Positions 1 to 64,000 of a stretch of DNA of 64,000 nucleotides are shown here, one piece after another. The first letter of the stretch is position 1, and every line of letters starts with the position of its first letter. Below the pieces are notes generated by a model that was not told where the DNA came from, did not search any database, and saw nothing but the letters and a program-made list of their open reading frames with translations. This DNA comes from Micrococcus porci (GTDB lineage: Bacteria > Actinomycetota > Actinomycetes > Actinomycetales > Micrococcaceae), in assembly GCF_020097155.1 (NCBI RefSeq), contig NZ_CP083691.1:1364001-1428000 (forward strand). The letters run 5' to 3'. Both the position numbers and the translations under genes were made by a program.

Positions 1-1
1 T

Positions 2-979
2 CCCGTGCCGTACATCCTGGAGGGACCCGGCCCGGCCATCGACGTCCTGGGCGAGCAGGACGGCACCCCCGTGCTCACGGTGGAGGGCGGCACCGCCGAC
101 CCCGGCGAGGGGCGCCTGGACATGACCACCGTGCTCGTCTCCGGCCCGCCCGGCGGGACCACGGGCCTCGGCGACCTCGTCACCGCCCTCGCGGACGGCA
201 CCGTGGACGCCCAGCCGCGCGAGCTCGTGCACCCCTCCGGCGTCAGCGCGGACACGGTCGCCCAGTCCAACGCCGCGGCCATGACGGACTCCCAGGACGT
301 CGCCACGGCGGCCGCCCTGCGGGCCCTGGGCCGCGACGTCCCCGCGCACCTGGCCGTCCATGCGACGGTCCCCGGCGCCCCGGCCGAGGGGATCCTCCGC
401 GAGGGCGACGTGATCCTCGCCGCCGCAGGGAGGTCCGTGACGGACATGGCGGGGATCCGCGCCGCCGTCGACGCCGCCGGCCCCGGGGACCTCGCCCTGA
501 CCCTCCGCCGCGACGGCACCGAGCGGCAGGTGAGCGTGCCCGTGACCGCCGCGGACCCGGCCACCGGCCGCTCGTGGCAGCTCGGGGTCCTGCTCGAGCA
601 GCGCTTCGACCTGCCCGTGCAGGTCGAGTTCGCGCTCGAGGACATCGGCGGTCCGTCCGCCGGGATGATGTTCGCCCTCGCGGTGATCGAGCGGCTGACC
701 CCGGGGGACATGACCGGCGGCGCGCGGATCGCCGGCACCGGCACCATCACGGCGGACGGCGTCGTCGGCCCCATCGGGGGCATCCCGCAGAAGATGCAGG
801 GCGCCGCCCGGGACGGGGCCGACGTGTTCCTCGCGCCACGGGAGAACTGCGCGGACCTCGCCGGCCGCGTCCCCGCCGGGATGACCGTCTACGCCGTGGA
901 CACGCTGGCCACGGCCCGCGCCGTCGTCGAGGCCGTGGGCCGCGGCGAGCGCCCCGACGACGTGCCCACGTGCTCGTGA
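2..979 (+). CDS. Lon-like PDZ serine protease (YlbL type), 5' truncated
   Basis: Membrane-anchored protease of the YlbL type. The visible part begins in the conserved stretch PVPYILEGPGP, which in relatives follows an N-terminal transmembrane helix, so the start and anchor lie upstream of the window. Counting from the GTG at 5, a PDZ domain occupies about residues 115-180. A Lon (S16) protease domain follows, with the catalytic Ser218 in GGPSAGMM and Lys263 in GGIPQKMQ; their spacing matches the Lon Ser-Lys dyad. No ATPase domain is present, as is normal for this group. The GTG at 5 could be read as a start but would remove the anchor. The next gene is on the same strand 124 bp downstream. 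Confidence 0.85.
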   Translation, partial: PVPYILEGPGPAIDVLGEQDGTPVLTVEGGTADPGEGRLDMTTVLVSGPPGGTTGLGDLVTALADGTVDAQPRELVHPSGVSADTVAQSNAAAMTDSQDVATAAALRALGRDVPAHLAVHATVPGAPAEGILREGDVILAAAGRSVTDMAGIRAAVDAAGPGDLALTLRRDGTERQVSVPVTAADPATGRSWQLGVLLEQRFDLPVQVEFALEDIGGPSAGMMFALAVIERLTPGDMTGGARIAGTGTITADGVVGPIGGIPQKMQGAARDGADVFLAPRENCADLAGRVPAGMTVYAVDTLATARAVVEAVGRGERPDDVPTCS

Positions 980-1103
980 CGCCGCCCCGCACCCGCCCCC
1001 TGACCGACCAGACCACCGCGACCGCACCGCCGGGCGCGACACCACGCGGGGACCGCACGGCTCCGCAGACCGCCCCCGGACCGGGGGAGACGAAGGAGAG
1101 ACT

Positions 1104-4076
1104 GTGAGCTTCGGACAGGAAGGCGCGGGCCCCTTCGGCGGCCCGCCCCATCACGACGGCGATGGCGGCGCGCACGCGGCGCGCCGGGTTCGCGCGGGCG
1201 GGGGCCGGCCGAGCGCGCTGCTGCTGACCGTGATCGCGGTGGCCGCGCTCGTGGCCCTCTACATGCTGTTCACGCAGGTGTACACGGAGGTGCTCTGGTT
1301 CGACCAGCTCGGCTTCTCCGAGGTGTTCTGGACCGAGGTCCTCACCAAGGCGGCCCTGTTCGTCGTCGCCGGCGCGGTGATGGCCCTGGCCGTGTGGCTG
1401 TCCCTGCGCACCGCCTGGCGGCACCGGCCCGGCACGGCGGGCGCGGACGGCCGGGACTCCCTCAGCCGGGCCCGGCGTCAGCTCGAGCCGATGCGCCGGC
1501 TCGTCTGGGCGGCCCTGCCGGCGGTCCTGGGCCTGTTCGCCGGCTCGGCCGCGATGAACGGCTGGAAGACCGTCCAACTGTTCCTCCACCAGGTGCCCTA
1601 CGGCAAGGCCGATCCGGAGTTCGGGCTGGACCTGATGTTCTACCTGGCCACGCTGCCGTTCCTGACGATGGCGGTCGGCTACCTGATCTCGGTGGTGCTG
1701 GTCGCCGGCCTCGCGGGCCTCGCCGTGCACTACCTCTACGGGGCCCTCGGCGTCGGCGACGACGGCCGGGTGCACGTCTCCGTCCCGGCCCGCGTGCACC
1801 TGGGCGTGCTCGCCGGCCTGTTCCTGCTGCTGCAGGCGGCCACGTTCTGGCTCAATCGCTACCGCACCCTCCAGTCCCAGGCGGGGAACTGGGCCGGCGC
1901 CATGTACACGGACGTCAACGCCGCGATCCCCACGTCCGCGATCCTGGCGGTGACGGCGGCGCTCGTGGCCGCCCTGTTCGTGTGGGCGGCCTTCACGGGC
2001 CGCTTCCGCCTGCCGCTGGTGGGGGCGGCGGTGCTCGTCATCACGGCGCTCGTGGTGGGGACGGCCTACCCGTACGTCGTGCAGCAGTACCAGGTGAAGC
2101 CGTCCGAGCGGACCCTCGAGTCCCCGTACATCGCCCGCAACATCGAGATGACCCGCGAGGCCTACGGCCTGGACCAGGTCCAGGTGGCGAACTACGAGGG
2201 CACCACTGACGCGCAGGCCGGGGACCTGAAGGGGGAGGAGGCCAACACGGCGAACGTGCGCCTGATGGACCCCAACCTCATCTCGCAGACCTTCGGGCAG
2301 CTGCAGCAGTTCCGCCCGTACTACGCGTTCCCCGGCACCCTGCACGTGGACCGCTACGAGGTCGACGGACAGACCCGGGACACCATCCTCGCCGCGCGCG
2401 ACGTGAACGTGGACCCGGAGCAGTCCTGGGTGAACCGGCACACCATCTACACGCACGGCTACGGCGTGGTCGCCGCGGATGCCTCCGCGGTGGGTGCGGG
2501 CGGCAGGCCGCAGTGGATGCTCTCCGAGATCCCCTCGCGCGGCGTCCTGGGCGACGACTCGACCTACGAGCCTCGCATCTACTTCGGCCTGAACTCCCCG
2601 GCGTACTCGGTGGTCGGCGCCCCGGAGGGTGCGCCCGCCGTCGAGCGCGACCGCCCCCAGACCGCCGACTCCACGGACGACACGGCCTACACCTTCCAGG
2701 GCGACGGCGGCCCCTCCGTGGGCGGGCTGTTCAACCGGCTCGCCTACGCGGTGAAGTTCGGGTCCCCGGAGCTCGTGCTGTCCTCCGACGTGAACGAGGC
2801 CTCGCAGATCCTCTACGACCGCGACCCCGTGGACCGCGTGGCCAAGGTGGCCCCCTACCTCACGGTGGACACCGCCCCCTACCCGGCGATCGTGGGCGGG
2901 CGCGTGAAGTGGATCGTGGACGCCTACACGACGTCGGACCAGTTCCCGTACTCGACCGCCCAGCAGCTGGGCGAGGCCACGCAGGACTCCCTCAGCGAGG
3001 GCCAGGCCGCCGCGCTGCAGGGCCGGGTGAACTACATCCGCAACTCCGTGAAGGCCACCGTGGACGCCTACGACGGCTCCGTGGAGCTCTACGCGTGGGA
3101 CGCCGAGGACCCGTTGCTGAAGTCCTGGCAGGGCGTGTACCCGGCCAGCCTGAAGCCGTACTCGGAGATGTCCGCGGCCCTGTTGGACCACGTGCGCTAC
3201 CCCGAGGACATGTTCAAGGTGCAGCGCGAGCTGCTGGGCCGCTACCACGTGACCAATCCGGGCGACTTCTACGAGAACAACGACGCCTGGTCCGTGCCGT
3301 CCGACCCGACCACCGACAAGGACGTCAAGCAGCCGCCGTACTACATGTCCCTGCGGCTGCCCGGCCAGGAGGAGACCGCGTTCTCGTTGACGAGCACCTA
3401 CATCCCGCAGATCACCGACAACGGCCAGCAGCGCAACGTGCTCTACGGCTTCCTCTCCGCCGACGGCGACGCCGGCACGGGCAGGGACGGCGAGCGGGCG
3501 CCGGGCTACGGCACGCTGCGGCTCCTCGAGCTGCCCCGGTCCACCACGGTGCCCGGCCCCGGGCAGGCGCAGGCGAACTTCGACTCCAACGCGCAGGTCT
3601 CCCAGGAGCTGAACCTGCTGCGGCAGGGAGCCTCGGAGGTGCTCAACGGCAACATGATCACCCTGCCCGTGGCCGGGGGCATCCTCTACGTCCAGCCGGT
3701 GTACGTCCGCTCCTCCGGCGGGACCACCTACCCGACGCTGCGCAAGGTGCTCGTGTCCTTCGGGGACAAGGTCGGGTTCGCCGACACCCTGGACGAGGCG
3801 CTGAACCAGGTGTTCGGCGGCGACTCGGGCGCCACCACGCCCGACGCCGGGGAACCGGCCCAGGAGCCGCGGGGCACCGCGGAGGAGGAGCTCAGCTCTG
3901 CGCTTGCGGAGGCCCAGGACGCGCTGGCCGAGGGCCAGGAGCGTCTGGCTCAGGGCGACTGGGCGGGCTACGGCGAGCAGCAGACCCGCCTGAACGAGGC
4001 GCTCAAGCGCGCCACCGCCGCCGACGACGCCGCCAAGGGCGCCCAGGAGTCCGCAGACCCGGCGCCCGAGGGCTGA
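1104..4076 (+). CDS. UPF0182 family membrane protein
   Basis: Large integral membrane protein (990 aa) of the UPF0182/COG1615 family, whose biochemical role is unknown. The N-terminal third holds about seven hydrophobic helices (first near residues 37-55, then 80-100, 145-165, 180-210, 235-250, 275-295 and 305-325). A long extracytoplasmic region with family-typical stretches such as SPYIARNIEMTREAYGL follows. The C-terminal 80 residues are acidic, coiled-coil-like and Glu/Gln rich. The GTG start is preceded by AAGGAGAG at 1093-1100. It follows the Lon-like protease on the same strand, a pairing I recall from other Actinobacteria. Confidence 0.9.
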   Translation: MSFGQEGAGPFGGPPHHDGDGGAHAARRVRAGGGRPSALLLTVIAVAALVALYMLFTQVYTEVLWFDQLGFSEVFWTEVLTKAALFVVAGAVMALAVWLSLRTAWRHRPGTAGADGRDSLSRARRQLEPMRRLVWAALPAVLGLFAGSAAMNGWKTVQLFLHQVPYGKADPEFGLDLMFYLATLPFLTMAVGYLISVVLVAGLAGLAVHYLYGALGVGDDGRVHVSVPARVHLGVLAGLFLLLQAATFWLNRYRTLQSQAGNWAGAMYTDVNAAIPTSAILAVTAALVAALFVWAAFTGRFRLPLVGAAVLVITALVVGTAYPYVVQQYQVKPSERTLESPYIARNIEMTREAYGLDQVQVANYEGTTDAQAGDLKGEEANTANVRLMDPNLISQTFGQLQQFRPYYAFPGTLHVDRYEVDGQTRDTILAARDVNVDPEQSWVNRHTIYTHGYGVVAADASAVGAGGRPQWMLSEIPSRGVLGDDSTYEPRIYFGLNSPAYSVVGAPEGAPAVERDRPQTADSTDDTAYTFQGDGGPSVGGLFNRLAYAVKFGSPELVLSSDVNEASQILYDRDPVDRVAKVAPYLTVDTAPYPAIVGGRVKWIVDAYTTSDQFPYSTAQQLGEATQDSLSEGQAAALQGRVNYIRNSVKATVDAYDGSVELYAWDAEDPLLKSWQGVYPASLKPYSEMSAALLDHVRYPEDMFKVQRELLGRYHVTNPGDFYENNDAWSVPSDPTTDKDVKQPPYYMSLRLPGQEETAFSLTSTYIPQITDNGQQRNVLYGFLSADGDAGTGRDGERAPGYGTLRLLELPRSTTVPGPGQAQANFDSNAQVSQELNLLRQGASEVLNGNMITLPVAGGILYVQPVYVRSSGGTTYPTLRKVLVSFGDKVGFADTLDEALNQVFGGDSGATTPDAGEPAQEPRGTAEEELSSALAEAQDALAEGQERLAQGDWAGYGEQQTRLNEALKRATAADDAAKGAQESADPAPEG

Positions 4077-4144
4077 GCCGCCCCGCCGTCCGCGCGGCCC
4101 ACGACGGGCGCGTGGACGGCGGGTGGCCGCCGGCTGACCCCGAT

Positions 4145-4174
4145 TTGAACTCTCCGCGACGATGTGTGTATAGT
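4145..4174 (+). promoter_or_regulatory. Promoter of the initiator tRNA gene
   Basis: A -35 TTGAAC (4145-4150) and a -10 TATAGT (4169-4174) are separated by 18 bp. The predicted start, around 4181, lies just ahead of the mature tRNA 5' end at 4187. It is among the best sigma70-like matches in the window, as expected for a stable RNA. Confidence 0.75.
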
Positions 4175-4186
4175 TCTATCTGTCGC

Positions 4187-4260
4187 CGCGGGGTGGAGCA
4201 GTTCGGTAGCTCGCCGGGCTCATAACCCGGAGGCCGCAGGTTCAAATCCTGCCCCCGCAA
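4187..4260 (+). tRNA. tRNA-fMet (initiator, CAT anticodon)
   Basis: A full 74-nt cloverleaf folds here. Acceptor strands CGCGGGG and CCCCGCA leave position 1 C opposite position 72 A, the unpaired end diagnostic of bacterial initiator tRNA. The anticodon stem CCGGG/CCCGG carries the three G-C pairs of initiators around the loop CTCATAA. The T arm is GCAGG-TTCAAAT-CCTGC. The CCA tail is not encoded; CGAG follows. The gene is a single-gene unit with its own promoter and terminator. Confidence 0.97.
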
Positions 4261-4265
4261 CGAGA

Positions 4266-4297
4266 AAGACCCCCAGGACTCCGGTCCTGGGGGTCTT
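4266..4297 (+). terminator. Terminator of the initiator tRNA
   Basis: A 14-bp perfect stem, AAGACCCCCAGGAC pairing with GTCCTGGGGGTCTT around a 4-base loop TCCG, begins 6 bp after the tRNA. There is only a short T run after it, as is common in high-GC Actinobacteria. Confidence 0.85.
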
Positions 4298-4405
4298 CTG
4301 CATGTCCGGCTCCCGCGCGCTGTTCCCCTAGGACGTCCGCCGACTCGTCCGGGTCCGGCGCTCACGGGCGCATCGACGCCCTCAGATGATCGGATGCGGC
4401 CGAGT

Positions 4406-4430
4406 GGGGGGGGGGGGGGGGGGGGGGGGG
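4406..4430. repeat. 25-base G homopolymer
   Basis: Twenty-five consecutive G residues lie between the tRNA terminator and the terminator of the downstream reverse-strand gene. Nothing else in the window resembles it. It may be a hypervariable slippage tract or an assembly artefact. No gene or promoter overlaps it. Confidence 0.9.
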
Positions 4431-4462
4431 CCGTGAGCGCGCGCGGGTGCTTCCGCCGGAGA

Positions 4463-4510
4463 CGACGCCGGGCCCGCCTCCTCCCGGGGGAGGGGGCGGG
4501 CCCGGCGTCG
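4463..4510 (-). terminator. Terminator of the symporter-like gene
   Basis: A 16-bp perfect stem (4463-4478 with 4495-4510, CGACGCCGGGCCCGCC on the plus strand) encloses a loop that can itself pair. It sits about 20 bp beyond the stop of the reverse-strand gene ending at 4532. Confidence 0.8.
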
Positions 4511-4531
4511 TGCCGGGGCGGCGGGGGCCGC

Positions 4532-5798
4532 TCAGGCGGGGACGGCCGACTTCCGGGCCGGGTCCGAGCGGACCAGGAACACGGCGGCGATGATGGCCGC
4601 CTCCGCGATGGCGTCCCAGATGCCCACCACGGCCCACGAGAGGCCGGCGATGATCAGCAGCGGCACGAAGGACACGGCCGCGATCTCGACGGGCACCACC
4701 GTGATGTAGGCCACGCCGAACTGCTCCATGGTGCCGGACTTCAGCTTCGGGTCCACGATGCGCAGCATGGCCACGCCGGTGGCGACGGCGCCGGTGGCCC
4801 AGCCCCAGGTGAACAGCTGCTTCTCGAACCAGGACTCGGTCATGACGTGCGGGGCCACGACCAGGCCGAGGAGGACGGCGAGCGCGAGGCCCACGACGAA
4901 CAGGATCAGCAGCGGCTGCCAGTAGTCCAGGACCACCTTCGGGGCGATCGAGGCGATGCCGCAGACGATCAGGATGTCGGTGGCGGTGCCGGAGACGGAG
5001 TTCAGGGACGCCGAGTCCAGGAACGTGGCGGTCTTCGTCACCTGGAGCAGCAGACGGCCGATGATGCCCAGCACGAACGCCACCGCGAAGGCGGGGATCA
5101 TCAGCTTGGGGCCCTCCGGGCCCACGATGGAGGGCCACACGCCCTGGAACCAGGTCAACCAGGCCGTAGGCGGCGGCGCCGAACATGGCGACGATGCCCA
5201 CCTGGAAGGCCAGGGACTCCACGGAGGCGGCGGAGAAGGTGTGGCGGCCGATCACGGGGCACTCGGCGACCTGGTCGAGCACGCCCGTGCGCAGGTCCTC
5301 GGGGATGGAGGTCAGGCCGGCATACTCGCGGGCGTTGGCCGCGGGCGGCGCCCACGGCGGCGGCGGAGCCGAAGCCACCGGCCCAGCCGGCGAACAGCAG
5401 CAGGCCGAAGGAGTCCGGCGTGTGGAACAGCGGGTGCAGGATCAGCAGGGCCGCGAGGGCGCCGATGGCGACCTGGGAGGCGTAGATCAGCACGCCGTAG
5501 GCCGCGAACGAGCCGACGGGGCGGCCGATCTTCCGGACGTCGAAGTCATCGGTCAGGGCCAGGCAGACGAAGACGAAGACGATGACGATCGAGCCGTAGG
5601 TGCCGACCTGGTCGCTGAACGGCAGCCAGCCGGCGCCGTTCGGCCCCAGGGCCAGGCCGAGGATGCCGGCGATCACGGACGCCGGGATTATGAGGGTCTG
5701 CAGTGGCGTGAACACCGCGCGGGCGAGCGTGCCGATCGCCAGCAGCGCGCCGATCAGGCCGGCGTCCACCAGCACGGACCACGCCGTGAACTGTCCAT
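4532..5798 (-). pseudogene. Sodium:glutamate symporter (GltS-type), frameshifted
   Basis: The translation reads as one ESS/GltS-type carrier with multiple hydrophobic helices, spread over three frames. Part 1 (from about 5790 down to 5345) ends FAGWAGGFGSAAAVG. Part 2 (about 5345-5158) holds ANAREYAGLTSI and AFQVGIVAMFGAAAYGL. Part 3 (5158-4532) continues TWFQGVWPSIVG and ends in helices. Each junction needs the net removal of one base. A further slip near the start is suggested: the best start, ATG at 5798 with GGAGA before it, is out of frame with part 1. The helices stay well conserved between breaks, so recent inactivation or sequence error is likelier than old decay. If intact, it would be an inner-membrane Na+-coupled dicarboxylate or amino-acid carrier. 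Confidence 0.7.
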
Positions 5799-5954
5799 CT
5801 ATGGGTTCTCCAGGAGTGCGGGTCGTGAGGCGGGGACGCCGCGGGTGCGGGCGGGACGGCCGTCCTCCGACCAAGGCGGGGGACCGACGGAGGGCAGCGG
5901 GGACGGACGGGGGACACAGAACCGGGCACCCGTCCACTCGACCCCCACCAGGCA

Positions 5955-6001
5955 CGACGATGGCGCCGCCCCTCCTCTCGGGAGGGACGGCGCCGTCGTC
6001 G
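5955..6001 (-). terminator. Terminator of the pspA-like gene
   Basis: An inverted repeat of about 20 bp (5955-5976 with 5981-6001, one mismatch and one G-T pair; core GGCGCCG/CGGCGCC) begins 11 bp past the stop of the PspA-like gene. Confidence 0.75.
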
Positions 6002-6011
6002 GCGGGGCGGC

Positions 6012-6818
6012 TCAGGCGCGCTCGGCGGTGCCGGTCTGCGTGCCGGTCTCAGCGCCGGAGTAGTCCAGGGTGAGCTCCTCCGAGCCGGCGGTCAGGGCCG
6101 AGGGGGCGGAGCCGGACTTCAGGGCGGCGAGGCGGGCCTCCACCTCGGTCTGCTCGCCGAGGTCCTCGAGGGACTCGAACTGGGCGTCCAGGGAGGACGC
6201 GGCGAGCTCCTGCTGGCCGCGCACGCGGGCCTCCTCGCGGCGCACCTTCTCCTCGTAGCGGGAGATCTCGGAGGTCGGGTCCATGATGTCGATGGACTTC
6301 ACGGCCTCGTTGACCTTGGTCTGGGCCTCGGCGGTGCGGGAGCGGGCGGTGAGCTCGTCCCGCTTGGAGACCAACTGCTGGCGCTTGACCTTCATCTGGT
6401 CCAGGCCGGTCTTGAGGCGGTCGACGATCTCGCGCTGGGAGGTGATGGTGGGCTCGGCGGTCTTCGCCTGGCGCTCCGCGTCCATCTGGCGCTCGATGGC
6501 GACCTTGGCGAGGTTGTCGAACTTGTCCGCGTTGGCGGCCTCGCCCTTGGTGCGGAACTCGTCCGCCTTCTGGGAGGCGGCGAGGGCCTTCTGGCCCCAG
6601 CTGCGGGCGGCCTCCTGGTCCTCGCGGTAGTCGTCCTCCATCATGCGCAGGTTGCCGATGGTCTGGGCGACGGCCGCCTCAGCCTCCGCGATGTTGTTGG
6701 TGTAGTCCCGGACCATCTGGTCCAGCATCTTCTGCGGGTCCTCCGCCTTGTCCAGCATCGCGTTGATGTTGGCCTTGGCGAGCGTGGTGATGCGGCCGAG
6801 GATGGACTGCTTGACCAT
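6012..6818 (-). CDS. pspA: PspA/IM30 family protein
   Basis: A 268-aa PspA/IM30 homologue, expected to be a peripheral membrane protein that assembles on stressed inner membrane. It starts MVKQSILGRITTLAKANINA, the amphipathic helix typical of the family. Long charged coiled-coil helices follow to about residue 225, including the conserved DPQKMLDQMVRDY. The tail is low-complexity and Thr/Gly rich. ATG at 6818 has AAAGG 11 nt upstream; an upstream in-frame ATG would add 18 residues that do not fit the family. The TPM-domain gene lies upstream on the same strand, about 110 bp away, and both look like envelope-stress genes. Confidence 0.92.
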   Translation of the reverse strand: MVKQSILGRITTLAKANINAMLDKAEDPQKMLDQMVRDYTNNIAEAEAAVAQTIGNLRMMEDDYREDQEAARSWGQKALAASQKADEFRTKGEAANADKFDNLAKVAIERQMDAERQAKTAEPTITSQREIVDRLKTGLDQMKVKRQQLVSKRDELTARSRTAEAQTKVNEAVKSIDIMDPTSEISRYEEKVRREEARVRGQQELAASSLDAQFESLEDLGEQTEVEARLAALKSGSAPSALTAGSEELTLDYSGAETGTQTGTAERA

Positions 6819-6931
6819 GATGACTGCCTTTCGTCGTGCTGGTGGATCTCCCGCAGGCCGTGGGACCTGCAAGTCGTGCTCCCGGCGCGTCCGGCGCCGG
6901 GGGTCTGTGTGTCGGGTCGTGCGCGGCCGGC

Positions 6932-9136
6932 TCAGAACCCGCCGAAGTCGGCGTCGCCGAAGCCGCCGAAGTCGCCGCCGTCCAGGCCGCCGCCGCCGAA
7001 CCCGCCGAAGCCGCCGCCGCCCCAGTCGCCGCCGCCGAAGCCGGAGTCGTGGTGGTGGCCGCCGAACATCGAGTTCATGAGGATGCCGCCGAGCAGGGCG
7101 CCGCCCAGGCCGCCGGCGAAGCCGCCGCCCGCGCCCGAGCGGGGCATGCCGTAGCCGCCCCGGTACCCGGCGCCGGCGTAGCCGCCGCCCAGACCCCCGT
7201 AGCCGCCCATGCCGCCGTAGCCGAAGTCGGCGACGTCCTGCTGGGCGCGCTCCGAGGCGCGGTCGGCGAGCTGGGAGGCGCGCTGGGCATGGTCGAGGGC
7301 CGCCACCGGGTCGGTGGAGCGCAGGGACATGGCCGTCTGCAGGGAGCGGTCCGCCTCCGCCAGGCGCGTGCGGGCCTCCGAGCCCACGGCGCCGCGGCGG
7401 GCGCCAATGAAGTCGGCTGTGCCGTCGATCTGGGCCTGGGCCTGGGAGATGGCCGCGGAGAGCATCTGCTCGGCCTGCCGCGCCTGCTCGCGGGCGTCAC
7501 GGACGCCGGACAGCGGGGTGTTCAGCTGCCGGTGGGCGCTCTCGAGGCGCTGCAGCAGCGCCAGGGGGTCCGGGCGGCCGGACTGCAGCTCCGCACGGAC
7601 CGCGGCCAGCGTCTGCTGCATGCCGCCCACGGGGCCGGCCAGCTCCGGGTTGCGGCCCGCGGAGAGGAGCGCCTGGGCCTCGGCGAGGTCCTGCTCCGAC
7701 TGGGAGATGCCCATCTGCAGGTTCGCCACGTGGGTGGACAGCGCGGCCCCGGCCTTGGAGACGGCCTCGGTGAGCGTGCCCACCTGGGAGAGGGACTCCT
7801 CCGCGGCCCGCACGGCCACCGCGGCCGTGGAGCGGTCGCCGGCCTCCAGGGAGGCCCTCGCCTTCGCCTCGGCCGTCTTGACGAACTCCAGGCGCTCGCG
7901 GGCCTGCGTCGCGTTGTCGTTGACCTCGGTGAGCGCGGACTCGGCGTAGCGGCCGTGGAGGTCCACCAGCTCGCGCTCCGCGGCCTGCACGGCGCCCTCC
8001 GCCTGGGGGACGCGGGACTCGAGGGCGGAGATGGCCTCCGGGACGGAGTTCTCGAGGTCGCGCAGGGAGTCGAACTCCTTCTTGTGCGCCGCGAGGGTGG
8101 CGCCCACCTGCTCGGAGCGGGCGATGATCTCCTTGAGCCAGGAGCGCTGGTCCGCCTCGGTGTCCGGGATCTCGTCGTCCAGCTGGTGCTGCAGCTGGAA
8201 GGAGGCGCGCATGTGCTCCTTGGCCTTCTCGATGTCCTGGCGGAACGTGCCCACCGCGCCCTCGCCGTAGGAGGCCATCGCGAAGCCGACCTCCTGCTCC
8301 GAGGAGCGGATCGCGTCGTCGGCGGCCACGAGCGTGGCGCCGGCGCGCTTCCGGAGCTCGTCCACGGACAGCTCGTCCAGCGGGTCGCGCGACGCCTGCG
8401 GGCCGGTGGCGACGGCGCCGGGCTCGGCCCCGCCGTCCGACTTCCTGCGCCGGCGGGACACCACGTACGCGCCGCCGGCGACGGCGGCCAGCGCGCCGGC
8501 GCCCACCAGGGCCCCGGAGGCGCCGTTGCCGGAGTCGGACGTGGAGGTCTGGGCGGAGGAGTCCTGCTCCGCGGCCTGGGGGAGCGTCCCGTCCGGCTGG
8601 TAGGTCTCCCCGGAGCGGCCCCGGCCGTCGAGGGTGCCGTTGGCGGCGTCGTCGAGGCCCTGCACGGCGGCGACGGCCGGCGCCTCCCAGTCCCCGCCCG
8701 CGGCGGCCTTCCGCAGGGCCGGGAGGATGTACGCGGAGCGGATGTCCGACTGCATGGTGGAGGACATGCCCGTGTCGAACCCGTAGTTGCGGTTCTCCAC
8801 GGCGATGGCGAGCACGGAGTCGCTGTTCCCGAGGCCGCGCTGCTGCACCACGGAGTCGATGGTCGCCTGCGGCGTGGAGTCGAACTTGTCCACGTACACG
8901 ACGTAGAGGTTCTGCCCCGCCTTGGACTGCAGCTGCGTGATGTCCTGCGTCAGCTCGCTCTCCTGCGCGGAGGAGAGGACCTCGGCCTGGTCCACCACGA
9001 ACGTGCCAGGGGGGACGTCCACGGCGGCATGCGCGCCGGGGGCGAGGAGCGCCGTCGTCGTGATCGCCCCCAGTCCGCCGAGGACGGCGGCGCGGCTGAG
9101 CCGCGGGGCGGACGGACGGACGACGGACTCGGCCAT
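6932..9136 (-). CDS. TPM-domain membrane protein with coiled coil and Gly/Phe-rich tail
   Basis: A 734-aa protein. Residues 1-37 form a signal peptide ending AHA. A TPM domain (about 40-175, beginning VPPGTFVVDQAEVLS) follows, then a linker and a membrane helix near 205-228 followed by SRRRRK. After it come about 350 residues of alpha-helical coiled coil and a tail of some 110 residues built of Gly, Phe, Tyr and Asp with HHHDSGFGG, possibly metal-binding. TPM proteins act at the envelope, some in photosystem repair or as phosphatases; the function here is unknown. ATG at 9136 has GGGAGC upstream. A -10 TAGAAT on the minus strand (9213-9208) would give a leader of about 65 nt. The PspA-like gene is downstream. 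Confidence 0.85.
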   Translation of the reverse strand: MAESVVRPSAPRLSRAAVLGGLGAITTTALLAPGAHAAVDVPPGTFVVDQAEVLSSAQESELTQDITQLQSKAGQNLYVVYVDKFDSTPQATIDSVVQQRGLGNSDSVLAIAVENRNYGFDTGMSSTMQSDIRSAYILPALRKAAAGGDWEAPAVAAVQGLDDAANGTLDGRGRSGETYQPDGTLPQAAEQDSSAQTSTSDSGNGASGALVGAGALAAVAGGAYVVSRRRRKSDGGAEPGAVATGPQASRDPLDELSVDELRKRAGATLVAADDAIRSSEQEVGFAMASYGEGAVGTFRQDIEKAKEHMRASFQLQHQLDDEIPDTEADQRSWLKEIIARSEQVGATLAAHKKEFDSLRDLENSVPEAISALESRVPQAEGAVQAAERELVDLHGRYAESALTEVNDNATQARERLEFVKTAEAKARASLEAGDRSTAAVAVRAAEESLSQVGTLTEAVSKAGAALSTHVANLQMGISQSEQDLAEAQALLSAGRNPELAGPVGGMQQTLAAVRAELQSGRPDPLALLQRLESAHRQLNTPLSGVRDAREQARQAEQMLSAAISQAQAQIDGTADFIGARRGAVGSEARTRLAEADRSLQTAMSLRSTDPVAALDHAQRASQLADRASERAQQDVADFGYGGMGGYGGLGGGYAGAGYRGGYGMPRSGAGGGFAGGLGGALLGGILMNSMFGGHHHDSGFGGGDWGGGGFGGFGGGGLDGGDFGGFGDADFGGF

Positions 9137-9439
9137 GGGGAGCTCCCTTTCCGGGGACGGGGTGCGGAGGCCGGGGGCGCCGGCCCGCCGCGGGTCTGGT
9201 GGCCCTGATTCTAGGGTGGCGCCGCGCGGGGGCATAGGGCCGCTCCCCGGCAGCCGACCGCGTGCCTCCAGCCCTCGGCGGACAGGGGACGCGGGCTCTC
9301 AGCACCGCGGGGAAGTCTGGGGCGAACGTCCAGGGATCGTCCAGAGTGGGGGTCCACCATGGGGCGCGCAGCGCACCGGCCGGACTGCACGGACGGCGGC
9401 GCGGACCAGAAGCCGGCACAGACCAGAAGCGAGGCCACC
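9137..9439. other. Divergent promoter region between the TPM and HtrA-like genes
   Basis: About 300 bp without a convincing gene. It holds the minus-strand -10 TAGAAT (9213-9208) for the TPM gene and must hold the htrA promoter, for which no clear -10 was seen. If htrA starts at the ATG at 9359 rather than the GTG at 9440, the last 80 bp would be coding. Confidence 0.5.
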
Positions 9440-10735
9440 GTGGAGCATCCCGCCCCGGACACCGTCACCCCCGAAGCCGCCCCCGTCGCATCCTCCCCGC
9501 GGCCGGCGTCCCCGCGCGGCCGTCGCCGTGCCCTCGGCGGCGCCCTCGCCGCGACGGTGCTCGCCGGCTCCCTGGCCGCCTGCGGCGTTGCGGGTCCGGG
9601 CGCCGGCGCGTCGGCCTCGGCCTCCGCCTCGGGGTCCTCCAGCGCCGCCGCCGCTCCGGCGGTCGGGTCCACCGACCAGCCCGTGGCGGACAACCCCGTG
9701 GGCGCCGCCGCAGCGAAGGCGCTGCCGTCCGTGGTGACGATCTCCGCGACCTCCGGCTCCAGCGCGGGCTCGGGCTCCGGCTCCATCCTCGACGCCGAGG
9801 GGCACATCCTGACCAACACGCACGTGGTCACGCTCGGCGGCACCGCGTCCGACGCCTCCATCACCGTGCGCACCTCCGACGGCAAGGTCTACGCCGCGAA
9901 GGTCGTCGGCACGGACCCGGTGTCCGACCTCGCCGTCATCAAGATCGACGCCCAGGGCCTGACCCCGATCACGATCGGCTCCTCGAAGGACGTCAAGGTC
10001 GGCGACGACGCCATCGCCATCGGCGCGCCCCTGGGCCTGTCCAACACGGTGACGGACGGCATCATCTCCACCCTGAACCGGACCATTGCCATCCAGTCCT
10101 CGGCCGCCCCCGAGGGCCAGACCGGCTCCTCCGGCACCGAGCGGTTCCGCTTCCAGCTCCCCGGCGAGCAGGGCCAGTCCCAGCAGCAGGACATCTACAT
10201 CAACGTCCTCCAGACCGATGCCGCCATCAACCCCGGCAACTCCGGCGGCGCCCTCGTCAACGGCGCCGGCGAGCTCGTGGGCGTGAACGTGGCCATCGCC
10301 TCCGCCGGCGGCTCCTCCGCGAGCGGGGCCGAGTCGGGCAACATCGGCGTCGGCTTCGCGATCCCCGTGGACTACGCCAAGCGCGTCGCGGACGACCTCA
10401 TCGCGGACGGCACCGCCTCCCACGGCCTGCTCGGCGTCACGGTCCAGCCCCAGCCCGCCCAGGTGCAGGGCGCCGCCGGCGGCTCGAAGAGCACGGAGTT
10501 CAGCGCGGGCGCCCTGGTCCACACCGTCTCGTCCGGCTCCCCGGCGGAGAAGGCCGGCCTGAAGGAGGGCGACGTCATCACGCAGGTGGGTGAGCGCACC
10601 GTCACCGACACCGAGTCCCTCACCGCGGCCGTCCGCGAGTACCGGGACGGGGAGACCACCCCCGTCCGGTTCACCCGCGACGGCCGGGAGCAGACCGCGG
10701 ACGTCACCCTGACCGCCATGGAAGCCTCCCGATGA
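9440..10735 (+). CDS. HtrA-like trypsin-fold serine protease lipoprotein with PDZ domain
   Basis: A DegP/HtrA-type protease (431 aa from this start), probably tethered outside the membrane for protein quality control. A basic stretch (RGRRR) and hydrophobic segment lead to the lipobox LAAC with Cys48. The catalytic triad is His128 (LTNTHVVT), Asp163 (PVSDLAVIK) and Ser268 (NPGNSGGAL). A PDZ domain follows from about residue 335. GTG at 9440 was chosen because it places the basic region and lipobox normally and has GAGG upstream; the ATG at 9359 would add 27 unlike residues. Its stop overlaps the next start by 4 bp (ATGA). Confidence 0.9.
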   Translation: MEHPAPDTVTPEAAPVASSPRPASPRGRRRALGGALAATVLAGSLAACGVAGPGAGASASASASGSSSAAAAPAVGSTDQPVADNPVGAAAAKALPSVVTISATSGSSAGSGSGSILDAEGHILTNTHVVTLGGTASDASITVRTSDGKVYAAKVVGTDPVSDLAVIKIDAQGLTPITIGSSKDVKVGDDAIAIGAPLGLSNTVTDGIISTLNRTIAIQSSAAPEGQTGSSGTERFRFQLPGEQGQSQQQDIYINVLQTDAAINPGNSGGALVNGAGELVGVNVAIASAGGSSASGAESGNIGVGFAIPVDYAKRVADDLIADGTASHGLLGVTVQPQPAQVQGAAGGSKSTEFSAGALVHTVSSGSPAEKAGLKEGDVITQVGERTVTDTESLTAAVREYRDGETTPVRFTRDGREQTADVTLTAMEASR

Positions 10736-11520
10736 GCGCGGTCCCCGAGTCCCTGCCCACGCCCGCCGACCTGGCCGTCCGCCACGGGTGGCGCACCGTC
10801 CTGGCGTTCGGCGCCCACCCGGACGACCTCGACTTCGACGCCTCCGCCACCCTGGCGGGCCTCGCCGCCGCCGGGGTGCGGGTGGAGCTGTGCGTGGTCA
10901 CCGACGGCGACGCCGGGGGGTTCGACTCCGACGGCCCCGAGGCGATGACCGCCCGCCGGCACGCCGAGCAGCGCGCGGCCGCAGCGGTGATCGGCGCCGC
11001 GGACGTCCACTTCCTCGGCGAGCGCGACGGCCACCTCGAGCCCACCCACGAGGTGCGCCGCCGCATCGTGGAGCTGATGCGCCGGGTGCGCCCCGACGTC
11101 GTGCTCTGCCCCCACCCCGAGCGGGACTGGGAGTCCATGCAGGCCTCTCACCCGGACCACCTGGCCTGCGGCGAGGCCGTGGTGCGCGCCGCCTACCCCG
11201 CGGTGGAGAACCCCTACGCGTACCCGGAGCTGGCCGATGCCGGCCTGGACGCGTTCCGCATCCGGCACCTGATGCTCTACACGGCCCCCGCGGCGCGCCG
11301 GAACCTCACCGTGGACGTCACCGGGCTGGAGGACGTGAAGCTCCGCGCCCTGGACGCGCACGTCTCCCAGCACCCCGACGCCCCCGCCATGCGCGAGGCC
11401 GTGCGGGCCAAGCTCACCCGGCGCCACCGGGAGGCCGCCGGGCCCGACGCCCCGGCCGGCTCCGGCGAGGCGTACCACCTCGTCACCGTGAACGGGGACG
11501 GCGTCATCGCCGGCTTCTGA
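10732..11520 (+). CDS. PIG-L (LmbE) family deacetylase
   Basis: A 262-aa zinc-dependent N-acetyl hydrolase of the PIG-L/LmbE family. The first metal motif AHPDDLDFD (His29, Asp31, Asp32) and the later SHPDHLACG, with another metal His, are both present. In Actinobacteria the family includes MshB and Mca of mycothiol metabolism. This protein is shorter and could instead act on another N-acetyl sugar or a modified natural product; the substrate cannot be told from sequence. It overlaps the htrA-like stop, so the two are probably translationally coupled. A strong terminator follows. Confidence 0.88.
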   Translation: MSAVPESLPTPADLAVRHGWRTVLAFGAHPDDLDFDASATLAGLAAAGVRVELCVVTDGDAGGFDSDGPEAMTARRHAEQRAAAAVIGAADVHFLGERDGHLEPTHEVRRRIVELMRRVRPDVVLCPHPERDWESMQASHPDHLACGEAVVRAAYPAVENPYAYPELADAGLDAFRIRHLMLYTAPAARRNLTVDVTGLEDVKLRALDAHVSQHPDAPAMREAVRAKLTRRHREAAGPDAPAGSGEAYHLVTVNGDGVIAGF

Positions 11521-11548
11521 GCCGACCCGGCCTACCGTCCCGCACGCA

Positions 11549-11584
11549 CGAGGGCCCCGGCACCGCACGGTGCCGGGGCCCTCG
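11549..11584. terminator. Bidirectional terminator between convergent genes
   Basis: A perfect 16-bp stem, CGAGGGCCCCGGCACC with its complement, and loop GCAC. It sits between the PIG-L stop (11520) and the reverse-strand gene ending at 11605 and can serve both. Confidence 0.88.
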
Positions 11585-11604
11585 CGGCCTCAGGGGCGCC
11601 GCCG

Positions 11605-13056
11605 TCAGTTGTTCGAGGGCATGCCGCCGTACTGGGGACCGGACTGGTTCGAGGGGTCCAGGTCCAGGCCGAGCAGCACGTCGTCCGCCGTCGGCTCCGG
11701 GGAGCCCCCGGACGGCTCCACGGTCATGCTCACGGCCGCGAACCGGTCGAGGCCGCGGAAGGAGATGGGGTCGTCGAACCCGTCGGCGTCGTAGGTGCCC
11801 AGCGACGACGGCGCGGAGCCGTCCTTCGGGTACAGCCACACCTGGTACGTCTGTCCGTCCTCGAGCTGCGGCATGCCGGAGACCGTCACGTAGCCGCTGT
11901 TCTCGGAGTCGGACAGGAAGCCCTGCATCGTGCCGCCGCCCGCAGCCGGGTACTCGGAGGTCGTGTAGAGGTCTTTCGCCCCGTGGACGCGGTGGGTGAT
12001 GCCGTCCCGGGAGAACTGGCTCCAGCCGGCGTACACGCCCAGCGCCAGCACCACGAGCGCCAGCAGGCCCAACAGGACGGTCTTCAGCCCGCGGCGGCGC
12101 TCGGCGGCCCCCCGCGGGGCCGCGGTCTCCTCCACCAGCTCCAGGCCCATGTCTTGGGCCGGCAGACGGCGCAGCACGCCGTCCAGCAGGTCCGAGGGCG
12201 GCTCGGCGACGACGTCGCGGAACGCCCACGCGACGGCGCGCCGGCCCGCGTCCACGCGGGTCCGCCAGAGGGCGAGCTCCCCGGCGCCGCGCTGCTGGGC
12301 GGCCGCCGCCGCGGCGGTGTGGCCGGCGGCGTCGAGCGCGTGCAGGGCCGAGAGGTCCGCGAGCTCGGCGCCGCGGCCGGCGTCGACGTCCTCTCGCGTG
12401 GTGGCGGCCAGCGCGGGGCGGGCCCCGGCGACGGGGGCGGGCAGCCCCTGGTCCGCGCGGTGGGCGGCCACGAGTTCCTGGACACCGTCCCGCAGCAGGG
12501 TGCGCGCGCGGTCCACGGGCACGTCCAGGGCCTCGGCGACCTGGGCGTCCGTGCGGCCCCCCAGCCAGGCCAGGCGCACCGCCCGGTGGGTCTCGGGGCT
12601 CACGGAGCCCTCGAGGGTGGCGGGGAGCGCCGTCGGGCCGCCGGTCCCCAGGCCGGCCCGCTCCGGCAGCAGGCGACGCCCCTGCTCCGGCAGCGCGTCC
12701 GTGCGCAGCAGGCCGGTCATCACGCGGTGGGCCAGGACCTCCAGCCACGCGAACACCCGGCGCTCGCGGGCGGCCGCGGCGTCGCGGTCGCTGAGGTCGA
12801 GCTCCGCCTCCGGCGCCTCGGACCAGGCCGCCAGGTAGGTCTGCGCGGTCGCCTCGGCGGCGTCGCGGCGGGAGCGGAACATGGCGGTGGCCATGCCGTG
12901 GACCCACGGGACGGTGGCGTCGTAGAACGCGGAGAACGCCGCGCGGTCGCCGCGCGCACTGGCGTGCAGGAGCTCGTCGACGCCGCGGCGGGAGGGCTGC
13001 TGCGGGGCGGTCGACGCGTCGGCGCCGGGGGTCTCGGGGTGCTGCGGAGTCTGCAT
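11605..13056 (-). CDS. Single-chain ECF sigma-like / RskA-type anti-sigma protein
   Basis: A 483-aa protein that reads as a sigma factor fused to its inhibitor. Residues about 25-100 resemble sigma region 2 (ARGDRAAFSAFYDATVPWVH). Residues about 170-215 resemble region 4 with an HTH (GGRTDAQVAEALDVPVDRAR). From about 240 a ZAS-like anti-sigma helix bundle begins (DLSALHALDAAGH) without an obvious zinc HxxxCxxC. A membrane helix follows at about 340-362 (LGLLALVVLALGVYAGW), then an RskA-type C-terminal domain (SGYVTVSGMPQLEDGQTYQVW). Start ATG 13056 has GAGG 6 nt upstream, overlapping the trmL stop. The region 2 DNA-melting residues look weak, so the sigma half may be degenerate. Confidence 0.75.
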   Translation of the reverse strand: MQTPQHPETPGADASTAPQQPSRRGVDELLHASARGDRAAFSAFYDATVPWVHGMATAMFRSRRDAAEATAQTYLAAWSEAPEAELDLSDRDAAAARERRVFAWLEVLAHRVMTGLLRTDALPEQGRRLLPERAGLGTGGPTALPATLEGSVSPETHRAVRLAWLGGRTDAQVAEALDVPVDRARTLLRDGVQELVAAHRADQGLPAPVAGARPALAATTREDVDAGRGAELADLSALHALDAAGHTAAAAAAQQRGAGELALWRTRVDAGRRAVAWAFRDVVAEPPSDLLDGVLRRLPAQDMGLELVEETAAPRGAAERRRGLKTVLLGLLALVVLALGVYAGWSQFSRDGITHRVHGAKDLYTTSEYPAAGGGTMQGFLSDSENSGYVTVSGMPQLEDGQTYQVWLYPKDGSAPSSLGTYDADGFDDPISFRGLDRFAAVSMTVEPSGGSPEPTADDVLLGLDLDPSNQSGPQYGGMPSNN

Positions 13057-13063
13057 GGTGACC

Positions 13064-13651
13064 TCAGTGTAGGGAATCGGCGGCGGGGCTCCCGGCGCCG
13101 GCGAAGCCGTGCTGACGCCACGCCTCGTAGACGGCGATGGAGGCCGCGTTGGCCAGGTTCAGGGACCGGCGGGAGGGCTGCATCGGCAGGCTGACGGTGT
13201 CCGTGACCCGCGGGTCGGACAGCACGTCCTCCGGCAGCCCCGTGGACTCCCGGCCGAAGAGCAGGACGTCACCGGCTTCATAGGCCACCCGGTCGTGGCG
13301 GACGCGGCCGCGGGCCGAGAAGGCGAACACGCGGGCGGGGGCCAGGGCGGCGAGGGCGGTGTCGAGGTCCGGGTGCACGGTCATCACGGCGAGGTCGTGG
13401 TAGTCCAGTCCGGCGCGGCGCAGGTGGGCGTCCGAGAAGTCGAAGCCCAGCGGCTCGACGAGGTGCAGCTCCGCCCCCGTGATGGCGGCCAGGCGGATCG
13501 CGTTGCCCGTGTTCCCCGGGATCTCCGGCGTGTGGAACAGGATCCGGAAGCCCGGGGTGCCCGGGGCGGGGGCGCGCTCGGCGTCCAGGTGCGGGTTCCG
13601 CGCGGCGGGCGGCGGGGCGGCGGGGGAGGGGTCGGGCGGGGTCTGCGGCAC
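13064..13651 (-). CDS. trmL: tRNA (cytidine/uridine-2'-O-)-methyltransferase TrmL-like
   Basis: SPOUT-fold methyltransferase (195 aa) expected to 2'-O-methylate position 34 of tRNA-Leu. Motif 1 region TPEIPGNTGNAIRLAA, motif 2 FGRESTGLP and the knot motif 3 SLNLANAASIAVYEA are all present. The GTG start has -10 TAGCAT 6 nt upstream (minus strand 13663-13658), predicting a leaderless message. A Pro/Ala-rich stretch of about 20 residues precedes the conserved domain. The sigma/anti-sigma gene follows on the same strand after 7 bp. Confidence 0.9.
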   Translation of the reverse strand: MPQTPPDPSPAAPPPAARNPHLDAERAPAPGTPGFRILFHTPEIPGNTGNAIRLAAITGAELHLVEPLGFDFSDAHLRRAGLDYHDLAVMTVHPDLDTALAALAPARVFAFSARGRVRHDRVAYEAGDVLLFGRESTGLPEDVLSDPRVTDTVSLPMQPSRRSLNLANAASIAVYEAWRQHGFAGAGSPAADSLH

Positions 13652-13657
13652 CCGCCC

Positions 13658-13663
13658 ATGCTA
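13658..13663 (-). promoter_or_regulatory. -10 element of trmL
   Basis: TAGCAT on the minus strand, 6 nt before the GTG start, matching the window-wide leaderless layout. Confidence 0.55.
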
Positions 13664-13683
13664 GTCCCGGCGGGTCGGCGCGA

Positions 13684-14652
13684 TCAGTGCAGGTGCCGCA
13701 CGAGCACGGCCAGCGCGCGCCGGTCGACGACGTCGGGGTCGGGCCCGGAGCCCAGGAACAGCTGGAGCTCCCGCAGGAGGTCCCGGCCCGCGGCGGGCGC
13801 GGCCGTGAGCAGGTCCGCCTGCGCCTCGGGGCGGTCGGCGCCGCGCGCCTGCCGGATCACGGGGGAGTGCACGGCGTCGCGGTCCGTCATCACCAGGACG
13901 AAGCCGCCCACGGTGACCTGGGGGAGGGCGTGCTGCCAGGCCTGCATGGCAGGGCCGAGCAGCGGGGGCGCCACGGGGCGGCCCCGGGCCCCGGCCCGCA
14001 GGTCCGCCCCGTCCCACGTGTAGGTCCCGTCGGGCACCTGGACGGAGCCCACGAGGGCCAGGCGGCGGCCGCAGAGGACCGCGTGGTCCACGTCCAGCCC
14101 GCGGCCGAACCGGCCGCCCAGGTGCAGCCCCGTGAGGATCCGCACCGCGGGCAGGACCGGGGGGAGCGTGCGGGCGAGCAGGTCGAGGGTCCGGGCCTGG
14201 CGCACCACGCGGTGCTCGTCCGGGAGGATGCCGCGCGGTCGGGGCGCGCCGTGCAGCCGCTGGGAGGAGCGCACCAGGTCCAGCACGGAGGAGTCGTGCT
14301 CGCCCTGGCCCGGCGGCGGGTCGTAGACCACGGACCCCGGTGCGGGCCGGTCGCGCTCGCGGACCCCGGCCGGGGGCCAGGCCTGCGCCGCGGAGCGGCC
14401 CGCGGACGCCGTCCGTCCGGTGGTCCCGGCCGGCTCGGGAGGAAGGGAGAGGTCGTACCGTCGGCGCGCCTCGGGGTCGCCCAGCTGCTCCCACGCGCGT
14501 GTGACGGCCCGGAAGTCGCGGGCGTCGCCTCCGGCGTCGGGGTGGGTGCGGCGGGCCGCGGCGCGCCAGGCGCGGCGGATCCGCTCGGCGTCGGCGTCCC
14601 GGGGGACGCCCAGCACCTCGTAGGCGGTGCGGCGGTCCCCGGTCCCGCTCAC
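13684..14652 (-). CDS. J-domain protein
   Basis: A 322-aa protein with an N-terminal J domain (residues about 8-65) carrying the catalytic HPD at 37-39. The remaining 250 residues are not the DnaJ zinc or substrate domains, and I do not recognise them. It should stimulate an Hsp70 (DnaK) through the J domain; any client is unknown. Its GTG start overlaps the stop of the RibD-like gene by 4 bp (GTGA), so it is the third gene of a coupled operon with the RibD-like and FolP2-like genes. Confidence 0.8.
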   Translation of the reverse strand: MSGTGDRRTAYEVLGVPRDADAERIRRAWRAAARRTHPDAGGDARDFRAVTRAWEQLGDPEARRRYDLSLPPEPAGTTGRTASAGRSAAQAWPPAGVRERDRPAPGSVVYDPPPGQGEHDSSVLDLVRSSQRLHGAPRPRGILPDEHRVVRQARTLDLLARTLPPVLPAVRILTGLHLGGRFGRGLDVDHAVLCGRRLALVGSVQVPDGTYTWDGADLRAGARGRPVAPPLLGPAMQAWQHALPQVTVGGFVLVMTDRDAVHSPVIRQARGADRPEAQADLLTAAPAAGRDLLRELQLFLGSGPDPDVVDRRALAVLVRHLH

Positions 14653-15482
14653 GGCGCCCCCGGGGCGGGGTCGGCGTCGGCCGGGTCCGCCTCCAGGCCG
14701 GGGGCCTCGGCCAGCACGGCCGCGTGGCGCTCGTGGACCAGACGCAGGTAGAGCTCGCCGTCCTCGGTGAGCACGTGGTGGGGGCGCAGGCGGGTGGGCA
14801 GGCCGGGCCCGTCACCGCCGGAGAGCACCCGCGGGCCGTCACCGCCGGCGAGCAGCGGGGAGATGGTCAGCAGGAGCTCGTCCACGAGGTCCGCGGCCGC
14901 CAGGGTCCCGAACAGGCGGGGGCCGCCCTCGCAGTGCAGCACGCGGTGGCCGCGCGCGGTCAGAGCGTCCACCAGCGCGGGGGCCTCCACGACCTCGGCA
15001 CCGGAGGCCACGACGTCGGCGCGCGCGGCGAGCGCCTCGGCGCGGTCCGGGCACCGCTCCAGGGCGGTCTGCGTCGTGAGGATCAGCGGCCGCACCGGCG
15101 CCTGCCGCAGGAAGTCCCCGTCCGGGTCCAGGCCCAGGGCGCCGCTGACGACGGCGATGCCGGGGTGGGCCGGCAGCCCCGCCTCCTCTCGGCGCGCCCG
15201 CGCGGCCGGACCCACGAGCGGCCCCTCGTAGCCCTCGGCCCGCACGGTTCCCGCGCCGACGAGGACGACGTCCGCGTCCGTGCGGGCGAGCGTGAACTGG
15301 CGCTGGTCCGCGGGCGAGCCGAGCCCCCCGGCGCGGCCGTCCAGGGTCGCGGCCCCGTCGAGGGAGGAGACGAACACGGCCCGCACCCACGGCCCGGGGA
15401 CCAGGTCCGGGGCGGGGGCACGGCGCAGGGCGAGCAGGGCGTCGTCGTCGATCTCGGGTCCGGTGGCGGTCAGCAGCCTCAC
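14649..15482 (-). CDS. RibD C-terminal-like pyrimidine reductase / DHFR-fold reductase
   Basis: A 277-aa reductase with the RibD C-terminal/dihydrofolate reductase fold. Motifs include VRAVFVSSLDGAATLDG (substrate side), DADVVLVGAGTVRAEGY (NADPH side) and CEGGPRLFGTL near the end. Stand-alone proteins of this kind are annotated as pyrimidine reductases of riboflavin synthesis, but many have unknown substrates. Here it is coupled by GTGA overlaps to an upstream dihydropteroate-synthase-like gene and a downstream J-domain gene. No other riboflavin gene is near, so a folate- or pterin-like substrate is possible (inference). Confidence 0.82.
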   Translation of the reverse strand: MRLLTATGPEIDDDALLALRRAPAPDLVPGPWVRAVFVSSLDGAATLDGRAGGLGSPADQRQFTLARTDADVVLVGAGTVRAEGYEGPLVGPAARARREEAGLPAHPGIAVVSGALGLDPDGDFLRQAPVRPLILTTQTALERCPDRAEALAARADVVASGAEVVEAPALVDALTARGHRVLHCEGGPRLFGTLAAADLVDELLLTISPLLAGGDGPRVLSGGDGPGLPTRLRPHHVLTEDGELYLRLVHERHAAVLAEAPGLEADPADADPAPGAP

Positions 15483-16513
15483 GGGCGGGCCTCCTCGGGG
15501 TCGTGGGTGGGGGCGGGGACGGCCGCGGGGGGCCGGTCCGCCGGGACGCGGTCCGCCGGCGTGGTGCGGTCCGCGGCGGGGTTCACGTCCCCGGTGTTGT
15601 GGACGGCGAGGAGGGGCTCGCGCCATCCCAGGATGCACTCGAGCATGTGGGCCGTGGAGACGGAGGCGTCGGCGTCGTGCATGCGCAGGATCCGGGCGCC
15701 GGCGAGGGCGCAGAAGGCGGCGGAGGCGAGGGTGCCGGCCAGCCGGTCGTGCCGGTGTCGGTCCAGGGACTCGCCGATGAAGTCCTTGTTGGACACGGCC
15801 GCCAGCACGGGGAAGCCCAGGTCGGCGATCTCGTCCAGGCGGCGCGTGACCTCCAGGGTGTGCACGGTGGTCTTGTTGAGGTCGTGGCCCGGGTCCACGA
15901 TGATCCGCTCCTCGGGGACCCCCAGCGCCACCGCACGGTCCACGGTGCGCAGCAGGTGCTCGCGCACCTCCGCGACCACGTCGTCGTACCGCGGGCGGGG
16001 GACCACCGTCCGCGGTCCGCTCACATGGGCCAGCGAGTGCGTCACCACGAGGTGGGCGTTCGAGGCCGCGACGACCCGCCCCAGGTCCGGGTAGTAGAGG
16101 CCGGTGGTGTCGTTCACGACGTCGGCGCCCGCGTCGATGGCGGCCTCCGCCACCGCCGGCTGGAACGTGTCCGCGGAGAGGATCAGCCGCCGGGCGGCCT
16201 CCGAGGCGCCCTCGCCCCGGCCCGCGCGCACGGCGGCGACGAAGGGGGCCACGCGGGCGGCCTCCTCGGCGGGGTCGAGCTCCCGGCCCGGGGCGAACGG
16301 CACCCCGCCCACGTCCACCCACTCGGCCCCCGCGTCCGCGGCGGTGTGCACCTGGGCGAGTGCGGCGTCGAACGCGAAGCCCGCGCCGTCGTCGAAGAAG
16401 GAGTCCGGGGTGCGGTTGACCACGGCCATCGTGACGATCCGGCGGCGGAAGTCGATCTCGTGATGGGCGAACCGGTGCACCGGGTGGGCGAGGGGGACGG
16501 AGGGGGTCGGCAC
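15479..16513 (-). CDS. Dihydropteroate synthase homologue, FolP2-like
   Basis: TIM-barrel pterin-binding protein of 344 aa. The first signature reads MAVVNRTPDSFFDDG and the next VDVGGVPFAPG, the wording of mycobacterial FolP2 rather than FolP1. Later motifs NDTTG, DPGHDLNKTTVHTLE and SNKDFIGE are present. From memory, FolP2 of mycobacteria lacks proven dihydropteroate synthase activity and neighbours glucosyl-3-phosphoglycerate synthase; that gene is not seen here. GTG at 16513 is preferred because it gives a short N-terminus and leaves room for the divergent trkH promoter. It is first in an operon with RibD-like and J-domain genes, joined by 4-bp overlaps. Confidence 0.82.
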   Translation of the reverse strand: MPTPSVPLAHPVHRFAHHEIDFRRRIVTMAVVNRTPDSFFDDGAGFAFDAALAQVHTAADAGAEWVDVGGVPFAPGRELDPAEEAARVAPFVAAVRAGRGEGASEAARRLILSADTFQPAVAEAAIDAGADVVNDTTGLYYPDLGRVVAASNAHLVVTHSLAHVSGPRTVVPRPRYDDVVAEVREHLLRTVDRAVALGVPEERIIVDPGHDLNKTTVHTLEVTRRLDEIADLGFPVLAAVSNKDFIGESLDRHRHDRLAGTLASAAFCALAGARILRMHDADASVSTAHMLECILGWREPLLAVHNTGDVNPAADRTTPADRVPADRPPAAVPAPTHDPEEARP

Positions 16514-16541
16514 CCGGCCATTCAACCACCGGCGCCGCGCC

Positions 16542-16570
16542 GTGACAGGACGCTTCGGGAGGACTATGTT
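16542..16570 (+). promoter_or_regulatory. trkH promoter, predicted leaderless
   Basis: GTGACA (16542-16547), a 17-bp spacer and TATGTT (16565-16570). Transcription should begin at or just before the GTG start at 16579. Confidence 0.65.
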
Positions 16571-16578
16571 TCCCTCCC

Positions 16579-17937
16579 GTGGCACCCACCTCGTCGCCGC
16601 GGGTCGGCCCGCGCCGGCCCCGCTTCCGGCCGACCCAGCTCGTGGTCGGGTCCTTCCTCGTCGCCATCGTGACGGGCACCGGCGCACTGCTGCTGCCCGC
16701 CTCGTATCAGGGCCGCGCGCCCACCCCGCTGGAGGCCGCGTTCACGGCGACCAGCGCCACCACGGTCACGGGACTCGGCGTCGTGGACACCCAGACGTTC
16801 TGGACACCCCTGGGTCAGGTCGTGATCCTGGCGCTCATCAAGCTCGGTGGCCTGGGCGTCATGACGTTCACGTCGCTGCTGGGGCTGGTGATCCTCCGGC
16901 GGCTCGGCCTCACCCAGCGCCTCGACGCCGCGGCCTCCACCCGGGCCGAGGGGATCGGGGACCTGCCCCGGGTGCTGCAGGCCCTGATCCTGTACTCCAC
17001 GGCCGTCGAGGCCTCGGTGGCGCTGCTGCTGAGCCTGCGCTTCTGGCTGGGCGCGGGGATGTCCCCGGGCCAGGCGCTGTGGCAGGGGATCTTCCACGCG
17101 GTCTCCGCATTCAACAACGCCGGGTTCGCGCTGTTCAGCGACAACCTCATGGGCTTCGTCTCGGACCCGTTCATCTGCCTGCCGATTGCGGCGGCGATCA
17201 TCTTGGGCGGCCTGGGCCTGCCGGTCGTGCTGACCCTGCGGCGGCACCTGCGCCGGCCCGAGCGGTGGAACCTCACGGTCCGGCTCGTGCTCGTGGGCAC
17301 CGCGGTGCTGCTGGTGGGCGGCACGCTCATGTACCTCGTCCTCGAGTGGTCCAACCCGCGGACCCTGGGCGGTCTGGACCCGGCCTCGCGCGTGCTCGCG
17401 GCGTTTTTCCAGTCCGTCACGACCCGCACCGCCGGCTTCAACACCCTGGACTACGGGCAGATGCATCCCGTGACGCTCTTCGGCACCGACGTGCTCATGT
17501 TCATCGGCGGCGGCCCCGCCGGCACCGCCTCGGGCGTGAAGATCACGACGGCCAGCGTCCTGCTGTTCATCGTGCTCGCGGAGATCCGGGGGGAGGGCGC
17601 CGTCCATGCGTTCGGCCGCCGGCTCTCCCGGACCACGCACCGCGAGGCGATCACCGTGATCATGCTCTCCGCGACCGCGATCGCCGTCGCCACGATGGCG
17701 ATCATGGGCCTGTCCTCGTTCACGACCGACCAGATCCTGTTCGAGTGCGTGTCGGCGTTCGGCACGGTGGGCCTGTCCACCGGCATCACCGCCCAGCTGC
17801 CGCCGACCGCGCAGGGCATCCTCATGCTCCTCATGTTCGTCGGCCGCATCGGCCCCGCCACCGTTGCCGGCAGCCTGGCCCTGACCGACCGCACCCGCCA
17901 CTTCGAGTACCCGAAGGAGAGGCCCCTCATTGGCTGA
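16579..17937 (+). CDS. trkH: TrkH/KtrB family potassium channel subunit
   Basis: A 452-aa K+ uptake channel of the SKT superfamily. Selectivity-filter-like loops appear four times: TATSATTVTGLG (about 54-65), AVSAFNNAGF, SVTTRTAGFNTLD and ECVSAFGTVGLSTG. Each is flanked by hydrophobic helices and ends in a conserved Gly. The GTG start has no ribosome-binding site but a good promoter whose predicted start falls on it. The gene ends inside the start of the Trk regulatory subunit (8-bp overlap), so the two subunits are made together. Confidence 0.93.
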   Translation: MAPTSSPRVGPRRPRFRPTQLVVGSFLVAIVTGTGALLLPASYQGRAPTPLEAAFTATSATTVTGLGVVDTQTFWTPLGQVVILALIKLGGLGVMTFTSLLGLVILRRLGLTQRLDAAASTRAEGIGDLPRVLQALILYSTAVEASVALLLSLRFWLGAGMSPGQALWQGIFHAVSAFNNAGFALFSDNLMGFVSDPFICLPIAAAIILGGLGLPVVLTLRRHLRRPERWNLTVRLVLVGTAVLLVGGTLMYLVLEWSNPRTLGGLDPASRVLAAFFQSVTTRTAGFNTLDYGQMHPVTLFGTDVLMFIGGGPAGTASGVKITTASVLLFIVLAEIRGEGAVHAFGRRLSRTTHREAITVIMLSATAIAVATMAIMGLSSFTTDQILFECVSAFGTVGLSTGITAQLPPTAQGILMLLMFVGRIGPATVAGSLALTDRTRHFEYPKERPLIG

Positions 17938-18619
17938 TCTCACCCGTTCCCTGTTCGCTCCCCGCCGGGGCGACCGCCCCACCGTGGCCGTCCTCGGGCT
18001 CGGCCGGTTCGGCTCCGGGGTCGCCCTCGAGCTCATGGAGTCCGACTGCCACGTGCTGGGGGTCGACGCCGATGCCGAGGCCGTCCAGGCGCTCAACGGC
18101 CGACTGACCCACGTCGTCCGCGCGGACAGCACGGACGAGGAGGCGATGCGCCAGCTCTCGGTCCACGAGATGGACCACGTCGTCGTCGCCATCGGCGGCG
18201 ACCTCGCCGACTCGATCCTCACCGTCTCGCTCATGCGGCGGTTCGGGACGCACCAGCTCTGGGCCAAGGCCAACGACGACCGCCACGGCGAGATCCTGCG
18301 TCAGCTCGGCGTGGAGCACGTGGTCCATCCGGAGAGGGACATGGGCCGCCGCGTGGCGCACCTGGTCAGCACGTCCTTCCAGGACTTCGTCGAGGTCGAG
18401 CCGGGCCTGGCCATGGTCCGGGCCACGCCGCCGTCGCGCCTGCTGGGCAGGGACCTGCGCGCCACCGGACTCGCGGGGGAGCGGGGCATGCGCGTGGTCG
18501 CCGTCAGCAGCCGCGGCACGTGGCTCTACCCGCCGAGTCACTACGTGCTCGAGCCCGAGGACACGATCCTCCTGGTGGGCCCGACCCGCGATGTCGAGCG
18601 GTTCCTCGCCCGGGACTGA
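17930..18619 (+). CDS. trkA: TrkA/KtrA family potassium uptake regulatory subunit
   Basis: A 229-aa cytoplasmic RCK subunit that gates the TrkH-type channel. The N-terminal Rossmann domain has VLGLGRFGSGVALEL with acidic GVDAD ending the second strand, for NAD(H) or ATP binding. A TrkA-C domain occupies about residues 145-225. The start is an unusual TTG at 17930, chosen because AAGGAGAGG lies 9 nt upstream inside the trkH end and because it gives a normal N-terminus. Confidence 0.92.
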   Translation: MADLTRSLFAPRRGDRPTVAVLGLGRFGSGVALELMESDCHVLGVDADAEAVQALNGRLTHVVRADSTDEEAMRQLSVHEMDHVVVAIGGDLADSILTVSLMRRFGTHQLWAKANDDRHGEILRQLGVEHVVHPERDMGRRVAHLVSTSFQDFVEVEPGLAMVRATPPSRLLGRDLRATGLAGERGMRVVAVSSRGTWLYPPSHYVLEPEDTILLVGPTRDVERFLARD

Positions 18620-18644
18620 GCCGGGGCACATCCGGCGCGGCTCC

Positions 18645-18650
18645 TAGACT
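18645..18650 (+). promoter_or_regulatory. -10 element of the cysteine desulfurase gene
   Basis: TAGACT followed by 6 nt and the GTG start at 18657; leaderless layout. Confidence 0.6.
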
Positions 18651-18656
18651 GGCCGG

Positions 18657-19901
18657 GTGACCACCCCGGACCGCGTGCACCTGGACCACGCCGCCACCAC
18701 GACGGTGCGCCCCACCGCGCTCGCGGCCCTGGCCGAGGCGGCCGCGCTGCCGGGCAACCCGGCCTCCCTCCACGCCTCCGGCCGCCGGGCCAAGCTGCAC
18801 CTCGAGGAGGCGCGGGAGCGCATCGCCGCGGCGCTCGGGGCGCACCCCACCGAGGTGATCCTCACGTCCGGGGGCACCGAGGCGGACAACCTCGCCGTCC
18901 AGGGGCTGTACCGAGCCCGCCGCGCGGCCGCGCCGGAGCGCACCCGGATCGTGCTGACCGGCATCGAGCACCACGCGGTCCTCGACGTGGTGGGCTGGCT
19001 CGCCGCGCACGAGGGTGCCGAGCCGGTGCTCGTCCCGGTCGACGACGACGGGCGGGTCGACCTCGCCGCATGGGGGGCCGCGCTGGCGGCCGCGCCCGAG
19101 CGGACCGCCCTGGCCACGTTGATGTGGGCCAACAACGAGATCGGCACGGTCCAGCCCGTGGCCGAGGCCGCCCGGCTCGCGGCCGACCACGGGGTCCCGT
19201 TGCACACCGACGCCGTCCAGGCCCTCGGGGCGGTGCCCGTGGACTTCGCCGCGTCCGGGGCCGCGACCCTGGCTGTCTCGGGGCACAAGGTCGGCGCCCC
19301 CGTGGGTGTGGGCGCCCTGCTCGTGCGCCGGGACGTCACGCTGGAGGCCGTGGTGCACGGCGGCGGCCAGGAACGACGCCTGCGCTCGGGCACGGTCTCG
19401 GTGGCCCTGGCCGCCGCGCTGGCGGCCGCCGTCGCGGAGGCCGTCGCGGAGCAGCCCGCCGAGGCCGCCCGCCTGGGCGGGCTGCGGGACGAGGTGATCG
19501 CCGCCGTCGACGCCCTGGACGGGGTGCGCCTGACCGGGCCGCGGGACCTCGACCCGGCGACGGGAGAGCCGCTGCCGCCGGGGACGCGCCGACTGCCCGG
19601 CAACGTCCACATCACCGTGCCGGGCCGGACCGCGGACGCGCTGCTGTTCTTCTTCGACATGGCCGGGCTGGACACCTCGTCCGGGTCGGCGTGCACCGCC
19701 GGGGTGGCCGAGCCGTCGCACGTGGTCGCGGCCCTGCCGGGGCGGACGGAGGCCGACGCACGGGCCACCCAGCGGTTCACCCTCGGCCGGACGACGACGC
19801 CGGCCGAGGCGGCCGCGCTCATCGACGGGCTGCGGACGCTGCTGGGGCCGGCGTCTAGACTGGACCGCCCGTCCGTCGTCGAGAGAGGAGTCCGCCCGTG
19901 A
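18657..19901 (+). CDS. Cysteine desulfurase (IscS/NifS type)
   Basis: PLP-dependent enzyme (414 aa) that releases sulfur from cysteine as a protein persulfide. The cofactor Lys211 lies in SGHKVGAP; the catalytic Cys346 lies in [10 protein letters not shown]. The N-terminus [12 protein letters not shown] and [14 protein letters not shown] are typical. Its stop overlaps the mnmA start (GTGA), so the likely job is to feed sulfur to MnmA for 2-thiouridine in tRNA, perhaps also to Fe-S assembly. No iscU gene is adjacent. Confidence 0.94.
19856..19861 (+). promoter_or_regulatory. Internal -10 element ahead of mnmA
   Basis: TAGACT lies inside the 3' end of the cysteine desulfurase gene, 36 bp before the mnmA start. 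It could give mnmA a separate message with a leader of about 30 nt that includes GAGAGGAG. Confidence 0.45.
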
Positions 19902-21034
19902 AGGTCCTGGCCGCCATGTCCGGTGGGGTGGACTCCGCCGTCGCCGCCGCCCGCGCCGTGGAGGCGGGGCACGACGTCGTCGGGGTGCACCTGGCCCTGT
20001 CCCGCATGCCGGGCACGCTGCGCACGGGCTCGCGGGGCTGCTGCACGATCGAGGACGCCCAGGACGCCTGGCGGGCCTGCGAGGTGCTGGGCATCCCCTT
20101 CTACACGTGGGACTTCTCCGAGCGCTTCCAGGCGGATGTGGTGGACGACTTCGTAGCGGAGTACGCGGCCGGGCGCACCCCGAACCCCTGCCTGCGCTGC
20201 AACGAAAAGATCAAGTTCGAGGCGCTCCTGGACCGCGCCCTCGAGCTCGGCTTCGACGCGGTGGCCACCGGGCACTACGCGCGCGTGGAGTGGGGGGAGG
20301 ACGGCCGCGTGCAGCTGCACCGCGCCGCCGAGGACGCCAAGGACCAGTCCTACGTGCTGGGGGTGCTGCGGGAGGACCAGCTGGAGCACTGCCTGTTCCC
20401 GCTCGCGGACACGCCCACGAAGGAGCTCGTCCGCTCCGAGGCCGCCGAGCGCGGCCTCTCGGTGGCCGCCAAGCCCGACTCGCACGACATCTGCTTCATC
20501 CCCGACGGAGACACCCGCGGCTGGCTGGCCGAGCGCATCGACCTGGCACCGGGCCCCATCGTCGGCGCCGACGGCGAGGTCCTCGGCGAGCACGCGGGCG
20601 CGCAGGCGTACACCGTGGGGCAGCGCAAGGGGCTGGCCATCGGCCGGCCCGCCCCGGACGGGCGGCCCCGGTTCGTGCTGGAGGTCCGGCCGAAGGACAA
20701 CACGGTGGTGGTCGGCGGCAGGGAGCTGCTGGACGTGGACCGCATCACCGCGATCCGTCCGTCCTGGGCCGGGGCGCCGCTGCCGGAGGCGGCCGCCGGC
20801 GGGTGGTTCGACTGCGAGCTGCAGTTCCGCGCGCACGGGGAGATCGTCCCCGCCCGGGCCCGCCAGGCCGCCGACGACGACGGCCGCCCGCGGTGGGAGA
20901 TCCGCCCGGAGCGGCCCCTGCGGGGGGTCGCCCCCGGCCAGTCCGCGGTGCTGTACCGCGGCACCCGGGTGCTCGGCCAGGCGACCATCGACACCGCCCG
21001 CAACGCCGCCGTGGACGCCGCGGAGCGTGCGTAG
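19898..21034 (+). CDS. mnmA: tRNA-specific 2-thiouridylase MnmA
   Basis: A 378-aa enzyme that thiolates U34 of tRNA Lys, Glu and Gln. The PP-loop [11 protein letters not shown] binds ATP. The catalytic pair is Cys98 (NPCLRCN) and Cys199 (HDICFIP). The GHYAR motif and [10 protein letters not shown] region are present. GTG start with GAGAGGAG upstream. Coupled to the preceding cysteine desulfurase, its likely sulfur donor; the same pair is adjacent in M. tuberculosis (from memory). Confidence 0.95.
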
Positions 21035-21037
21035 GGT
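21032..21037 (+). promoter_or_regulatory. -10 element of the chorismate mutase gene
   Basis: TAGGGT, whose TAG is the mnmA stop codon, followed by 6 nt and the ATG at 21044; leaderless layout. Confidence 0.55.
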
Positions 21038-21043
21038 GGCCGC

Positions 21044-21433
21044 ATGAGCCACGACTACGACCCGCACGCCAGCTCCCTGGCCGGCACCGCGGACCAGGAC
21101 ATCCTCGAGGAGCTGTACGAGATCCGCGGGAGCATCGACAACATCGACGCGTCCCTGGTGTATCTGCTGGCCGAGCGCTTCAAGTTCACCCAGCGGGTGG
21201 GCCGGCTCAAGGCGCGCCACGCCCTGCCCCCGTCGGACCCGGGGCGAGAGGCCGCGCAGATCGAGCGGCTCCAGGACCTCGCCCGCGACGCGGACCTGGA
21301 GCCCGAGTTCGCCGAGAAGTTCCTGAACTTCATCATCGCCGAGGTCATCCGCCACCACCGGGCCATCGCCGAGGACGAGGCCCCGGTGGCCCGTCCCGCC
21401 GAGGCGTCCGACGCCGGGTCCGCGGATGCCTGA
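21044..21433 (+). CDS. Chorismate mutase, AroQ type
   Basis: A 129-aa all-helical chorismate mutase, converting chorismate to prephenate for Phe and Tyr synthesis. Expected features are the first helix with Arg (LEELYEIRGSIDNIDASLV), the LLAERFKFTQRVGRLKA segment with the active-site Lys/Arg, and a third helix ending FIIAEVIRHH. No signal peptide, so cytoplasmic. The last 20 residues are disordered and overlap the next gene by 8 bp. Confidence 0.92.
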   Translation: MSHDYDPHASSLAGTADQDILEELYEIRGSIDNIDASLVYLLAERFKFTQRVGRLKARHALPPSDPGREAAQIERLQDLARDADLEPEFAEKFLNFIIAEVIRHHRAIAEDEAPVARPAEASDAGSADA

Positions 21434-22547
21434 GGCGTCCGACGACGTCGGCGCCGTGCGGGTCGCCGCGCTCGGCGGCGCTCCGTGGCGCGGCACCGAC
21501 GCGGCCGAGGCGCAGCTGGCGACGCTCGGAGAGCTGGGCGCCGAGCACTGGCCGGTCCTGCCGGAGCTGCCCGATCGCGGCCCCGGCGCCGACGCGACCG
21601 GCCGCAGCGCCGCCCTCCTGCACGAGCTGGCCGTGGACCTGCAGCCCCACGGCTGGCGGGTGAGCCCGCCCGGCGTCGTCGGCTCGGGCATGGACCGCCG
21701 CCGGGCCGCATCCTTCTGGCGCGAGGACGCCCACCGCTGGGCGGACACCGCCGGGGCCGAGGGCGCCGTCGTGGAGCGCCTGGGCGTGCGCCTGCGCGGC
21801 CCGCTGTCCCTGCTGGGGAGCCTGTGGCTGCCGGGGGGCGAGCGGGTGCTCGTGGACCATGGTGCCCGGCGCGACGTCGCGGCGTCCTACGTGGAGGGCC
21901 TGCGCGACGCGGTGCCCCGCCTCGCCGCGGCGACCGGGGCCCGGACCCTGGGCGTCGTGCTGGACGAACCGTGGGCCGCCGCCGTCCTGGCCGGCGCCCT
22001 CCCCACGGCCAGCGGCTACCGCACCGTGCGGTCCGTGCCCCGGGACGAGGTCCGCGCGCTGTGGCGCGACGCGCTGGCGGCGCTCGCGGACCTGCCCGGC
22101 GTCGGCCGGGTGTGGCTCGCCCCAGGGCGCCGTTCGGCGGGCGTGGACGTGCCGTTGCCGGACGTGTCCGCCCTGGCCGCGCTGGCGGGGGAGTCCCTGC
22201 CCGCGGCGGCACCGTCCGCGGACGACGACGCGCCCGCCCCGACCCGCGTGGACCTCGTGGTGCCCGTCGGCGCCCTGGACCCCGGGCCCGACGGCACGGG
22301 CGGGACGCGGGCGGGCTGGGAGACGGCCGCCGGGTGGACCGACGCCGGGCGCGGCCTCACGCTGTCCACGGCGACGGGGGTCCGGCCCGCGGACGTCGCC
22401 CGGACCTGGGAGCGCCTCGGTGCGGACCCCGGGCACCTCGCCGGCGTCGGGCTGACGGTCCCGGGACCGCACGATGCCGCCGTGCTAGGGCGCCTCCGTG
22501 CGGACGCCGAGGAGCTCGCCGCGCGGGTCGGGGAGCTCCTCGGCTGA
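21426..22547 (+). CDS. MetE-like (cobalamin-independent methionine synthase fold) protein
   Basis: A 373-aa protein weakly recognisable as the MetE/UROD-fold protein that sits near ligA and mnmA in Actinobacteria (Rv3015c type, from memory). Visible hallmarks are the opening VAALGGAPWRGTDAAEA with GELGAEHWPVLPELPDRGPGADATGR, then alternating hydrophobic strands and Ala-rich helices such as GARTLGVVLDEPWA. The zinc ligands of true MetE (His, Cys, Cys) are not evident. A catalytic role in methionine synthesis is therefore doubtful. The start ATG lies inside the end of the chorismate mutase gene. Confidence 0.65.
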   Translation: MPEASDDVGAVRVAALGGAPWRGTDAAEAQLATLGELGAEHWPVLPELPDRGPGADATGRSAALLHELAVDLQPHGWRVSPPGVVGSGMDRRRAASFWREDAHRWADTAGAEGAVVERLGVRLRGPLSLLGSLWLPGGERVLVDHGARRDVAASYVEGLRDAVPRLAAATGARTLGVVLDEPWAAAVLAGALPTASGYRTVRSVPRDEVRALWRDALAALADLPGVGRVWLAPGRRSAGVDVPLPDVSALAALAGESLPAAAPSADDDAPAPTRVDLVVPVGALDPGPDGTGGTRAGWETAAGWTDAGRGLTLSTATGVRPADVARTWERLGADPGHLAGVGLTVPGPHDAAVLGRLRADAEELAARVGELLG

Positions 22548-22656
22548 GCGCCGTCCCGCGGGGGCGCGGCCCGCTCCGGCGCCCGGAACGGTCACGAATC
22601 CGTGACGACGCGCGTCGTTCTGCTGGCTCCGGCACTCCGACGTCCGGGGCAGGCGC

Positions 22657-22662
22657 TACGAT
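22657..22662 (+). promoter_or_regulatory. -10 element ahead of mtrA
   Basis: TACGAT followed by 6 nt and a GTG at 22669 that is in frame with mtrA, 72 nt before the ATG chosen as its start. Confidence 0.5.
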
Positions 22663-22740
22663 CCGAGGGTGGGCACGGCGAGGTCGCGCCCGGCGCCGCC
22701 GTGGGGGCGGTGCGCCCGGCAGCGGGAGGAGGACGCGGGC

Positions 22741-23421
22741 ATGAGCAAGGCCAGGATCCTGGTGGTCGACGACGACGAGGCGCTCGCCGAGATGATCGGC
22801 ATCGTCCTGCGCAACGACGACTTCGAGCCGTCGTTCGCCGTGGACGGCACCTCTGCCCTGCCCGCCTTCCGGTCCGCCCGCCCGGACCTCGTCCTGCTGG
22901 ACCTCATGCTCCCCGGGATCGACGGCATCGAGGTCTGCAAGCAGATCCGCGCCGAGTCGGACGTGCCGATCATCATGCTCACCGCCAAGTCGGACACCGC
23001 CGACGTCGTCCGCGGCCTGGAGTCCGGGGCGGACGACTACGTGCCCAAGCCCTTCAAGCCCGCGGAGCTCGTGGCCCGCGTGCGCGCCCGGCTCCGCGAG
23101 GGCGAGCAGCGCCCGGCCGAGGCCCTGGCCATCGGGGACGTGCGCATCGACGTCGCCGGCCATCAGGTCTCGCGCGGCGGCGCGCCGATCTCCCTCACGC
23201 CGCTGGAGTTCGACCTGCTCGTGGCCCTGGCCCGCAAGCCGCGCCAGGTGTTCACCCGGGAGATGCTCCTCGAGGAGGTCTGGGGGTACCGCCACCAGGC
23301 GGACACCCGCCTGGTGAACGTCCACGTCCAGCGCCTGCGCGCCAAGGTCGAGCCAGACCCGGAGAACCCGACCGTGGTGCTCACGGTGCGCGGCGTCGGC
23401 TACAAGGCCGGCCAGGTCTGA
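22741..23421 (+). CDS. mtrA: Response regulator MtrA
   Basis: OmpR-family regulator of 226 aa. The receiver domain has the phospho-acceptor Asp54 (LVLLDLMLPG) and Lys103 (PKPFKP). The winged-helix DNA-binding domain (about 130-225) ends RGVGYKAG. Paired with MtrB downstream, it controls cell-wall hydrolase and division genes in relatives. ATG at 22741 gives the family-standard start MSKARILVVDDDEALAEM with GGAGGAGG upstream. A GTG at 22669, in frame and 6 nt past a -10, could add 24 residues if translated leaderless. Confidence 0.95.
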   Translation: MSKARILVVDDDEALAEMIGIVLRNDDFEPSFAVDGTSALPAFRSARPDLVLLDLMLPGIDGIEVCKQIRAESDVPIIMLTAKSDTADVVRGLESGADDYVPKPFKPAELVARVRARLREGEQRPAEALAIGDVRIDVAGHQVSRGGAPISLTPLEFDLLVALARKPRQVFTREMLLEEVWGYRHQADTRLVNVHVQRLRAKVEPDPENPTVVLTVRGVGYKAGQV

Positions 23422-23425
23422 GCCG

Positions 23426-25222
23426 GTGACCGCCCCGGCCGAGCCCCCGCAGCCGGCCGAGACCGGCGACCCGGACGAGACCGGGGCCACGTCCGCGCCC
23501 GCGTCGGCGGGTCCCTCCACGTCCGCCGCCCCGCCGCGGGCCGGCCTCCGGCGCCGCCTGCGTCGGCGCTGGAACGGCTCCCTCCAGCTGCGCACCGCCG
23601 TCCTGGCGGGCCTGCTCACGCTCCTCGCGAGCCTCATGATCTCGGGGCTGATCACCCAGCAGGTGGCCCAGGCCCTCTTCGACGCCCGGCACCAGCAGGT
23701 GGAGGCCGAGGCCCGCCGCGGCCTGGCCCGCGTGCAGAGCACCTTCGCCAACGCGGCCGCGACGGACCAGCAGGCCACGGACGCCCTCGTCAGCCAGACC
23801 ATGCGGGCGCTGGAGCTGGACGGCGGCACCACGATCCGGCGGCGCTTCCGCCTGGAGCCGCTGCCCGGCGGCACGGCGGCGTCCGTCGGCACCGTCTCCT
23901 CCCAGGGGCTGGACGCCGACGTGATCCCCCAGGACCTGCGCGACGCCGTGGCCTCCGGGCCGGGGGTCTACGACGCGTCGATCGCCCTCCCCGCGGCGGA
24001 CGGCAACACGCGCCCCGGGCTGGCGTACGGCACGCAGGTGGTCCTCCCGCCGGGCGCGACCTACGCGCTGTACCTGGTCTACGACCTCTCGGACGTGCAG
24101 GAGTCGCTGGACTCGGTCCTGGGCGTGCTCCTGATGTTCGGCAGCGGCTTCCTGCTGGTCACCGTCCTGGTCTCCTGGTGGGCCGCGCACAGCGTGGTCC
24201 GGCCGGTCCAGCAGGCCGCGACGGCCGCCGAGTCGATCTCCGGCGGCAACCTCGCGGTGCGCATGCCGGTGCGCGGGGACGACGAGATGGCGCGTCTGGG
24301 CACCTCCTTCAACCGGATGGCAGACAGCATCCAGGCGCAGATCACCCAGCTCGCGCAGCTCTCCCGCATGCAGCAGCGCTTCGTCTCCGACGTCTCCCAC
24401 GAGCTGCGGACCCCGCTGACCACGGTGCGGATGGCGGCGGACGTCCTCTACGGCTCCCGGGAGGACTTCGACCCCGTGAACCGCCGCTCCACGGAGCTGC
24501 TCTACCACCAGGTGGACCGCTTCCAGGCCATGCTCGCGGACCTGCTGGAGATCACCCGGTTCGACGCCGGCGCCGCCCAGCTGGCGCTCGAGGACACGGA
24601 CCTGCTGGCCCTGGCCCGCGACGTCGTGCTGACCGCCGCACCGCTGGCCGATCAGGCGAAGGTCCCCGTGTACCTGGTGCCGCTCCCCCTCGAGGAGGGC
24701 CTGGACTGCGTGGCCCAGGTGGACCCGCGCCGCATCGAGCGGATCCTGCGCAACCTCGTGAACAACGCGATCGAGCACGCCGAGGGCTCACCCGTGGACG
24801 TGCTCGTCGCCGCTGACGAGGGGGCCGTGTCCGTGGCCGTCGTGGACGAGGGCATCGGCATGAGCCCGGAGCAGGTCCAGCGGGTCTTCGACCGGTTCTG
24901 GCGCGCCGATCCGTCCCGCAAGCGCACCACCGGCGGCTCCGGCCTCGGCCTGGCCATCGCCACCGAGGACACCCGCCTGCACGGGGGCCGTCTGGAGGCG
25001 TGGGGCGAGCTCGGGGTGGGCTCCGTGTTCATGGTGACCCTGCCCCGCCGCAACGGCGCCGAGTCGCCGGTGCGCCGTGCGGTCCTGCCCATGCCGCCGT
25101 CCTACGACCGGGGCGGCCGGCGGCTGGCCGCGGACCTGCACACCCCGGTGACCGGTCCGGAGGGGACCGGCGTGCACGACGCCGCCGCGCTGCCCGAGCG
25201 CGGCAGGGAACAGGAGCTCTGA
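23426..25222 (+). CDS. mtrB: Sensor histidine kinase MtrB
   Basis: A 598-aa membrane kinase. A Pro/Ala-rich cytoplasmic N-terminus is followed by helix 1 (about 53-75), an extracellular sensor region, helix 2 (about 232-252), a HAMP domain, and the HisKA H-box with His325 (VSHELRTPLT). The HATPase domain has N box NLVNNAIEHA, G1 VDEGIGM and G2 GGSGLGLAIA. GTG start 4 nt after the mtrA stop. The stop overlaps lpqB by one base (TGATG). mtrA-mtrB-lpqB is a conserved actinobacterial operon linking LpqB to MtrB signalling. Confidence 0.95.
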   Translation: MTAPAEPPQPAETGDPDETGATSAPASAGPSTSAAPPRAGLRRRLRRRWNGSLQLRTAVLAGLLTLLASLMISGLITQQVAQALFDARHQQVEAEARRGLARVQSTFANAAATDQQATDALVSQTMRALELDGGTTIRRRFRLEPLPGGTAASVGTVSSQGLDADVIPQDLRDAVASGPGVYDASIALPAADGNTRPGLAYGTQVVLPPGATYALYLVYDLSDVQESLDSVLGVLLMFGSGFLLVTVLVSWWAAHSVVRPVQQAATAAESISGGNLAVRMPVRGDDEMARLGTSFNRMADSIQAQITQLAQLSRMQQRFVSDVSHELRTPLTTVRMAADVLYGSREDFDPVNRRSTELLYHQVDRFQAMLADLLEITRFDAGAAQLALEDTDLLALARDVVLTAAPLADQAKVPVYLVPLPLEEGLDCVAQVDPRRIERILRNLVNNAIEHAEGSPVDVLVAADEGAVSVAVVDEGIGMSPEQVQRVFDRFWRADPSRKRTTGGSGLGLAIATEDTRLHGGRLEAWGELGVGSVFMVTLPRRNGAESPVRRAVLPMPPSYDRGGRRLAADLHTPVTGPEGTGVHDAAALPERGREQEL

Positions 25223-26958
25223 TGCGCCCGTCCGGCCCCGCACGACCCCGCCGCCGGCTCTGCGCCGCGGCCCTGGCGGGCGCCCTCGCGCTCGCGGGCT
25301 GCGCCCAGATCCCGCAGTCCTCGCCCGTGCGCAGCGGCGCCCCGCTGGACGTGGGGTCGCGCGCCGCGGACGCCCCGCAGTTCCGCCCCCCGGGGCCCGC
25401 CGAGGACGCGACCGCGGAGCAGCTCGTCCGCGGCTTCGCGCAGGCGGGGATCGCCCCCGAGGACGGCTACGCGATCGCCCGGCAGTACCTCTCGGCGGAG
25501 GCGTCGGACGGGTGGGAGCCGGACCGTGGTGTCGTCGTGTACTCCGGCGAGCCGACCGTCACCCGGGGACTGGGGGAGGGCACCTACGAGGTGCAGCTGG
25601 AGGTGGAGTCGGAGGTCGACGAGTTCGGCCAGCGCACGATGGCCCCGCCGAACACCACGCAGGCCCGCGAGGTGACCGTGGAGGAGGTGGACGGGGTCCT
25701 GCGCATCACGGGCGTCCAGGATGGGGTGCTGCTCTCCCGCAGCCAGTTCGCCCAGCTCTACGCTCCGCATCCCCTCTACTTCTTCGACCAGTCGCAGGCG
25801 TTCGCCGTCCCGGACGTGCGCTGGTTCGTGAATCGCGGCACGGCGGTGACCGCCCTGACCCGCGCCCTGCTGCGCGGCCCCGCGCCCTACCTGACGGGGG
25901 CCGTAGCCACCGCCTTCCCCCTGCGCACTGGAGCGGACCTCACCGGCCCCTCCGTCCCGGTCGCGGAGGACGGCACGGCCGCCGTCGACCTGACCGGGGC
26001 CACCGTCGACGGCGCCGACCCGGCCCGCCTCAGCCGCATGCGCGAGCAGCTGGAGCGCACGCTCACGGGCGTGTCCGGGGTGGAGCGCGTGGAGGTCACC
26101 GTGGAGGGCCGCTCCCTGACCTCGTCCGCGCCGTCCGGGTCGGTCCCGTCGGCCCGCATCGGCGAGGACCCCGGCACGGTCCAGGTCGGCGTGTCCGACG
26201 CCGGTGAGCTGGTGTTCTTCCAGGGCCTGGACGCCGTGCCGGTGGGAGGCCTGCCGTCCGTCGCGGACCTGGGGCCGGAGGACCCGGCCATGGACCGGGA
26301 GCGGCGCCGCTTCGTGTTCCTGGACCGCACCCGCACGGTCCTGCACGGCGTCGGCACCGACGGCGGGGAGCACCGCCTGCTGGACGGCGGCCGGCTCACC
26401 GCACCCAGCCTGGACTCGTCCGGGTGGGCCTGGACCGTCGACCGGGCCCGCTCGTCCCGGATCTCGGTCGTCCGGGCGGACGGTTCTGAGCCGGCGCGGG
26501 TCGTCACCACGCCCTGGCTCGCGGAAGGGGAGTCGATCGTGGCCCTGCACATCGGCCCGGCGGGCGCCCGGGCCGCCCTCATCGTGGACGACGGCCAGCA
26601 GCGGACCCTCCGCGTGGCCGGCGTCGTGCGGGGCGGGGACGGCGTGCCCACCGCCCTGACGCCCCCCGTGTACATCCCGACGCTCGATCCGCCGGACGAC
26701 GTCGAGTGGATGGGGGACGGGTCCCTGGTGTCCACGCCGCTCGCGCCCGACGCGGAGACGCGCGTCCGCCCGGAGGTGGTGTCCCTCGACGGCACCTCCC
26801 GGCAGCTGAACCCGCTGGCGGGGCTGACCGGGATCAGCGCACGCGAGGAGGGGACGCTGTACGCCGAGACGGCCGAGGACGTGTTCCTCCTGGTCGGCTC
26901 CTCCTGGCGCGCGCAGGACGTCGCCACGCCGGTGCACGACCTCGCCTTCCCGGACTGA
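25222..26958 (+). CDS. lpqB: Lipoprotein LpqB
   Basis: A 578-aa lipoprotein with lipobox LAGC (Cys27), a GerMN domain in the N-terminal half (about 60-330) and a beta-propeller-like C-terminal half. It is thought to act outside the membrane, modulating MtrB. ATG shares one base with the mtrB stop. comF follows about 100 bp later without a strong terminator, so read-through is possible. Confidence 0.93.
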   Translation: MRPSGPARPRRRLCAAALAGALALAGCAQIPQSSPVRSGAPLDVGSRAADAPQFRPPGPAEDATAEQLVRGFAQAGIAPEDGYAIARQYLSAEASDGWEPDRGVVVYSGEPTVTRGLGEGTYEVQLEVESEVDEFGQRTMAPPNTTQAREVTVEEVDGVLRITGVQDGVLLSRSQFAQLYAPHPLYFFDQSQAFAVPDVRWFVNRGTAVTALTRALLRGPAPYLTGAVATAFPLRTGADLTGPSVPVAEDGTAAVDLTGATVDGADPARLSRMREQLERTLTGVSGVERVEVTVEGRSLTSSAPSGSVPSARIGEDPGTVQVGVSDAGELVFFQGLDAVPVGGLPSVADLGPEDPAMDRERRRFVFLDRTRTVLHGVGTDGGEHRLLDGGRLTAPSLDSSGWAWTVDRARSSRISVVRADGSEPARVVTTPWLAEGESIVALHIGPAGARAALIVDDGQQRTLRVAGVVRGGDGVPTALTPPVYIPTLDPPDDVEWMGDGSLVSTPLAPDAETRVRPEVVSLDGTSRQLNPLAGLTGISAREEGTLYAETAEDVFLLVGSSWRAQDVATPVHDLAFPD

Positions 26959-27061
26959 CGGCCCGCCGCGACGACGGGCGACCGCTCCTGCACAGCCGAC
27001 CGCCCCGCACTGCGGCGCGGTCCGGGGCCGTGGGCGGCGTCGAGCGTGCTGGACTGCCCGC

Positions 27062-27838
27062 ATGCACCCGCTCCTGGAGTCCGTCGTGGACCTCGTCCTG
27101 CCCGCCGACTGCGCCGTGTGCGGCGCACCCGGGCACCGTCTGTGCCCGGACTGCCGGTGCCTGCTCGGGCGGGAGCTGTCCGCCCCGCACCGCGCCGAGG
27201 AGCCCGCGCTCGCCCTGCCCCTGGGCCCCGACGGCGCGCCGCTTCCGGTCTGGGCGGCCGGGGACTACCGCGACGGCCTCGCGGCCGCGCTGCTCGCCTT
27301 CAAGGACCACCACGGCTTCGGCCTGCGCCCCATCCTGGGGGACGCGCTCGCCCGCACGGTCGCGGCGGCCCGACTGGACCCCGGCCTGCAGGAGGCCGCG
27401 CACGCCCTGCTCGTGCCCGTCCCCGGATCGGCCTCGGGGTTCCGGCGGCGCGGCTACGACCCGCTGGCCGAGCTGGTCCGCTCCCTGCCCGCCCCCTGGG
27501 TGCGGGACGACGTCGTCCGGGCGGCCCCGGCGTGGTCGGCGTGGCCACCCGGCGGCGGGCCCTCCCACGGCGGTGCGGGCTCCCGGGAGCGCCGCTCCCG
27601 GCGGCGGGGCTGGCGGGTCCGGGAGGGGGCCCTGCGCCCGGGCACCCCGGTCCTGCTCGTGGACGACGTGCTCACCACCGGCGCCACCCTGGCCGCCCTG
27701 CACCGGGCCGTCCGGCGGGCCGGCGGCCGTCCGGTGGGCGGCGTCGTCGTCGCCGCGGTGGCCCCGCCGACCGGGGACGGCGGGGCCGGGGTCGGCGGTG
27801 CGGGATCGACCCTGGCCGGAGCCGAACCGGGGGAGTAG
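27062..27838 (+). CDS. comF: ComF-family phosphoribosyltransferase
   Basis: A 258-aa ComF homologue. An N-terminal zinc ribbon (CAVCGAPGHRLCPDC, about 19-33) precedes a PRTase fold with the PRPP loop VLLVDDVLTTGATLA near residue 205. An Arg/Gly-rich insertion (about 165-185) precedes the loop. In naturally competent Micrococcus, ComF relatives take part in DNA uptake (family knowledge). The start is an ATG with no obvious ribosome-binding site. Gene order lpqB-comF-hpf-secA matches M. tuberculosis Rv3244c-Rv3240c, as remembered. Confidence 0.88.
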   Translation: MHPLLESVVDLVLPADCAVCGAPGHRLCPDCRCLLGRELSAPHRAEEPALALPLGPDGAPLPVWAAGDYRDGLAAALLAFKDHHGFGLRPILGDALARTVAAARLDPGLQEAAHALLVPVPGSASGFRRRGYDPLAELVRSLPAPWVRDDVVRAAPAWSAWPPGGGPSHGGAGSRERRSRRRGWRVREGALRPGTPVLLVDDVLTTGATLAALHRAVRRAGGRPVGGVVVAAVAPPTGDGGAGVGGAGSTLAGAEPGE

Positions 27839-27870
27839 TGTTCTGGCCACGGAACACGCTCCCCGTGTTC
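27838..27870. repeat. GTGTTC/GAACAC inverted repeats upstream of hpf
   Basis: GTGTTC (27838-27843), GAACAC (27852-27857) and GTGTTC (27865-27870) lie in a row in the 159-bp gap before hpf. They can form either of two hairpins, or a protein site. TAGTGT at 27836-27841 may be the hpf -10. Confidence 0.5.
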
Positions 27871-27997
27871 CCGTCCCGCCGACGGCAGGAAGGAGGCCCC
27901 GCCCTCTGACCGATGCGGGCCGTGCCGCGGACCGTCCGGCGAGGAGGCGACCTCCCCTCCGTTCCGGGACCTGAGTGAGCCGGATCAGGAGGACATC

Positions 27998-28678
27998 ATG
28001 ACCCTCGACGTCAGCTACATCGCCCGCGGCATCACCCTCTCGGACCGCTTCCGTGAGCACGTGGAGGAGCGCCTCGAGAAGATCGAGCCGCTCGCCGAGG
28101 GCGCCGAGACCCTCGAGGTCAAGGTCAGCCGCTCCTCGCACCACCGCCACTCCGACGAGGGCATGCGCGTCGAGCTGACCCTCCGGGGTGCCCGCGAGGT
28201 CGTGCGCGCCGAGGGCGATGCCGACGACAAGGCCGCCGCATTCGACGCCGCGCTGTCCCGGATCGCCGAGCGCCTGCGCCGCATGCGGGACCGCCGCAAG
28301 GACCGCCGCCACGGCAAGGGGAGCGCGGCCTCCCGCGGTGCGGGCGAGATCCCGTTCGTGCCGCCGCTGCCCGCCGTGGGCCAGGCGGACGCCCCCGCCG
28401 ACGAGGCGCCGGAGAGCGGCACGCCGGTGAGCATCCGGGCCAAGCGGTTCCCGGCCACGCCGATGTCCGTGGACCGGGCCGTGGACGCCATGGAGCTCGT
28501 CGGTCACGACTTCTACCTGTTCCAGGACGAGACCACCGGCGTGCCCTCCGTGGTGTACCGCCGCCGCGGCTGGTCCTACGGCGTCATCAGCCTGGACGAG
28601 TCCCTCCCGGCGCACCACGTCGCCCCCGTCGAGGGCGAGCGCGTCTACCAGGCGAGCCGGGAGGCCGACGCCGAGTGA
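27998..28678 (+). CDS. hpf: Long-form ribosome hibernation promoting factor
   Basis: A 226-aa dual-domain HPF. The N-terminal domain (about 1-100, [20 protein letters not shown]) binds in the 30S decoding region. A linker leads to the C-terminal dimerisation domain (about 165-222, [24 protein letters not shown]), which joins two 70S particles into 100S dimers. ATG has AGGAGG 6 nt upstream. A very strong hairpin directly after the stop suggests that the transcript ends here. Confidence 0.95.
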
Positions 28679-28695
28679 GCAGTCGGCGCGCCGCC

Positions 28696-28730
28696 ACGGC
28701 ACCGCCCGGGTCCGCCCCGGGCGGTGCCGT
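28696..28730 (+). terminator. Terminator of hpf
   Basis: A perfect 15-bp stem, ACGGCACCGCCCGGG with its complement, loop TCCGC, 17 bp after the hpf stop. It argues that the next gene starts beyond it. Confidence 0.8.
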
Positions 28731-28734
28731 CCCC

Positions 28735-30036
28735 GTGTGGTCGGCATCCCGTGCCCGCCGCGTCGTCCTGGGCGCGCAGGGCCTCGCCGGACCGCGGCCG
28801 GCCGCGAGCGCGCGGCGGGTGGCCGGCGTCGCCGCGCGCCTCGGCGTGGTGCAGGTGGACTCGGTGGACGTGCTCGCCCGCGCCCACCTGATGCCGTTCC
28901 ACTCCCGCCTGGAGGACGTGGACCCGGCCCACGTCGCCGCCCTCACCGAGGGCCGCGGCCGGCGCTTCACGGAGGCCTGGGCGCACGAGGCCTCGATCGT
29001 GCCCGCGACGTCCCGCGCGGCGCTCACCCTCCTGCAGGGCCGGCGCTGGCCGCTCGCCACGGCGCTGCCCGAGGACCGCCGCACCGCCGCGGCGGCGGAC
29101 ATCCGGGCCCTGCTGGCGGCGCACGGGCCGCTGACGGCGCGCGAGGTGCGCGACCGGCGCGCCTCGCCCTGCGGGCCCGGGACCTCCTGGGGGTGGAACT
29201 GGTCCGAGGACAAGCGGGTCCTCGAGCATCTCTTCGCCGAGGGCTCCCTGGCCTCCGCCGGCCGCACCGCCTCCTTCGAGCGCCGCTATGCCCTTCCCGA
29301 GCTGCTCTGGCCTCAGGGGGAGAGCGGGCGGGCCCCGGTGCCGCCGGAGCCCGCCGCCGGCGGCGACGCCCGGCTCGCCGCCGCCCTCCAGCTCACCCGG
29401 ATCGCCCTGCGCGCCCAGGGGGTGGGGGTCGCCGACGAGATCGCCGACCACCACCGCGCCCCCGTGACGCTGACCCGGCGGGCGCTGGAGGTCCTCGCCG
29501 ACCGCGGCGAGGCGCTCGAGGTCCGCCTGGACCTCGGCGGGACCCGCCCCGTGCCCGCCTGGGCGGACCCGACGGCGCGCACCCCGCGCCGCGCGGGGGC
29601 GTGCACGCTGCTGAACCCCTTCGACCCGGCCGTCTTCCACCGCCCACGCGTGGAGCGGCTCTTCGGTGTGCGCTACCGGCTGGGGATCTACACCCCGGTG
29701 GACCGTCGCGTGCGCGGCTACTACCCGCTGCTCCTCCTGCAGGGGGAGCGCCTCACCGCGCAGGCGGACCTCGGGGCCGTCCGCCGCGGGCCGGATCCCC
29801 GGCTCGAGCTGCGCGGCGCCTGGTCCGAGGACCCCGCGGCGCACCCGGGCCCGGCCGGGCCGGCCCCGACCCCGGACGAGGTGGCCGACGCCCTCGCCGA
29901 GGAGGCGCTGCGCGCCGCGCGCTGGCGCGGACTGCCGCGCGTCGTGGTGCCCGAGGGCGCCCCCGGAGACCTGACGCCGCGCGTGCGGCGGGCGCTGCTG
30001 GAGCGCGACGGCGGCCGCGTGCCGCCCGGACCGTAG
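28735..30036 (+). CDS. YcaQ/AlkX-type winged-helix DNA glycosylase
   Basis: HTH_42/YcaQ-family protein (433 aa) related to glycosylases that unhook interstrand crosslinks. The QxD-type catalytic motif is visible in [21 protein letters not shown]. Winged-helix segments follow ([13 protein letters not shown] and [13 protein letters not shown]), as does the family motif near [18 protein letters not shown] at 28675 overlapping the hpf stop could add 20 residues. I prefer GTG 28735 because the hpf terminator would otherwise lie in the coding region and because [16 protein letters not shown] matches the family start. Confidence 0.82.
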
Positions 30037-30039
30037 ACT
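30034..30039 (+). promoter_or_regulatory. -10 element of secA
   Basis: TAGACT overlapping the TAG stop of the preceding gene. The predicted leader before the secA GTG at 30123 is about 77 nt. Confidence 0.5.
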
Positions 30040-30122
30040 GTCGGGACGACCGCGTACGGGTCCGCCGGGGCCGCCGTCGAGCGCCGACGACCGGGCCACA
30101 CCGCCAAGGGAGCAGAGAACCA

Positions 30123-32864
<2,742 letters not shown>

Positions 32865-32898
32865 GCCCGGCGCCGGGGGACCCCCGGCGGACAGCGGA

Positions 32899-32941
32899 GG
32901 AGGCCGGGGCCGACGTCGTCATGACGCCGGCCCCGGCCTCC
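32899..32941. terminator. Bidirectional terminator after secA
   Basis: A 14-bp perfect stem, GGAGGCCGGGGCCG with its complement, and a 15-nt loop, between the convergent secA and Rv3235-like genes. Confidence 0.8.
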
Positions 32942-32967
32942 GCCGGCTCCGCGGTCCACCGGCCCGG

Positions 32968-33480
32968 TCAGCCGATCTCGAGGTGCGTCACCTTCCAGCG
33001 GCTCAGGCGGCGCTCGATGCGCAGGGCGACCGCTCGGGCCCGCCCGGCCACGAGCACGGTGGCGCTGGCCTCCACCGCCCCGGGGCGCACCGCGCAGACC
33101 CGGGCCCCCACCGGCCGCGGGGCCGAGCCGGACGGCGGGCGTGTGCCCGTCCGCTCGAGCAGGTCGACGCGGCGGCACATCTTCTCGTAGGTCTCGGGCG
33201 CCAGCCAGCCGGCGAGGTCTCGCACGGGGCGACGTCCGGCCTCGGTCTCCACGCACGCCACCGCGACCACGGCGGCGAGCGAGCGCAGTCGGCGCAGCTC
33301 CTCCCGGTCGTCCTCCTGCTCTGCGCGCCGGACCAGGTCCTCCCCGGTGGGCACCGCCGACATGCGGCGGGCGGGGCCGCGCAACAGGGCGGACTCGGTG
33401 TCGCGCCGGGAGGGGGCCGTTCGGGAGACGGGACGGGGGCGGGTCGGTCCGTGGGCGAGGGCGGGGGCGAGCGTGGTCAT
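32968..33480 (-). CDS. Rv3235 family protein
   Basis: A 170-aa small cytoplasmic protein of the Rv3235 family (function unknown). The conserved core LRSLAAVVAVACVETEAGRRPVRDLAGWLAPETYEKM is followed by a beta-rich end (ASATVLVAGRARAVALRIER, SRWKVTHLEIG). ATG at 33480 is chosen for its strong AGGAGG 7 nt upstream. An ATG at 33564, overlapping the stop of the LysM gene, could add 28 residues. Rv3235 lies near secA1 in M. tuberculosis, so position as well as sequence supports the name. Confidence 0.78.
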   Translation of the reverse strand: MTTLAPALAHGPTRPRPVSRTAPSRRDTESALLRGPARRMSAVPTGEDLVRRAEQEDDREELRRLRSLAAVVAVACVETEAGRRPVRDLAGWLAPETYEKMCRRVDLLERTGTRPPSGSAPRPVGARVCAVRPGAVEASATVLVAGRARAVALRIERRLSRWKVTHLEIG

Positions 33481-33560
33481 GGGGTCCTCCTGTGCGGGGC
33501 GGTGTGCGGGTCGGTCGGCGGACGTGCGGATCATCGTGCGGTCGGCGCGGACGGAGTGCG

Positions 33561-34310
33561 TCATGGGGTGCCGCCTCGCTGGACGTGCGGGGTGAAGTCG
33601 GGGGCGGTCAGGACCGTCCCGGGGAGGATGAGGTTCGGGTCCTCGCCGATGAGGTCCCGGTTGTGCCTGTGCCACTCCCGCCACCGCCGGTCGACCTCGC
33701 GCGGGGTGGCGTCCGGGCCCAGCTCGTCTGCTGCGATGTCCCACAGGCAGTCCCCGGCCCGCACGGTGACGGTGGGACGGTCCCCCGTGTCACGCGGGGC
33801 GGCGGGGGAGCCCGGCTGCGGCGTCGGCGGGGCGCCAGGCGTCCAGGCGGCGTCCGGCAGCGTCGGGGAGGCGGCGGCCGACGTCCACGACGCGTCCACC
33901 ACGGCGGCCGACGGCGCGGGAGGGGCGTCCGCCCAGGCCGCCGGGGCCGCGAGCAGCTGCGCGCCCAGCACCGCCGCGCCGGCGCGGCGCAGCAGGGCGG
34001 GGGTCATCCGCTCGCCCAGACGAGACCAGCCGCGGTGCCCCGTGCGTCGGCCCAGGGCCAGTGCCGCGAGGCCGAGGAGACCCAGGGCCCACCAGGCCGC
34101 GAGTGCGAGTCCGAGACCGGCGGCGCCGAGGCCGAGGGCCCGACCGAGCGCCGCGTCCGGGGTGGGTGCGGCCGGTCCCAGCAGCGTGGCGGCGGCCCAG
34201 CCGAGGGCCGGCACGGCCGCGGCCAGCACCGCCAGCGCGGCGACGTCGAGGGCCGAGGCGCGCGGGGCGTGGACCCCTGCGGCGGGCGGCTGTGATGCGA
34301 CGAATGACAT
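33561..34310 (-). CDS. LysM-domain membrane protein
   Basis: A 249-aa protein with three or four N-terminal hydrophobic segments (about 22-45, 55-85 and 105-125), a Pro/Ala-rich linker and a C-terminal LysM-like domain (about 180-240: [18 protein letters not shown] to [10 protein letters not shown]). It probably faces peptidoglycan from the membrane. ATG at 34310 follows GGAGGGGACC. The following Rv3235-like gene is on the same strand. Upstream lies a short AT-richer stretch (34381-34430), the likely promoter region. Confidence 0.8.
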
Positions 34311-34460
34311 GGTCCCCTCCGACCGTCGTCTGGACGGCTCCCGTGCCGTCGTGAACGTTCTGTCCTGAAGTGAACCGTACGGGTCGGATGGTTGTCAATG
34401 TTGTCGTTTGATGATGTTCGATGTGCCTCGATGGCCCGACGGCGGTGCGGGAGGTCGGAC

Positions 34461-34466
34461 TAGTCT
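34461..34466 (+). promoter_or_regulatory. -10 element of the hypothetical gene at 34473
   Basis: TAGTCT, 6 nt, ATG at 34473; leaderless layout. Confidence 0.55.
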
Positions 34467-34472
34467 GTGCGC

Positions 34473-35036
34473 ATGCGATGGGACGGGCTGTTCGAGGACC
34501 TGGAGGCGCGCTGGTCCGCGCTGGAGTGGGACGCGACGCGCGCCGAGGCCGCCGAGCTGACCCGGGGGGAGTGGGCGGCGCTCACGCTCGAGGAGCGGCT
34601 CCGCGGCGCGCGGGGCGAGACGGTGCGCCTGCACCTGGTCTGGGGGGAGCACCGCGACGTCCGCCTCGGGACGGTCGGCGACGGATGGGTGTCCGTGAAC
34701 GCCGCCGCGGCCGACTCCCTGCTGGTGCCCCTGACGTCCGTCGTCGCCTGGGAGGGGCCACTGGGCGCGGCGAGCACCGCGCCCGAGGGCGTGCGCTCCC
34801 GGCCCGGCCTCCCCGCGGCGCTGCGTCAGCTGGCGCGGGCGCGCGCGGCGGTGCGGGTCGTGGCGGGGAACGGCGTCGAGCTGGGGGAGGGGACGATCGA
34901 CAGGGTGGGCCGGGACCACGTGGACCTGGCCCGGCACCCGCGCGACGAGGCGCGGCGCGCGGGGCAGGTGCGGGGCCGGCTCGTCGTGCCGCTGGCCGCC
35001 CTGGGCCTGGTCGCGACGCCGGGCCCCCTCGGCTGA
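34473..35036 (+). CDS. Conserved hypothetical protein
   Basis: A 187-aa soluble protein I cannot assign. It starts MRWDGLFEDLEARWSALEWD and contains two similar beta-rich modules (VRLHLVWGEHRDVRLGTVGDGWVSV and AAVRVVAGNGVELGEGTIDRVGRDHVDL), like small barrel domains. No signal peptide or membrane segment. The start is set by the -10 TAGTCT 6 nt before ATG; a GTG two codons earlier is possible. It lies divergent from the LysM gene and convergent with the HTH gene. Confidence 0.72.
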   Translation: MRWDGLFEDLEARWSALEWDATRAEAAELTRGEWAALTLEERLRGARGETVRLHLVWGEHRDVRLGTVGDGWVSVNAAAADSLLVPLTSVVAWEGPLGAASTAPEGVRSRPGLPAALRQLARARAAVRVVAGNGVELGEGTIDRVGRDHVDLARHPRDEARRAGQVRGRLVVPLAALGLVATPGPLG

Positions 35037-35054
35037 GGCTCCGCGGCCGCGTGC

Positions 35055-35282
35055 TCAGGCGCCGTGCCCGGCGTCCTCGCGCGTCCGCTCGGCCACGCGG
35101 GAGCGGGTCAGCTCGCGCTGCCGCTCGACGTACTCGTCCAACCAGCCGGCCTCGATGCGCCACTGGCCCCGGCCGCCCACCTGGATCGCCTGGAGCTGCC
35201 CGGTGCGCACCAGGGTCCGGGCCTGGCCGACGGAGACGTTCAGCACCTCGGCGACGTCGGTGAGGGTCAGGAACTGCGGCAC
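35055..35282 (-). CDS. BldC/excisionase-like helix-turn-helix protein
   Basis: A 75-aa MerR-type HTH protein without an effector domain: FLTLTDVAEVLNVSVGQART for the HTH and QLQAIQVGGRGQWRIEAGWLDEYVE for the wing and final helix. This resembles BldC-type developmental regulators and phage excisionases; with no phage genes near, BldC-like is more likely. The GTG start follows GGAGG. It is divergent from the SAF and CpaE-like genes and could regulate them. Confidence 0.8.
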   Translation of the reverse strand: MPQFLTLTDVAEVLNVSVGQARTLVRTGQLQAIQVGGRGQWRIEAGWLDEYVERQRELTRSRVAERTREDAGHGA

Positions 35283-35504
35283 GGGTCCTCCAGGGTCGAG
35301 ACGGGGCGGCCGCCGGGCGGCCGGTCCCCACCATTCAACCGTGTCCCAGGCCTCCGTGCCTCCCCTGTCCACAGGGTGGGGGGCCCTACGCTGGATGCGC
35401 GCCCGGCCTGGCTACCCTGGGACGCACGCGGAGGGTGCGGCGCTGACGGGGCGCTCGGCTCCGCGTGGCCCGTCGTCGCGGGCTCCACGAAGGGGGGACC
35501 TCTC

Positions 35505-36152
35505 ATGACCACCGATCCGACCGCGCCCGCCGAGGGGGCACGACTGCGCCGCCCCCGCTGGCGCGACCCCCGTCTGCTCGTGGGGCTCGTGCTCGTGCTC
35601 GCCTCCCTGGCCGGGGTGACGGCGATCGTCGCCGGTGCTCAGCGGACGCAGACGTACTGGGCGGCCGCCCGCGACCTCGCGCCGGGGGCTCCCGTTCCCG
35701 CGGATGCGTTCGTCCCCGTGGACGCCAACCTCGCCGACGCCGCGGGACACTACCTCCGGGCGGATGCCCCGGCCCCGGCGGGCAAGGTCGTCGGCGCGGT
35801 CGTGCGGGCCGGGGAGCTGGTGCCCGCGGACGCCCTGGCGGACGTGGACCCGCAGCGCCGCCGCCCCGTGGGGGTGCAGCTGGCCGAGCCGCTGCCCGCC
35901 GGCACGTCCGCGGGGGACCGCGTCGACGTGTGGGTCGCCGCCCGGCAGGATGACGGGCGGGACTACGAGGCACCCCGACGGATCGCCGAGGGCCTCGAGA
36001 TCTCCGAGCTGACGGAGGCCGAGGGCGGCTTCGGCACCGGCGCCACGACGCGCCTGCAGCTGATGGCGGGCGAGGACGTGCTCGCGCAGCTGCTGGACGC
36101 CAAGGTCTCCGAGGCGCGCATCACCGTGGTCCCCGCCCTCGGGGAGGGCTGA
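35505..36152 (+). CDS. SAF-domain membrane protein (CpaB/RcpC-like)
   Basis: A 215-aa protein with one N-terminal membrane helix (about 25-45) and an SAF domain starting TYWAAARDLAPGAPVPADAFV, as in CpaB proteins of Flp/Tad pilus systems. Its C-terminal part resembles the outer segment of CpaB (DRVDVWVAARQDDG). ATG with AGGGGGG upstream. The CpaE-like gene follows after one base. No TadA, pilin or secretin gene is in the window, so it may be an orphan pair or serve a locus elsewhere. Confidence 0.78.
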   Translation: MTTDPTAPAEGARLRRPRWRDPRLLVGLVLVLASLAGVTAIVAGAQRTQTYWAAARDLAPGAPVPADAFVPVDANLADAAGHYLRADAPAPAGKVVGAVVRAGELVPADALADVDPQRRRPVGVQLAEPLPAGTSAGDRVDVWVAARQDDGRDYEAPRRIAEGLEISELTEAEGGFGTGATTRLQLMAGEDVLAQLLDAKVSEARITVVPALGEG

Positions 36153-36153
36153 C

Positions 36154-37752
36154 GTGCGCGTCGCGCTGGCCACCACGCTGATGCCCGGCCGGGACCACGT
36201 GGGACCCCTGGAGCAGGCCCAGGCCGAGGTCACGGTCGTCCGCCGTGCCGAGGACCTCGCCGAGCTCCTCGCCGCAGCCCGGTCGGGACTGGTCGACGCC
36301 GTGCTCGTGGCGGGTGACCTGAGCGCCCTCGCGCGGGGCTTCGTCGACGAGGTCCGCGAGGCGCCGCGGCCCGTGGCCGTGGTCGCCATGGGCGAAGTGC
36401 GGGCCGAGCGCGAGCGGGTCCGCACCCTCGGCGTCCCCTGTCTCTCCGCCGACGCCGACCCGCTGGCCCTGGCGGCCGCGGTCCAGTCGGCCGTCCGGGC
36501 CCGTCTGACGGGCGCGCGTCCGGAGCTGGGCTCGGAGACGCCCCCGGCGGATCCTCCCGCGCCCGCACCCGGCACCCCGGACGGCGGCGACCCCGAGGCG
36601 GTCCGCGTGGCCGCCGTCCGGGACCGCGAGGGCACCCCACGCCTCCCGGAGCCGAACCCCGTGCGCGTGGACGCCCTGGCCGCGAGCGAGGTCGACGCGC
36701 TCTTCACCGAGGAGACGTCCCCTGTCGCCGCCGCGGACGAGGCGGGGCCGGCGTCGCCGGACGCGGCCGGACCGGACGCCGTCACGGCGTCGCCGGCCGA
36801 CACGGCGCCCGAGGACGGCCCCGAGGGCGGCCCCGAACGGGGGCGGACAGGTCGGACCGTCGCGGTCTGGGGGCCCACCGGCGCGCCCGGGCGCACCACG
36901 GTCGCCGTCAACCTGGCGGCCGAGTCCGCCGTCGCGGGACTGCGCACCCTGCTCGTAGACCTGGACACCTACGGCCCGTCCGTCGGGGTGCACCTGGGGC
37001 TGACGGAGGAGACGGCGGGGCTGGCCCGCGCCGTCCACCGCGCGGAGCGCGGCAGCGTCACACGGGAGGACCTCGTGGACGCGGCCGTCCGGGTGCGGGT
37101 CGCCGGCGGCGACCTGGACGTCCTCACCGGGCTCACCCGGCCCGACCGGTGGCCCGAGGTGCGCCCGGGCGCGCTGCGGGAGGTCCTCCAGGCCGCCCGC
37201 GACGGCTGGGACCGGGTGGTCCTGGACCTCGGGTTCTGCGTCGAGGAGGACGAGGAGCTCTCCTTCGACGTCCCCGCCCCGCAGCGCAACGGCGCCACCC
37301 TCGCCGGCCTCGCCGCCGCGGACCGGGTGCTCGTGGTCGGGGGTGCCGACGCGGTGGCCATGCCCCGCCTGCTGCGCGCCGTGGAGGCCCTGCCGGCGGG
37401 TGTCGAGCAGGACCGCGTCCGGGTCGTCGTCAACCGGGTGCGGCCGCAGGCCTCCGGGGTGGCCCCGCAGGCCCAGGTGGCGGGCGTCTGGGAGCGGTAC
37501 GGCCCGCCGATCCCGCTCGTCGCCCAGCTCCCCTGGGACCCGGGTGCGGCCGACCGGGCGCTGCTGGGCGGCCAGGTCCTCGCGGAGGCGGCCCCGGGCA
37601 GCGCGCTGCGCGCCGCCGTCCTCGAGCTGGCCCGCCTGGACCCGGCGGTGGCGGCCCGCACGCAGAGCGCGGGCAGGGGTCGTCGGCCGGCCGTGCGCGG
37701 CCTGCGTCGTAGGCTGGCCCCATGGTCAGCACCATCGCCTCGGACCCCCTGA
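36154..37752 (+). CDS. CpaE/MinD-like P-loop protein
   Basis: A 532-aa protein. An N-terminal receiver-like domain (about 1-115), a Pro/Ala/Asp-rich linker and a ParA/MinD-type domain from about 230. The nucleotide loop reads GPTGAPGRTTVAVNLA: both lysines of the usual deviant Walker A are missing, one replaced by Arg. LLVDLDTYGPSVGVHLGL and the VVLDLGF segment match motifs A' and B. It probably positions a surface or pilus-like complex with the SAF protein; ATP hydrolysis is uncertain. GTG start one base after the SAF stop. The pdtaS promoter lies in its 3' end. Confidence 0.78.
   Translation: MRVALATTLMPGRDHVGPLEQAQAEVTVVRRAEDLAELLAAARSGLVDAVLVAGDLSALARGFVDEVREAPRPVAVVAMGEVRAERERVRTLGVPCLSADADPLALAAAVQSAVRARLTGARPELGSETPPADPPAPAPGTPDGGDPEAVRVAAVRDREGTPRLPEPNPVRVDALAASEVDALFTEETSPVAAADEAGPASPDAAGPDAVTASPADTAPEDGPEGGPERGRTGRTVAVWGPTGAPGRTTVAVNLAAESAVAGLRTLLVDLDTYGPSVGVHLGLTEETAGLARAVHRAERGSVTREDLVDAAVRVRVAGGDLDVLTGLTRPDRWPEVRPGALREVLQAARDGWDRVVLDLGFCVEEDEELSFDVPAPQRNGATLAGLAAADRVLVVGGADAVAMPRLLRAVEALPAGVEQDRVRVVVNRVRPQASGVAPQAQVAGVWERYGPPIPLVAQLPWDPGAADRALLGGQVLAEAAPGSALRAAVLELARLDPAVAARTQSAGRGRRPAVRGLRRRLAPWSAPSPRTP
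37710..37715 (+). promoter_or_regulatory. -10 element of pdtaS
   Basis: TAGGCT inside the end of the CpaE-like gene, 6 nt before the ATG at 37722; leaderless layout. Confidence 0.55.
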
Positions 37753-39224
37753 ACACGCACCCCGACCTGGGCGCGGAGGACCGGGCGTGGCTCCAGCAGC
37801 TCGTGGGGGACTGGCAGCTGATCGCGGACCTCGCGCTGGCCGACCTCGTGCTCTGGTGCCCGCTGCCCGTGGAGGTCGACGGCACGGGCCACCTGGCCAT
37901 GGCGCAGGTGCGGCCTTTCACTGCGCCCACGCTGTTCCACCGGGACATCGTGGGCTCGCGGGCGCGTGCCGACCTCCGCGCCCTCGTGGACCGCGTGTGG
38001 GCCGCCGGGGCGCCGGCGGACGGCACGGGCCCGCTCGTGGAGCCCGGCGCCACGCTGAAGGTGCGGCTGTGGCCCGTCGTGCGGGCCGGGCGGGTGGTGG
38101 GCGTGGTGAGCGCCCACGAGGACCCCCGCACCCGCCCCGCGCGCTCGGCGGTGGAGGACAACTACCGCACCAGCGCTGACACGCTGCTGGACATGGTTCA
38201 GCACGGCCGCTGGCCGAACCCCGAGGACCCGCCGGCGTACTGGATCGGCGGGACCCCGCGCGTCGGCGACGGCCTGGTGGTCCTCGGCGACGATTCGCGG
38301 GCCACCTTCACCAGCCCGAACGCGGTCTCCGCGCTCCGTCGACTGGGCCTGCCCACGACCCTGGCCGGCCACTCGCTCACCGAGCTGCTCGGGGGCACCG
38401 AGGCCGCCCGCCGGCCGGTGGAGGAGGGCTCCTGGGCCATGCTCAACGGCCAGCGCGCCGGGCGCACAGAGGTCCAGGCCAACGGTGCGACGCTCACGGT
38501 TCGCTCCGTGCCGCTGCGGAACCGGGACGGCTGGTGCGGGGCCCTGATCATGCTGCGCGACGTCACCGAGCTGCGCCGTCAGGAGCAGCGGCTGATCAGC
38601 AAGGACGCCACCATCCGCGAGATCCACCACCGGGTGAAGAACAACCTGCAGACCGTGGGGTCGCTGCTGCGCATGCAGGCCCGGCGCTCGGACTCCCCGG
38701 AGACCGGGCGGGCCCTGCGCCAGGCGATGCAGCGGGTGGACACCATCGCCCTCGTCCATCAGACGCTGAGCGAGCAGATCGACGCCCAGCTCTCCGTGGA
38801 CGCGCTGATGGCCCGCCAGTTCCGCCTGGCCGTGGAGGTTGCGGGCGACGGGCGGCCGCTGGGCACCCGGGTCGAGGGCACCTTCGGAGAGCTCGCGTCG
38901 CACGTCGTAACCTCGGTCGCCCTCGTGCTCAACGAGCTGGCCACGAACGCCGTGGAGCACGGCACCGGCGAGGAGGGGGGAGTCGTCTCGCTCCAGGCGC
39001 ACCGGGAGGACACCCCCGCCGGCGACGTCCTGGTGTTCAGCGTGACCGACGGCGCGTCCGTGGAAGACGGTCCGGGAGAGGGGTTCGTCCCCCAGCCTGC
39101 GCCGAACGGCCTGGGCCTGCGGATCGTGCACTCGTTGGTCGAGGGGGACCTGCGCGGGTCCATCCAGTGGCGGCGGATGCCCGACGGCGGCACCCGGGTG
39201 ACGGTGCGCCTGCCGGTGGAGTGA
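37722..39224 (+). CDS. pdtaS: PdtaS-type sensor histidine kinase
   Basis: A 500-aa soluble kinase with an N-terminal GAF-type domain (about 1-150), a PAS domain (about 170-285), a HisKA_2 box REIHHRVKNNLQTV with His302/His303, and a HATPase domain (VLNELATNAVEHG, GLGLRIVHSLV). PdtaS phosphorylates the RNA-binding antiterminator PdtaR, encoded elsewhere. The whiB1-like gene lies convergent 28 bp away; the same pairing exists in M. tuberculosis (Rv3219/Rv3220c, from memory), strengthening both names. Confidence 0.92.
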   Translation: MVSTIASDPLNTHPDLGAEDRAWLQQLVGDWQLIADLALADLVLWCPLPVEVDGTGHLAMAQVRPFTAPTLFHRDIVGSRARADLRALVDRVWAAGAPADGTGPLVEPGATLKVRLWPVVRAGRVVGVVSAHEDPRTRPARSAVEDNYRTSADTLLDMVQHGRWPNPEDPPAYWIGGTPRVGDGLVVLGDDSRATFTSPNAVSALRRLGLPTTLAGHSLTELLGGTEAARRPVEEGSWAMLNGQRAGRTEVQANGATLTVRSVPLRNRDGWCGALIMLRDVTELRRQEQRLISKDATIREIHHRVKNNLQTVGSLLRMQARRSDSPETGRALRQAMQRVDTIALVHQTLSEQIDAQLSVDALMARQFRLAVEVAGDGRPLGTRVEGTFGELASHVVTSVALVLNELATNAVEHGTGEEGGVVSLQAHREDTPAGDVLVFSVTDGASVEDGPGEGFVPQPAPNGLGLRIVHSLVEGDLRGSIQWRRMPDGGTRVTVRLPVE

Positions 39225-39252
39225 GGGTCGCCCGCGGCGGACGCGGGCCGGG

Positions 39253-39501
39253 TCAGGAGGCGCGCCGGGCGCGCGCGGCGCGGCGCTTCATGGCGCGGCG
39301 CTCGTCCTCGCTCATGCCGCCCCAGACGCCGGAGTCCTGGCCGGACTCCATGGCCCACTTGAGGCACGTGTCGATGACCTCGCAGGTGCGGCACACGGCC
39401 TTGGCCTCCTCGATCTGCAGGAGGGCCGGGCCCGTGTTGCCGACGGGGAAGAACAGCTCGGGGTCCTTGTCGAGGCAGGCTGCCTTGCTGCGCCAGTCCA
39501 T
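39253..39501 (-). CDS. whiB1: WhiB-family Fe-S regulator, WhiB1-like
   Basis: An 82-aa protein with the four cluster cysteines Cys9, Cys37, Cys40 and Cys46 (CRTCEVIDTC), the turn GVWGG (58-62) and a basic end KRRAARARRA. The [4Fe-4S] form binds the primary sigma factor; nitric oxide converts it to a DNA-binding form in M. tuberculosis. ATG 39501 with AGGAAG 11 nt upstream; a GTG four codons earlier is possible. Its 200-bp leader region holds an 18-bp palindrome and, further up, PHO-box-like repeats. Confidence 0.93.
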   Translation of the reverse strand: MDWRSKAACLDKDPELFFPVGNTGPALLQIEEAKAVCRTCEVIDTCLKWAMESGQDSGVWGGMSEDERRAMKRRAARARRAS

Positions 39502-39876
39502 GGTGGTGCTCACTTCCTGTGTCGGTGCCCCGGCGGGGCGGTCGACCCGCGGGTCGACGGCTGCGCGCGCGGCGGGCCCGGGCGGTGCGCCTCGGACGGC
39601 CCGGGCACGACGCGGCCCGGTCAATGCGACGGGGACCGCATCAGTCGAAACGGTCCCCGGGAAACTGTTGACCTCGATCCTCCCACGGGCATGCAAGGTG
39701 AACAAGAGGTGAAGGAGTCGTCTGCGGCGCACCCCCGTGAGGCGTTGGTCACATCGGGGGGCCGTCTGATCGCGTGCGGGGTCGCTCCGGGGCGTAGCGT
39801 GAGGGGCATCGCGGGCGCACCGGACGGCAGGGGCGCCCGCTCGTCCCCCGTGACCGCAGCCCCTGGAGGTCCCCGC
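39502..39876. other. Intergenic region between whiB1 and the membrane protein gene
   Basis: 375 bp with no gene I can support. Contents: the palindrome GTCGACCCGCGGGTCGAC (39541-39558); the inverted repeat CGGTCCCC/GGGGACCG; tandem AGGTGAA units (39696-39714); and TAGCGT (39795-39800), a plausible -10 for the plus-strand gene at 39877. A whiB1 promoter must also be here but no clear -10 was found. Confidence 0.6.
39696..39714. promoter_or_regulatory. PHO-box-like tandem repeat
   Basis: AGGTGAACAAGAGGTGAAG: two units with an 11-bp period. On the minus strand this reads CTTCACC then GTTCACC, matching the streptomycete PhoP direct-repeat core in both units except one base. It resembles the site at 60916-60934. 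Confidence 0.45.
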
Positions 39877-40323
39877 ATGAGCTCGTCGATCCCCGCCTCC
39901 CCGTCCGGGCGCCGGAGGATGCCCGCCCAGGCCGTCGTGGTGGCCGGGGTCCTGGGCCTCGAGGCCCTCACGCTGGTCTGGCTCGCCGTCGACGGCGTCG
40001 CCCACCTCGGGGCGGGCGCCCTCCCCACGGCCGCGGGGGTGTTCCTCGTGGTCGTCTACGTGCTCCTGGCTGCGTGGGTCGGCGCCGTCTGCGGGGGCAT
40101 GGTCCGCGGCCGGCGGTTCAGCCGCGGCGCCGCGGTGGCGATCCAGCTCTTCGCCGTGATCCTGTCGACCTGGCTGATGAGCATCGGTGCGCCGATCGCC
40201 GGCGGGCTGCTGCTCGTCGGCTCGGGGGCGGCGCTGCTGTGCCTGTTCTCGGGCGCCGTGCAGGCGCACCTCGCCGGGCCCGACGCCGGCCGACCGGACG
40301 CCGGCCGACCGGACGTCGGCTGA
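39877..40323 (+). CDS. Small four-helix membrane protein
   Basis: A 148-aa membrane protein of unknown function with four hydrophobic segments (about 15-35, 45-68, 85-103 and 107-125), ending in a Pro/Asp/Gly repeat (AGPDAGRPDAGRPDVG). ATG has TGGAGG 8 nt upstream. It is convergent with the DUF1844 gene. The C-terminal repeat arises from a tandem 12-nt unit (GGCCGACCGGAC) near 40290, which may vary in number. Confidence 0.72.
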   Translation: MSSSIPASPSGRRRMPAQAVVVAGVLGLEALTLVWLAVDGVAHLGAGALPTAAGVFLVVVYVLLAAWVGAVCGGMVRGRRFSRGAAVAIQLFAVILSTWLMSIGAPIAGGLLLVGSGAALLCLFSGAVQAHLAGPDAGRPDAGRPDVG

Positions 40324-40359
40324 GCGGCGTGGTCCCGCCGGGGGGCCGACGTCGCGGGG

Positions 40360-40731
40360 TCAGTTGACGGGGCCGGTGAACTTCTCACCCGGGCCCTTGC
40401 CGGGGGCGTCCGGGAAGGGGGAGGCCTCGCGGAAGGCGAGCTGGAGGGAGCGCAGGCCGTCGCGCAACGGGCCGGCGTGCTGGCTGCCGATCTCGGGCGC
40501 GGCGGCGGTGACGAGGCCGGCGAGCGCGGTGATGAGCTTGCGGGCCTCGTCGAGGTCGGTCATCTCCCGCGCGTCGGGGGAGTCGGCCAGGCCCACCTTC
40601 ACCGCGGCGGCCGTCATCAGGTGCACGGCGGTGGTGGTGATCACCTCGACGGCGGGGACCTCGTGGATCTCGCGGACCTCGGTGGGGACGTCCTCGCCCG
40701 CGGCGTGCTGGTGCTGGTTCTGATCGGTCAT
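40360..40731 (-). CDS. DUF1844 domain protein
   Basis: A 123-aa DUF1844 protein, function unknown. The acidic core EVITTTAVHLMTAAAVKVGL and DLDEARKLITALAGLVTAAAPEIG match the family. ATG at 40731 with GGAAG upstream. Divergent from infC; DUF1844 next to infC is a common actinobacterial arrangement, as I recall. Confidence 0.88.
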   Translation of the reverse strand: MTDQNQHQHAAGEDVPTEVREIHEVPAVEVITTTAVHLMTAAAVKVGLADSPDAREMTDLDEARKLITALAGLVTAAAPEIGSQHAGPLRDGLRSLQLAFREASPFPDAPGKGPGEKFTGPVN

Positions 40732-41036
40732 GGTGGTAAGCTTCCCACAGACCGCTTCCAGCGGCGCACCCGTGTGCCGTCCGGAAGAGCAAAGTGGAGT
40801 CCTCCTCCCACCCGCGTCAGCAGGACGTCCGGCACGGCCGGGCCGAGTTGCCGGGTCACCGCGTGTCCGCGGCGGTCGCACCGGGGTCGGACGACCCCTG
40901 GCGACCCGGCGGCACCGCGAAGGGTCCCATCCGGGGCCGGTTCGAGGCCTCCCGTCTGCACCCGCAGGGGAGGCCTTCCGCATGGAGGGCCCCTGGCGTC
41001 CGGTCGCATCAACGTCCAGCAAACAGGAGTGGCACC
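40732..41036. other. DUF1844-infC intergenic region and infC leader
   Basis: 305 bp without a supported gene. TAAGCT (40737-40742) is a candidate infC -10, giving a leader of nearly 290 nt. A hairpin with stem AGGCCTCCC (40945-40953 with 40968-40976) sits in the second half and could act as an attenuator. The reading frame of infC is open through the leader but has no family-like residues. Confidence 0.6.
40945..40976 (+). promoter_or_regulatory. Hairpin in the infC leader, possible attenuator
   Basis: A 9-bp perfect stem, AGGCCTCCC with GGGAGGCCT, and a 14-nt loop, about 60 nt before the infC start. Infrequent in this gap-poor region and placed where IF-3 operons are regulated in other bacteria. 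Confidence 0.4.
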
Positions 41037-41990
41037 ATCAGCGATCCCCGCATCAACGAGCGTATTCGCGTTCCGGAAGTCCGACTCGTCGGCCCGAACG
41101 GCGAGCAGGTCGGCATCGTCCGCGTCGAGGACGCCCTGCGCCTCGCCGCCGAGGCGGACCTGGACCTCGTGGAGGTGGCCCCCACGGCCAAGCCTCCGGT
41201 GTGCAAGCTCATGGACTTCGGCAAGTACAAGTACGAGGCCGCCGTCAAGGCCCGTGAGTCGCGCAAGAAGCAGGTGAACACGGTCCTCAAGGAGGTCCGC
41301 TTCCGCCTGAAGATCGACCAGCACGACTACGAGACCAAGACCGGCCACGCCAAGAAGTTCCTCTCGCAGGGCGACAAGGTCAAGGCCATCATCCAGTTCC
41401 GCGGCCGTGAGCAGCAGCGTCCGGAGCTCGGCATCCGCCTGCTCCAGAAGTTCGCCGAGGACGTCGCGGAGCTGGGCACCGTCGAGTCCCAGCCCCGTCA
41501 GGACGGGCGCAACATGGTGATGGTCATCGGCCCGCTGAAGGCCAAGGCCGAGGCGCGCGAGGAGCAGCGCAAGTCCACCGAGGGCACCCAGCGCGAGCGC
41601 AAGGGCGGCGGCTCCCGCCGCGACCAGGCCGCCCGCGAGGCCAAGGCCGCCGCGGCGGAGAAGGCTGCCGCCAACTCCGCCCCCGTGCGCAACTCCATCG
41701 GGGACGCGTTCCCGGAGCAGCTGCGCTCGTTCGCCGCCCAGCAGACGGAGGCCCCGGCGGAGCAGGCCCCGGTGCCCGCGCCGAAGGCGGCCCCGGCCAA
41801 GGCCACTCCGGCCAAGGCCCCCGCCCCGAAGCCGGCGGCGACGCCCGCGCCCAAGCCCCCGGCGTCCGCGCCGAAGCCGCCGGCGGCCCCGAAGCCCGCC
41901 GCCGCCCCCAAGCCCGCCGCGAAGCCCATGCCCGCCCCGCCGAAGCCGGCCGCCCCCAAGGGCGCGCCCAAGCCCGGTCCCCGCGGCTGA
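41037..41990 (+). CDS. infC: Translation initiation factor IF-3 (ATC start)
   Basis: IF-3 of 317 aa. N- and C-terminal IF-3 domains span about residues 1-170 ([60 protein letters not shown]). A 145-residue Ala/Lys/Pro-rich tail, disordered and mostly KP repeats, follows. The start is placed at ATC 41037: AGGAG lies 8 nt before it and conserved sequence begins there, while no ATG/GTG/TTG is suitably placed in frame. Non-canonical starts in infC (ATT in E. coli) allow IF-3 to limit its own translation. First gene of infC-rpmI-rplT. Confidence 0.92.
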
Positions 41991-42115
41991 CCACGGCCCG
42001 GCGCCTCGCGCGTCGGGCATCCAGACCCCTCCGTCCCGCCTGGGACGGAAGACCACAGCACTGGCACTGCGTCTCTGACGCGGACGCCAGCTGACGACGA
42101 AGGAGAACGGCTGCC

Positions 42116-42310
42116 ATGCCGAAGATGAAGACCCACAGCGGCGCCAAGAAGCGCTTCCGCGTGACCGGCTCCGGCAAGATCATGCGCCAGCAGGCCAACC
42201 GCCGCCACTACCTGGAGCACAAGTCCTCGCGCCTGACCCGCCGCCTCGCCGGCGACAAGGTCGTCTCCAAGGGCAGCATCAAGCAGATCAAGCGGATGCT
42301 CGGCATCTGA
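42116..42310 (+). CDS. rpmI: 50S ribosomal protein L35
   Basis: A 64-aa basic protein, [20 protein letters not shown] to the end KRMLGI, full length for bL35. ATG with AAGGAG upstream. It lies 125 bp after infC and 86 bp before rplT in the usual ribosomal operon. Confidence 0.97.
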
Positions 42311-42396
42311 CCACCCTCCGGCCCACCGGCCGGTCCCTCACCTCTTCCCGGAGCGGTGCGCCCTGCACCCCGGGACCGACAGACAGGAGCACACAC

Positions 42397-42783
42397 GTGG
42401 CACGTGTGAAGCGGGCGGTCAACGCCCACAAGAAGCGTCGTACCGCCCTGAATCGCGCCTCGGGCTACCGTGGTCAGCGTTCCCGCCTCTACCGCAAGGC
42501 GAAGGAGCAGCTGCTCCACTCGTTCACCTACAACTACCAGCACCGCCACAAGCGCAAGGGCGACTTCCGTCGTCTGTGGATCACCCGCATCAACGCGGCC
42601 GCCCGCGCCAACGGCATGACCTACAACCGCTTCATGCAGGGCCTCAAGCTGGCCGGCATCGAGGTGGACCGCCGCATGCTGGCCGAGATCGCCGTGTCGG
42701 ACGCCGCCACCTTCACCGCGCTCGTCGAGACCGCCCGCACGGCGCTCCCGGCCGACGTGAACGCCCCGGCCGCCTCCCGCTGA
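42397..42783 (+). CDS. rplT: 50S ribosomal protein L20
   Basis: A 128-aa bL20 with the standard start [20 protein letters not shown] and [11 protein letters not shown]. It assembles early on 23S rRNA. GTG start with ACAGGAG upstream. The operon terminator follows 32 bp downstream. Confidence 0.97.
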
Positions 42784-42815
42784 GCCGTGGCCGGCGCGTC
42801 AGCGCCGTGACCGAC

Positions 42816-42846
42816 AGGGGCGGGCCCGTCTACCGGGCCCGCCCCT
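42816..42846 (+). terminator. Terminator of infC-rpmI-rplT
   Basis: A 13-bp perfect stem, AGGGGCGGGCCCG with its complement, loop TCTAC, followed by TCGTCG. Confidence 0.82.
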
Positions 42847-42886
42847 TCGTCGTCCCCGCACATCCCCAGGAACAGGAGACCCCCGC

Positions 42887-43783
42887 ATGTCCCGCGCCCC
42901 GCAGCCCGACGACGAGCTCATGCAGAACCCCCGCGCCGAGCGGGTGCGTGCCGTGGCGGCCCTGGCCGGACGCGCCGCCCGTCGGCGCAGCGGCACGTTC
43001 GTGGTCGAGGGCCCCCAGTCCTGCCGGGAAGCGCTGCGCGCGCACCTCGGGGAGGGGCCGGAGCGGACACGCGCCCAGTGGCGCCCCGGCGCCGTGCTCA
43101 CCCAGCTGTTCGTCGCCCCGGACCTCTTCGCCCGCGATCCCGGGCTCGGCGACCTCGTGGCGCGCCTCCACGACCTCACGGGGCCGGACCGTGTCCTGGT
43201 CCGGGAGGCCACGGACGAGGTCCTCACCGCCATGTCCGACGCGGTCACGGCGCAGGGGATCGTCGCGGTGGCCCGCATCCCGCAGCCGCTCACGGCGGAG
43301 GACGCGTGGTCCGACGCGCGGCTCGCCGCCGTCCTGTGTCGGGTGCAGGACCCGGGCAACGCAGGGACGATCGTGCGCGCGGCCGACGCCGCCGGCGCCG
43401 ACCTCGTGGCGTTCACCGCCGGTTCGGTGGACCCGTTCGGTCCCAAGGCGGTCCGCTCCACGGCGGGGTCGCTCTTCCACGTCCCCCTCGTCGTCGGGAC
43501 GGAGGCGGACGCCGCCGCCGACGCCGCCCGGGCCGCCGGCATGCAGGTCTGGGCCGCCGACGGCTACGGGGCGGATCGGCTGGACGCCCTGGAGCAGGAC
43601 GTGCTCGGGGCACCGACGGCCTGGCTGCTGGGCAACGAGGCCCAGGGCCTGTCCGCCGCCGAGCTGGAGCTGGCCGACCGCCGGGTCGCGGTGCCGCTCT
43701 ACGGGGCGGCGGAGTCCCTCAATGTGGCCACCGCCGCCACGGTCTGCCTGTACGCCTCCGCCATGGCGGCCCCGCACGCCTGA
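42887..43783 (+). CDS. TrmH/SpoU family rRNA 2'-O-methyltransferase
   Basis: A 298-aa SPOUT methyltransferase. An N-terminal L30e-like substrate domain (about 15-130) precedes the catalytic domain: CRVQDPGNAGTIVRAADA, LLGNEAQGLS and VAVPLYGAAESLNVATAATV with the knot. Probably methylates 23S rRNA; corresponds in position to TsnR/Rv1644 between rplT and pheS of M. tuberculosis (from memory). ATG with ACAGGAG upstream. The exact nucleotide target is not inferable. Confidence 0.9.
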   Translation: MSRAPQPDDELMQNPRAERVRAVAALAGRAARRRSGTFVVEGPQSCREALRAHLGEGPERTRAQWRPGAVLTQLFVAPDLFARDPGLGDLVARLHDLTGPDRVLVREATDEVLTAMSDAVTAQGIVAVARIPQPLTAEDAWSDARLAAVLCRVQDPGNAGTIVRAADAAGADLVAFTAGSVDPFGPKAVRSTAGSLFHVPLVVGTEADAAADAARAAGMQVWAADGYGADRLDALEQDVLGAPTAWLLGNEAQGLSAAELELADRRVAVPLYGAAESLNVATAATVCLYASAMAAPHA

Positions 43784-43825
43784 CGCGCCCGTCCGCCGCA
43801 CCGACGCGGCCACCCGGCGGGACGA

Positions 43826-43867
43826 GAACGGGGGCGTGGGCCGGAGATCCGGCCCACGCCCCCGTTC
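43826..43867. terminator. Bidirectional terminator
   Basis: An almost loopless 20-bp palindrome (GAACGGGGGCGTGGGCCGGA with its complement) between the convergent methyltransferase and GlsB/YeaQ genes. Confidence 0.88.
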
Positions 43868-43905
43868 GGTGCGTGGCGAGCCCGTGGGCTGAGCGCGTCA
43901 GATGG

Positions 43906-44184
43906 TCAGACGCGGGTGCCGCGGCCCATGCGGCCGGCGATGGCCTGCCAGATGAACGCGACGATCACGCCGCCGATGATGGCCCAGAACCAGGTGGCCA
44001 GGTCGAAGAAGCCGTCGTTGGTGGACGCACCGAAGAGGGTGCGGCCCAGCCAGCCGCCCAGCAGGGCACCCAGGACGCCGGTGATGAGGGCGCCCAGCCA
44101 GCCGGAGCCCTGGTGGCCCGGAAGGATGAGACGAGCGATGGCGCCGGCGATGAGGCCGAGGATGATCCACGCGAGGAAGCCCAT
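43906..44184 (-). CDS. GlsB/YeaQ/YmgE family membrane protein
   Basis: A 92-aa transglycosylase-associated protein with three hydrophobic helices: LAWIILGLIAGAIARLILPG, LGALITGVLGALLGGWLG and ATWFWAIIGGVIVAFIWQAI. A stress-related membrane protein of unknown mechanism. ATG at 44184 with AAAGGA upstream. Confidence 0.9.
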   Translation of the reverse strand: MGFLAWIILGLIAGAIARLILPGHQGSGWLGALITGVLGALLGGWLGRTLFGASTNDGFFDLATWFWAIIGGVIVAFIWQAIAGRMGRGTRV

Positions 44185-44301
44185 GATGAATGTCCTTTCT
44201 GGACGTCTATAGCTGTACGTGGGGACACGTTAGCCCACGCCCGGGGGTCGCCCTCCACCCCTCATCGACTGCGAATGCGCTGTGCATCCATGGTCGGCGG
44301 G

Positions 44302-45570
44302 CTATGCCCCAGGCGGCGCCGACGCGGGGCGGCGCAGCAGCGCCACCGACATCAGCAGCCCGACGAGGGCGATGCCCGCGCCGATCAGCGAGGGCATCCG
44401 GAGGGAGGCGCCCGCCCCGACGGCCGCCGCGCCCACCCACGCGCCCATCGCGTTCGCCATGTTGAGGGCCGAGTGGTTCAGCGAGCCGGACAGCTGCGGC
44501 GCCGTCGGGGCGGCGTCCACGAGGAGCACCTGGAGGGCCGGTGCGATGCCGGAGCCGGAGAGGGCCACGACCAGCAGGCTCACCAGCAGCGCCGGCCACC
44601 AGGGGGCGGTCAGGGAGACGGCCAGCAGGCCCAGCGCGCTCACGCCGAACGACCAGCGCAGGGTCCGGATCGGGTCGCGGTCCGTCAGGGCGCCGGAGAC
44701 GAGGGTGCCGATCACCATGCCCACGCCGTAGAGGGCCAGGACCGCGGGCACCCAGCGCGGGTGCAGGCCGGAGACCTCGGTGAGCAGGGGTGCGATGTAG
44801 GTGTAGAGGCAGAACATGCCCGCGAAGCCGACGACCCCGATGGCCACCGTCGCCCACAGCCGCCCCGAGGCCAGCCCGCGGATCTCGGCGGCGACGGACG
44901 CGCCCGCCGGGGCCGGCACCCGGGGGACGAGGAGGGCGGTGGCGGCGATGCATCCCAGGGCGCACGCCGCGACGACGGCGAACATCCACCTCCAGCCGGC
45001 CGCCTGGCCGAGGGCGGTGGCGGCGGGCACGCCGACGACGTTGGCCACCGAGAGGCCCGCCATGACCCAGCCGATCGCCTGGCCCCGACGCGCGGGGCCC
45101 GCGAGGTCCGCGGCGGCGAGGGCCGCCGCGGAGAAGAAGGCGCCGTGGGGCAGGCCGGAGACGAACCGGGCCGCCATGAGCGCACCCAGGCTCGGGGCCA
45201 GCAAAGAGGCGAGGTGCCCCACCACGAACAGGCCCATGAGGAGGATGCTGGAGAGTTTGCGGTCCATGCGCGCCAGCGCCGCCGCCAGCACCGGCGCACC
45301 CACCACCACGCCCAGGGCGTACATGGAGATCAGGACGCCCCCGGTCTCCAGGCCCACACCGAGGTCGGTCACGGCCTCGGGCAGCAGGCCCATCATCGTG
45401 AACTCCGTGGTCCCGATCGCGAAGCTGCCCAGGGCCAGGGCGAGGATCGCCGGCAGCAGGCGCACGCGCCGCGGGCTCAGGAGGTCGTCGGGCGAGGCGG
45501 GACGAGGGGAGGGGGCGGCGGCGCCGTGATGCGGTCTCGGGATCGGGTGCGGAGCGGGGTTCTGGGGCAC
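44302..45570 (-). CDS. MFS exporter (DHA1 type, AraJ-like)
   Basis: A 422-aa major-facilitator protein with 12 predicted helices. Motif A in the 2-3 loop reads GAPVLAAALARMDRK; GTTEFTMMGLLPE in helix 1 and GLPHGAFFSAAALAAADL in helix 4 match the DHA1 arabinose-polymer/drug exporters. Substrate unknown. GTG start with -10 TAGGCT 6 nt upstream (minus strand 45582-45577), leaderless layout. It is divergent from the mutT-like gene with a 57-bp gap. Confidence 0.88.
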   Translation of the reverse strand: MPQNPAPHPIPRPHHGAAAPSPRPASPDDLLSPRRVRLLPAILALALGSFAIGTTEFTMMGLLPEAVTDLGVGLETGGVLISMYALGVVVGAPVLAAALARMDRKLSSILLMGLFVVGHLASLLAPSLGALMAARFVSGLPHGAFFSAAALAAADLAGPARRGQAIGWVMAGLSVANVVGVPAATALGQAAGWRWMFAVVAACALGCIAATALLVPRVPAPAGASVAAEIRGLASGRLWATVAIGVVGFAGMFCLYTYIAPLLTEVSGLHPRWVPAVLALYGVGMVIGTLVSGALTDRDPIRTLRWSFGVSALGLLAVSLTAPWWPALLVSLLVVALSGSGIAPALQVLLVDAAPTAPQLSGSLNHSALNMANAMGAWVGAAAVGAGASLRMPSLIGAGIALVGLLMSVALLRRPASAPPGA

Positions 45571-45576
45571 CGGCCC

Positions 45577-45621
45577 AGCCTACGGACGGCGGCGCAGACG
45601 AGGCGGCCCCGCCGCTACTCT
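45577..45621. promoter_or_regulatory. Divergent leaderless promoters (MFS exporter / mutT-like)
   Basis: Minus strand TAGGCT (45582-45577) lies 6 nt before the exporter GTG. Plus strand TACTCT (45616-45621) lies 6 nt before the NUDIX ATG. The two -10 boxes are only 33 bp apart. Confidence 0.55.
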
Positions 45622-45627
45622 GGCGGC

Positions 45628-46107
45628 ATGAGTCCCGCCACACCGCAGACCCCTCCCGTGCCGTCCGCGCCGCGCCCCGTGGTGGGGGTCGCCCTGGTCG
45701 ACGACGCCGCACGCCCCACCGCGCTGCTGGCCGCGCGGCGCAGTGCCCCGGCATCCCTGGCCGGGCTCTGGGAGTTCCCGGGCGGCAAGGTGGAGCCGGA
45801 GGAGGGGGCCGATGCCGCGCTGCACCGCGAGCTCGTCGAGGAGCTGGGCGTGCGGGTGCGCCTGGGCACCGAGGTGGCGGCCCCCGAGGGCCCAGGCTGG
45901 GAGCTGGCGAACGGGGCCCGGATGCGCGTGTGGTTCGGCGTGCTCCGGGAGGACTCGGGCGCCCCCGCCGCGCTGCAGGACCACGATCGCCTGGAGTGGA
46001 CGCCGCTCACGGCCGAGGCCCTGCACGCGCTGGACTGGATCCCTGCTGACCGGCCGATCGTCGACGCGCTGTTGGCGGCGGTCGAGGCCGGCCGACTCGG
46101 GCTCTGA
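45628..46107 (+). CDS. NUDIX hydrolase, MutT-like
   Basis: A 159-aa hydrolase. The NUDIX box reads GGKVEPEEGADAALHRELVEELGV (about 51-74), complete. RPVVGVALVDD at the start and LAGLWEFPGGK are typical of 8-oxo-dGTPases, so nucleotide-pool cleaning is likely. Short disordered Pro-rich N-terminus. ATG with no ribosome-binding site but a -10 6 nt upstream. Confidence 0.88.
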   Translation: MSPATPQTPPVPSAPRPVVGVALVDDAARPTALLAARRSAPASLAGLWEFPGGKVEPEEGADAALHRELVEELGVRVRLGTEVAAPEGPGWELANGARMRVWFGVLREDSGAPAALQDHDRLEWTPLTAEALHALDWIPADRPIVDALLAAVEAGRLGL

Positions 46108-46129
46108 GCCGGGCCGGTCGGTCCGGCGG

Positions 46130-47260
46130 TCAGAACAGCGTCGGCTGCGCGATGACGGGCCGGACGGCGTCCGCGGCCGTGTCCGCCTGCTCGGCGCCGG
46201 TCGTGCCGGCCGGGGCGGAGAGGGGTGCCGAGGCGCCCCCTCGCGGGCCGGGCCCGTCCTCCCGGGTGATCGTGTGGGCGCCTCCGTGGCGCAGTCCGTG
46301 GCGCGCCGCAGCCTCCCGTGCGGCCTGGGAGACCACCCGGCGGTACGCCTGCGGCGCGTAGGCGGAGCGGGCGTACATGCGCCGGTAGTCCGCAGCGAGG
46401 TGGGGGTGCTCCCGGTCGATCCAGCCCAGGAACCACTCCCGGGCGCCGGGGCGCAGGTGCAGGGTCCCGGCCAGGACGCTGTGCGCTCCGGCGTCCGCGA
46501 GGGCGGCCATGAGCCGGTCCAGCTGGCGGTCCGAGTCCGTCAGCCAGGGCAGCAGGGGCATGGCCATGACGGAGACCTCCACCCCGGCCTCGGCCAGACG
46601 GCTGATCAGCCGCAGGCGGGCCGCGGGGGAGGGCGTGCCCGGCTCCACCGCGGCCGCCAGGGAGGGGTCGAGGAGGGCCAGGGACAGCCCGACCTGCACG
46701 GACGTCTGTGCGGCGGCCGCCTGCAGGGCGGGCGCGTCCCGCCCCAGCAGCGTGCCCTTGGTGAGGATGGAGAACGGGGTCCCCGTGTCCGCCAGGGCGG
46801 TGATGATGCCGGGCATGAGCCGGTAGCGGCCCTCGGCGCGCTGGTAGGGGTCCGTGTTGGTGCCCAGGGCCACCGGCTCACGCGTCCAGCCGGGACGGGA
46901 GAGCTCCGCGCGCAGGACCTCCGGGGCGTTCGTCTTGACCACGATCTGCCGGTCGAAGTCCTCGCCGGGCCCGAGGTCCAGGTAGCGGTGGGTGCCGCGG
47001 GCGTAGCAGTAGACGCAGGCGTGGGTGCATCCGCGGTAGGGGTTCACGGTCCATCGGAAGGGCATGGCCGAGGAGGCGGGCACCTTGTTCAGCGCGCTGC
47101 GCGCCAGCACCTCATGGAAGGTCACGCCGGCGAACTCCGGCGGGGACACGATCCGCTGCAGGCCCGGGAGCGGCAGCGTCGCGGGCGAGCCGGCCGGTGT
47201 GCCGGCCCCCGGCCGCTGAGCTCCGCCCCCGGTCCGCAGGGTCTGCGCTTCCCATCGCAT
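46130..47260 (-). CDS. Rv2578c-type radical SAM protein
   Basis: A 376-aa radical SAM enzyme. Its [4Fe-4S] motif CTHACVYCYA (CxxxCxxC, near residue 80) is followed by family features NPYRGC, VALGTNTDPYQRAEGRYRLM and TKGTLLGRD. Substrate unknown; spore-photoproduct-lyase-like and Rv2578c proteins are close relatives. The upstream promoter carries an almost perfect mycobacterial-type LexA box, so it is probably induced by DNA damage, as I recall for Rv2578c. ATG at 47260 sits 6 nt from the -10, with no good ribosome-binding site. Confidence 0.88.
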   Translation of the reverse strand: MRWEAQTLRTGGGAQRPGAGTPAGSPATLPLPGLQRIVSPPEFAGVTFHEVLARSALNKVPASSAMPFRWTVNPYRGCTHACVYCYARGTHRYLDLGPGEDFDRQIVVKTNAPEVLRAELSRPGWTREPVALGTNTDPYQRAEGRYRLMPGIITALADTGTPFSILTKGTLLGRDAPALQAAAAQTSVQVGLSLALLDPSLAAAVEPGTPSPAARLRLISRLAEAGVEVSVMAMPLLPWLTDSDRQLDRLMAALADAGAHSVLAGTLHLRPGAREWFLGWIDREHPHLAADYRRMYARSAYAPQAYRRVVSQAAREAAARHGLRHGGAHTITREDGPGPRGGASAPLSAPAGTTGAEQADTAADAVRPVIAQPTLF

Positions 47261-47266
47261 GACTCC

Positions 47267-47296
47267 ATTAGAACACATGTTCGAATCGCGTGACAA
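47267..47296 (-). promoter_or_regulatory. SOS (LexA) box within the radical SAM promoter
   Basis: The minus strand reads TTGTCA (-35, 47296-47291), an 18-bp spacer and TCTAAT (-10, 47272-47267). The spacer and -10 contain TCGAACATGTGTTCTA (47284-47269), one base from the mycobacterial SOS consensus. LexA bound there would block the promoter. Confidence 0.8.
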
Positions 47297-47322
47297 CGGC
47301 CGGAGTCGGCACGGCCTTCCCG

Positions 47323-47328
47323 TAGCCT
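47323..47328 (+). promoter_or_regulatory. -10 element of pcp
   Basis: TAGCCT, 7 nt, ATG at 47336; leaderless layout. Confidence 0.5.
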
Positions 47329-47335
47329 GGCGCGC

Positions 47336-47983
47336 ATGACCGACCCCGTCCGCGTCCTCCTCACCGGCTTCGAGCCCTTCGGCGGCGACGACCACAACCC
47401 CTCCATCGAAGCGGCCCGTGCGGCCGCCGCGGCCCTGACCGCGGACGGGACCCCCGCCGTCGCCGTGGAGCTGCCCTGCGTGTTCGCCGCGGCCGGGCCC
47501 GCGCTGGCCGCCGCGCTCGAGGCGCACCGACCGGAGATCGCGGTCGCCGTCGGGCTCGCCGGGGGGACGGCCGCCGTGCGGGTGGAGCGCGTGGCCGTGA
47601 ACCTGCAGGACGCCCGGATCCCGGACAACGCGGGGGACCGGCCCGCGGACCGCCCCGTCCGCTCCGGCGGTCCCGCCGCGCACTTCGCCACCCTTCCGGT
47701 CAAACGCGCCGTCGCCGCCGTGCGCGAGGCCGGTGTCCCCGCCGAGCCCTCCCTCTCGGCCGGGTCCTTCGTGTGCAACCACGTCATGTACTCGCTGCTC
47801 GACGCCCCGGCCCCGGCCCGCGCGGCCGGCTTCGTCCACGTCCCGTGGAGCCGCGAGCACGCGCCGACGCCGCAGACCCCGGCTCTGCCGGCGGCGGACC
47901 TGGCCCGCGCCGTCGCCGCGGTCGCCCGCGCGGCCCTGGTCGAGGGCCCGGACCTCGACGTCCCCGGGGGCGCCCTGCACTGA
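47336..47983 (+). CDS. pcp: Pyroglutamyl-peptidase I
   Basis: A 215-aa cysteine peptidase (C15) removing N-terminal pyroglutamate. Opening LLTGFEPFGGDDHNPS, catalytic Cys147 in GSFVCNHVMY and His168 in FVHVPWS; the catalytic Glu should lie near VGLAGG. Full length. Cytoplasmic. Divergent from the radical SAM gene, with a separate promoter. Confidence 0.93.
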   Translation: MTDPVRVLLTGFEPFGGDDHNPSIEAARAAAAALTADGTPAVAVELPCVFAAAGPALAAALEAHRPEIAVAVGLAGGTAAVRVERVAVNLQDARIPDNAGDRPADRPVRSGGPAAHFATLPVKRAVAAVREAGVPAEPSLSAGSFVCNHVMYSLLDAPAPARAAGFVHVPWSREHAPTPQTPALPAADLARAVAAVARAALVEGPDLDVPGGALH

Positions 47984-48019
47984 CGTGGGCCGGACCCGCC
48001 GTGCGGCAGCCGGCGCGGC

Positions 48020-48514
48020 TCAGGCGCGGCGGGCGTCGCGGAGGTCCCCGCCGGCCGGCTTGAGCGCGCCCCGGCCGGGGCCGCGCCGCACCGCCGCCTG
48101 GACGTATCCGCCGCGCTCCAGTCCCGCGCCCCGCTCGAACGGGTTGCGCGACGCCGGGTCGCCCGTGCGCCAGCTCGACCACGCCGCCGACATCCCGTAC
48201 AGCGGCAGGAAGGGCAGCCCCAGGCACGCCGCGTACTGGGCGGCGTGCGCTCCCTCGTGCCGCCACAGCCGCTCCGTCATCTCCAGCCCGGGCCGGGTGA
48301 ACACGACGTCCCCCACCGTGAACGCCGCCCCGCCCGGGAACCGGTGCCGCCAGCCCTCCGCGTGGAGCAGCCCGTCCGGCCCCGGGCGCAGGGGGCAGCC
48401 CGCGAGGACGGCGCCCACCACACCGAGGGGCGTCGAGAGGTTCAGCAGGTTCCACAGGCCCCGCAGCCGCGCGGCGCCCCGCGGCCGAGTCGGGCGCGCG
48501 GGGGCGGCGCTCAC
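48020..48514 (-). CDS. Small HExxH-containing hypothetical protein
   Basis: A 164-aa protein with a hydrophobic segment near residues 20-40 (LLNLSTPLGVVGAVLAGC) and the motif WRHEGAHAAQYAACLGLPFLP, an HExxH like those of DUF4157-type zincins. Beyond it the end is Gly/Arg rich. Whether it is a working metalloprotease is unclear, since a third ligand is not obvious. The GTG start overlaps the stop of the CHY zinc-finger gene (GTGA), so the two are coupled. Confidence 0.65.
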   Translation of the reverse strand: MSAAPARPTRPRGAARLRGLWNLLNLSTPLGVVGAVLAGCPLRPGPDGLLHAEGWRHRFPGGAAFTVGDVVFTRPGLEMTERLWRHEGAHAAQYAACLGLPFLPLYGMSAAWSSWRTGDPASRNPFERGAGLERGGYVQAAVRRGPGRGALKPAGGDLRDARRA

Positions 48515-48867
48515 GCGTCCACCGCGAAGTACAGGCGGGCGTGTCGGGAGCAGCCCGGGTTGAAGCCGGCTCCGCAGGCCGGACAGTGCGGATCCGCGTG
48601 GGCCATGGCGGCGCGGTACGCGGGCACATCCATCTCGTGCCGGCAGACCCCGCACAGCACGCTCGGGAGGCCGAACGCCTCGCGGGGGAGCGGGCGGCCC
48701 GGATGGCCGGCCAGCTCGTCGTGGCACTCGCGGCAGCACCAGTACTCCGGGCAGCAGTCCAGGCGCAGGGCGACGACGTCGCGCTCGGTCCGGTAGTGGG
48801 CGCAGCGGGTCTGCGGGTCGGCGTCGACGCCCCGGACGGCGGGGCCGGGGTCTGCGGGCGTCACCAT
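48511..48867 (-). CDS. CHY zinc-finger protein
   Basis: A 118-aa CHY-type zinc finger protein rich in Cys/His pairs: TRCAHYRTERDV, CCPEYWCCRECHDELAGH, CGVCRHEM and HCPACGAGFNPGCSRH, enough for about three zinc ions. The family is of unknown function in bacteria. Promoter TAGTCT (minus strand 48879-48874) is 6 nt before ATG, leaderless layout. The IS481-type element now lies 34 bp upstream. First gene of a pair with the HExxH protein. Confidence 0.85.
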   Translation of the reverse strand: MVTPADPGPAVRGVDADPQTRCAHYRTERDVVALRLDCCPEYWCCRECHDELAGHPGRPLPREAFGLPSVLCGVCRHEMDVPAYRAAMAHADPHCPACGAGFNPGCSRHARLYFAVDA

Positions 48868-48901
48868 GGCGCCAGACTAGGGGAGCGCGTCCGGCGCGGC
48901 C

Positions 48902-48907
48902 ACTAGA
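48902..48907. repeat. Target-site duplication, left copy
   Basis: ACTAGA directly outside the left inverted repeat, identical to 50949-50954. It fits the NCTAGN target reported for IS481. Confidence 0.88.
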
Positions 48908-49370
48908 TGTACTGACCGGGGACGTTGATCGAGTCCGCTGCATGTGAGGCGTCGAGCTTCCCAAGGAGTGCCTCCAGCGCTGTCAGCTCGTCGGGGGTCA
49001 GGGCGTGGAAGAAGGCGTTGCGTCCCTGACGCAGGCCGGGTTGCAGGTCATTCCACCACTGCCGCCCCTCGGGGGTCAGGCTCAGAAGTCGCGACCTGGC
49101 ATCGGCGGGGTTCGGTCGGGCCTGGACCCATCGCGCTTCGATGAGCTTCCTGATGGTGGCACCGACGTTCCGCGGGTCGACCGCGATGGCGGTTGCCACC
49201 TGTGCCTGCGTACGTTCACCTTCCGCGAGGACAGCCATGGCAGTGAACTGGGCCGTGGTGATCCCCTGCCCTGTCAGGTGAGTCGCCCATGCCCTCTCTG
49301 CGCGCCGCCCGAGGGTCGCCAGGAGGAAGCTGGCACCTTGGCGATACTTGACGTCACTCGATGTGCTCAT
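48903..49370 (-). CDS. MarR-family regulator (IS passenger)
   Basis: A 155-aa winged-helix regulator: TTAQFTAMAVLAEGERTQAQ, VDPRNVGATIRKLIEARWV (recognition helix) and RSRLLSLTPEGRQWW (wing). It is divergent from the VOC gene with only 13 bp between start codons, so it very likely binds there and represses both. Its last residues, INVPGQYI, are encoded by the left inverted repeat and its stop TAG lies in the target duplication; the native end may have been shorter or fused at insertion. Confidence 0.88.
   Translation of the reverse strand: MSTSSDVKYRQGASFLLATLGRRAERAWATHLTGQGITTAQFTAMAVLAEGERTQAQVATAIAVDPRNVGATIRKLIEARWVQARPNPADARSRLLSLTPEGRQWWNDLQPGLRQGRNAFFHALTPDELTALEALLGKLDASHAADSINVPGQYI
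48908..48930 (+). repeat. Left terminal inverted repeat of the IS481-type element
   Basis: 23 bp beginning TGTACTGACCGGGGAC; 22 of 23 positions match the right end (reverse complement), differing only at position 8. Confidence 0.9.
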
Positions 49371-49385
49371 ATTTTATGTATACAT
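49371..49385. promoter_or_regulatory. Divergent promoter/operator between MarR and VOC genes
   Basis: ATTTTATGTATACAT: AT-rich, with the perfect 10-bp palindrome ATGTATACAT (49376-49385) spanning the VOC start codon. TATTTT (49370-49375) could be the VOC -10. Likely MarR binding site by position. Confidence 0.5.
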
Positions 49386-49893
49386 GCCTTCCTTGACGCC
49401 CCCGACCGGGCACAACACCATCAACCCCTTCGCCATCGTTCCAGACGCCATGGGCTTCATCCGCTTCGTGGAGTCCGTGTTCGACGGGCACGAAGCCGCC
49501 CACGTCCGCACCCCCGATCGGGACGGCTCGATCATCCACGGCGAGGTCACGATCGGCGACGCCACGATCATGCTGTGCGACCGCAAGCCCGACTGGCCCT
49601 TCACGCCGGCCTTCCTGCAGGTCTATGTCCCCGATGCCCAGGACTGCCTGGACAAGGCCGTCGCGGCCGGAGGGCGCATCGTGACTCCCGTCAGCGACTT
49701 CTACGGCGGCTACCGGATCGCGCGCGCTCTCGACCCGTGGCGCAACCTCTGGTGGATCTACGAACCGACGACCCAGCCCCTGCACCAGGATGAGCGCGAC
49801 AGCGACACCGACTGGCACGACCGCAAGCCCAGCCTCGTCTACACCTCCCTCATGGACGCCATGCGCTCCCTGGATCGACCTGAGCCGGCATGA
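49384..49893 (+). CDS. VOC-family (PhnB/glyoxalase-like) protein, IS passenger
   Basis: A 169-aa vicinal-oxygen-chelate fold protein. Features: NTINPFAIVPDAMGFIRFVE, HGEVTIGDATIMLCDRKPDW and VYVPDAQDCLDKAVAAGGRIVTPVSDFYGGYRIAR to DPWRNLWWIYEP, matching PhnB-like proteins. Metal ligands (His near residue 54, Glu near 128) are only partly convincing. VOC enzymes include glyoxalases and antibiotic-modifying or binding proteins. With an adjacent MarR regulator, detoxification or resistance is a reasonable guess, not shown. Confidence 0.82.
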   Translation: MPSLTPPTGHNTINPFAIVPDAMGFIRFVESVFDGHEAAHVRTPDRDGSIIHGEVTIGDATIMLCDRKPDWPFTPAFLQVYVPDAQDCLDKAVAAGGRIVTPVSDFYGGYRIARALDPWRNLWWIYEPTTQPLHQDERDSDTDWHDRKPSLVYTSLMDAMRSLDRPEPA

Positions 49894-49966
49894 GTCACCG
49901 CCAGCTCTTCGGCCCCGATCACGCACCATCTGATCGGGGCCGATTCGCACCCACCCTCGAACGATA

Positions 49967-50948
49967 ATGACCCACCTCAACGCAGCTCTCACACCTCGCC
50001 ACCGGCTCAAGGTCGCCCGCCTCGTCGTCGAGGACGGCCACCCGATCAGCGAGGTCGCCGCCCGGTTCCAGGTGTCCTGGCCGACCGTGAAGCGGTGGGT
50101 CGACCGCTACCTCGCCGGCGAGTCCATGAACGACCGCTCGTCGCGACCGAAGTCCTCACCGAAGAAGACGAACAAGGCGGTGACGAAGCGGTGCGTGAGC
50201 CTGCGAATGCGACTGCGCGAAGGACCAATCCAGCTCGCCGCCCGGCTGGGGATCGCTCCCTCGACGGTCCACCGCATCCTCACGGCGGCGCGCCTGAACC
50301 GGTTGTCGTACGTCGACCGCGCCACGGGCGAGCCAGTACGTCGCTACGAGCACCCGCACCCGGGTTCGCTGGTGCACGTGGACGTGAAGAAGATCGGGAA
50401 CATCCCCGACGGCGGCGGCTGGCGTTACGTCGGCCGCCGCCAGGGCCAGAAGAACCGCGCCGCGACACCGGACAAGCCGAAGAACAAGTGGCACAGCCCC
50501 AAGCTCGGGTACGCATTCGTACACACCGTCATCGACGACCACTCCCGCGTCGCGTACACCGAGGTCCACGACGACGAGACCGCCATCACCGCCGTCGCCG
50601 TCCTGCACCGGGCGGTCGAGTGGTTCGCCGAACGTGGCGTTACCATCGAACGAGTGCTGTCCGACAACGGTGGGGCATACCGGTCGTACCTGTGGCGCGA
50701 CACCTGCGAGGCGCTGTCGATCCGTCCGAAGTTCACCCGCCCGTACCGGCCGCAGACCAACGGAAAAGTGGAGCGGTTCCACCGCACGATGGGTGACGGG
50801 TGGGCCTACGCCCGCTGCTACACCAGCGAGCAAGAACGCCGAGACGCCCTCCCCGACTGGCTCCACCACTACAACCAGCATCGCCCCCACAGCGCCTGCG
50901 GGAACCAGCCGCCCTTCTCACGATTGATCAACGTCCCCGGACAGTACA

Positions 50949-50953
<5 letters not shown>
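49967..50953 (+). CDS. IS481-family transposase
   Basis: A 328-aa DDE transposase. An N-terminal HTH pair (ISEVAARFQVSWPTVKRWVDRY and a second near AARLGIAPSTVHRIL) precedes the catalytic core: Asp139 (LVHVDVKKIG), Asp233 (VLSDNGGAY) and Glu269 (NGKVERFHR), with the D-35-E spacing of the family. Unbroken. Its final residues INVPGQYN come from the right inverted repeat, and the TAG stop (50951-50953) is supplied by the target site. Confidence 0.95.
50926..50948 (-). repeat. Right terminal inverted repeat of the IS481-type element
   Basis: 23 bp; reverse complement begins TGTACTGTCCGGGGAC and ends GTTGATC, as at the left end. Confidence 0.9.
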
Positions 50954-52132
<1,179 letters not shown>

Positions 52133-52138
52133 TCCACC

Positions 52139-54691
52139 GTGCGTATCCCGCTTGACTGGCTGCGCGAGTTCGCGCAGGTCCCCGCCGACGCCACCGCCGA
52201 GGACGTCCTGGCCGACCTCGTCACGGTCGGCCTCGAGGAGGAGGACGTCCACCGCCCGTCCGACGAGCTCACCGGCCCGCTCGTCGTCGGCCAGGTGCTC
52301 ACCCGCGAGCCCGAGCCGCAGAAGAACGGCAAGACCATCAACTGGTGCTCCGTGCGCGTGGTGCCCGAGGGCGCCGAGCAGACCCTGACCGGTGAGGGCA
52401 TCGACCCCTCGGGCGTGCAGGGCATCGTCTGCGGCGCCCACAACTTCGAGGTCGGGGACAAGGTCGTCGTCTGCCTGCCCGGCGCCGTGCTGCCCGGGGA
52501 CTTCCGCATCTCCCCGCGCTCCACGTACGGCCACGTCTCCGCCGGCATGATGGCCTCCGCCCGCGAGCTCGGCCTCGGCGACGACCACGACGGCATCATC
52601 GTCCTGGGCGACATGGGCCTCGACCCCGAGGTCGGCACCGACGTGGTCGACCTCTTCCACCTCCGCGAGGAGGCCGCCGAGGTCAACGTCACCCCGGACC
52701 GCTCCTACGCGTTCTCGATCCGCGGCATCGCCCGCGAGTACGCGCACGCCACCGGCACCGCGTTCACGGACCCGGCCGCCGCCGTCACCGCGCCTGAGGC
52801 GAACGACGCCGGCCCCGCCGTCACGCTCGCCGACGGCGCCGGCATCTACGGCGTCCCCGGCTGCGACCGGTTCGTGGCCCGCGTGGTCGAGGGCATCGAC
52901 CCCGCCGCCGCGACGCCGCCGTGGATGGCCGCGCGCCTGCGCTTGGCCGGCATCCGCCCCCACTCCCTGGCCGTGGACGTCTCCAACTACGTCATGTGGG
53001 AGCTGGGTCAGCCCCTGCACTTCTACGACGCCGACCGCCTCACCGGCGGGATCACCGTGCGCCGCGCCGCCGCGGGGGAGACCCTGCGCACCCTCGACGA
53101 CAAGGAGCGCACCCTCGATCCCGAGGACCTCGTGATCGCCGACGAGTCGGGCGCGATCGGCCTGGCCGGTGTCATGGGCGGCGCCGCCACCGAGGTGTCC
53201 GAGGGCACCACCCGCGTGCTCATCGAGTCCGCGCACTTCGACGCGGTGTCGATCGCGCGTACCCGCCGCCGCCACCGCCTGCCCTCCGAGGCCTCGAAGC
53301 GCAACGAGCGCGGCGTGGATTGGGAGATCGCCGACGAGGCCGCCGAGCGCGCGGTGCAGCTGCTCGTCGAGCTCGCGGGCGGCACCCCCGCCCAGGGCGT
53401 CACGGACGTGGGCACCCGGCCCGAGCCCGTCGTCGTCGAGCTGGACCCGGAGTACCCGGCCCGCCGCATCGGCGTGGACTACCCGCGCGAGCGGGTCGTG
53501 GAGCTGCTGACCGGGCTCGGCGCGTCCGTCGAGGACGCCGGGGACCTCCTGCAGGTCACGGCGCCCACCTGGCGCCACGACCTGCGCATCCCGGAGGACC
53601 TCGTGGAGGAGGTCGCCCGCCTGGACGGCTACGCGAACATCCCCTCCACCCTCCCCGTGGCGCCCCCGGGCCGCGGCCTGACCCGCGCCCAGGTGCACCG
53701 CCGCCGCGTGGCGGACACCCTGGCCGCCGCAGGCCTCACCGAGGTCCTCGACTACCCGTTCGTCTCCGAGGGGCAGAACCGCCTGTTCGGCTCCGCCACC
53801 CCCGAGGAGGGCGCGGCGCAGCGCATGGTGCGCCTGGCCAACCCGATCTCCTCGGAGTTCGGCTGGATGCGCACCACCCTGCTGCCGAACCTCCTGGAGA
53901 CCGTCCGTCGCAACGTCTCCCGCGGCTTCAAGGACGTCGCCCTGTTCGAGGTCGGCGCCGTGTTCCTGCCGGGTGACGGCGCCCTCGGCTCGCCCTCCAA
54001 CGAGCCCATCGGTGTCAAGCCCTCCGCCGAGACCCTCGCGGAGCTGGACGCCGGCATCCCGGCCCAGCCCCGCCACGTGGCCGGCGCCTTCGCCGGGCAC
54101 GAGGCCGCCCCCGGCGCCGGATTCGCCCCGCGCGCGTTCGACTGGCAGGACCCGATCGCCGCCGCGCTCGCGGTCGGCCGGGCTGTCGGGGTGGAGCTGA
54201 CCGTGGTCCAGGGGACGCACCAGGCGTTCCACCCGGGCCGCACCGCCACCCTGTCGCTGCCGGACGGCACCGCGGTGGGCGTGGCCGGTGAGCTGCTGCC
54301 GGCCTGGCTCGAGGACGCGGACATGCCCGCCCGCACGGGCGCCTTCGAGTTGGACCTGGATGCCGTGCTGGCGGCCGCCGCGGACCGCGTCGTGGCCCGG
54401 CCGCTGTCCACGTACCCCGCCTCCCAGCAGGACGTCGCCCTCGTGGTGGCGGACGACGTCGTCGCCGGGGACGTGCGCGCCACCCTCGCCGAGGGCGCGG
54501 GCGAGCTGCTCGAGGAGGTCGCGCTGTTCGACGTCTACGCCGGCAAGGGCGTGCCCGAGGGGCACAAGTCCCTCGCCTTCAGCCTGCGCTTCCGTGCGCC
54601 GGACCGCACCCTGACGGCCGACGAGGCCTCCGAGGCCCGCGAGGCCGCCACGGCGCTCGCCGCCGAGCGCCACGGGGCCGTGCAGCGCTGA
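52139..54691 (+). CDS. pheT: Phenylalanyl-tRNA synthetase beta subunit
   Basis: An 850-aa protein: tRNA-binding OB domain (about 40-160), B3/B4 editing domain (DDKERTLDPEDLVIADESG, MGGAATEVSEGT), B5, the synthetase-like core (AAGLTEVLDYPFVSEGQNRLFG) and the C-terminal FDX-ACB anticodon domain. GTG start 7 bp after pheS. Full length. A long hairpin after the stop ends the operon. Confidence 0.97.
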   Translation: MRIPLDWLREFAQVPADATAEDVLADLVTVGLEEEDVHRPSDELTGPLVVGQVLTREPEPQKNGKTINWCSVRVVPEGAEQTLTGEGIDPSGVQGIVCGAHNFEVGDKVVVCLPGAVLPGDFRISPRSTYGHVSAGMMASARELGLGDDHDGIIVLGDMGLDPEVGTDVVDLFHLREEAAEVNVTPDRSYAFSIRGIAREYAHATGTAFTDPAAAVTAPEANDAGPAVTLADGAGIYGVPGCDRFVARVVEGIDPAAATPPWMAARLRLAGIRPHSLAVDVSNYVMWELGQPLHFYDADRLTGGITVRRAAAGETLRTLDDKERTLDPEDLVIADESGAIGLAGVMGGAATEVSEGTTRVLIESAHFDAVSIARTRRRHRLPSEASKRNERGVDWEIADEAAERAVQLLVELAGGTPAQGVTDVGTRPEPVVVELDPEYPARRIGVDYPRERVVELLTGLGASVEDAGDLLQVTAPTWRHDLRIPEDLVEEVARLDGYANIPSTLPVAPPGRGLTRAQVHRRRVADTLAAAGLTEVLDYPFVSEGQNRLFGSATPEEGAAQRMVRLANPISSEFGWMRTTLLPNLLETVRRNVSRGFKDVALFEVGAVFLPGDGALGSPSNEPIGVKPSAETLAELDAGIPAQPRHVAGAFAGHEAAPGAGFAPRAFDWQDPIAAALAVGRAVGVELTVVQGTHQAFHPGRTATLSLPDGTAVGVAGELLPAWLEDADMPARTGAFELDLDAVLAAAADRVVARPLSTYPASQQDVALVVADDVVAGDVRATLAEGAGELLEEVALFDVYAGKGVPEGHKSLAFSLRFRAPDRTLTADEASEAREAATALAAERHGAVQR

Positions 54692-54730
54692 GCCGGACCC
54701 CCGGCTCGGCCGTGCGTGAGACGAGCGTGA

Positions 54731-54778
54731 CGACGGCGCCGACCTCCCCCACGCGGGGGATCGAGGTCGGCGCCGTCG
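54731..54778 (+). terminator. Terminator of pheST
   Basis: A 16-bp perfect outer stem (CGACGGCGCCGACCTC with its complement) and an inner CCCC/GGGG stem, 40 bp after pheT. It argues that the next coding region begins after it. Confidence 0.75.
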
Positions 54779-54780
54779 GC

Positions 54781-55389
54781 GTGTCCCGGACCGAGGGCAC
54801 CGCGCAGGTGCTGGCGGCCCTGGGGACGAGGCTGGGTCTCGGGCCGCGCGCCCTGGCCCTGGCGCACTCCTGCCCCGGCTGCGGGGCGACGGACCACGGG
54901 GCCCCGGCACTGCGCCGCGCCGGCGACGGGACGACACCCGGTGGGGCGCCCGGCGACGACGGGGGGCCCGTCCTGCCCGCCGTGAGCCTCACCCACGTCG
55001 ACGGGCCCCGGCCGGTGACCGTGCTCGCGTGGTGCACGCCGTCCGTCGCAGGCACGGCGTGGGGGATCGGCGTGGACGCCGAGGACCCGACGGCGCCGCA
55101 GACCCTGCGCGCCTTCGCCGCGGGAGCGGACGGCGCCGCGGAAATCGACGCCGTGGCCTTCGCGGCGGAGGAGCGCGCCGCCCTGGCCGGGCTGTCCCCG
55201 GAGGGGGCCCTCGCCGAGCGCGTGCGCCTCTGGACCGTCAAGGAGGCCCTGGTGAAGGCCCGCGGGACCGGGTTGGACCGCGACCCCGCCGAGGTGCGCC
55301 CCCAGCTCGGGGAGGCGGTCGTGCCCCTGGCGGATCCGCGGCTGCCCCCGGGCGTGGTCGGGACGGTCGCCTGGCGGCCGGCCTCCTAG
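54781..55389 (+). CDS. 4'-phosphopantetheinyl transferase superfamily protein
   Basis: A 202-aa Sfp/EntD-type PPTase. Motif GIGVDAED (Mg2+-binding Asp) and WTVKEALVKARGTGL (the W-x-x-KEA-x-x-K signature) are both intact. It would load phosphopantetheine onto carrier domains, the obvious local client being the Pls/PosA-type synthetase 1.4 kb away, convergent. An earlier GTG at 54712 is in frame but would place the pheST terminator in the coding region, so GTG 54781 is preferred. The M1 peptidase gene converges 41 bp downstream. Confidence 0.85.
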   Translation: MSRTEGTAQVLAALGTRLGLGPRALALAHSCPGCGATDHGAPALRRAGDGTTPGGAPGDDGGPVLPAVSLTHVDGPRPVTVLAWCTPSVAGTAWGIGVDAEDPTAPQTLRAFAAGADGAAEIDAVAFAAEERAALAGLSPEGALAERVRLWTVKEALVKARGTGLDRDPAEVRPQLGEAVVPLADPRLPPGVVGTVAWRPAS

Positions 55390-55430
55390 CCCCGGCGCGG
55401 CGTGCCGGCACCCCGAGCCCGGGCGGGGGC

Positions 55431-56792
55431 TCAGCCGGGGAAGGCGGGCAGCTCCGGCCGCAGCGTCCAGGCGTCGAACAGCGCGTCCACGTCCTCCGGG
55501 GCCACGTCGGCGCGCGGCGCCCAGGCGAGCACGTGGGCGCGGAACCCCGGCGTGTCCACGGTGGCGAAGCGGTGCCGGGCCACCCAGTCCCGGAGCATCT
55601 CGCCGAACACGGCGTCACCCAGCAGCGTGCGCACGGCCAGCACCGTGAGCGCGCCCCGCTTGTACACGCGATCGTCGAACATGTCGGCGGCGCCCGGCGC
55701 GGCCAGGACGAGGTCTTCCCCCTGGCGCTTCAGGCCGTGCCAGGCCTGCTTCGCCTCGTGGCGGAGGGCGGCCCGGCCCGACGCCTCCGCCCACAGCCAC
55801 TCGGAGTAGCAGGCGAATCCCTCGTGCAGCCACAGGTCGGACCAGCGCCCCAGGGTCACGGCGTTGCCGAACCACTGGTGGGCCATCTCGTGGGCGATCA
55901 GCCGCTCCGACTCCCACGAGCCGTCCAGGTGGTTCACGCCGAACAGGGACAGGCCCGCGGCTTCGAGGGGGATCTCCAGGACGTCGTCGGCGACGACGGC
56001 CGCGTAGTCGTCGAACGGATAGGGCCCGTAGGCCGCGGTGAAGGCCTCCATCATGCGGCCCTGGCCGGCCATCGCGGCCTCGGCGCGGGCCTGCAGGCGC
56101 GGGGAGACGACGAGGCGCAGGGGCGGCACGCCCCCGGCCGCGGCCGACTCCGGCGTCCCGGAGCCCGGCGCGGTCACCTGCCGGTACCGGCCGATCTGCA
56201 GGGTGAGCAGGTAGGCGGGGACGGGCCGGTCCATGACCCACCGCCAGGTCTCGCGGGATCCGCGGGAGCGCAGGCGGGTGCCGCGGCCGTTGGCCACGGG
56301 GAGGTAGCCGGCGTCGCAGGTGACGGTGATGTCCGCGGTCTGGCGGACCGCGGGGGAGTCGATGCACGGCACCCACGTGGACGCGCCGTGGGGCTGCCCG
56401 GCCACGAGCACCCCGTCCGTCAGCTCCTCCCAGCCGATGGTCCCCCACGGGCTGCGGCGGGGCCTCGGGTGCCCCGAGTAGGACAGCCGCAGGACCACGA
56501 GCGACCCCTCCGGCAGGGAGGCGCCCAGGTGCACGACCACGCGGTGCGGGCGGTTGCGCGGCGTCGTCGCCCTCACCTTGAGGGGGCGGCCGTCGTGGGT
56601 GCCGGCGGCGCCGTCGACGGCGAGCCGGTGCAGGTCGAGCTCGACGGTGTCGCTCTGCCGGCACAGCCGCACGTGGAGCTCCGCGACGCCGGCCACCCGG
56701 TTGGACGCCAGCCGGACGTCGAGCTCCACCCGCAGGTGCTCGATCGTGGCGGTGTCGGAGCCGACTCCGGGGATGTACGGGTCGGTGCTCAT
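55431..56792 (-). CDS. M1-family metallo-aminopeptidase
   Basis: A 453-aa zinc aminopeptidase without signal peptide. The zinc site is HEMAHQWFG (His301, Glu302, His305) followed by Glu324 after exactly 18 residues. The usual substrate motif GAMEN is replaced by LEIPLEAAG near 272-280, keeping the Glu. About half the length of typical PepN, lacking the C-terminal helical domain. The ATG start overlaps the stop of the Pls/PosA-type synthetase (ATGA), so it is the second gene of that operon. Degradation or trimming of the synthetase product is plausible (inference). Confidence 0.88.
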   Translation of the reverse strand: MSTDPYIPGVGSDTATIEHLRVELDVRLASNRVAGVAELHVRLCRQSDTVELDLHRLAVDGAAGTHDGRPLKVRATTPRNRPHRVVVHLGASLPEGSLVVLRLSYSGHPRPRRSPWGTIGWEELTDGVLVAGQPHGASTWVPCIDSPAVRQTADITVTCDAGYLPVANGRGTRLRSRGSRETWRWVMDRPVPAYLLTLQIGRYRQVTAPGSGTPESAAAGGVPPLRLVVSPRLQARAEAAMAGQGRMMEAFTAAYGPYPFDDYAAVVADDVLEIPLEAAGLSLFGVNHLDGSWESERLIAHEMAHQWFGNAVTLGRWSDLWLHEGFACYSEWLWAEASGRAALRHEAKQAWHGLKRQGEDLVLAAPGAADMFDDRVYKRGALTVLAVRTLLGDAVFGEMLRDWVARHRFATVDTPGFRAHVLAWAPRADVAPEDVDALFDAWTLRPELPAFPG

Positions 56793-59700
56793 CGGATGCC
56801 TCCTGCGCTGGTCGGGTCGGGGATCACAGGCAGCGCGCCGGTGGCGGCCGCGGCCCGCTGGTGTGCCGTCGGGGTCTTGCCGGGCCGGCGCCACGGGGCC
56901 ACGGGGTTGCCGAGCCACCAGGTGCCGCCGGGCAGCTCCTCGCCGCGCATGACGAGCGAGCCGGCGCCCACGGTGGTGCCCTCGCCCAGACGCGCGGCGG
57001 GCAGCACCACGGAGTTGGGGCCGAGGGTGGCGCCGTCGGCGAGGACGACCTCGTCGAGGGCCATGACGCGGTCGTGGAAGAGGTGGGTCTGCACCACGCA
57101 GCCGCGGTTCACGGTGGCCCCGTCGCCCAGGGTGACGAGGTCCGCCTCCGGGAGCCAGTAGGACTCCACCCAGGCGCCGCGGCCGATGCGGGCGCCCATG
57201 CCTCGCAGGAACCAGACCATGGCAGGGGTGCCGGCGGCGGCGCGGGAGAACCAGGGGGCGGCGAGGAACTCGGTGAACGTGTCCGCGACCTCGTTGCGCC
57301 AGATGAACGAGGACCACAGGGGGTGCTCGCCGGCACGCACGCGGCCCACGAACGCCCTCTTGGCGAGGACGGTCACCACGGCGGCGACGGCGCCCGCCGC
57401 GAGCAGGACGGCGCCGCCGAGCAGGGCGGCCAGCCACCAGGTGCCCACCGCTGCGAGGGCGGCGAGGGCGGCGCCCACGGCGATCGTCAGCGCGACGTGC
57501 AGCCAGACCGGGATCGCGCGCAGCAGCTCCCAGCCGGTGCGGGCGGCCTTGAGCCGGGCCGGGGGCGCGTAGGTGAGCGAGGCGTCGGCCTCGACCTCGG
57601 TGCGGCGCAGGCGCACGGGCGGCGATCCCATCCACGAGGTGCCGGCCTTGGTCTTGGCGGGGGTGGTGGAGAGGACGGCCACGAGGGAGTCCCTGCGGAG
57701 GGTGCGGCCACCGGGGACCATGCCGGAGTTGCCCACGAAGGAGCGCTTGCCGACCTTCGCCGGGGCCACGTGCATCCAGCCGTCTTCGAGCGTGTAGGAG
57801 GAGACCATCGTGTCGTCGGCGAGGAACGCGCCGTCGCCGACCTGGGTCATCGTCGGCAGGAGCACCACCGTGGACGCCTCGACGTCCTTGCCGACGCGGG
57901 CGCCGAGCCAGCGCAGCCAGGTGGGCGTGAAGCGGGAGGCGTAGATCGGGAAGAGCTGGTCGCGGGCGGCGTCGAGCAGGCGCTCGGTGGCCCAGATCTG
58001 CCAGCCCACCCGCGAGCGCACGGGGTGGTGGCCCGGGGTGATGCCGATCGCGAGGACGCGCACGGCGACGAGCACCAGCAGCATCTGCACGCCGAACCAC
58101 ACGGCGGCGATCAGCGGGCTGGCCGCGAGCAGGCGGGCGGCGGCGGTGCCGACGGCCTGCAGCGGCGACGCGTCGGCGGCGGCGGGCGGCCACCAGGTCA
58201 GGGACCACGCGCCGACGGCCGCCGCGGCGGCCACGGCCGCCAGCGGCAGCAGCGCCACGGCCGTGGAGGAGAGCGTGGAGAGCACGCGCCAGCCGGCGGC
58301 GTCCGGGGCGGTCTCGGCCGGGGCCGAGCCGCGCTTGACCTTGCCGAGCTTCACGGCGGGGGAGCCGCCGTGGCGCTGGTGGCCGCGCAGACGCCCGGCC
58401 ACGGTGGAACCGGCCTCGACGTGGGCGCCGGCGCCCACCTTGGCGCCGGGCAGCAGGGTGGAGCGGGACCCGACGACGGCCCCGGCCCCGACCTCCACGG
58501 TGCCGACGCGCAGCACGTCGCCGTCGACCCAGTAGCCGGAGAGGTCGACCTCCGGCTCGATCGAGGCGCCCTCGCCCACGGTGAGGAGCCCCGTCACGGG
58601 CGGGAGGGCATGCAGGTCGGCGTCGCGGGCGATGCGGTTGCCCAGCAGCCGGCCGTAGGCGGGGATCCACCCGGCCCCGGCGAGGGAGTAGGGGTCCACG
58701 AGGTCGGTGACCTGCTGCGCCAGCCAGAGGCGCAGGTGCACGCGTCCGCCGCGCGGGTGGGCGCCCGGGCCCACGCCGTGCAGCAGGGCGCGTGCCGTCA
58801 GCCCGGCCACGAGCATGCGGCCGGGGGCGGTGACCACGAACAGCCCCACGAGCGCGAGGATCCACCACGGGACGGTGGGCAGTCCGGGGACCAGGCCGGT
58901 GGCGGCGAGGAGGTTCACGGCGACGCCGGTCCACGTCCCCAGGCGCAGCGCCGGGAGGATGAACGCGGGCAGCCCCACGAGGGTCTGGGCCCACTGGGTG
59001 CGCCGCCGGGTGGTGTCGACGTTGCGCTCGTGGACCTCGATGCCCTCGGCGCCCTCGCCGAGCACGGCGGAGACGAGCTCGTCGGCGGTGGGGTGGCGGT
59101 AGACGTCCTGGACGGTCACGCCGGGGTGGCGCTCGCGCAGCCGGGCCACGAGCTGGGCCGCGGCGAGCGATCCGCCGCCGGCGGAGAAGAAGTCGGTCGA
59201 GCCGTCGGCCGGGGCCGCGCCGAGCACGGCCGCCCACTGGGCCAGGACCCAGCCGTCGGGGGTGGACTCGTCGGGGGTGTCGGCGTCGTCGGTGGCGGCG
59301 GTGCCGGGCAGCGGCCAGGGCAGGGCGTTGCGGTCGACCTTGCCGGAGGTCTTCGTCGGCAGGGAGTCGACGAGGGCCAGGCGCGGGACGATCGCCGCGG
59401 GCAGCTCCTCGGCGAGCCGGGCGTGGGCGGCGTCGAGGTCGAAGCCCTCGAGCGGGCCCGTGGGCTTGAGGTAGCCCACGAGGAGCTGGTTGCCGGCCGG
59501 GGTGGTGCGCACCGCGGCGGCGCCGCCCTGCACACCGGGCAGGTTCTGGAGGGCTGCGTCCACCTCGCCGAGCTCGATGCGGCGGCCGCCGACCTTGACC
59601 TGGTCGTCGGCGCGGCCCAGGAACAGCAGTCCCGCGGGGTCGTAGAGCACGAGGTCGCCGGAGCGGTAGGCGCGGTCCCAGCCGAGGGTCTCCATGGGCG

Positions 59701-60838
59701 CGTACTTCTCCGCGTCCTTGGCGGGGTCGAGGTAGCGGGCCAGGCCCACGCCGCCGATGATCAGCTCGCCGGTCTCGCCCTCCGCCACGGGGACGCCGGA
59801 GGCGGGGTCGACGACAGCCAGGTCCCAGCCGTCCAGGGGCAGGCCGATGCGCACGGGTCCCTCGCCGGCCAGCGGGGCGGCGCACGCGACGACCGTCGCC
59901 TCGGTGGGGCCGTAGGTGTTCCAGACCTCGCGACCGGGCACGGCCAGGCGTGCGGCGAGGTCGGGCGGACAGGCTTCGCCGCCGAAGATCAGCAGGCGCA
60001 CGTTCGCGAGTGCGGCCGTCGGCCACATCGCGGCGAGGGTCGGCACGGTGGAGACGGCCGTGATGCGCCGTTCGGCCAGCCAGGGGCCGAGGTCCATGCC
60101 CGAGCGGACGAGCGCGCGGGGCGCGGGCACGAGGCACGCGCCGTGGCGCCAGGCCAGCCACATCTCCTCGCAGGAGGCGTCGAAGGCCACGGAGAGGCCG
60201 GCCAGGACACGGTCGCCGGGGCCGAGCGGATCGGCGGTGAGGAAGATCCGGGCCTCGGCGTCCACGAAGGCGGCCGCGGAGCGGTGGGACACGGCGACGC
60301 CCTTGGGCGTGCCCGTCGAGCCGGAGGTGAAGATGATCCACGCGTCGTCCTCCAAGCGGGGGGCGCGGGCCTCGGGCGCCTCGGCCCGCTCGGCGGCCGC
60401 GCGGTCGTCGAGCGCGCGCTCGCCGGTCAGGACGCCGGCCACCCGGGCCTCGCCGAAGACGAGCCGGGCGCGCTCCTCGGGGTCGTCCGCGTCCACCGGC
60501 ACGTAGGCGGCGCCGACCGCCATGACGGCGAGGATGGAGACGTAGAGGGCCGCGGTGCCGGAGGGGATCCGCACGCCCACCCGGTCGCCCGCGCCGATGC
60601 CGTGCGCCTGCAGGAACCGCGCGGACTCGAGGACCCGGTCCAGCAGCTCCGCGTAGCCGAGCTGCGCCGTGCTGTCGTCCAGGGCGGGTGCCTCGGGGTG
60701 CTCGCGCGCGGTCGCGTCGAGGATGTCGATCAGCGTGCGTGGCGGCGGTGTGCGGTCCGTGCCCGGCAGCTGGGGTGCGTGCGGGGTGCCGGCGTCGTGG
60801 GGGGCGGAGCGGGGCGTGGACGGGTGGGGTGCGGTCAC
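56789..60838 (-). CDS. Pls/PosA-type membrane-bound non-ribosomal peptide synthetase
   Basis: A 1,349-aa single-module synthetase. Adenylation domain about 35-510: FTSGSTGTPKGVAVSH (~168), FGGEACP, NTYGPTEATV, YRSGDLV and KTSGKVDRNA. Carrier domain with phosphopantetheine Ser557 in FFSAGGGSLAAAQ. Then, in place of condensation and thioesterase domains, about six membrane helices alternate with three hexapeptide-repeat (left-handed beta-helix) segments (for example VGAGAVVGSRSTLLPGAKVG and VGDGAFLADDTMVSS). This is the architecture of epsilon-poly-lysine synthetase and its relatives (terminal domain TIGR02353). The amino acid used is unknown. GTG start with GGAGG 4 nt upstream. Confidence 0.9.
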   Translation of the reverse strand: MTAPHPSTPRSAPHDAGTPHAPQLPGTDRTPPPRTLIDILDATAREHPEAPALDDSTAQLGYAELLDRVLESARFLQAHGIGAGDRVGVRIPSGTAALYVSILAVMAVGAAYVPVDADDPEERARLVFGEARVAGVLTGERALDDRAAAERAEAPEARAPRLEDDAWIIFTSGSTGTPKGVAVSHRSAAAFVDAEARIFLTADPLGPGDRVLAGLSVAFDASCEEMWLAWRHGACLVPAPRALVRSGMDLGPWLAERRITAVSTVPTLAAMWPTAALANVRLLIFGGEACPPDLAARLAVPGREVWNTYGPTEATVVACAAPLAGEGPVRIGLPLDGWDLAVVDPASGVPVAEGETGELIIGGVGLARYLDPAKDAEKYAPMETLGWDRAYRSGDLVLYDPAGLLFLGRADDQVKVGGRRIELGEVDAALQNLPGVQGGAAAVRTTPAGNQLLVGYLKPTGPLEGFDLDAAHARLAEELPAAIVPRLALVDSLPTKTSGKVDRNALPWPLPGTAATDDADTPDESTPDGWVLAQWAAVLGAAPADGSTDFFSAGGGSLAAAQLVARLRERHPGVTVQDVYRHPTADELVSAVLGEGAEGIEVHERNVDTTRRRTQWAQTLVGLPAFILPALRLGTWTGVAVNLLAATGLVPGLPTVPWWILALVGLFVVTAPGRMLVAGLTARALLHGVGPGAHPRGGRVHLRLWLAQQVTDLVDPYSLAGAGWIPAYGRLLGNRIARDADLHALPPVTGLLTVGEGASIEPEVDLSGYWVDGDVLRVGTVEVGAGAVVGSRSTLLPGAKVGAGAHVEAGSTVAGRLRGHQRHGGSPAVKLGKVKRGSAPAETAPDAAGWRVLSTLSSTAVALLPLAAVAAAAAVGAWSLTWWPPAAADASPLQAVGTAAARLLAASPLIAAVWFGVQMLLVLVAVRVLAIGITPGHHPVRSRVGWQIWATERLLDAARDQLFPIYASRFTPTWLRWLGARVGKDVEASTVVLLPTMTQVGDGAFLADDTMVSSYTLEDGWMHVAPAKVGKRSFVGNSGMVPGGRTLRRDSLVAVLSTTPAKTKAGTSWMGSPPVRLRRTEVEADASLTYAPPARLKAARTGWELLRAIPVWLHVALTIAVGAALAALAAVGTWWLAALLGGAVLLAAGAVAAVVTVLAKRAFVGRVRAGEHPLWSSFIWRNEVADTFTEFLAAPWFSRAAAGTPAMVWFLRGMGARIGRGAWVESYWLPEADLVTLGDGATVNRGCVVQTHLFHDRVMALDEVVLADGATLGPNSVVLPAARLGEGTTVGAGSLVMRGEELPGGTWWLGNPVAPWRRPGKTPTAHQRAAAATGALPVIPDPTSAGGIR

Positions 60839-60909
60839 GGGACCTCCGGGGACGGCGTGGGAGTGAGGACGGGGCGGGGGACGACGCGCGGGCGGTCCAG
60901 GACCGACCC

Positions 60910-60934
60910 AGCCTAGTTCACCTGTTGTTCACCT
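60910..60934 (-). promoter_or_regulatory. Pls/PosA operon promoter with PHO-box-like repeats
   Basis: Minus strand AGGTGAACAACAGGTGAAC (60934-60916) abuts TAGGCT (60915-60910), a -10 giving a leader of about 65 nt. On the plus strand the repeats read GTTCACCTGTT GTTCACCT, two 11-bp units matching the streptomycete PhoP core GTTCACC. Confidence 0.6.
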
Positions 60935-60960
60935 GGGGTGGGGGACCCGCCACACGGTCG

Positions 60961-61956
60961 TCAGGAGAGGGGGAGCAGCACCTTGCCCGTGGTGGCCCGC
61001 GACGCCAGCAGGGTGTGCGCGCGGCCGGCCTCCGCCAGGGGCACCCGGGCGCCGATCCGCACGTCCAGCGCGCCGGCGGACCAGGCGTCGAAGAGCTCTC
61101 TGCCGCGCCAGGCGGTCTCCTCGGCGGTGCGGGTGTAGTGGGCCAGGGACGGCCGGGTGACGTAGAGCCCGCCGCCGGAGTTCAGCCGCTGGAGGTCGAA
61201 CGGGGGCACCTGGCCGGAGGCGCCGCCGAAGAGCACCAGCGTGCCCCGCACGCGCAGGGAGGCCAGCGAGTCCTCGAAGGTGTCCGCACCGACGCCGTCG
61301 AACACCGCGTGGGCGCCCTCACCGCCGGTGGCGTCCAGGACGGTCTGCCGCAGCTCGGCGTAGGGCACAGCCGCGGAGGCCCCGGCGGCCGCCGAAAGCG
61401 CGCGCTTGTCCTCCGTCGAGGCGGCCGTGATGACCGTGGCGCCCCGGGCCGCGGCCAGCTGGGTCAGGAGCAGGCCCACGCCGCCGGCCCCCGCGGTGAG
61501 GGCGACGACATGCCCGGGCTCCACGGGGAACGTGGAGCGGCACAGGTAGTGGGCGGTCATGCCCTGCAGGGGCAGCGCGGCGGCGTCGGCCAGGTCCACG
61601 CCCGCGGGCACGTGCAGCAGCTGGTCCGCCGGGGCCGTGAAGTGCTCGGCGTAGGTGCCGCGGCCGGCGGCGGTCGCCACGCGCGCGCCCCGCAGCGCCT
61701 CGTCCACGCCGGGGCCCAGCGCGACGACGACGCCCGACCCCTCGCTCCCGGGGGTGAAGGGGTGCGGGACGGCGTAGACGCCGGAGCGCTGGTAGGTCTC
61801 GATGAAGTTCAGGCCCGCCGCGGCCGTCCGCACCAGCACCTCTCCGGCGCCGGGGGTCGGGACGGCGGTCTCGGTCCAGCGCAGGACCTCGGGGCCGCCG
61901 ACCTCCTCGGCGATGATCGCGTGGTGGCGGGCGGGGATCTCGGCGTGGGTGCTCAT
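60961..61956 (-). CDS. NADPH:quinone oxidoreductase (zinc-independent MDR family)
   Basis: A 331-aa medium-chain reductase: GroES-like N-terminal half, NADPH loop ALTAGAGGVGLLLTQLAAARGA, then LNSGGGLYVTRPSLAHY typical of quinone reductases. No catalytic zinc Cys. Reduces quinones or related enones; possible detoxification. ATG at 61956 with -10 TAGAGT 7 nt upstream. Divergent from argC. Confidence 0.9.
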   Translation of the reverse strand: MSTHAEIPARHHAIIAEEVGGPEVLRWTETAVPTPGAGEVLVRTAAAGLNFIETYQRSGVYAVPHPFTPGSEGSGVVVALGPGVDEALRGARVATAAGRGTYAEHFTAPADQLLHVPAGVDLADAAALPLQGMTAHYLCRSTFPVEPGHVVALTAGAGGVGLLLTQLAAARGATVITAASTEDKRALSAAAGASAAVPYAELRQTVLDATGGEGAHAVFDGVGADTFEDSLASLRVRGTLVLFGGASGQVPPFDLQRLNSGGGLYVTRPSLAHYTRTAEETAWRGRELFDAWSAGALDVRIGARVPLAEAGRAHTLLASRATTGKVLLPLS

Positions 61957-61963
61957 GCTCCGC

Positions 61964-61969
61964 ACTCTA
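61964..61969 (-). promoter_or_regulatory. -10 element of the quinone oxidoreductase gene
   Basis: TAGAGT on the minus strand, 7 nt before ATG; leaderless layout. Confidence 0.5.
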
Positions 61970-62010
61970 GGTGCCCCCGGGGGCGGCGGACGAGCGCGCC
62001 GTCGTACTTC

Positions 62011-64000
<1,990 letters not shown>

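Follow-up and report, generated by a model that had tools for sequence, protein, structure and literature searches.

A three-gene locus in Micrococcus porci very probably encodes a system for epsilon-poly-L-lysine (epsilon-PL), judging by its likeness to characterised ones: a pls-pldII gene pair with an adjoining gene for a phosphopantetheinyl transferase (PPTase). It lies in a stretch of 64,000 nucleotides, hereafter the window, from a host genome that consists of a single contig of 2.65 Mb. We arrive at this reading because the synthetase shares all ten pocket positions with the epsilon-PL synthase 7wew, scores above the curated cut-off of the family TIGR02353, and has an M1 peptidase gene tightly downstream in 140 of the 146 loci of its type. 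The peptidase, moreover, is about 41% identical to other Pls-adjoining M1 enzymes as against 25–27% to the remaining M1 enzymes of the host, and the pls gene of a Corynebacterium variabile operon has yielded the polymer in Streptomyces coelicolor. A further reason is the association of PPTase and Pls across genomes, in a host with no match to the condensation domain PF00668 and only two to PF01648.

The result is a product prediction for a genus that is common on skin and in the environment. Epsilon-PL is an antimicrobial polymer, and the prediction opens to testing an actinobacterial gene pair that is widespread and apparently silent. The adjoining PPTase may be a missing factor when such pls genes are moved into other hosts, and the other Pls of the host, from a second lineage, hints at a possible modified polymer.

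Relation to known systems

Much of this is known in kind. Micrococcus Pls homologues and a pls-peptidase operon were already reported by Jiang 2021, which places its hits with Pls, and the pls of the C. variabile operon led to epsilon-PL in S. coelicolor (PMC8117764). In Streptomyces albulus pldII overlaps pls by 4 bp (PMC4361855), and the antiSMASH class covering such genes is NAPAA (PMC12613906). It is this published arrangement, together with the Micrococcus homologues in print, that makes the product predictable. Like the S. albulus Pls and its C. variabile homologue, the synthetase described here combines adenylation and thiolation domains with three tandem domains carrying membrane helices, and has a peptidase gene next to it. 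Unlike them, it belongs to a Micrococcus with a 2.65-Mb genome, has a PPTase gene converging on its operon, and has a product that is so far a predicted one.

The locus thus joins the known pls-pldII systems, distinguished by an adjoining PPTase gene that is specific to its lineage. The tie to the PPTase is the less expected detail, and an acyltransferase-linked Pls lineage, discussed in the last section, looks least described. Titles and abstract openings of mostly open-access literature described neither a locus of Pls with a phosphopantetheinyl transferase nor one of Pls with a dihydrodipicolinate synthase and an acyltransferase; the terms phosphopantetheinyl, dapA and acyltransferase are absent from the main text of Jiang 2021 (PMC8117764). 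No report of an epsilon-PL-type product from Micrococcus was found in the part of the literature searched.

Layout of the locus and its flanks

The pls open reading frame (56789–60838, minus strand; 1,349 aa) is followed on the same strand by the gene of a 453-aa M1 metallopeptidase (55431–56792). The junction reads, on the minus strand, ...CCGATGAGC..., and an ATGA stop/start common to both genes (56789–56792) makes a 4-bp overlap, through which we infer that pls and M1 are translationally coupled. Converging on this operon is the plus-strand PPTase gene, which ends at 55389 and has an ambiguous start, either a GTG at 54712, 20 bp past the end of pheT, or, as originally taken, a GTG at 54781. 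The coordinates, the length of the synthetase, the overlap and the convergence given in the original prediction are all confirmed by the open reading frames. Neither a sigma-70-type promoter nor a terminator-like site was found at the locus, a result of little weight in a GC-rich genome.

To the left lies a gene (52139–54691, plus strand) that we take to be pheT. To the right are a presumably quinone-oxidoreductase-like gene (60961–61956, minus strand) and one that we take to be argC (62055–63095, plus strand). The trio had been described as interrupting a conserved pheST-argC order. It does sit in the interval from pheT to argC, but this interval also holds the oxidoreductase-like gene, which is found at the same site in genomes without Pls. 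We sought argC in 30 of the 83 Micrococcaceae genomes without a Pls/PosA match and obtained the locus in 29: the oxidoreductase-like gene stands alone between pheT and argC in seven, the two genes are spaced by about 74 bp in two, and in 20 no pheT was seen in the 1.5 kb of flanking DNA covered. As Pls-less loci hold the oxidoreductase-like gene there, the trio is better placed between pheT and that gene than simply between pheT and argC. Among the Micrococcaceae type-1 loci with enough DNA, the window itself not counted, 32 of 38 keep both pheT downstream and argC upstream.

Just upstream of pheS, an open reading frame (49967–50953, plus strand) is presumably transposase-like, with a helix-turn-helix and an integrase-like core.

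The synthetase and its lysine-type pocket

The synthetase matches the Pls/PosA family TIGR02353, scoring 633 bits where 423 is the cut-off, and contains matches to AMP-binding (PF00501, 215 bits), PP-binding (PF00550, 43 bits) and Hexapep (54 bits). All three parts lie on the minus strand. The adenylation domain (59303–60769; residues 24–512, as matched to 7wew) is followed by a thiolation, or carrier, domain (59066–59251; residues 530–591), in which the carrier serine is present within GGGS, and by the Pls/PosA terminal domain (56900–58987; residues 618–1313), defined by the TIGR02353 match. A hydropathy scan places hydrophobic segments of the terminal domain at residues 653–671, 859–877, 895–913, 915–933, 1113–1131 and 1141–1159. 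Three pairs of membrane helices separated by soluble domains would give roughly this pattern; the misfit consists of one segment missing near 620–645, an extra one at 895–913 and one inside the adenylation domain (91–109).

The best solved relative of the adenylation domain is the epsilon-poly-L-lysine synthase 7wew, which we take to be the S. albulus protein, with 652 bits against 340 for the runner-up. Identity to it is 66%, and the best-scoring adenylation domain of the sample reaches 67.8%. Read by motif, with the ten positions assigned by the Stachelhaus code, the pocket consists of D220, A221, E224, S263, I284, G286, T308, V316, V317 and K500, that is DAESIGTVVK, and each of these residues is identical in 7wew. 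The same code occurs in all 146 type-1 sequences of an alignment of 192 loci. The refuting case named originally, a pocket that lacks the acidic residue expected for binding an amino acid, does not apply: Asp220 and Glu224 are present.

How such a pocket may be read has been worked out on PosA, which makes delta-poly-L-ornithine in Acinetobacter baumannii. Both amines are reported to be bound by an Asp and a Glu in the first and third places, and the chain length to depend on the second, with Ala for lysine, Met for ornithine and Phe for shorter acids (PMC10522769). The synthetase described here has the Asp, the Glu and, in the second place, Ala; under these rules its substrate is predicted to be L-lysine. 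The original prediction had called the product unknown; identity of the pocket with that of 7wew allows us to go further. PosA itself shares TIGR02353 and the two acidic positions, but has the pocket DMEHNGTVSK and is encoded by a single-gene operon (PMC10522769).

That another diamino acid, such as ornithine, beta-lysine or diaminobutyrate, is used and another isopeptide polymer made is highly improbable. Related enzymes do differ at position 2, which is Met in PosA and Phe in the diaminopropionate and diaminobutyrate synthetases (PMC10522769), so small changes can shift the substrate; against this, it is the Ala of lysine Pls that stands here, and the ten positions equal those of 7wew. A polymer of diaminobutyrate or diaminopropionate, or of ornithine, is accordingly disfavoured by the pocket, and the Phe of the poly-diaminopropionate and poly-diaminobutyrate synthetases is absent, its place being taken by Ala221.

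The 192 loci comprise the window and 191 fetched loci, drawn among the matches listed, so that the weakest Pls hits are absent, and 80 of the sampled loci are best matches rather than a random draw. After removal of 15 sequences without the Asp/Glu pocket, most of them without an adenylation domain, and of seven duplicates, 170 remained for a tree, which was rooted on the Phe-pocket group and holds no characterised synthetase. Its node uniting types 1 and 2 has a support of 0.999, the type-1 node one of only 0.32.

The M1 peptidase

The peptidase is a two-domain, PldII-like protein (Peptidase_M1, 93 bits). The HExxH motif with a Glu 18 residues on, part of the original prediction, is indeed present in it and in 162 of 162 other aligned sequences, an alignment of 163 that counts duplicates and the two other M1 enzymes of the host. 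These two carry the GAMEN signature, which is missing in the 16 Pls-linked M1 sequences listed; only its Glu is kept there, as (I/V/M)P-x-E. The figure of about 41% identity refers to Pls-adjoining M1 enzymes in seven large genomes of the same class. The closest solved chains are the zinc metalloproteases 6a8z and 6iff, with 133 and 130 bits. A general PepN was rejected as an identity for this enzyme, which lacks GAMEN and is only 25–27% identical to the two GAMEN-bearing M1 enzymes.

Co-travel of the genes had been proposed as a test, and for pls and M1 it is borne out: the peptidase gene follows pls closely in all 87 type-1 loci from Micrococcaceae and in 53 of 59 from other actinobacteria. 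Five more loci outside the Micrococcaceae have the M1 gene in a looser position, 1.9–3.5 kb away, and one (L237) is without it. Like pldII of S. albulus, the peptidase gene lies on the same strand as pls and overlaps it by 4 bp; that PldII is an M1 enzyme is suggested by the conserved gene order.

A point of misfit concerns location. PldII has been reported outside the membrane (PMC9223678), whereas simple hydropathy finds no hydrophobic N-terminal segment or export signal in the peptidase of the window; by the same measure, 5 of 129 M1 open reading frames of at most 520 aa have a hydrophobic N-terminus. This bears on an alternative that we consider possible, though clearly less probable than not, namely that an epsilon-PL-like polymer, instead of being a secreted antimicrobial, stays attached to the surface or wall of the cell, serves there as a housekeeping coat or a store of lysine, and is turned over by a cytosolic M1 enzyme. 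The missing N-terminal segment would fit such a role, as would the occurrence of Pls in every one of the 11 genomes searched within the genus and the largely fixed chromosomal site noted above, which is unlike that of a typical accessory antibiotic cluster. The family is present, however, in only 114 of 197 Micrococcaceae genomes and 42 of 197 genomes class-wide, and is therefore dispensable above the genus level; the Pls product, furthermore, is described as excreted (PMC8117764).

The PPTase and its association with Pls

The third gene of the putative epsilon-PL locus (54712 or 54781 to 55389, plus strand) is assigned to the Sfp-type 4'-phosphopantetheinyl transferases by an ACPS match of 39 bits, a motif alignment and a profile match to Sfp (1qr0). 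The marks of such enzymes are GxD, E and (W/F)xxKEAxxK in a protein of about 220 aa. The motifs GxD, E and WxxKEAxxK are invariant in an alignment of 20 sequences (G120, D122, E154, W174, K177, E178, A179 and K182). The protein is in this respect like the Sfp/AASDHPPT group; the sequence match is weak, at about 40 bits for the alignment profile against 1qr0 and 2byd, and the copies come mostly from Micrococcaceae Pls loci.

Of 197 Micrococcaceae genomes, 114 have a Pls/PosA-family protein, whatever its type, and the PPTase is found in 105 of these; of the 83 other genomes, 20 have it. The profile used was built largely from Pls-adjoining copies, which favours such copies. The Fisher p of about 1e-23 is nominal, as related genomes are treated as independent. 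Within ten genera of mixed Pls status (91 genomes), 41 genomes have both, seven Pls only, six the PPTase only and 37 neither, which argues for repeated joint gain or loss of PPTase and Pls. Of the 114 genomes 101 were compared for distance, and in 82 of them at most 8 kb separate the PPTase from a Pls.

The association of the PPTase with Pls holds inside the Micrococcaceae and meets a limit outside it. Among loci for which 4 kb or more of downstream sequence was covered, the gene was seen at 55 of 82 Micrococcaceae loci and at 3 of 57 other type-1 loci, so that its presence in every pls locus is rejected. Both counts are lower bounds: the genome-wide profile finds copies that the open-reading-frame scan missed (e.g. 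beside L195), and the model used in that scan was trained mostly on Micrococcaceae copies. A further limit is one genus outside the mixed set, g3 (e.g. G012, G042 and G067), where ten genomes have the PPTase and none has a Pls/PosA match; there, the PPTase must have another client than Pls.

Could the PPTase be a mere neighbour on the pheT side that mainly serves another carrier protein? We regard this as rather unlikely. The gene runs in the direction of pheT, only 20 bp away if the early start is used, a homologue occurs in 20 of 83 Pls-less genomes (ten of these in g3), the genera g23 and g6 hold five and two Pls-bearing genomes without it, and loci outside the Micrococcaceae mostly show no such gene. 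Such a role is at odds with the joint presence and absence of PPTase and Pls within genera (both, Pls only, PPTase only and neither: 4, 0, 0 and 6 genomes in g13; 4, 0, 0 and 7 in g32; 2, 0, 0 and 8 in g31; 1, 0, 0 and 8 in g21), with the proximity of the two genes in 82 of 101 genomes, and with a host that has no PF00668 match. Since the host genome (G000) shows no condensation domain at an E-value of 0.001 and only two PF01648 matches, beside 19 AMP-binding matches, the Pls proteins are the likely clients of the PPTase.

In a locus of another genome (L243; G217:C214), which fits none of the three locus types and is outside the type-1 counts, a lysine-pocket protein of the Pls family has no M1 gene, and a PPTase gene of the same orientation begins 21 bp further downstream, so that the link to the PPTase recurs in a different layout.

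A possible course of synthesis and the points against it

The division of labour that had been suggested for the trio, with synthesis, carrier activation and degradation, is supported by the pocket, the family match, the order of pls and M1 and the association with the PPTase. The PPTase would load the phosphopantetheine arm onto the carrier domain of Pls to give holo-Pls. By analogy with Pls, the adenylation domain, whose pocket is described above, would then activate L-lysine as the adenylate and hand it to the arm, and the membrane-embedded tandem domains would link lysines singly at the epsilon-amino group and finally set the chain free. The M1 enzyme, if it acts as PldII does, would hydrolyse the polymer for self-protection or lysine recovery.

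Several points speak against the epsilon-PL reading or its realisation in the host. The M1 enzyme shows no export signal by hydropathy, the profile finds no PPTase above its threshold in 9 of the 114 Pls/PosA-bearing genomes, and 20 genomes have the PPTase without Pls. No epsilon-PL was made by C. variabile in culture or by C. glutamicum given the gene (PMC8117764). For Micrococcus luteus, sensitivity to 4 ug/ml of epsilon-PL is reported (PMC8506220), so that free polymer, if secreted, would hurt close kin unless controlled.

A second Pls lineage

The host has another Pls, 47% identical to the first, at positions 2593138–2597406 of its contig (G000:C1; L040:7139–11407), with a TIGR02353 score of 521 bits and the lysine-type pocket DAESIGTVIK. 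In place of the peptidase, a 481-aa membrane acyltransferase-like protein (HGSNAT_cat, 33 bits; Acyl_transf_3; DUF418) overlaps its end by 4 bp, and the operon spans L040:7139–12849, about G000:C1:2593138–2598848. Thirteen Micrococcaceae loci including that of the host form one clade (0.999); type 2 had been labelled by the acyltransferase partner, and the tree then returned exactly those 13.

Ten of the 13 loci hold a dapA-like gene (e.g. L181:6118–7140, L262:6114–7055 and L187:4392–5441), above the TIGR00674 cut-off in the three checked and, in the cases read, located between Pls and acyltransferase, which suggests a dedicated lysine supply. In five of the 13 an M1 gene lies 3.3–3.8 kb past pls. 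At the type-2 locus of the host, neither a dapA-like gene nor an M1 gene occurs in the 18 kb covered. One may speculate that Micrococcaceae have two lysine-polymer systems, the second producing an epsilon-poly-lysine acylated at its end or side chains, with one PPTase activating both, but we hold this to be doubtful. Acylated epsilon-poly-lysine was not met as a product class in the literature searched.

Further arrangements are found among the sampled loci. One synthetase (L207:6142–9720) lies beside M28 peptidases and an acyltransferase, and another (L252:5959–8182) has an M1 gene about 0.8 kb on; their pockets read DFECLSVVTK or DFEYIGTVTK, and both would be other isopeptide systems.
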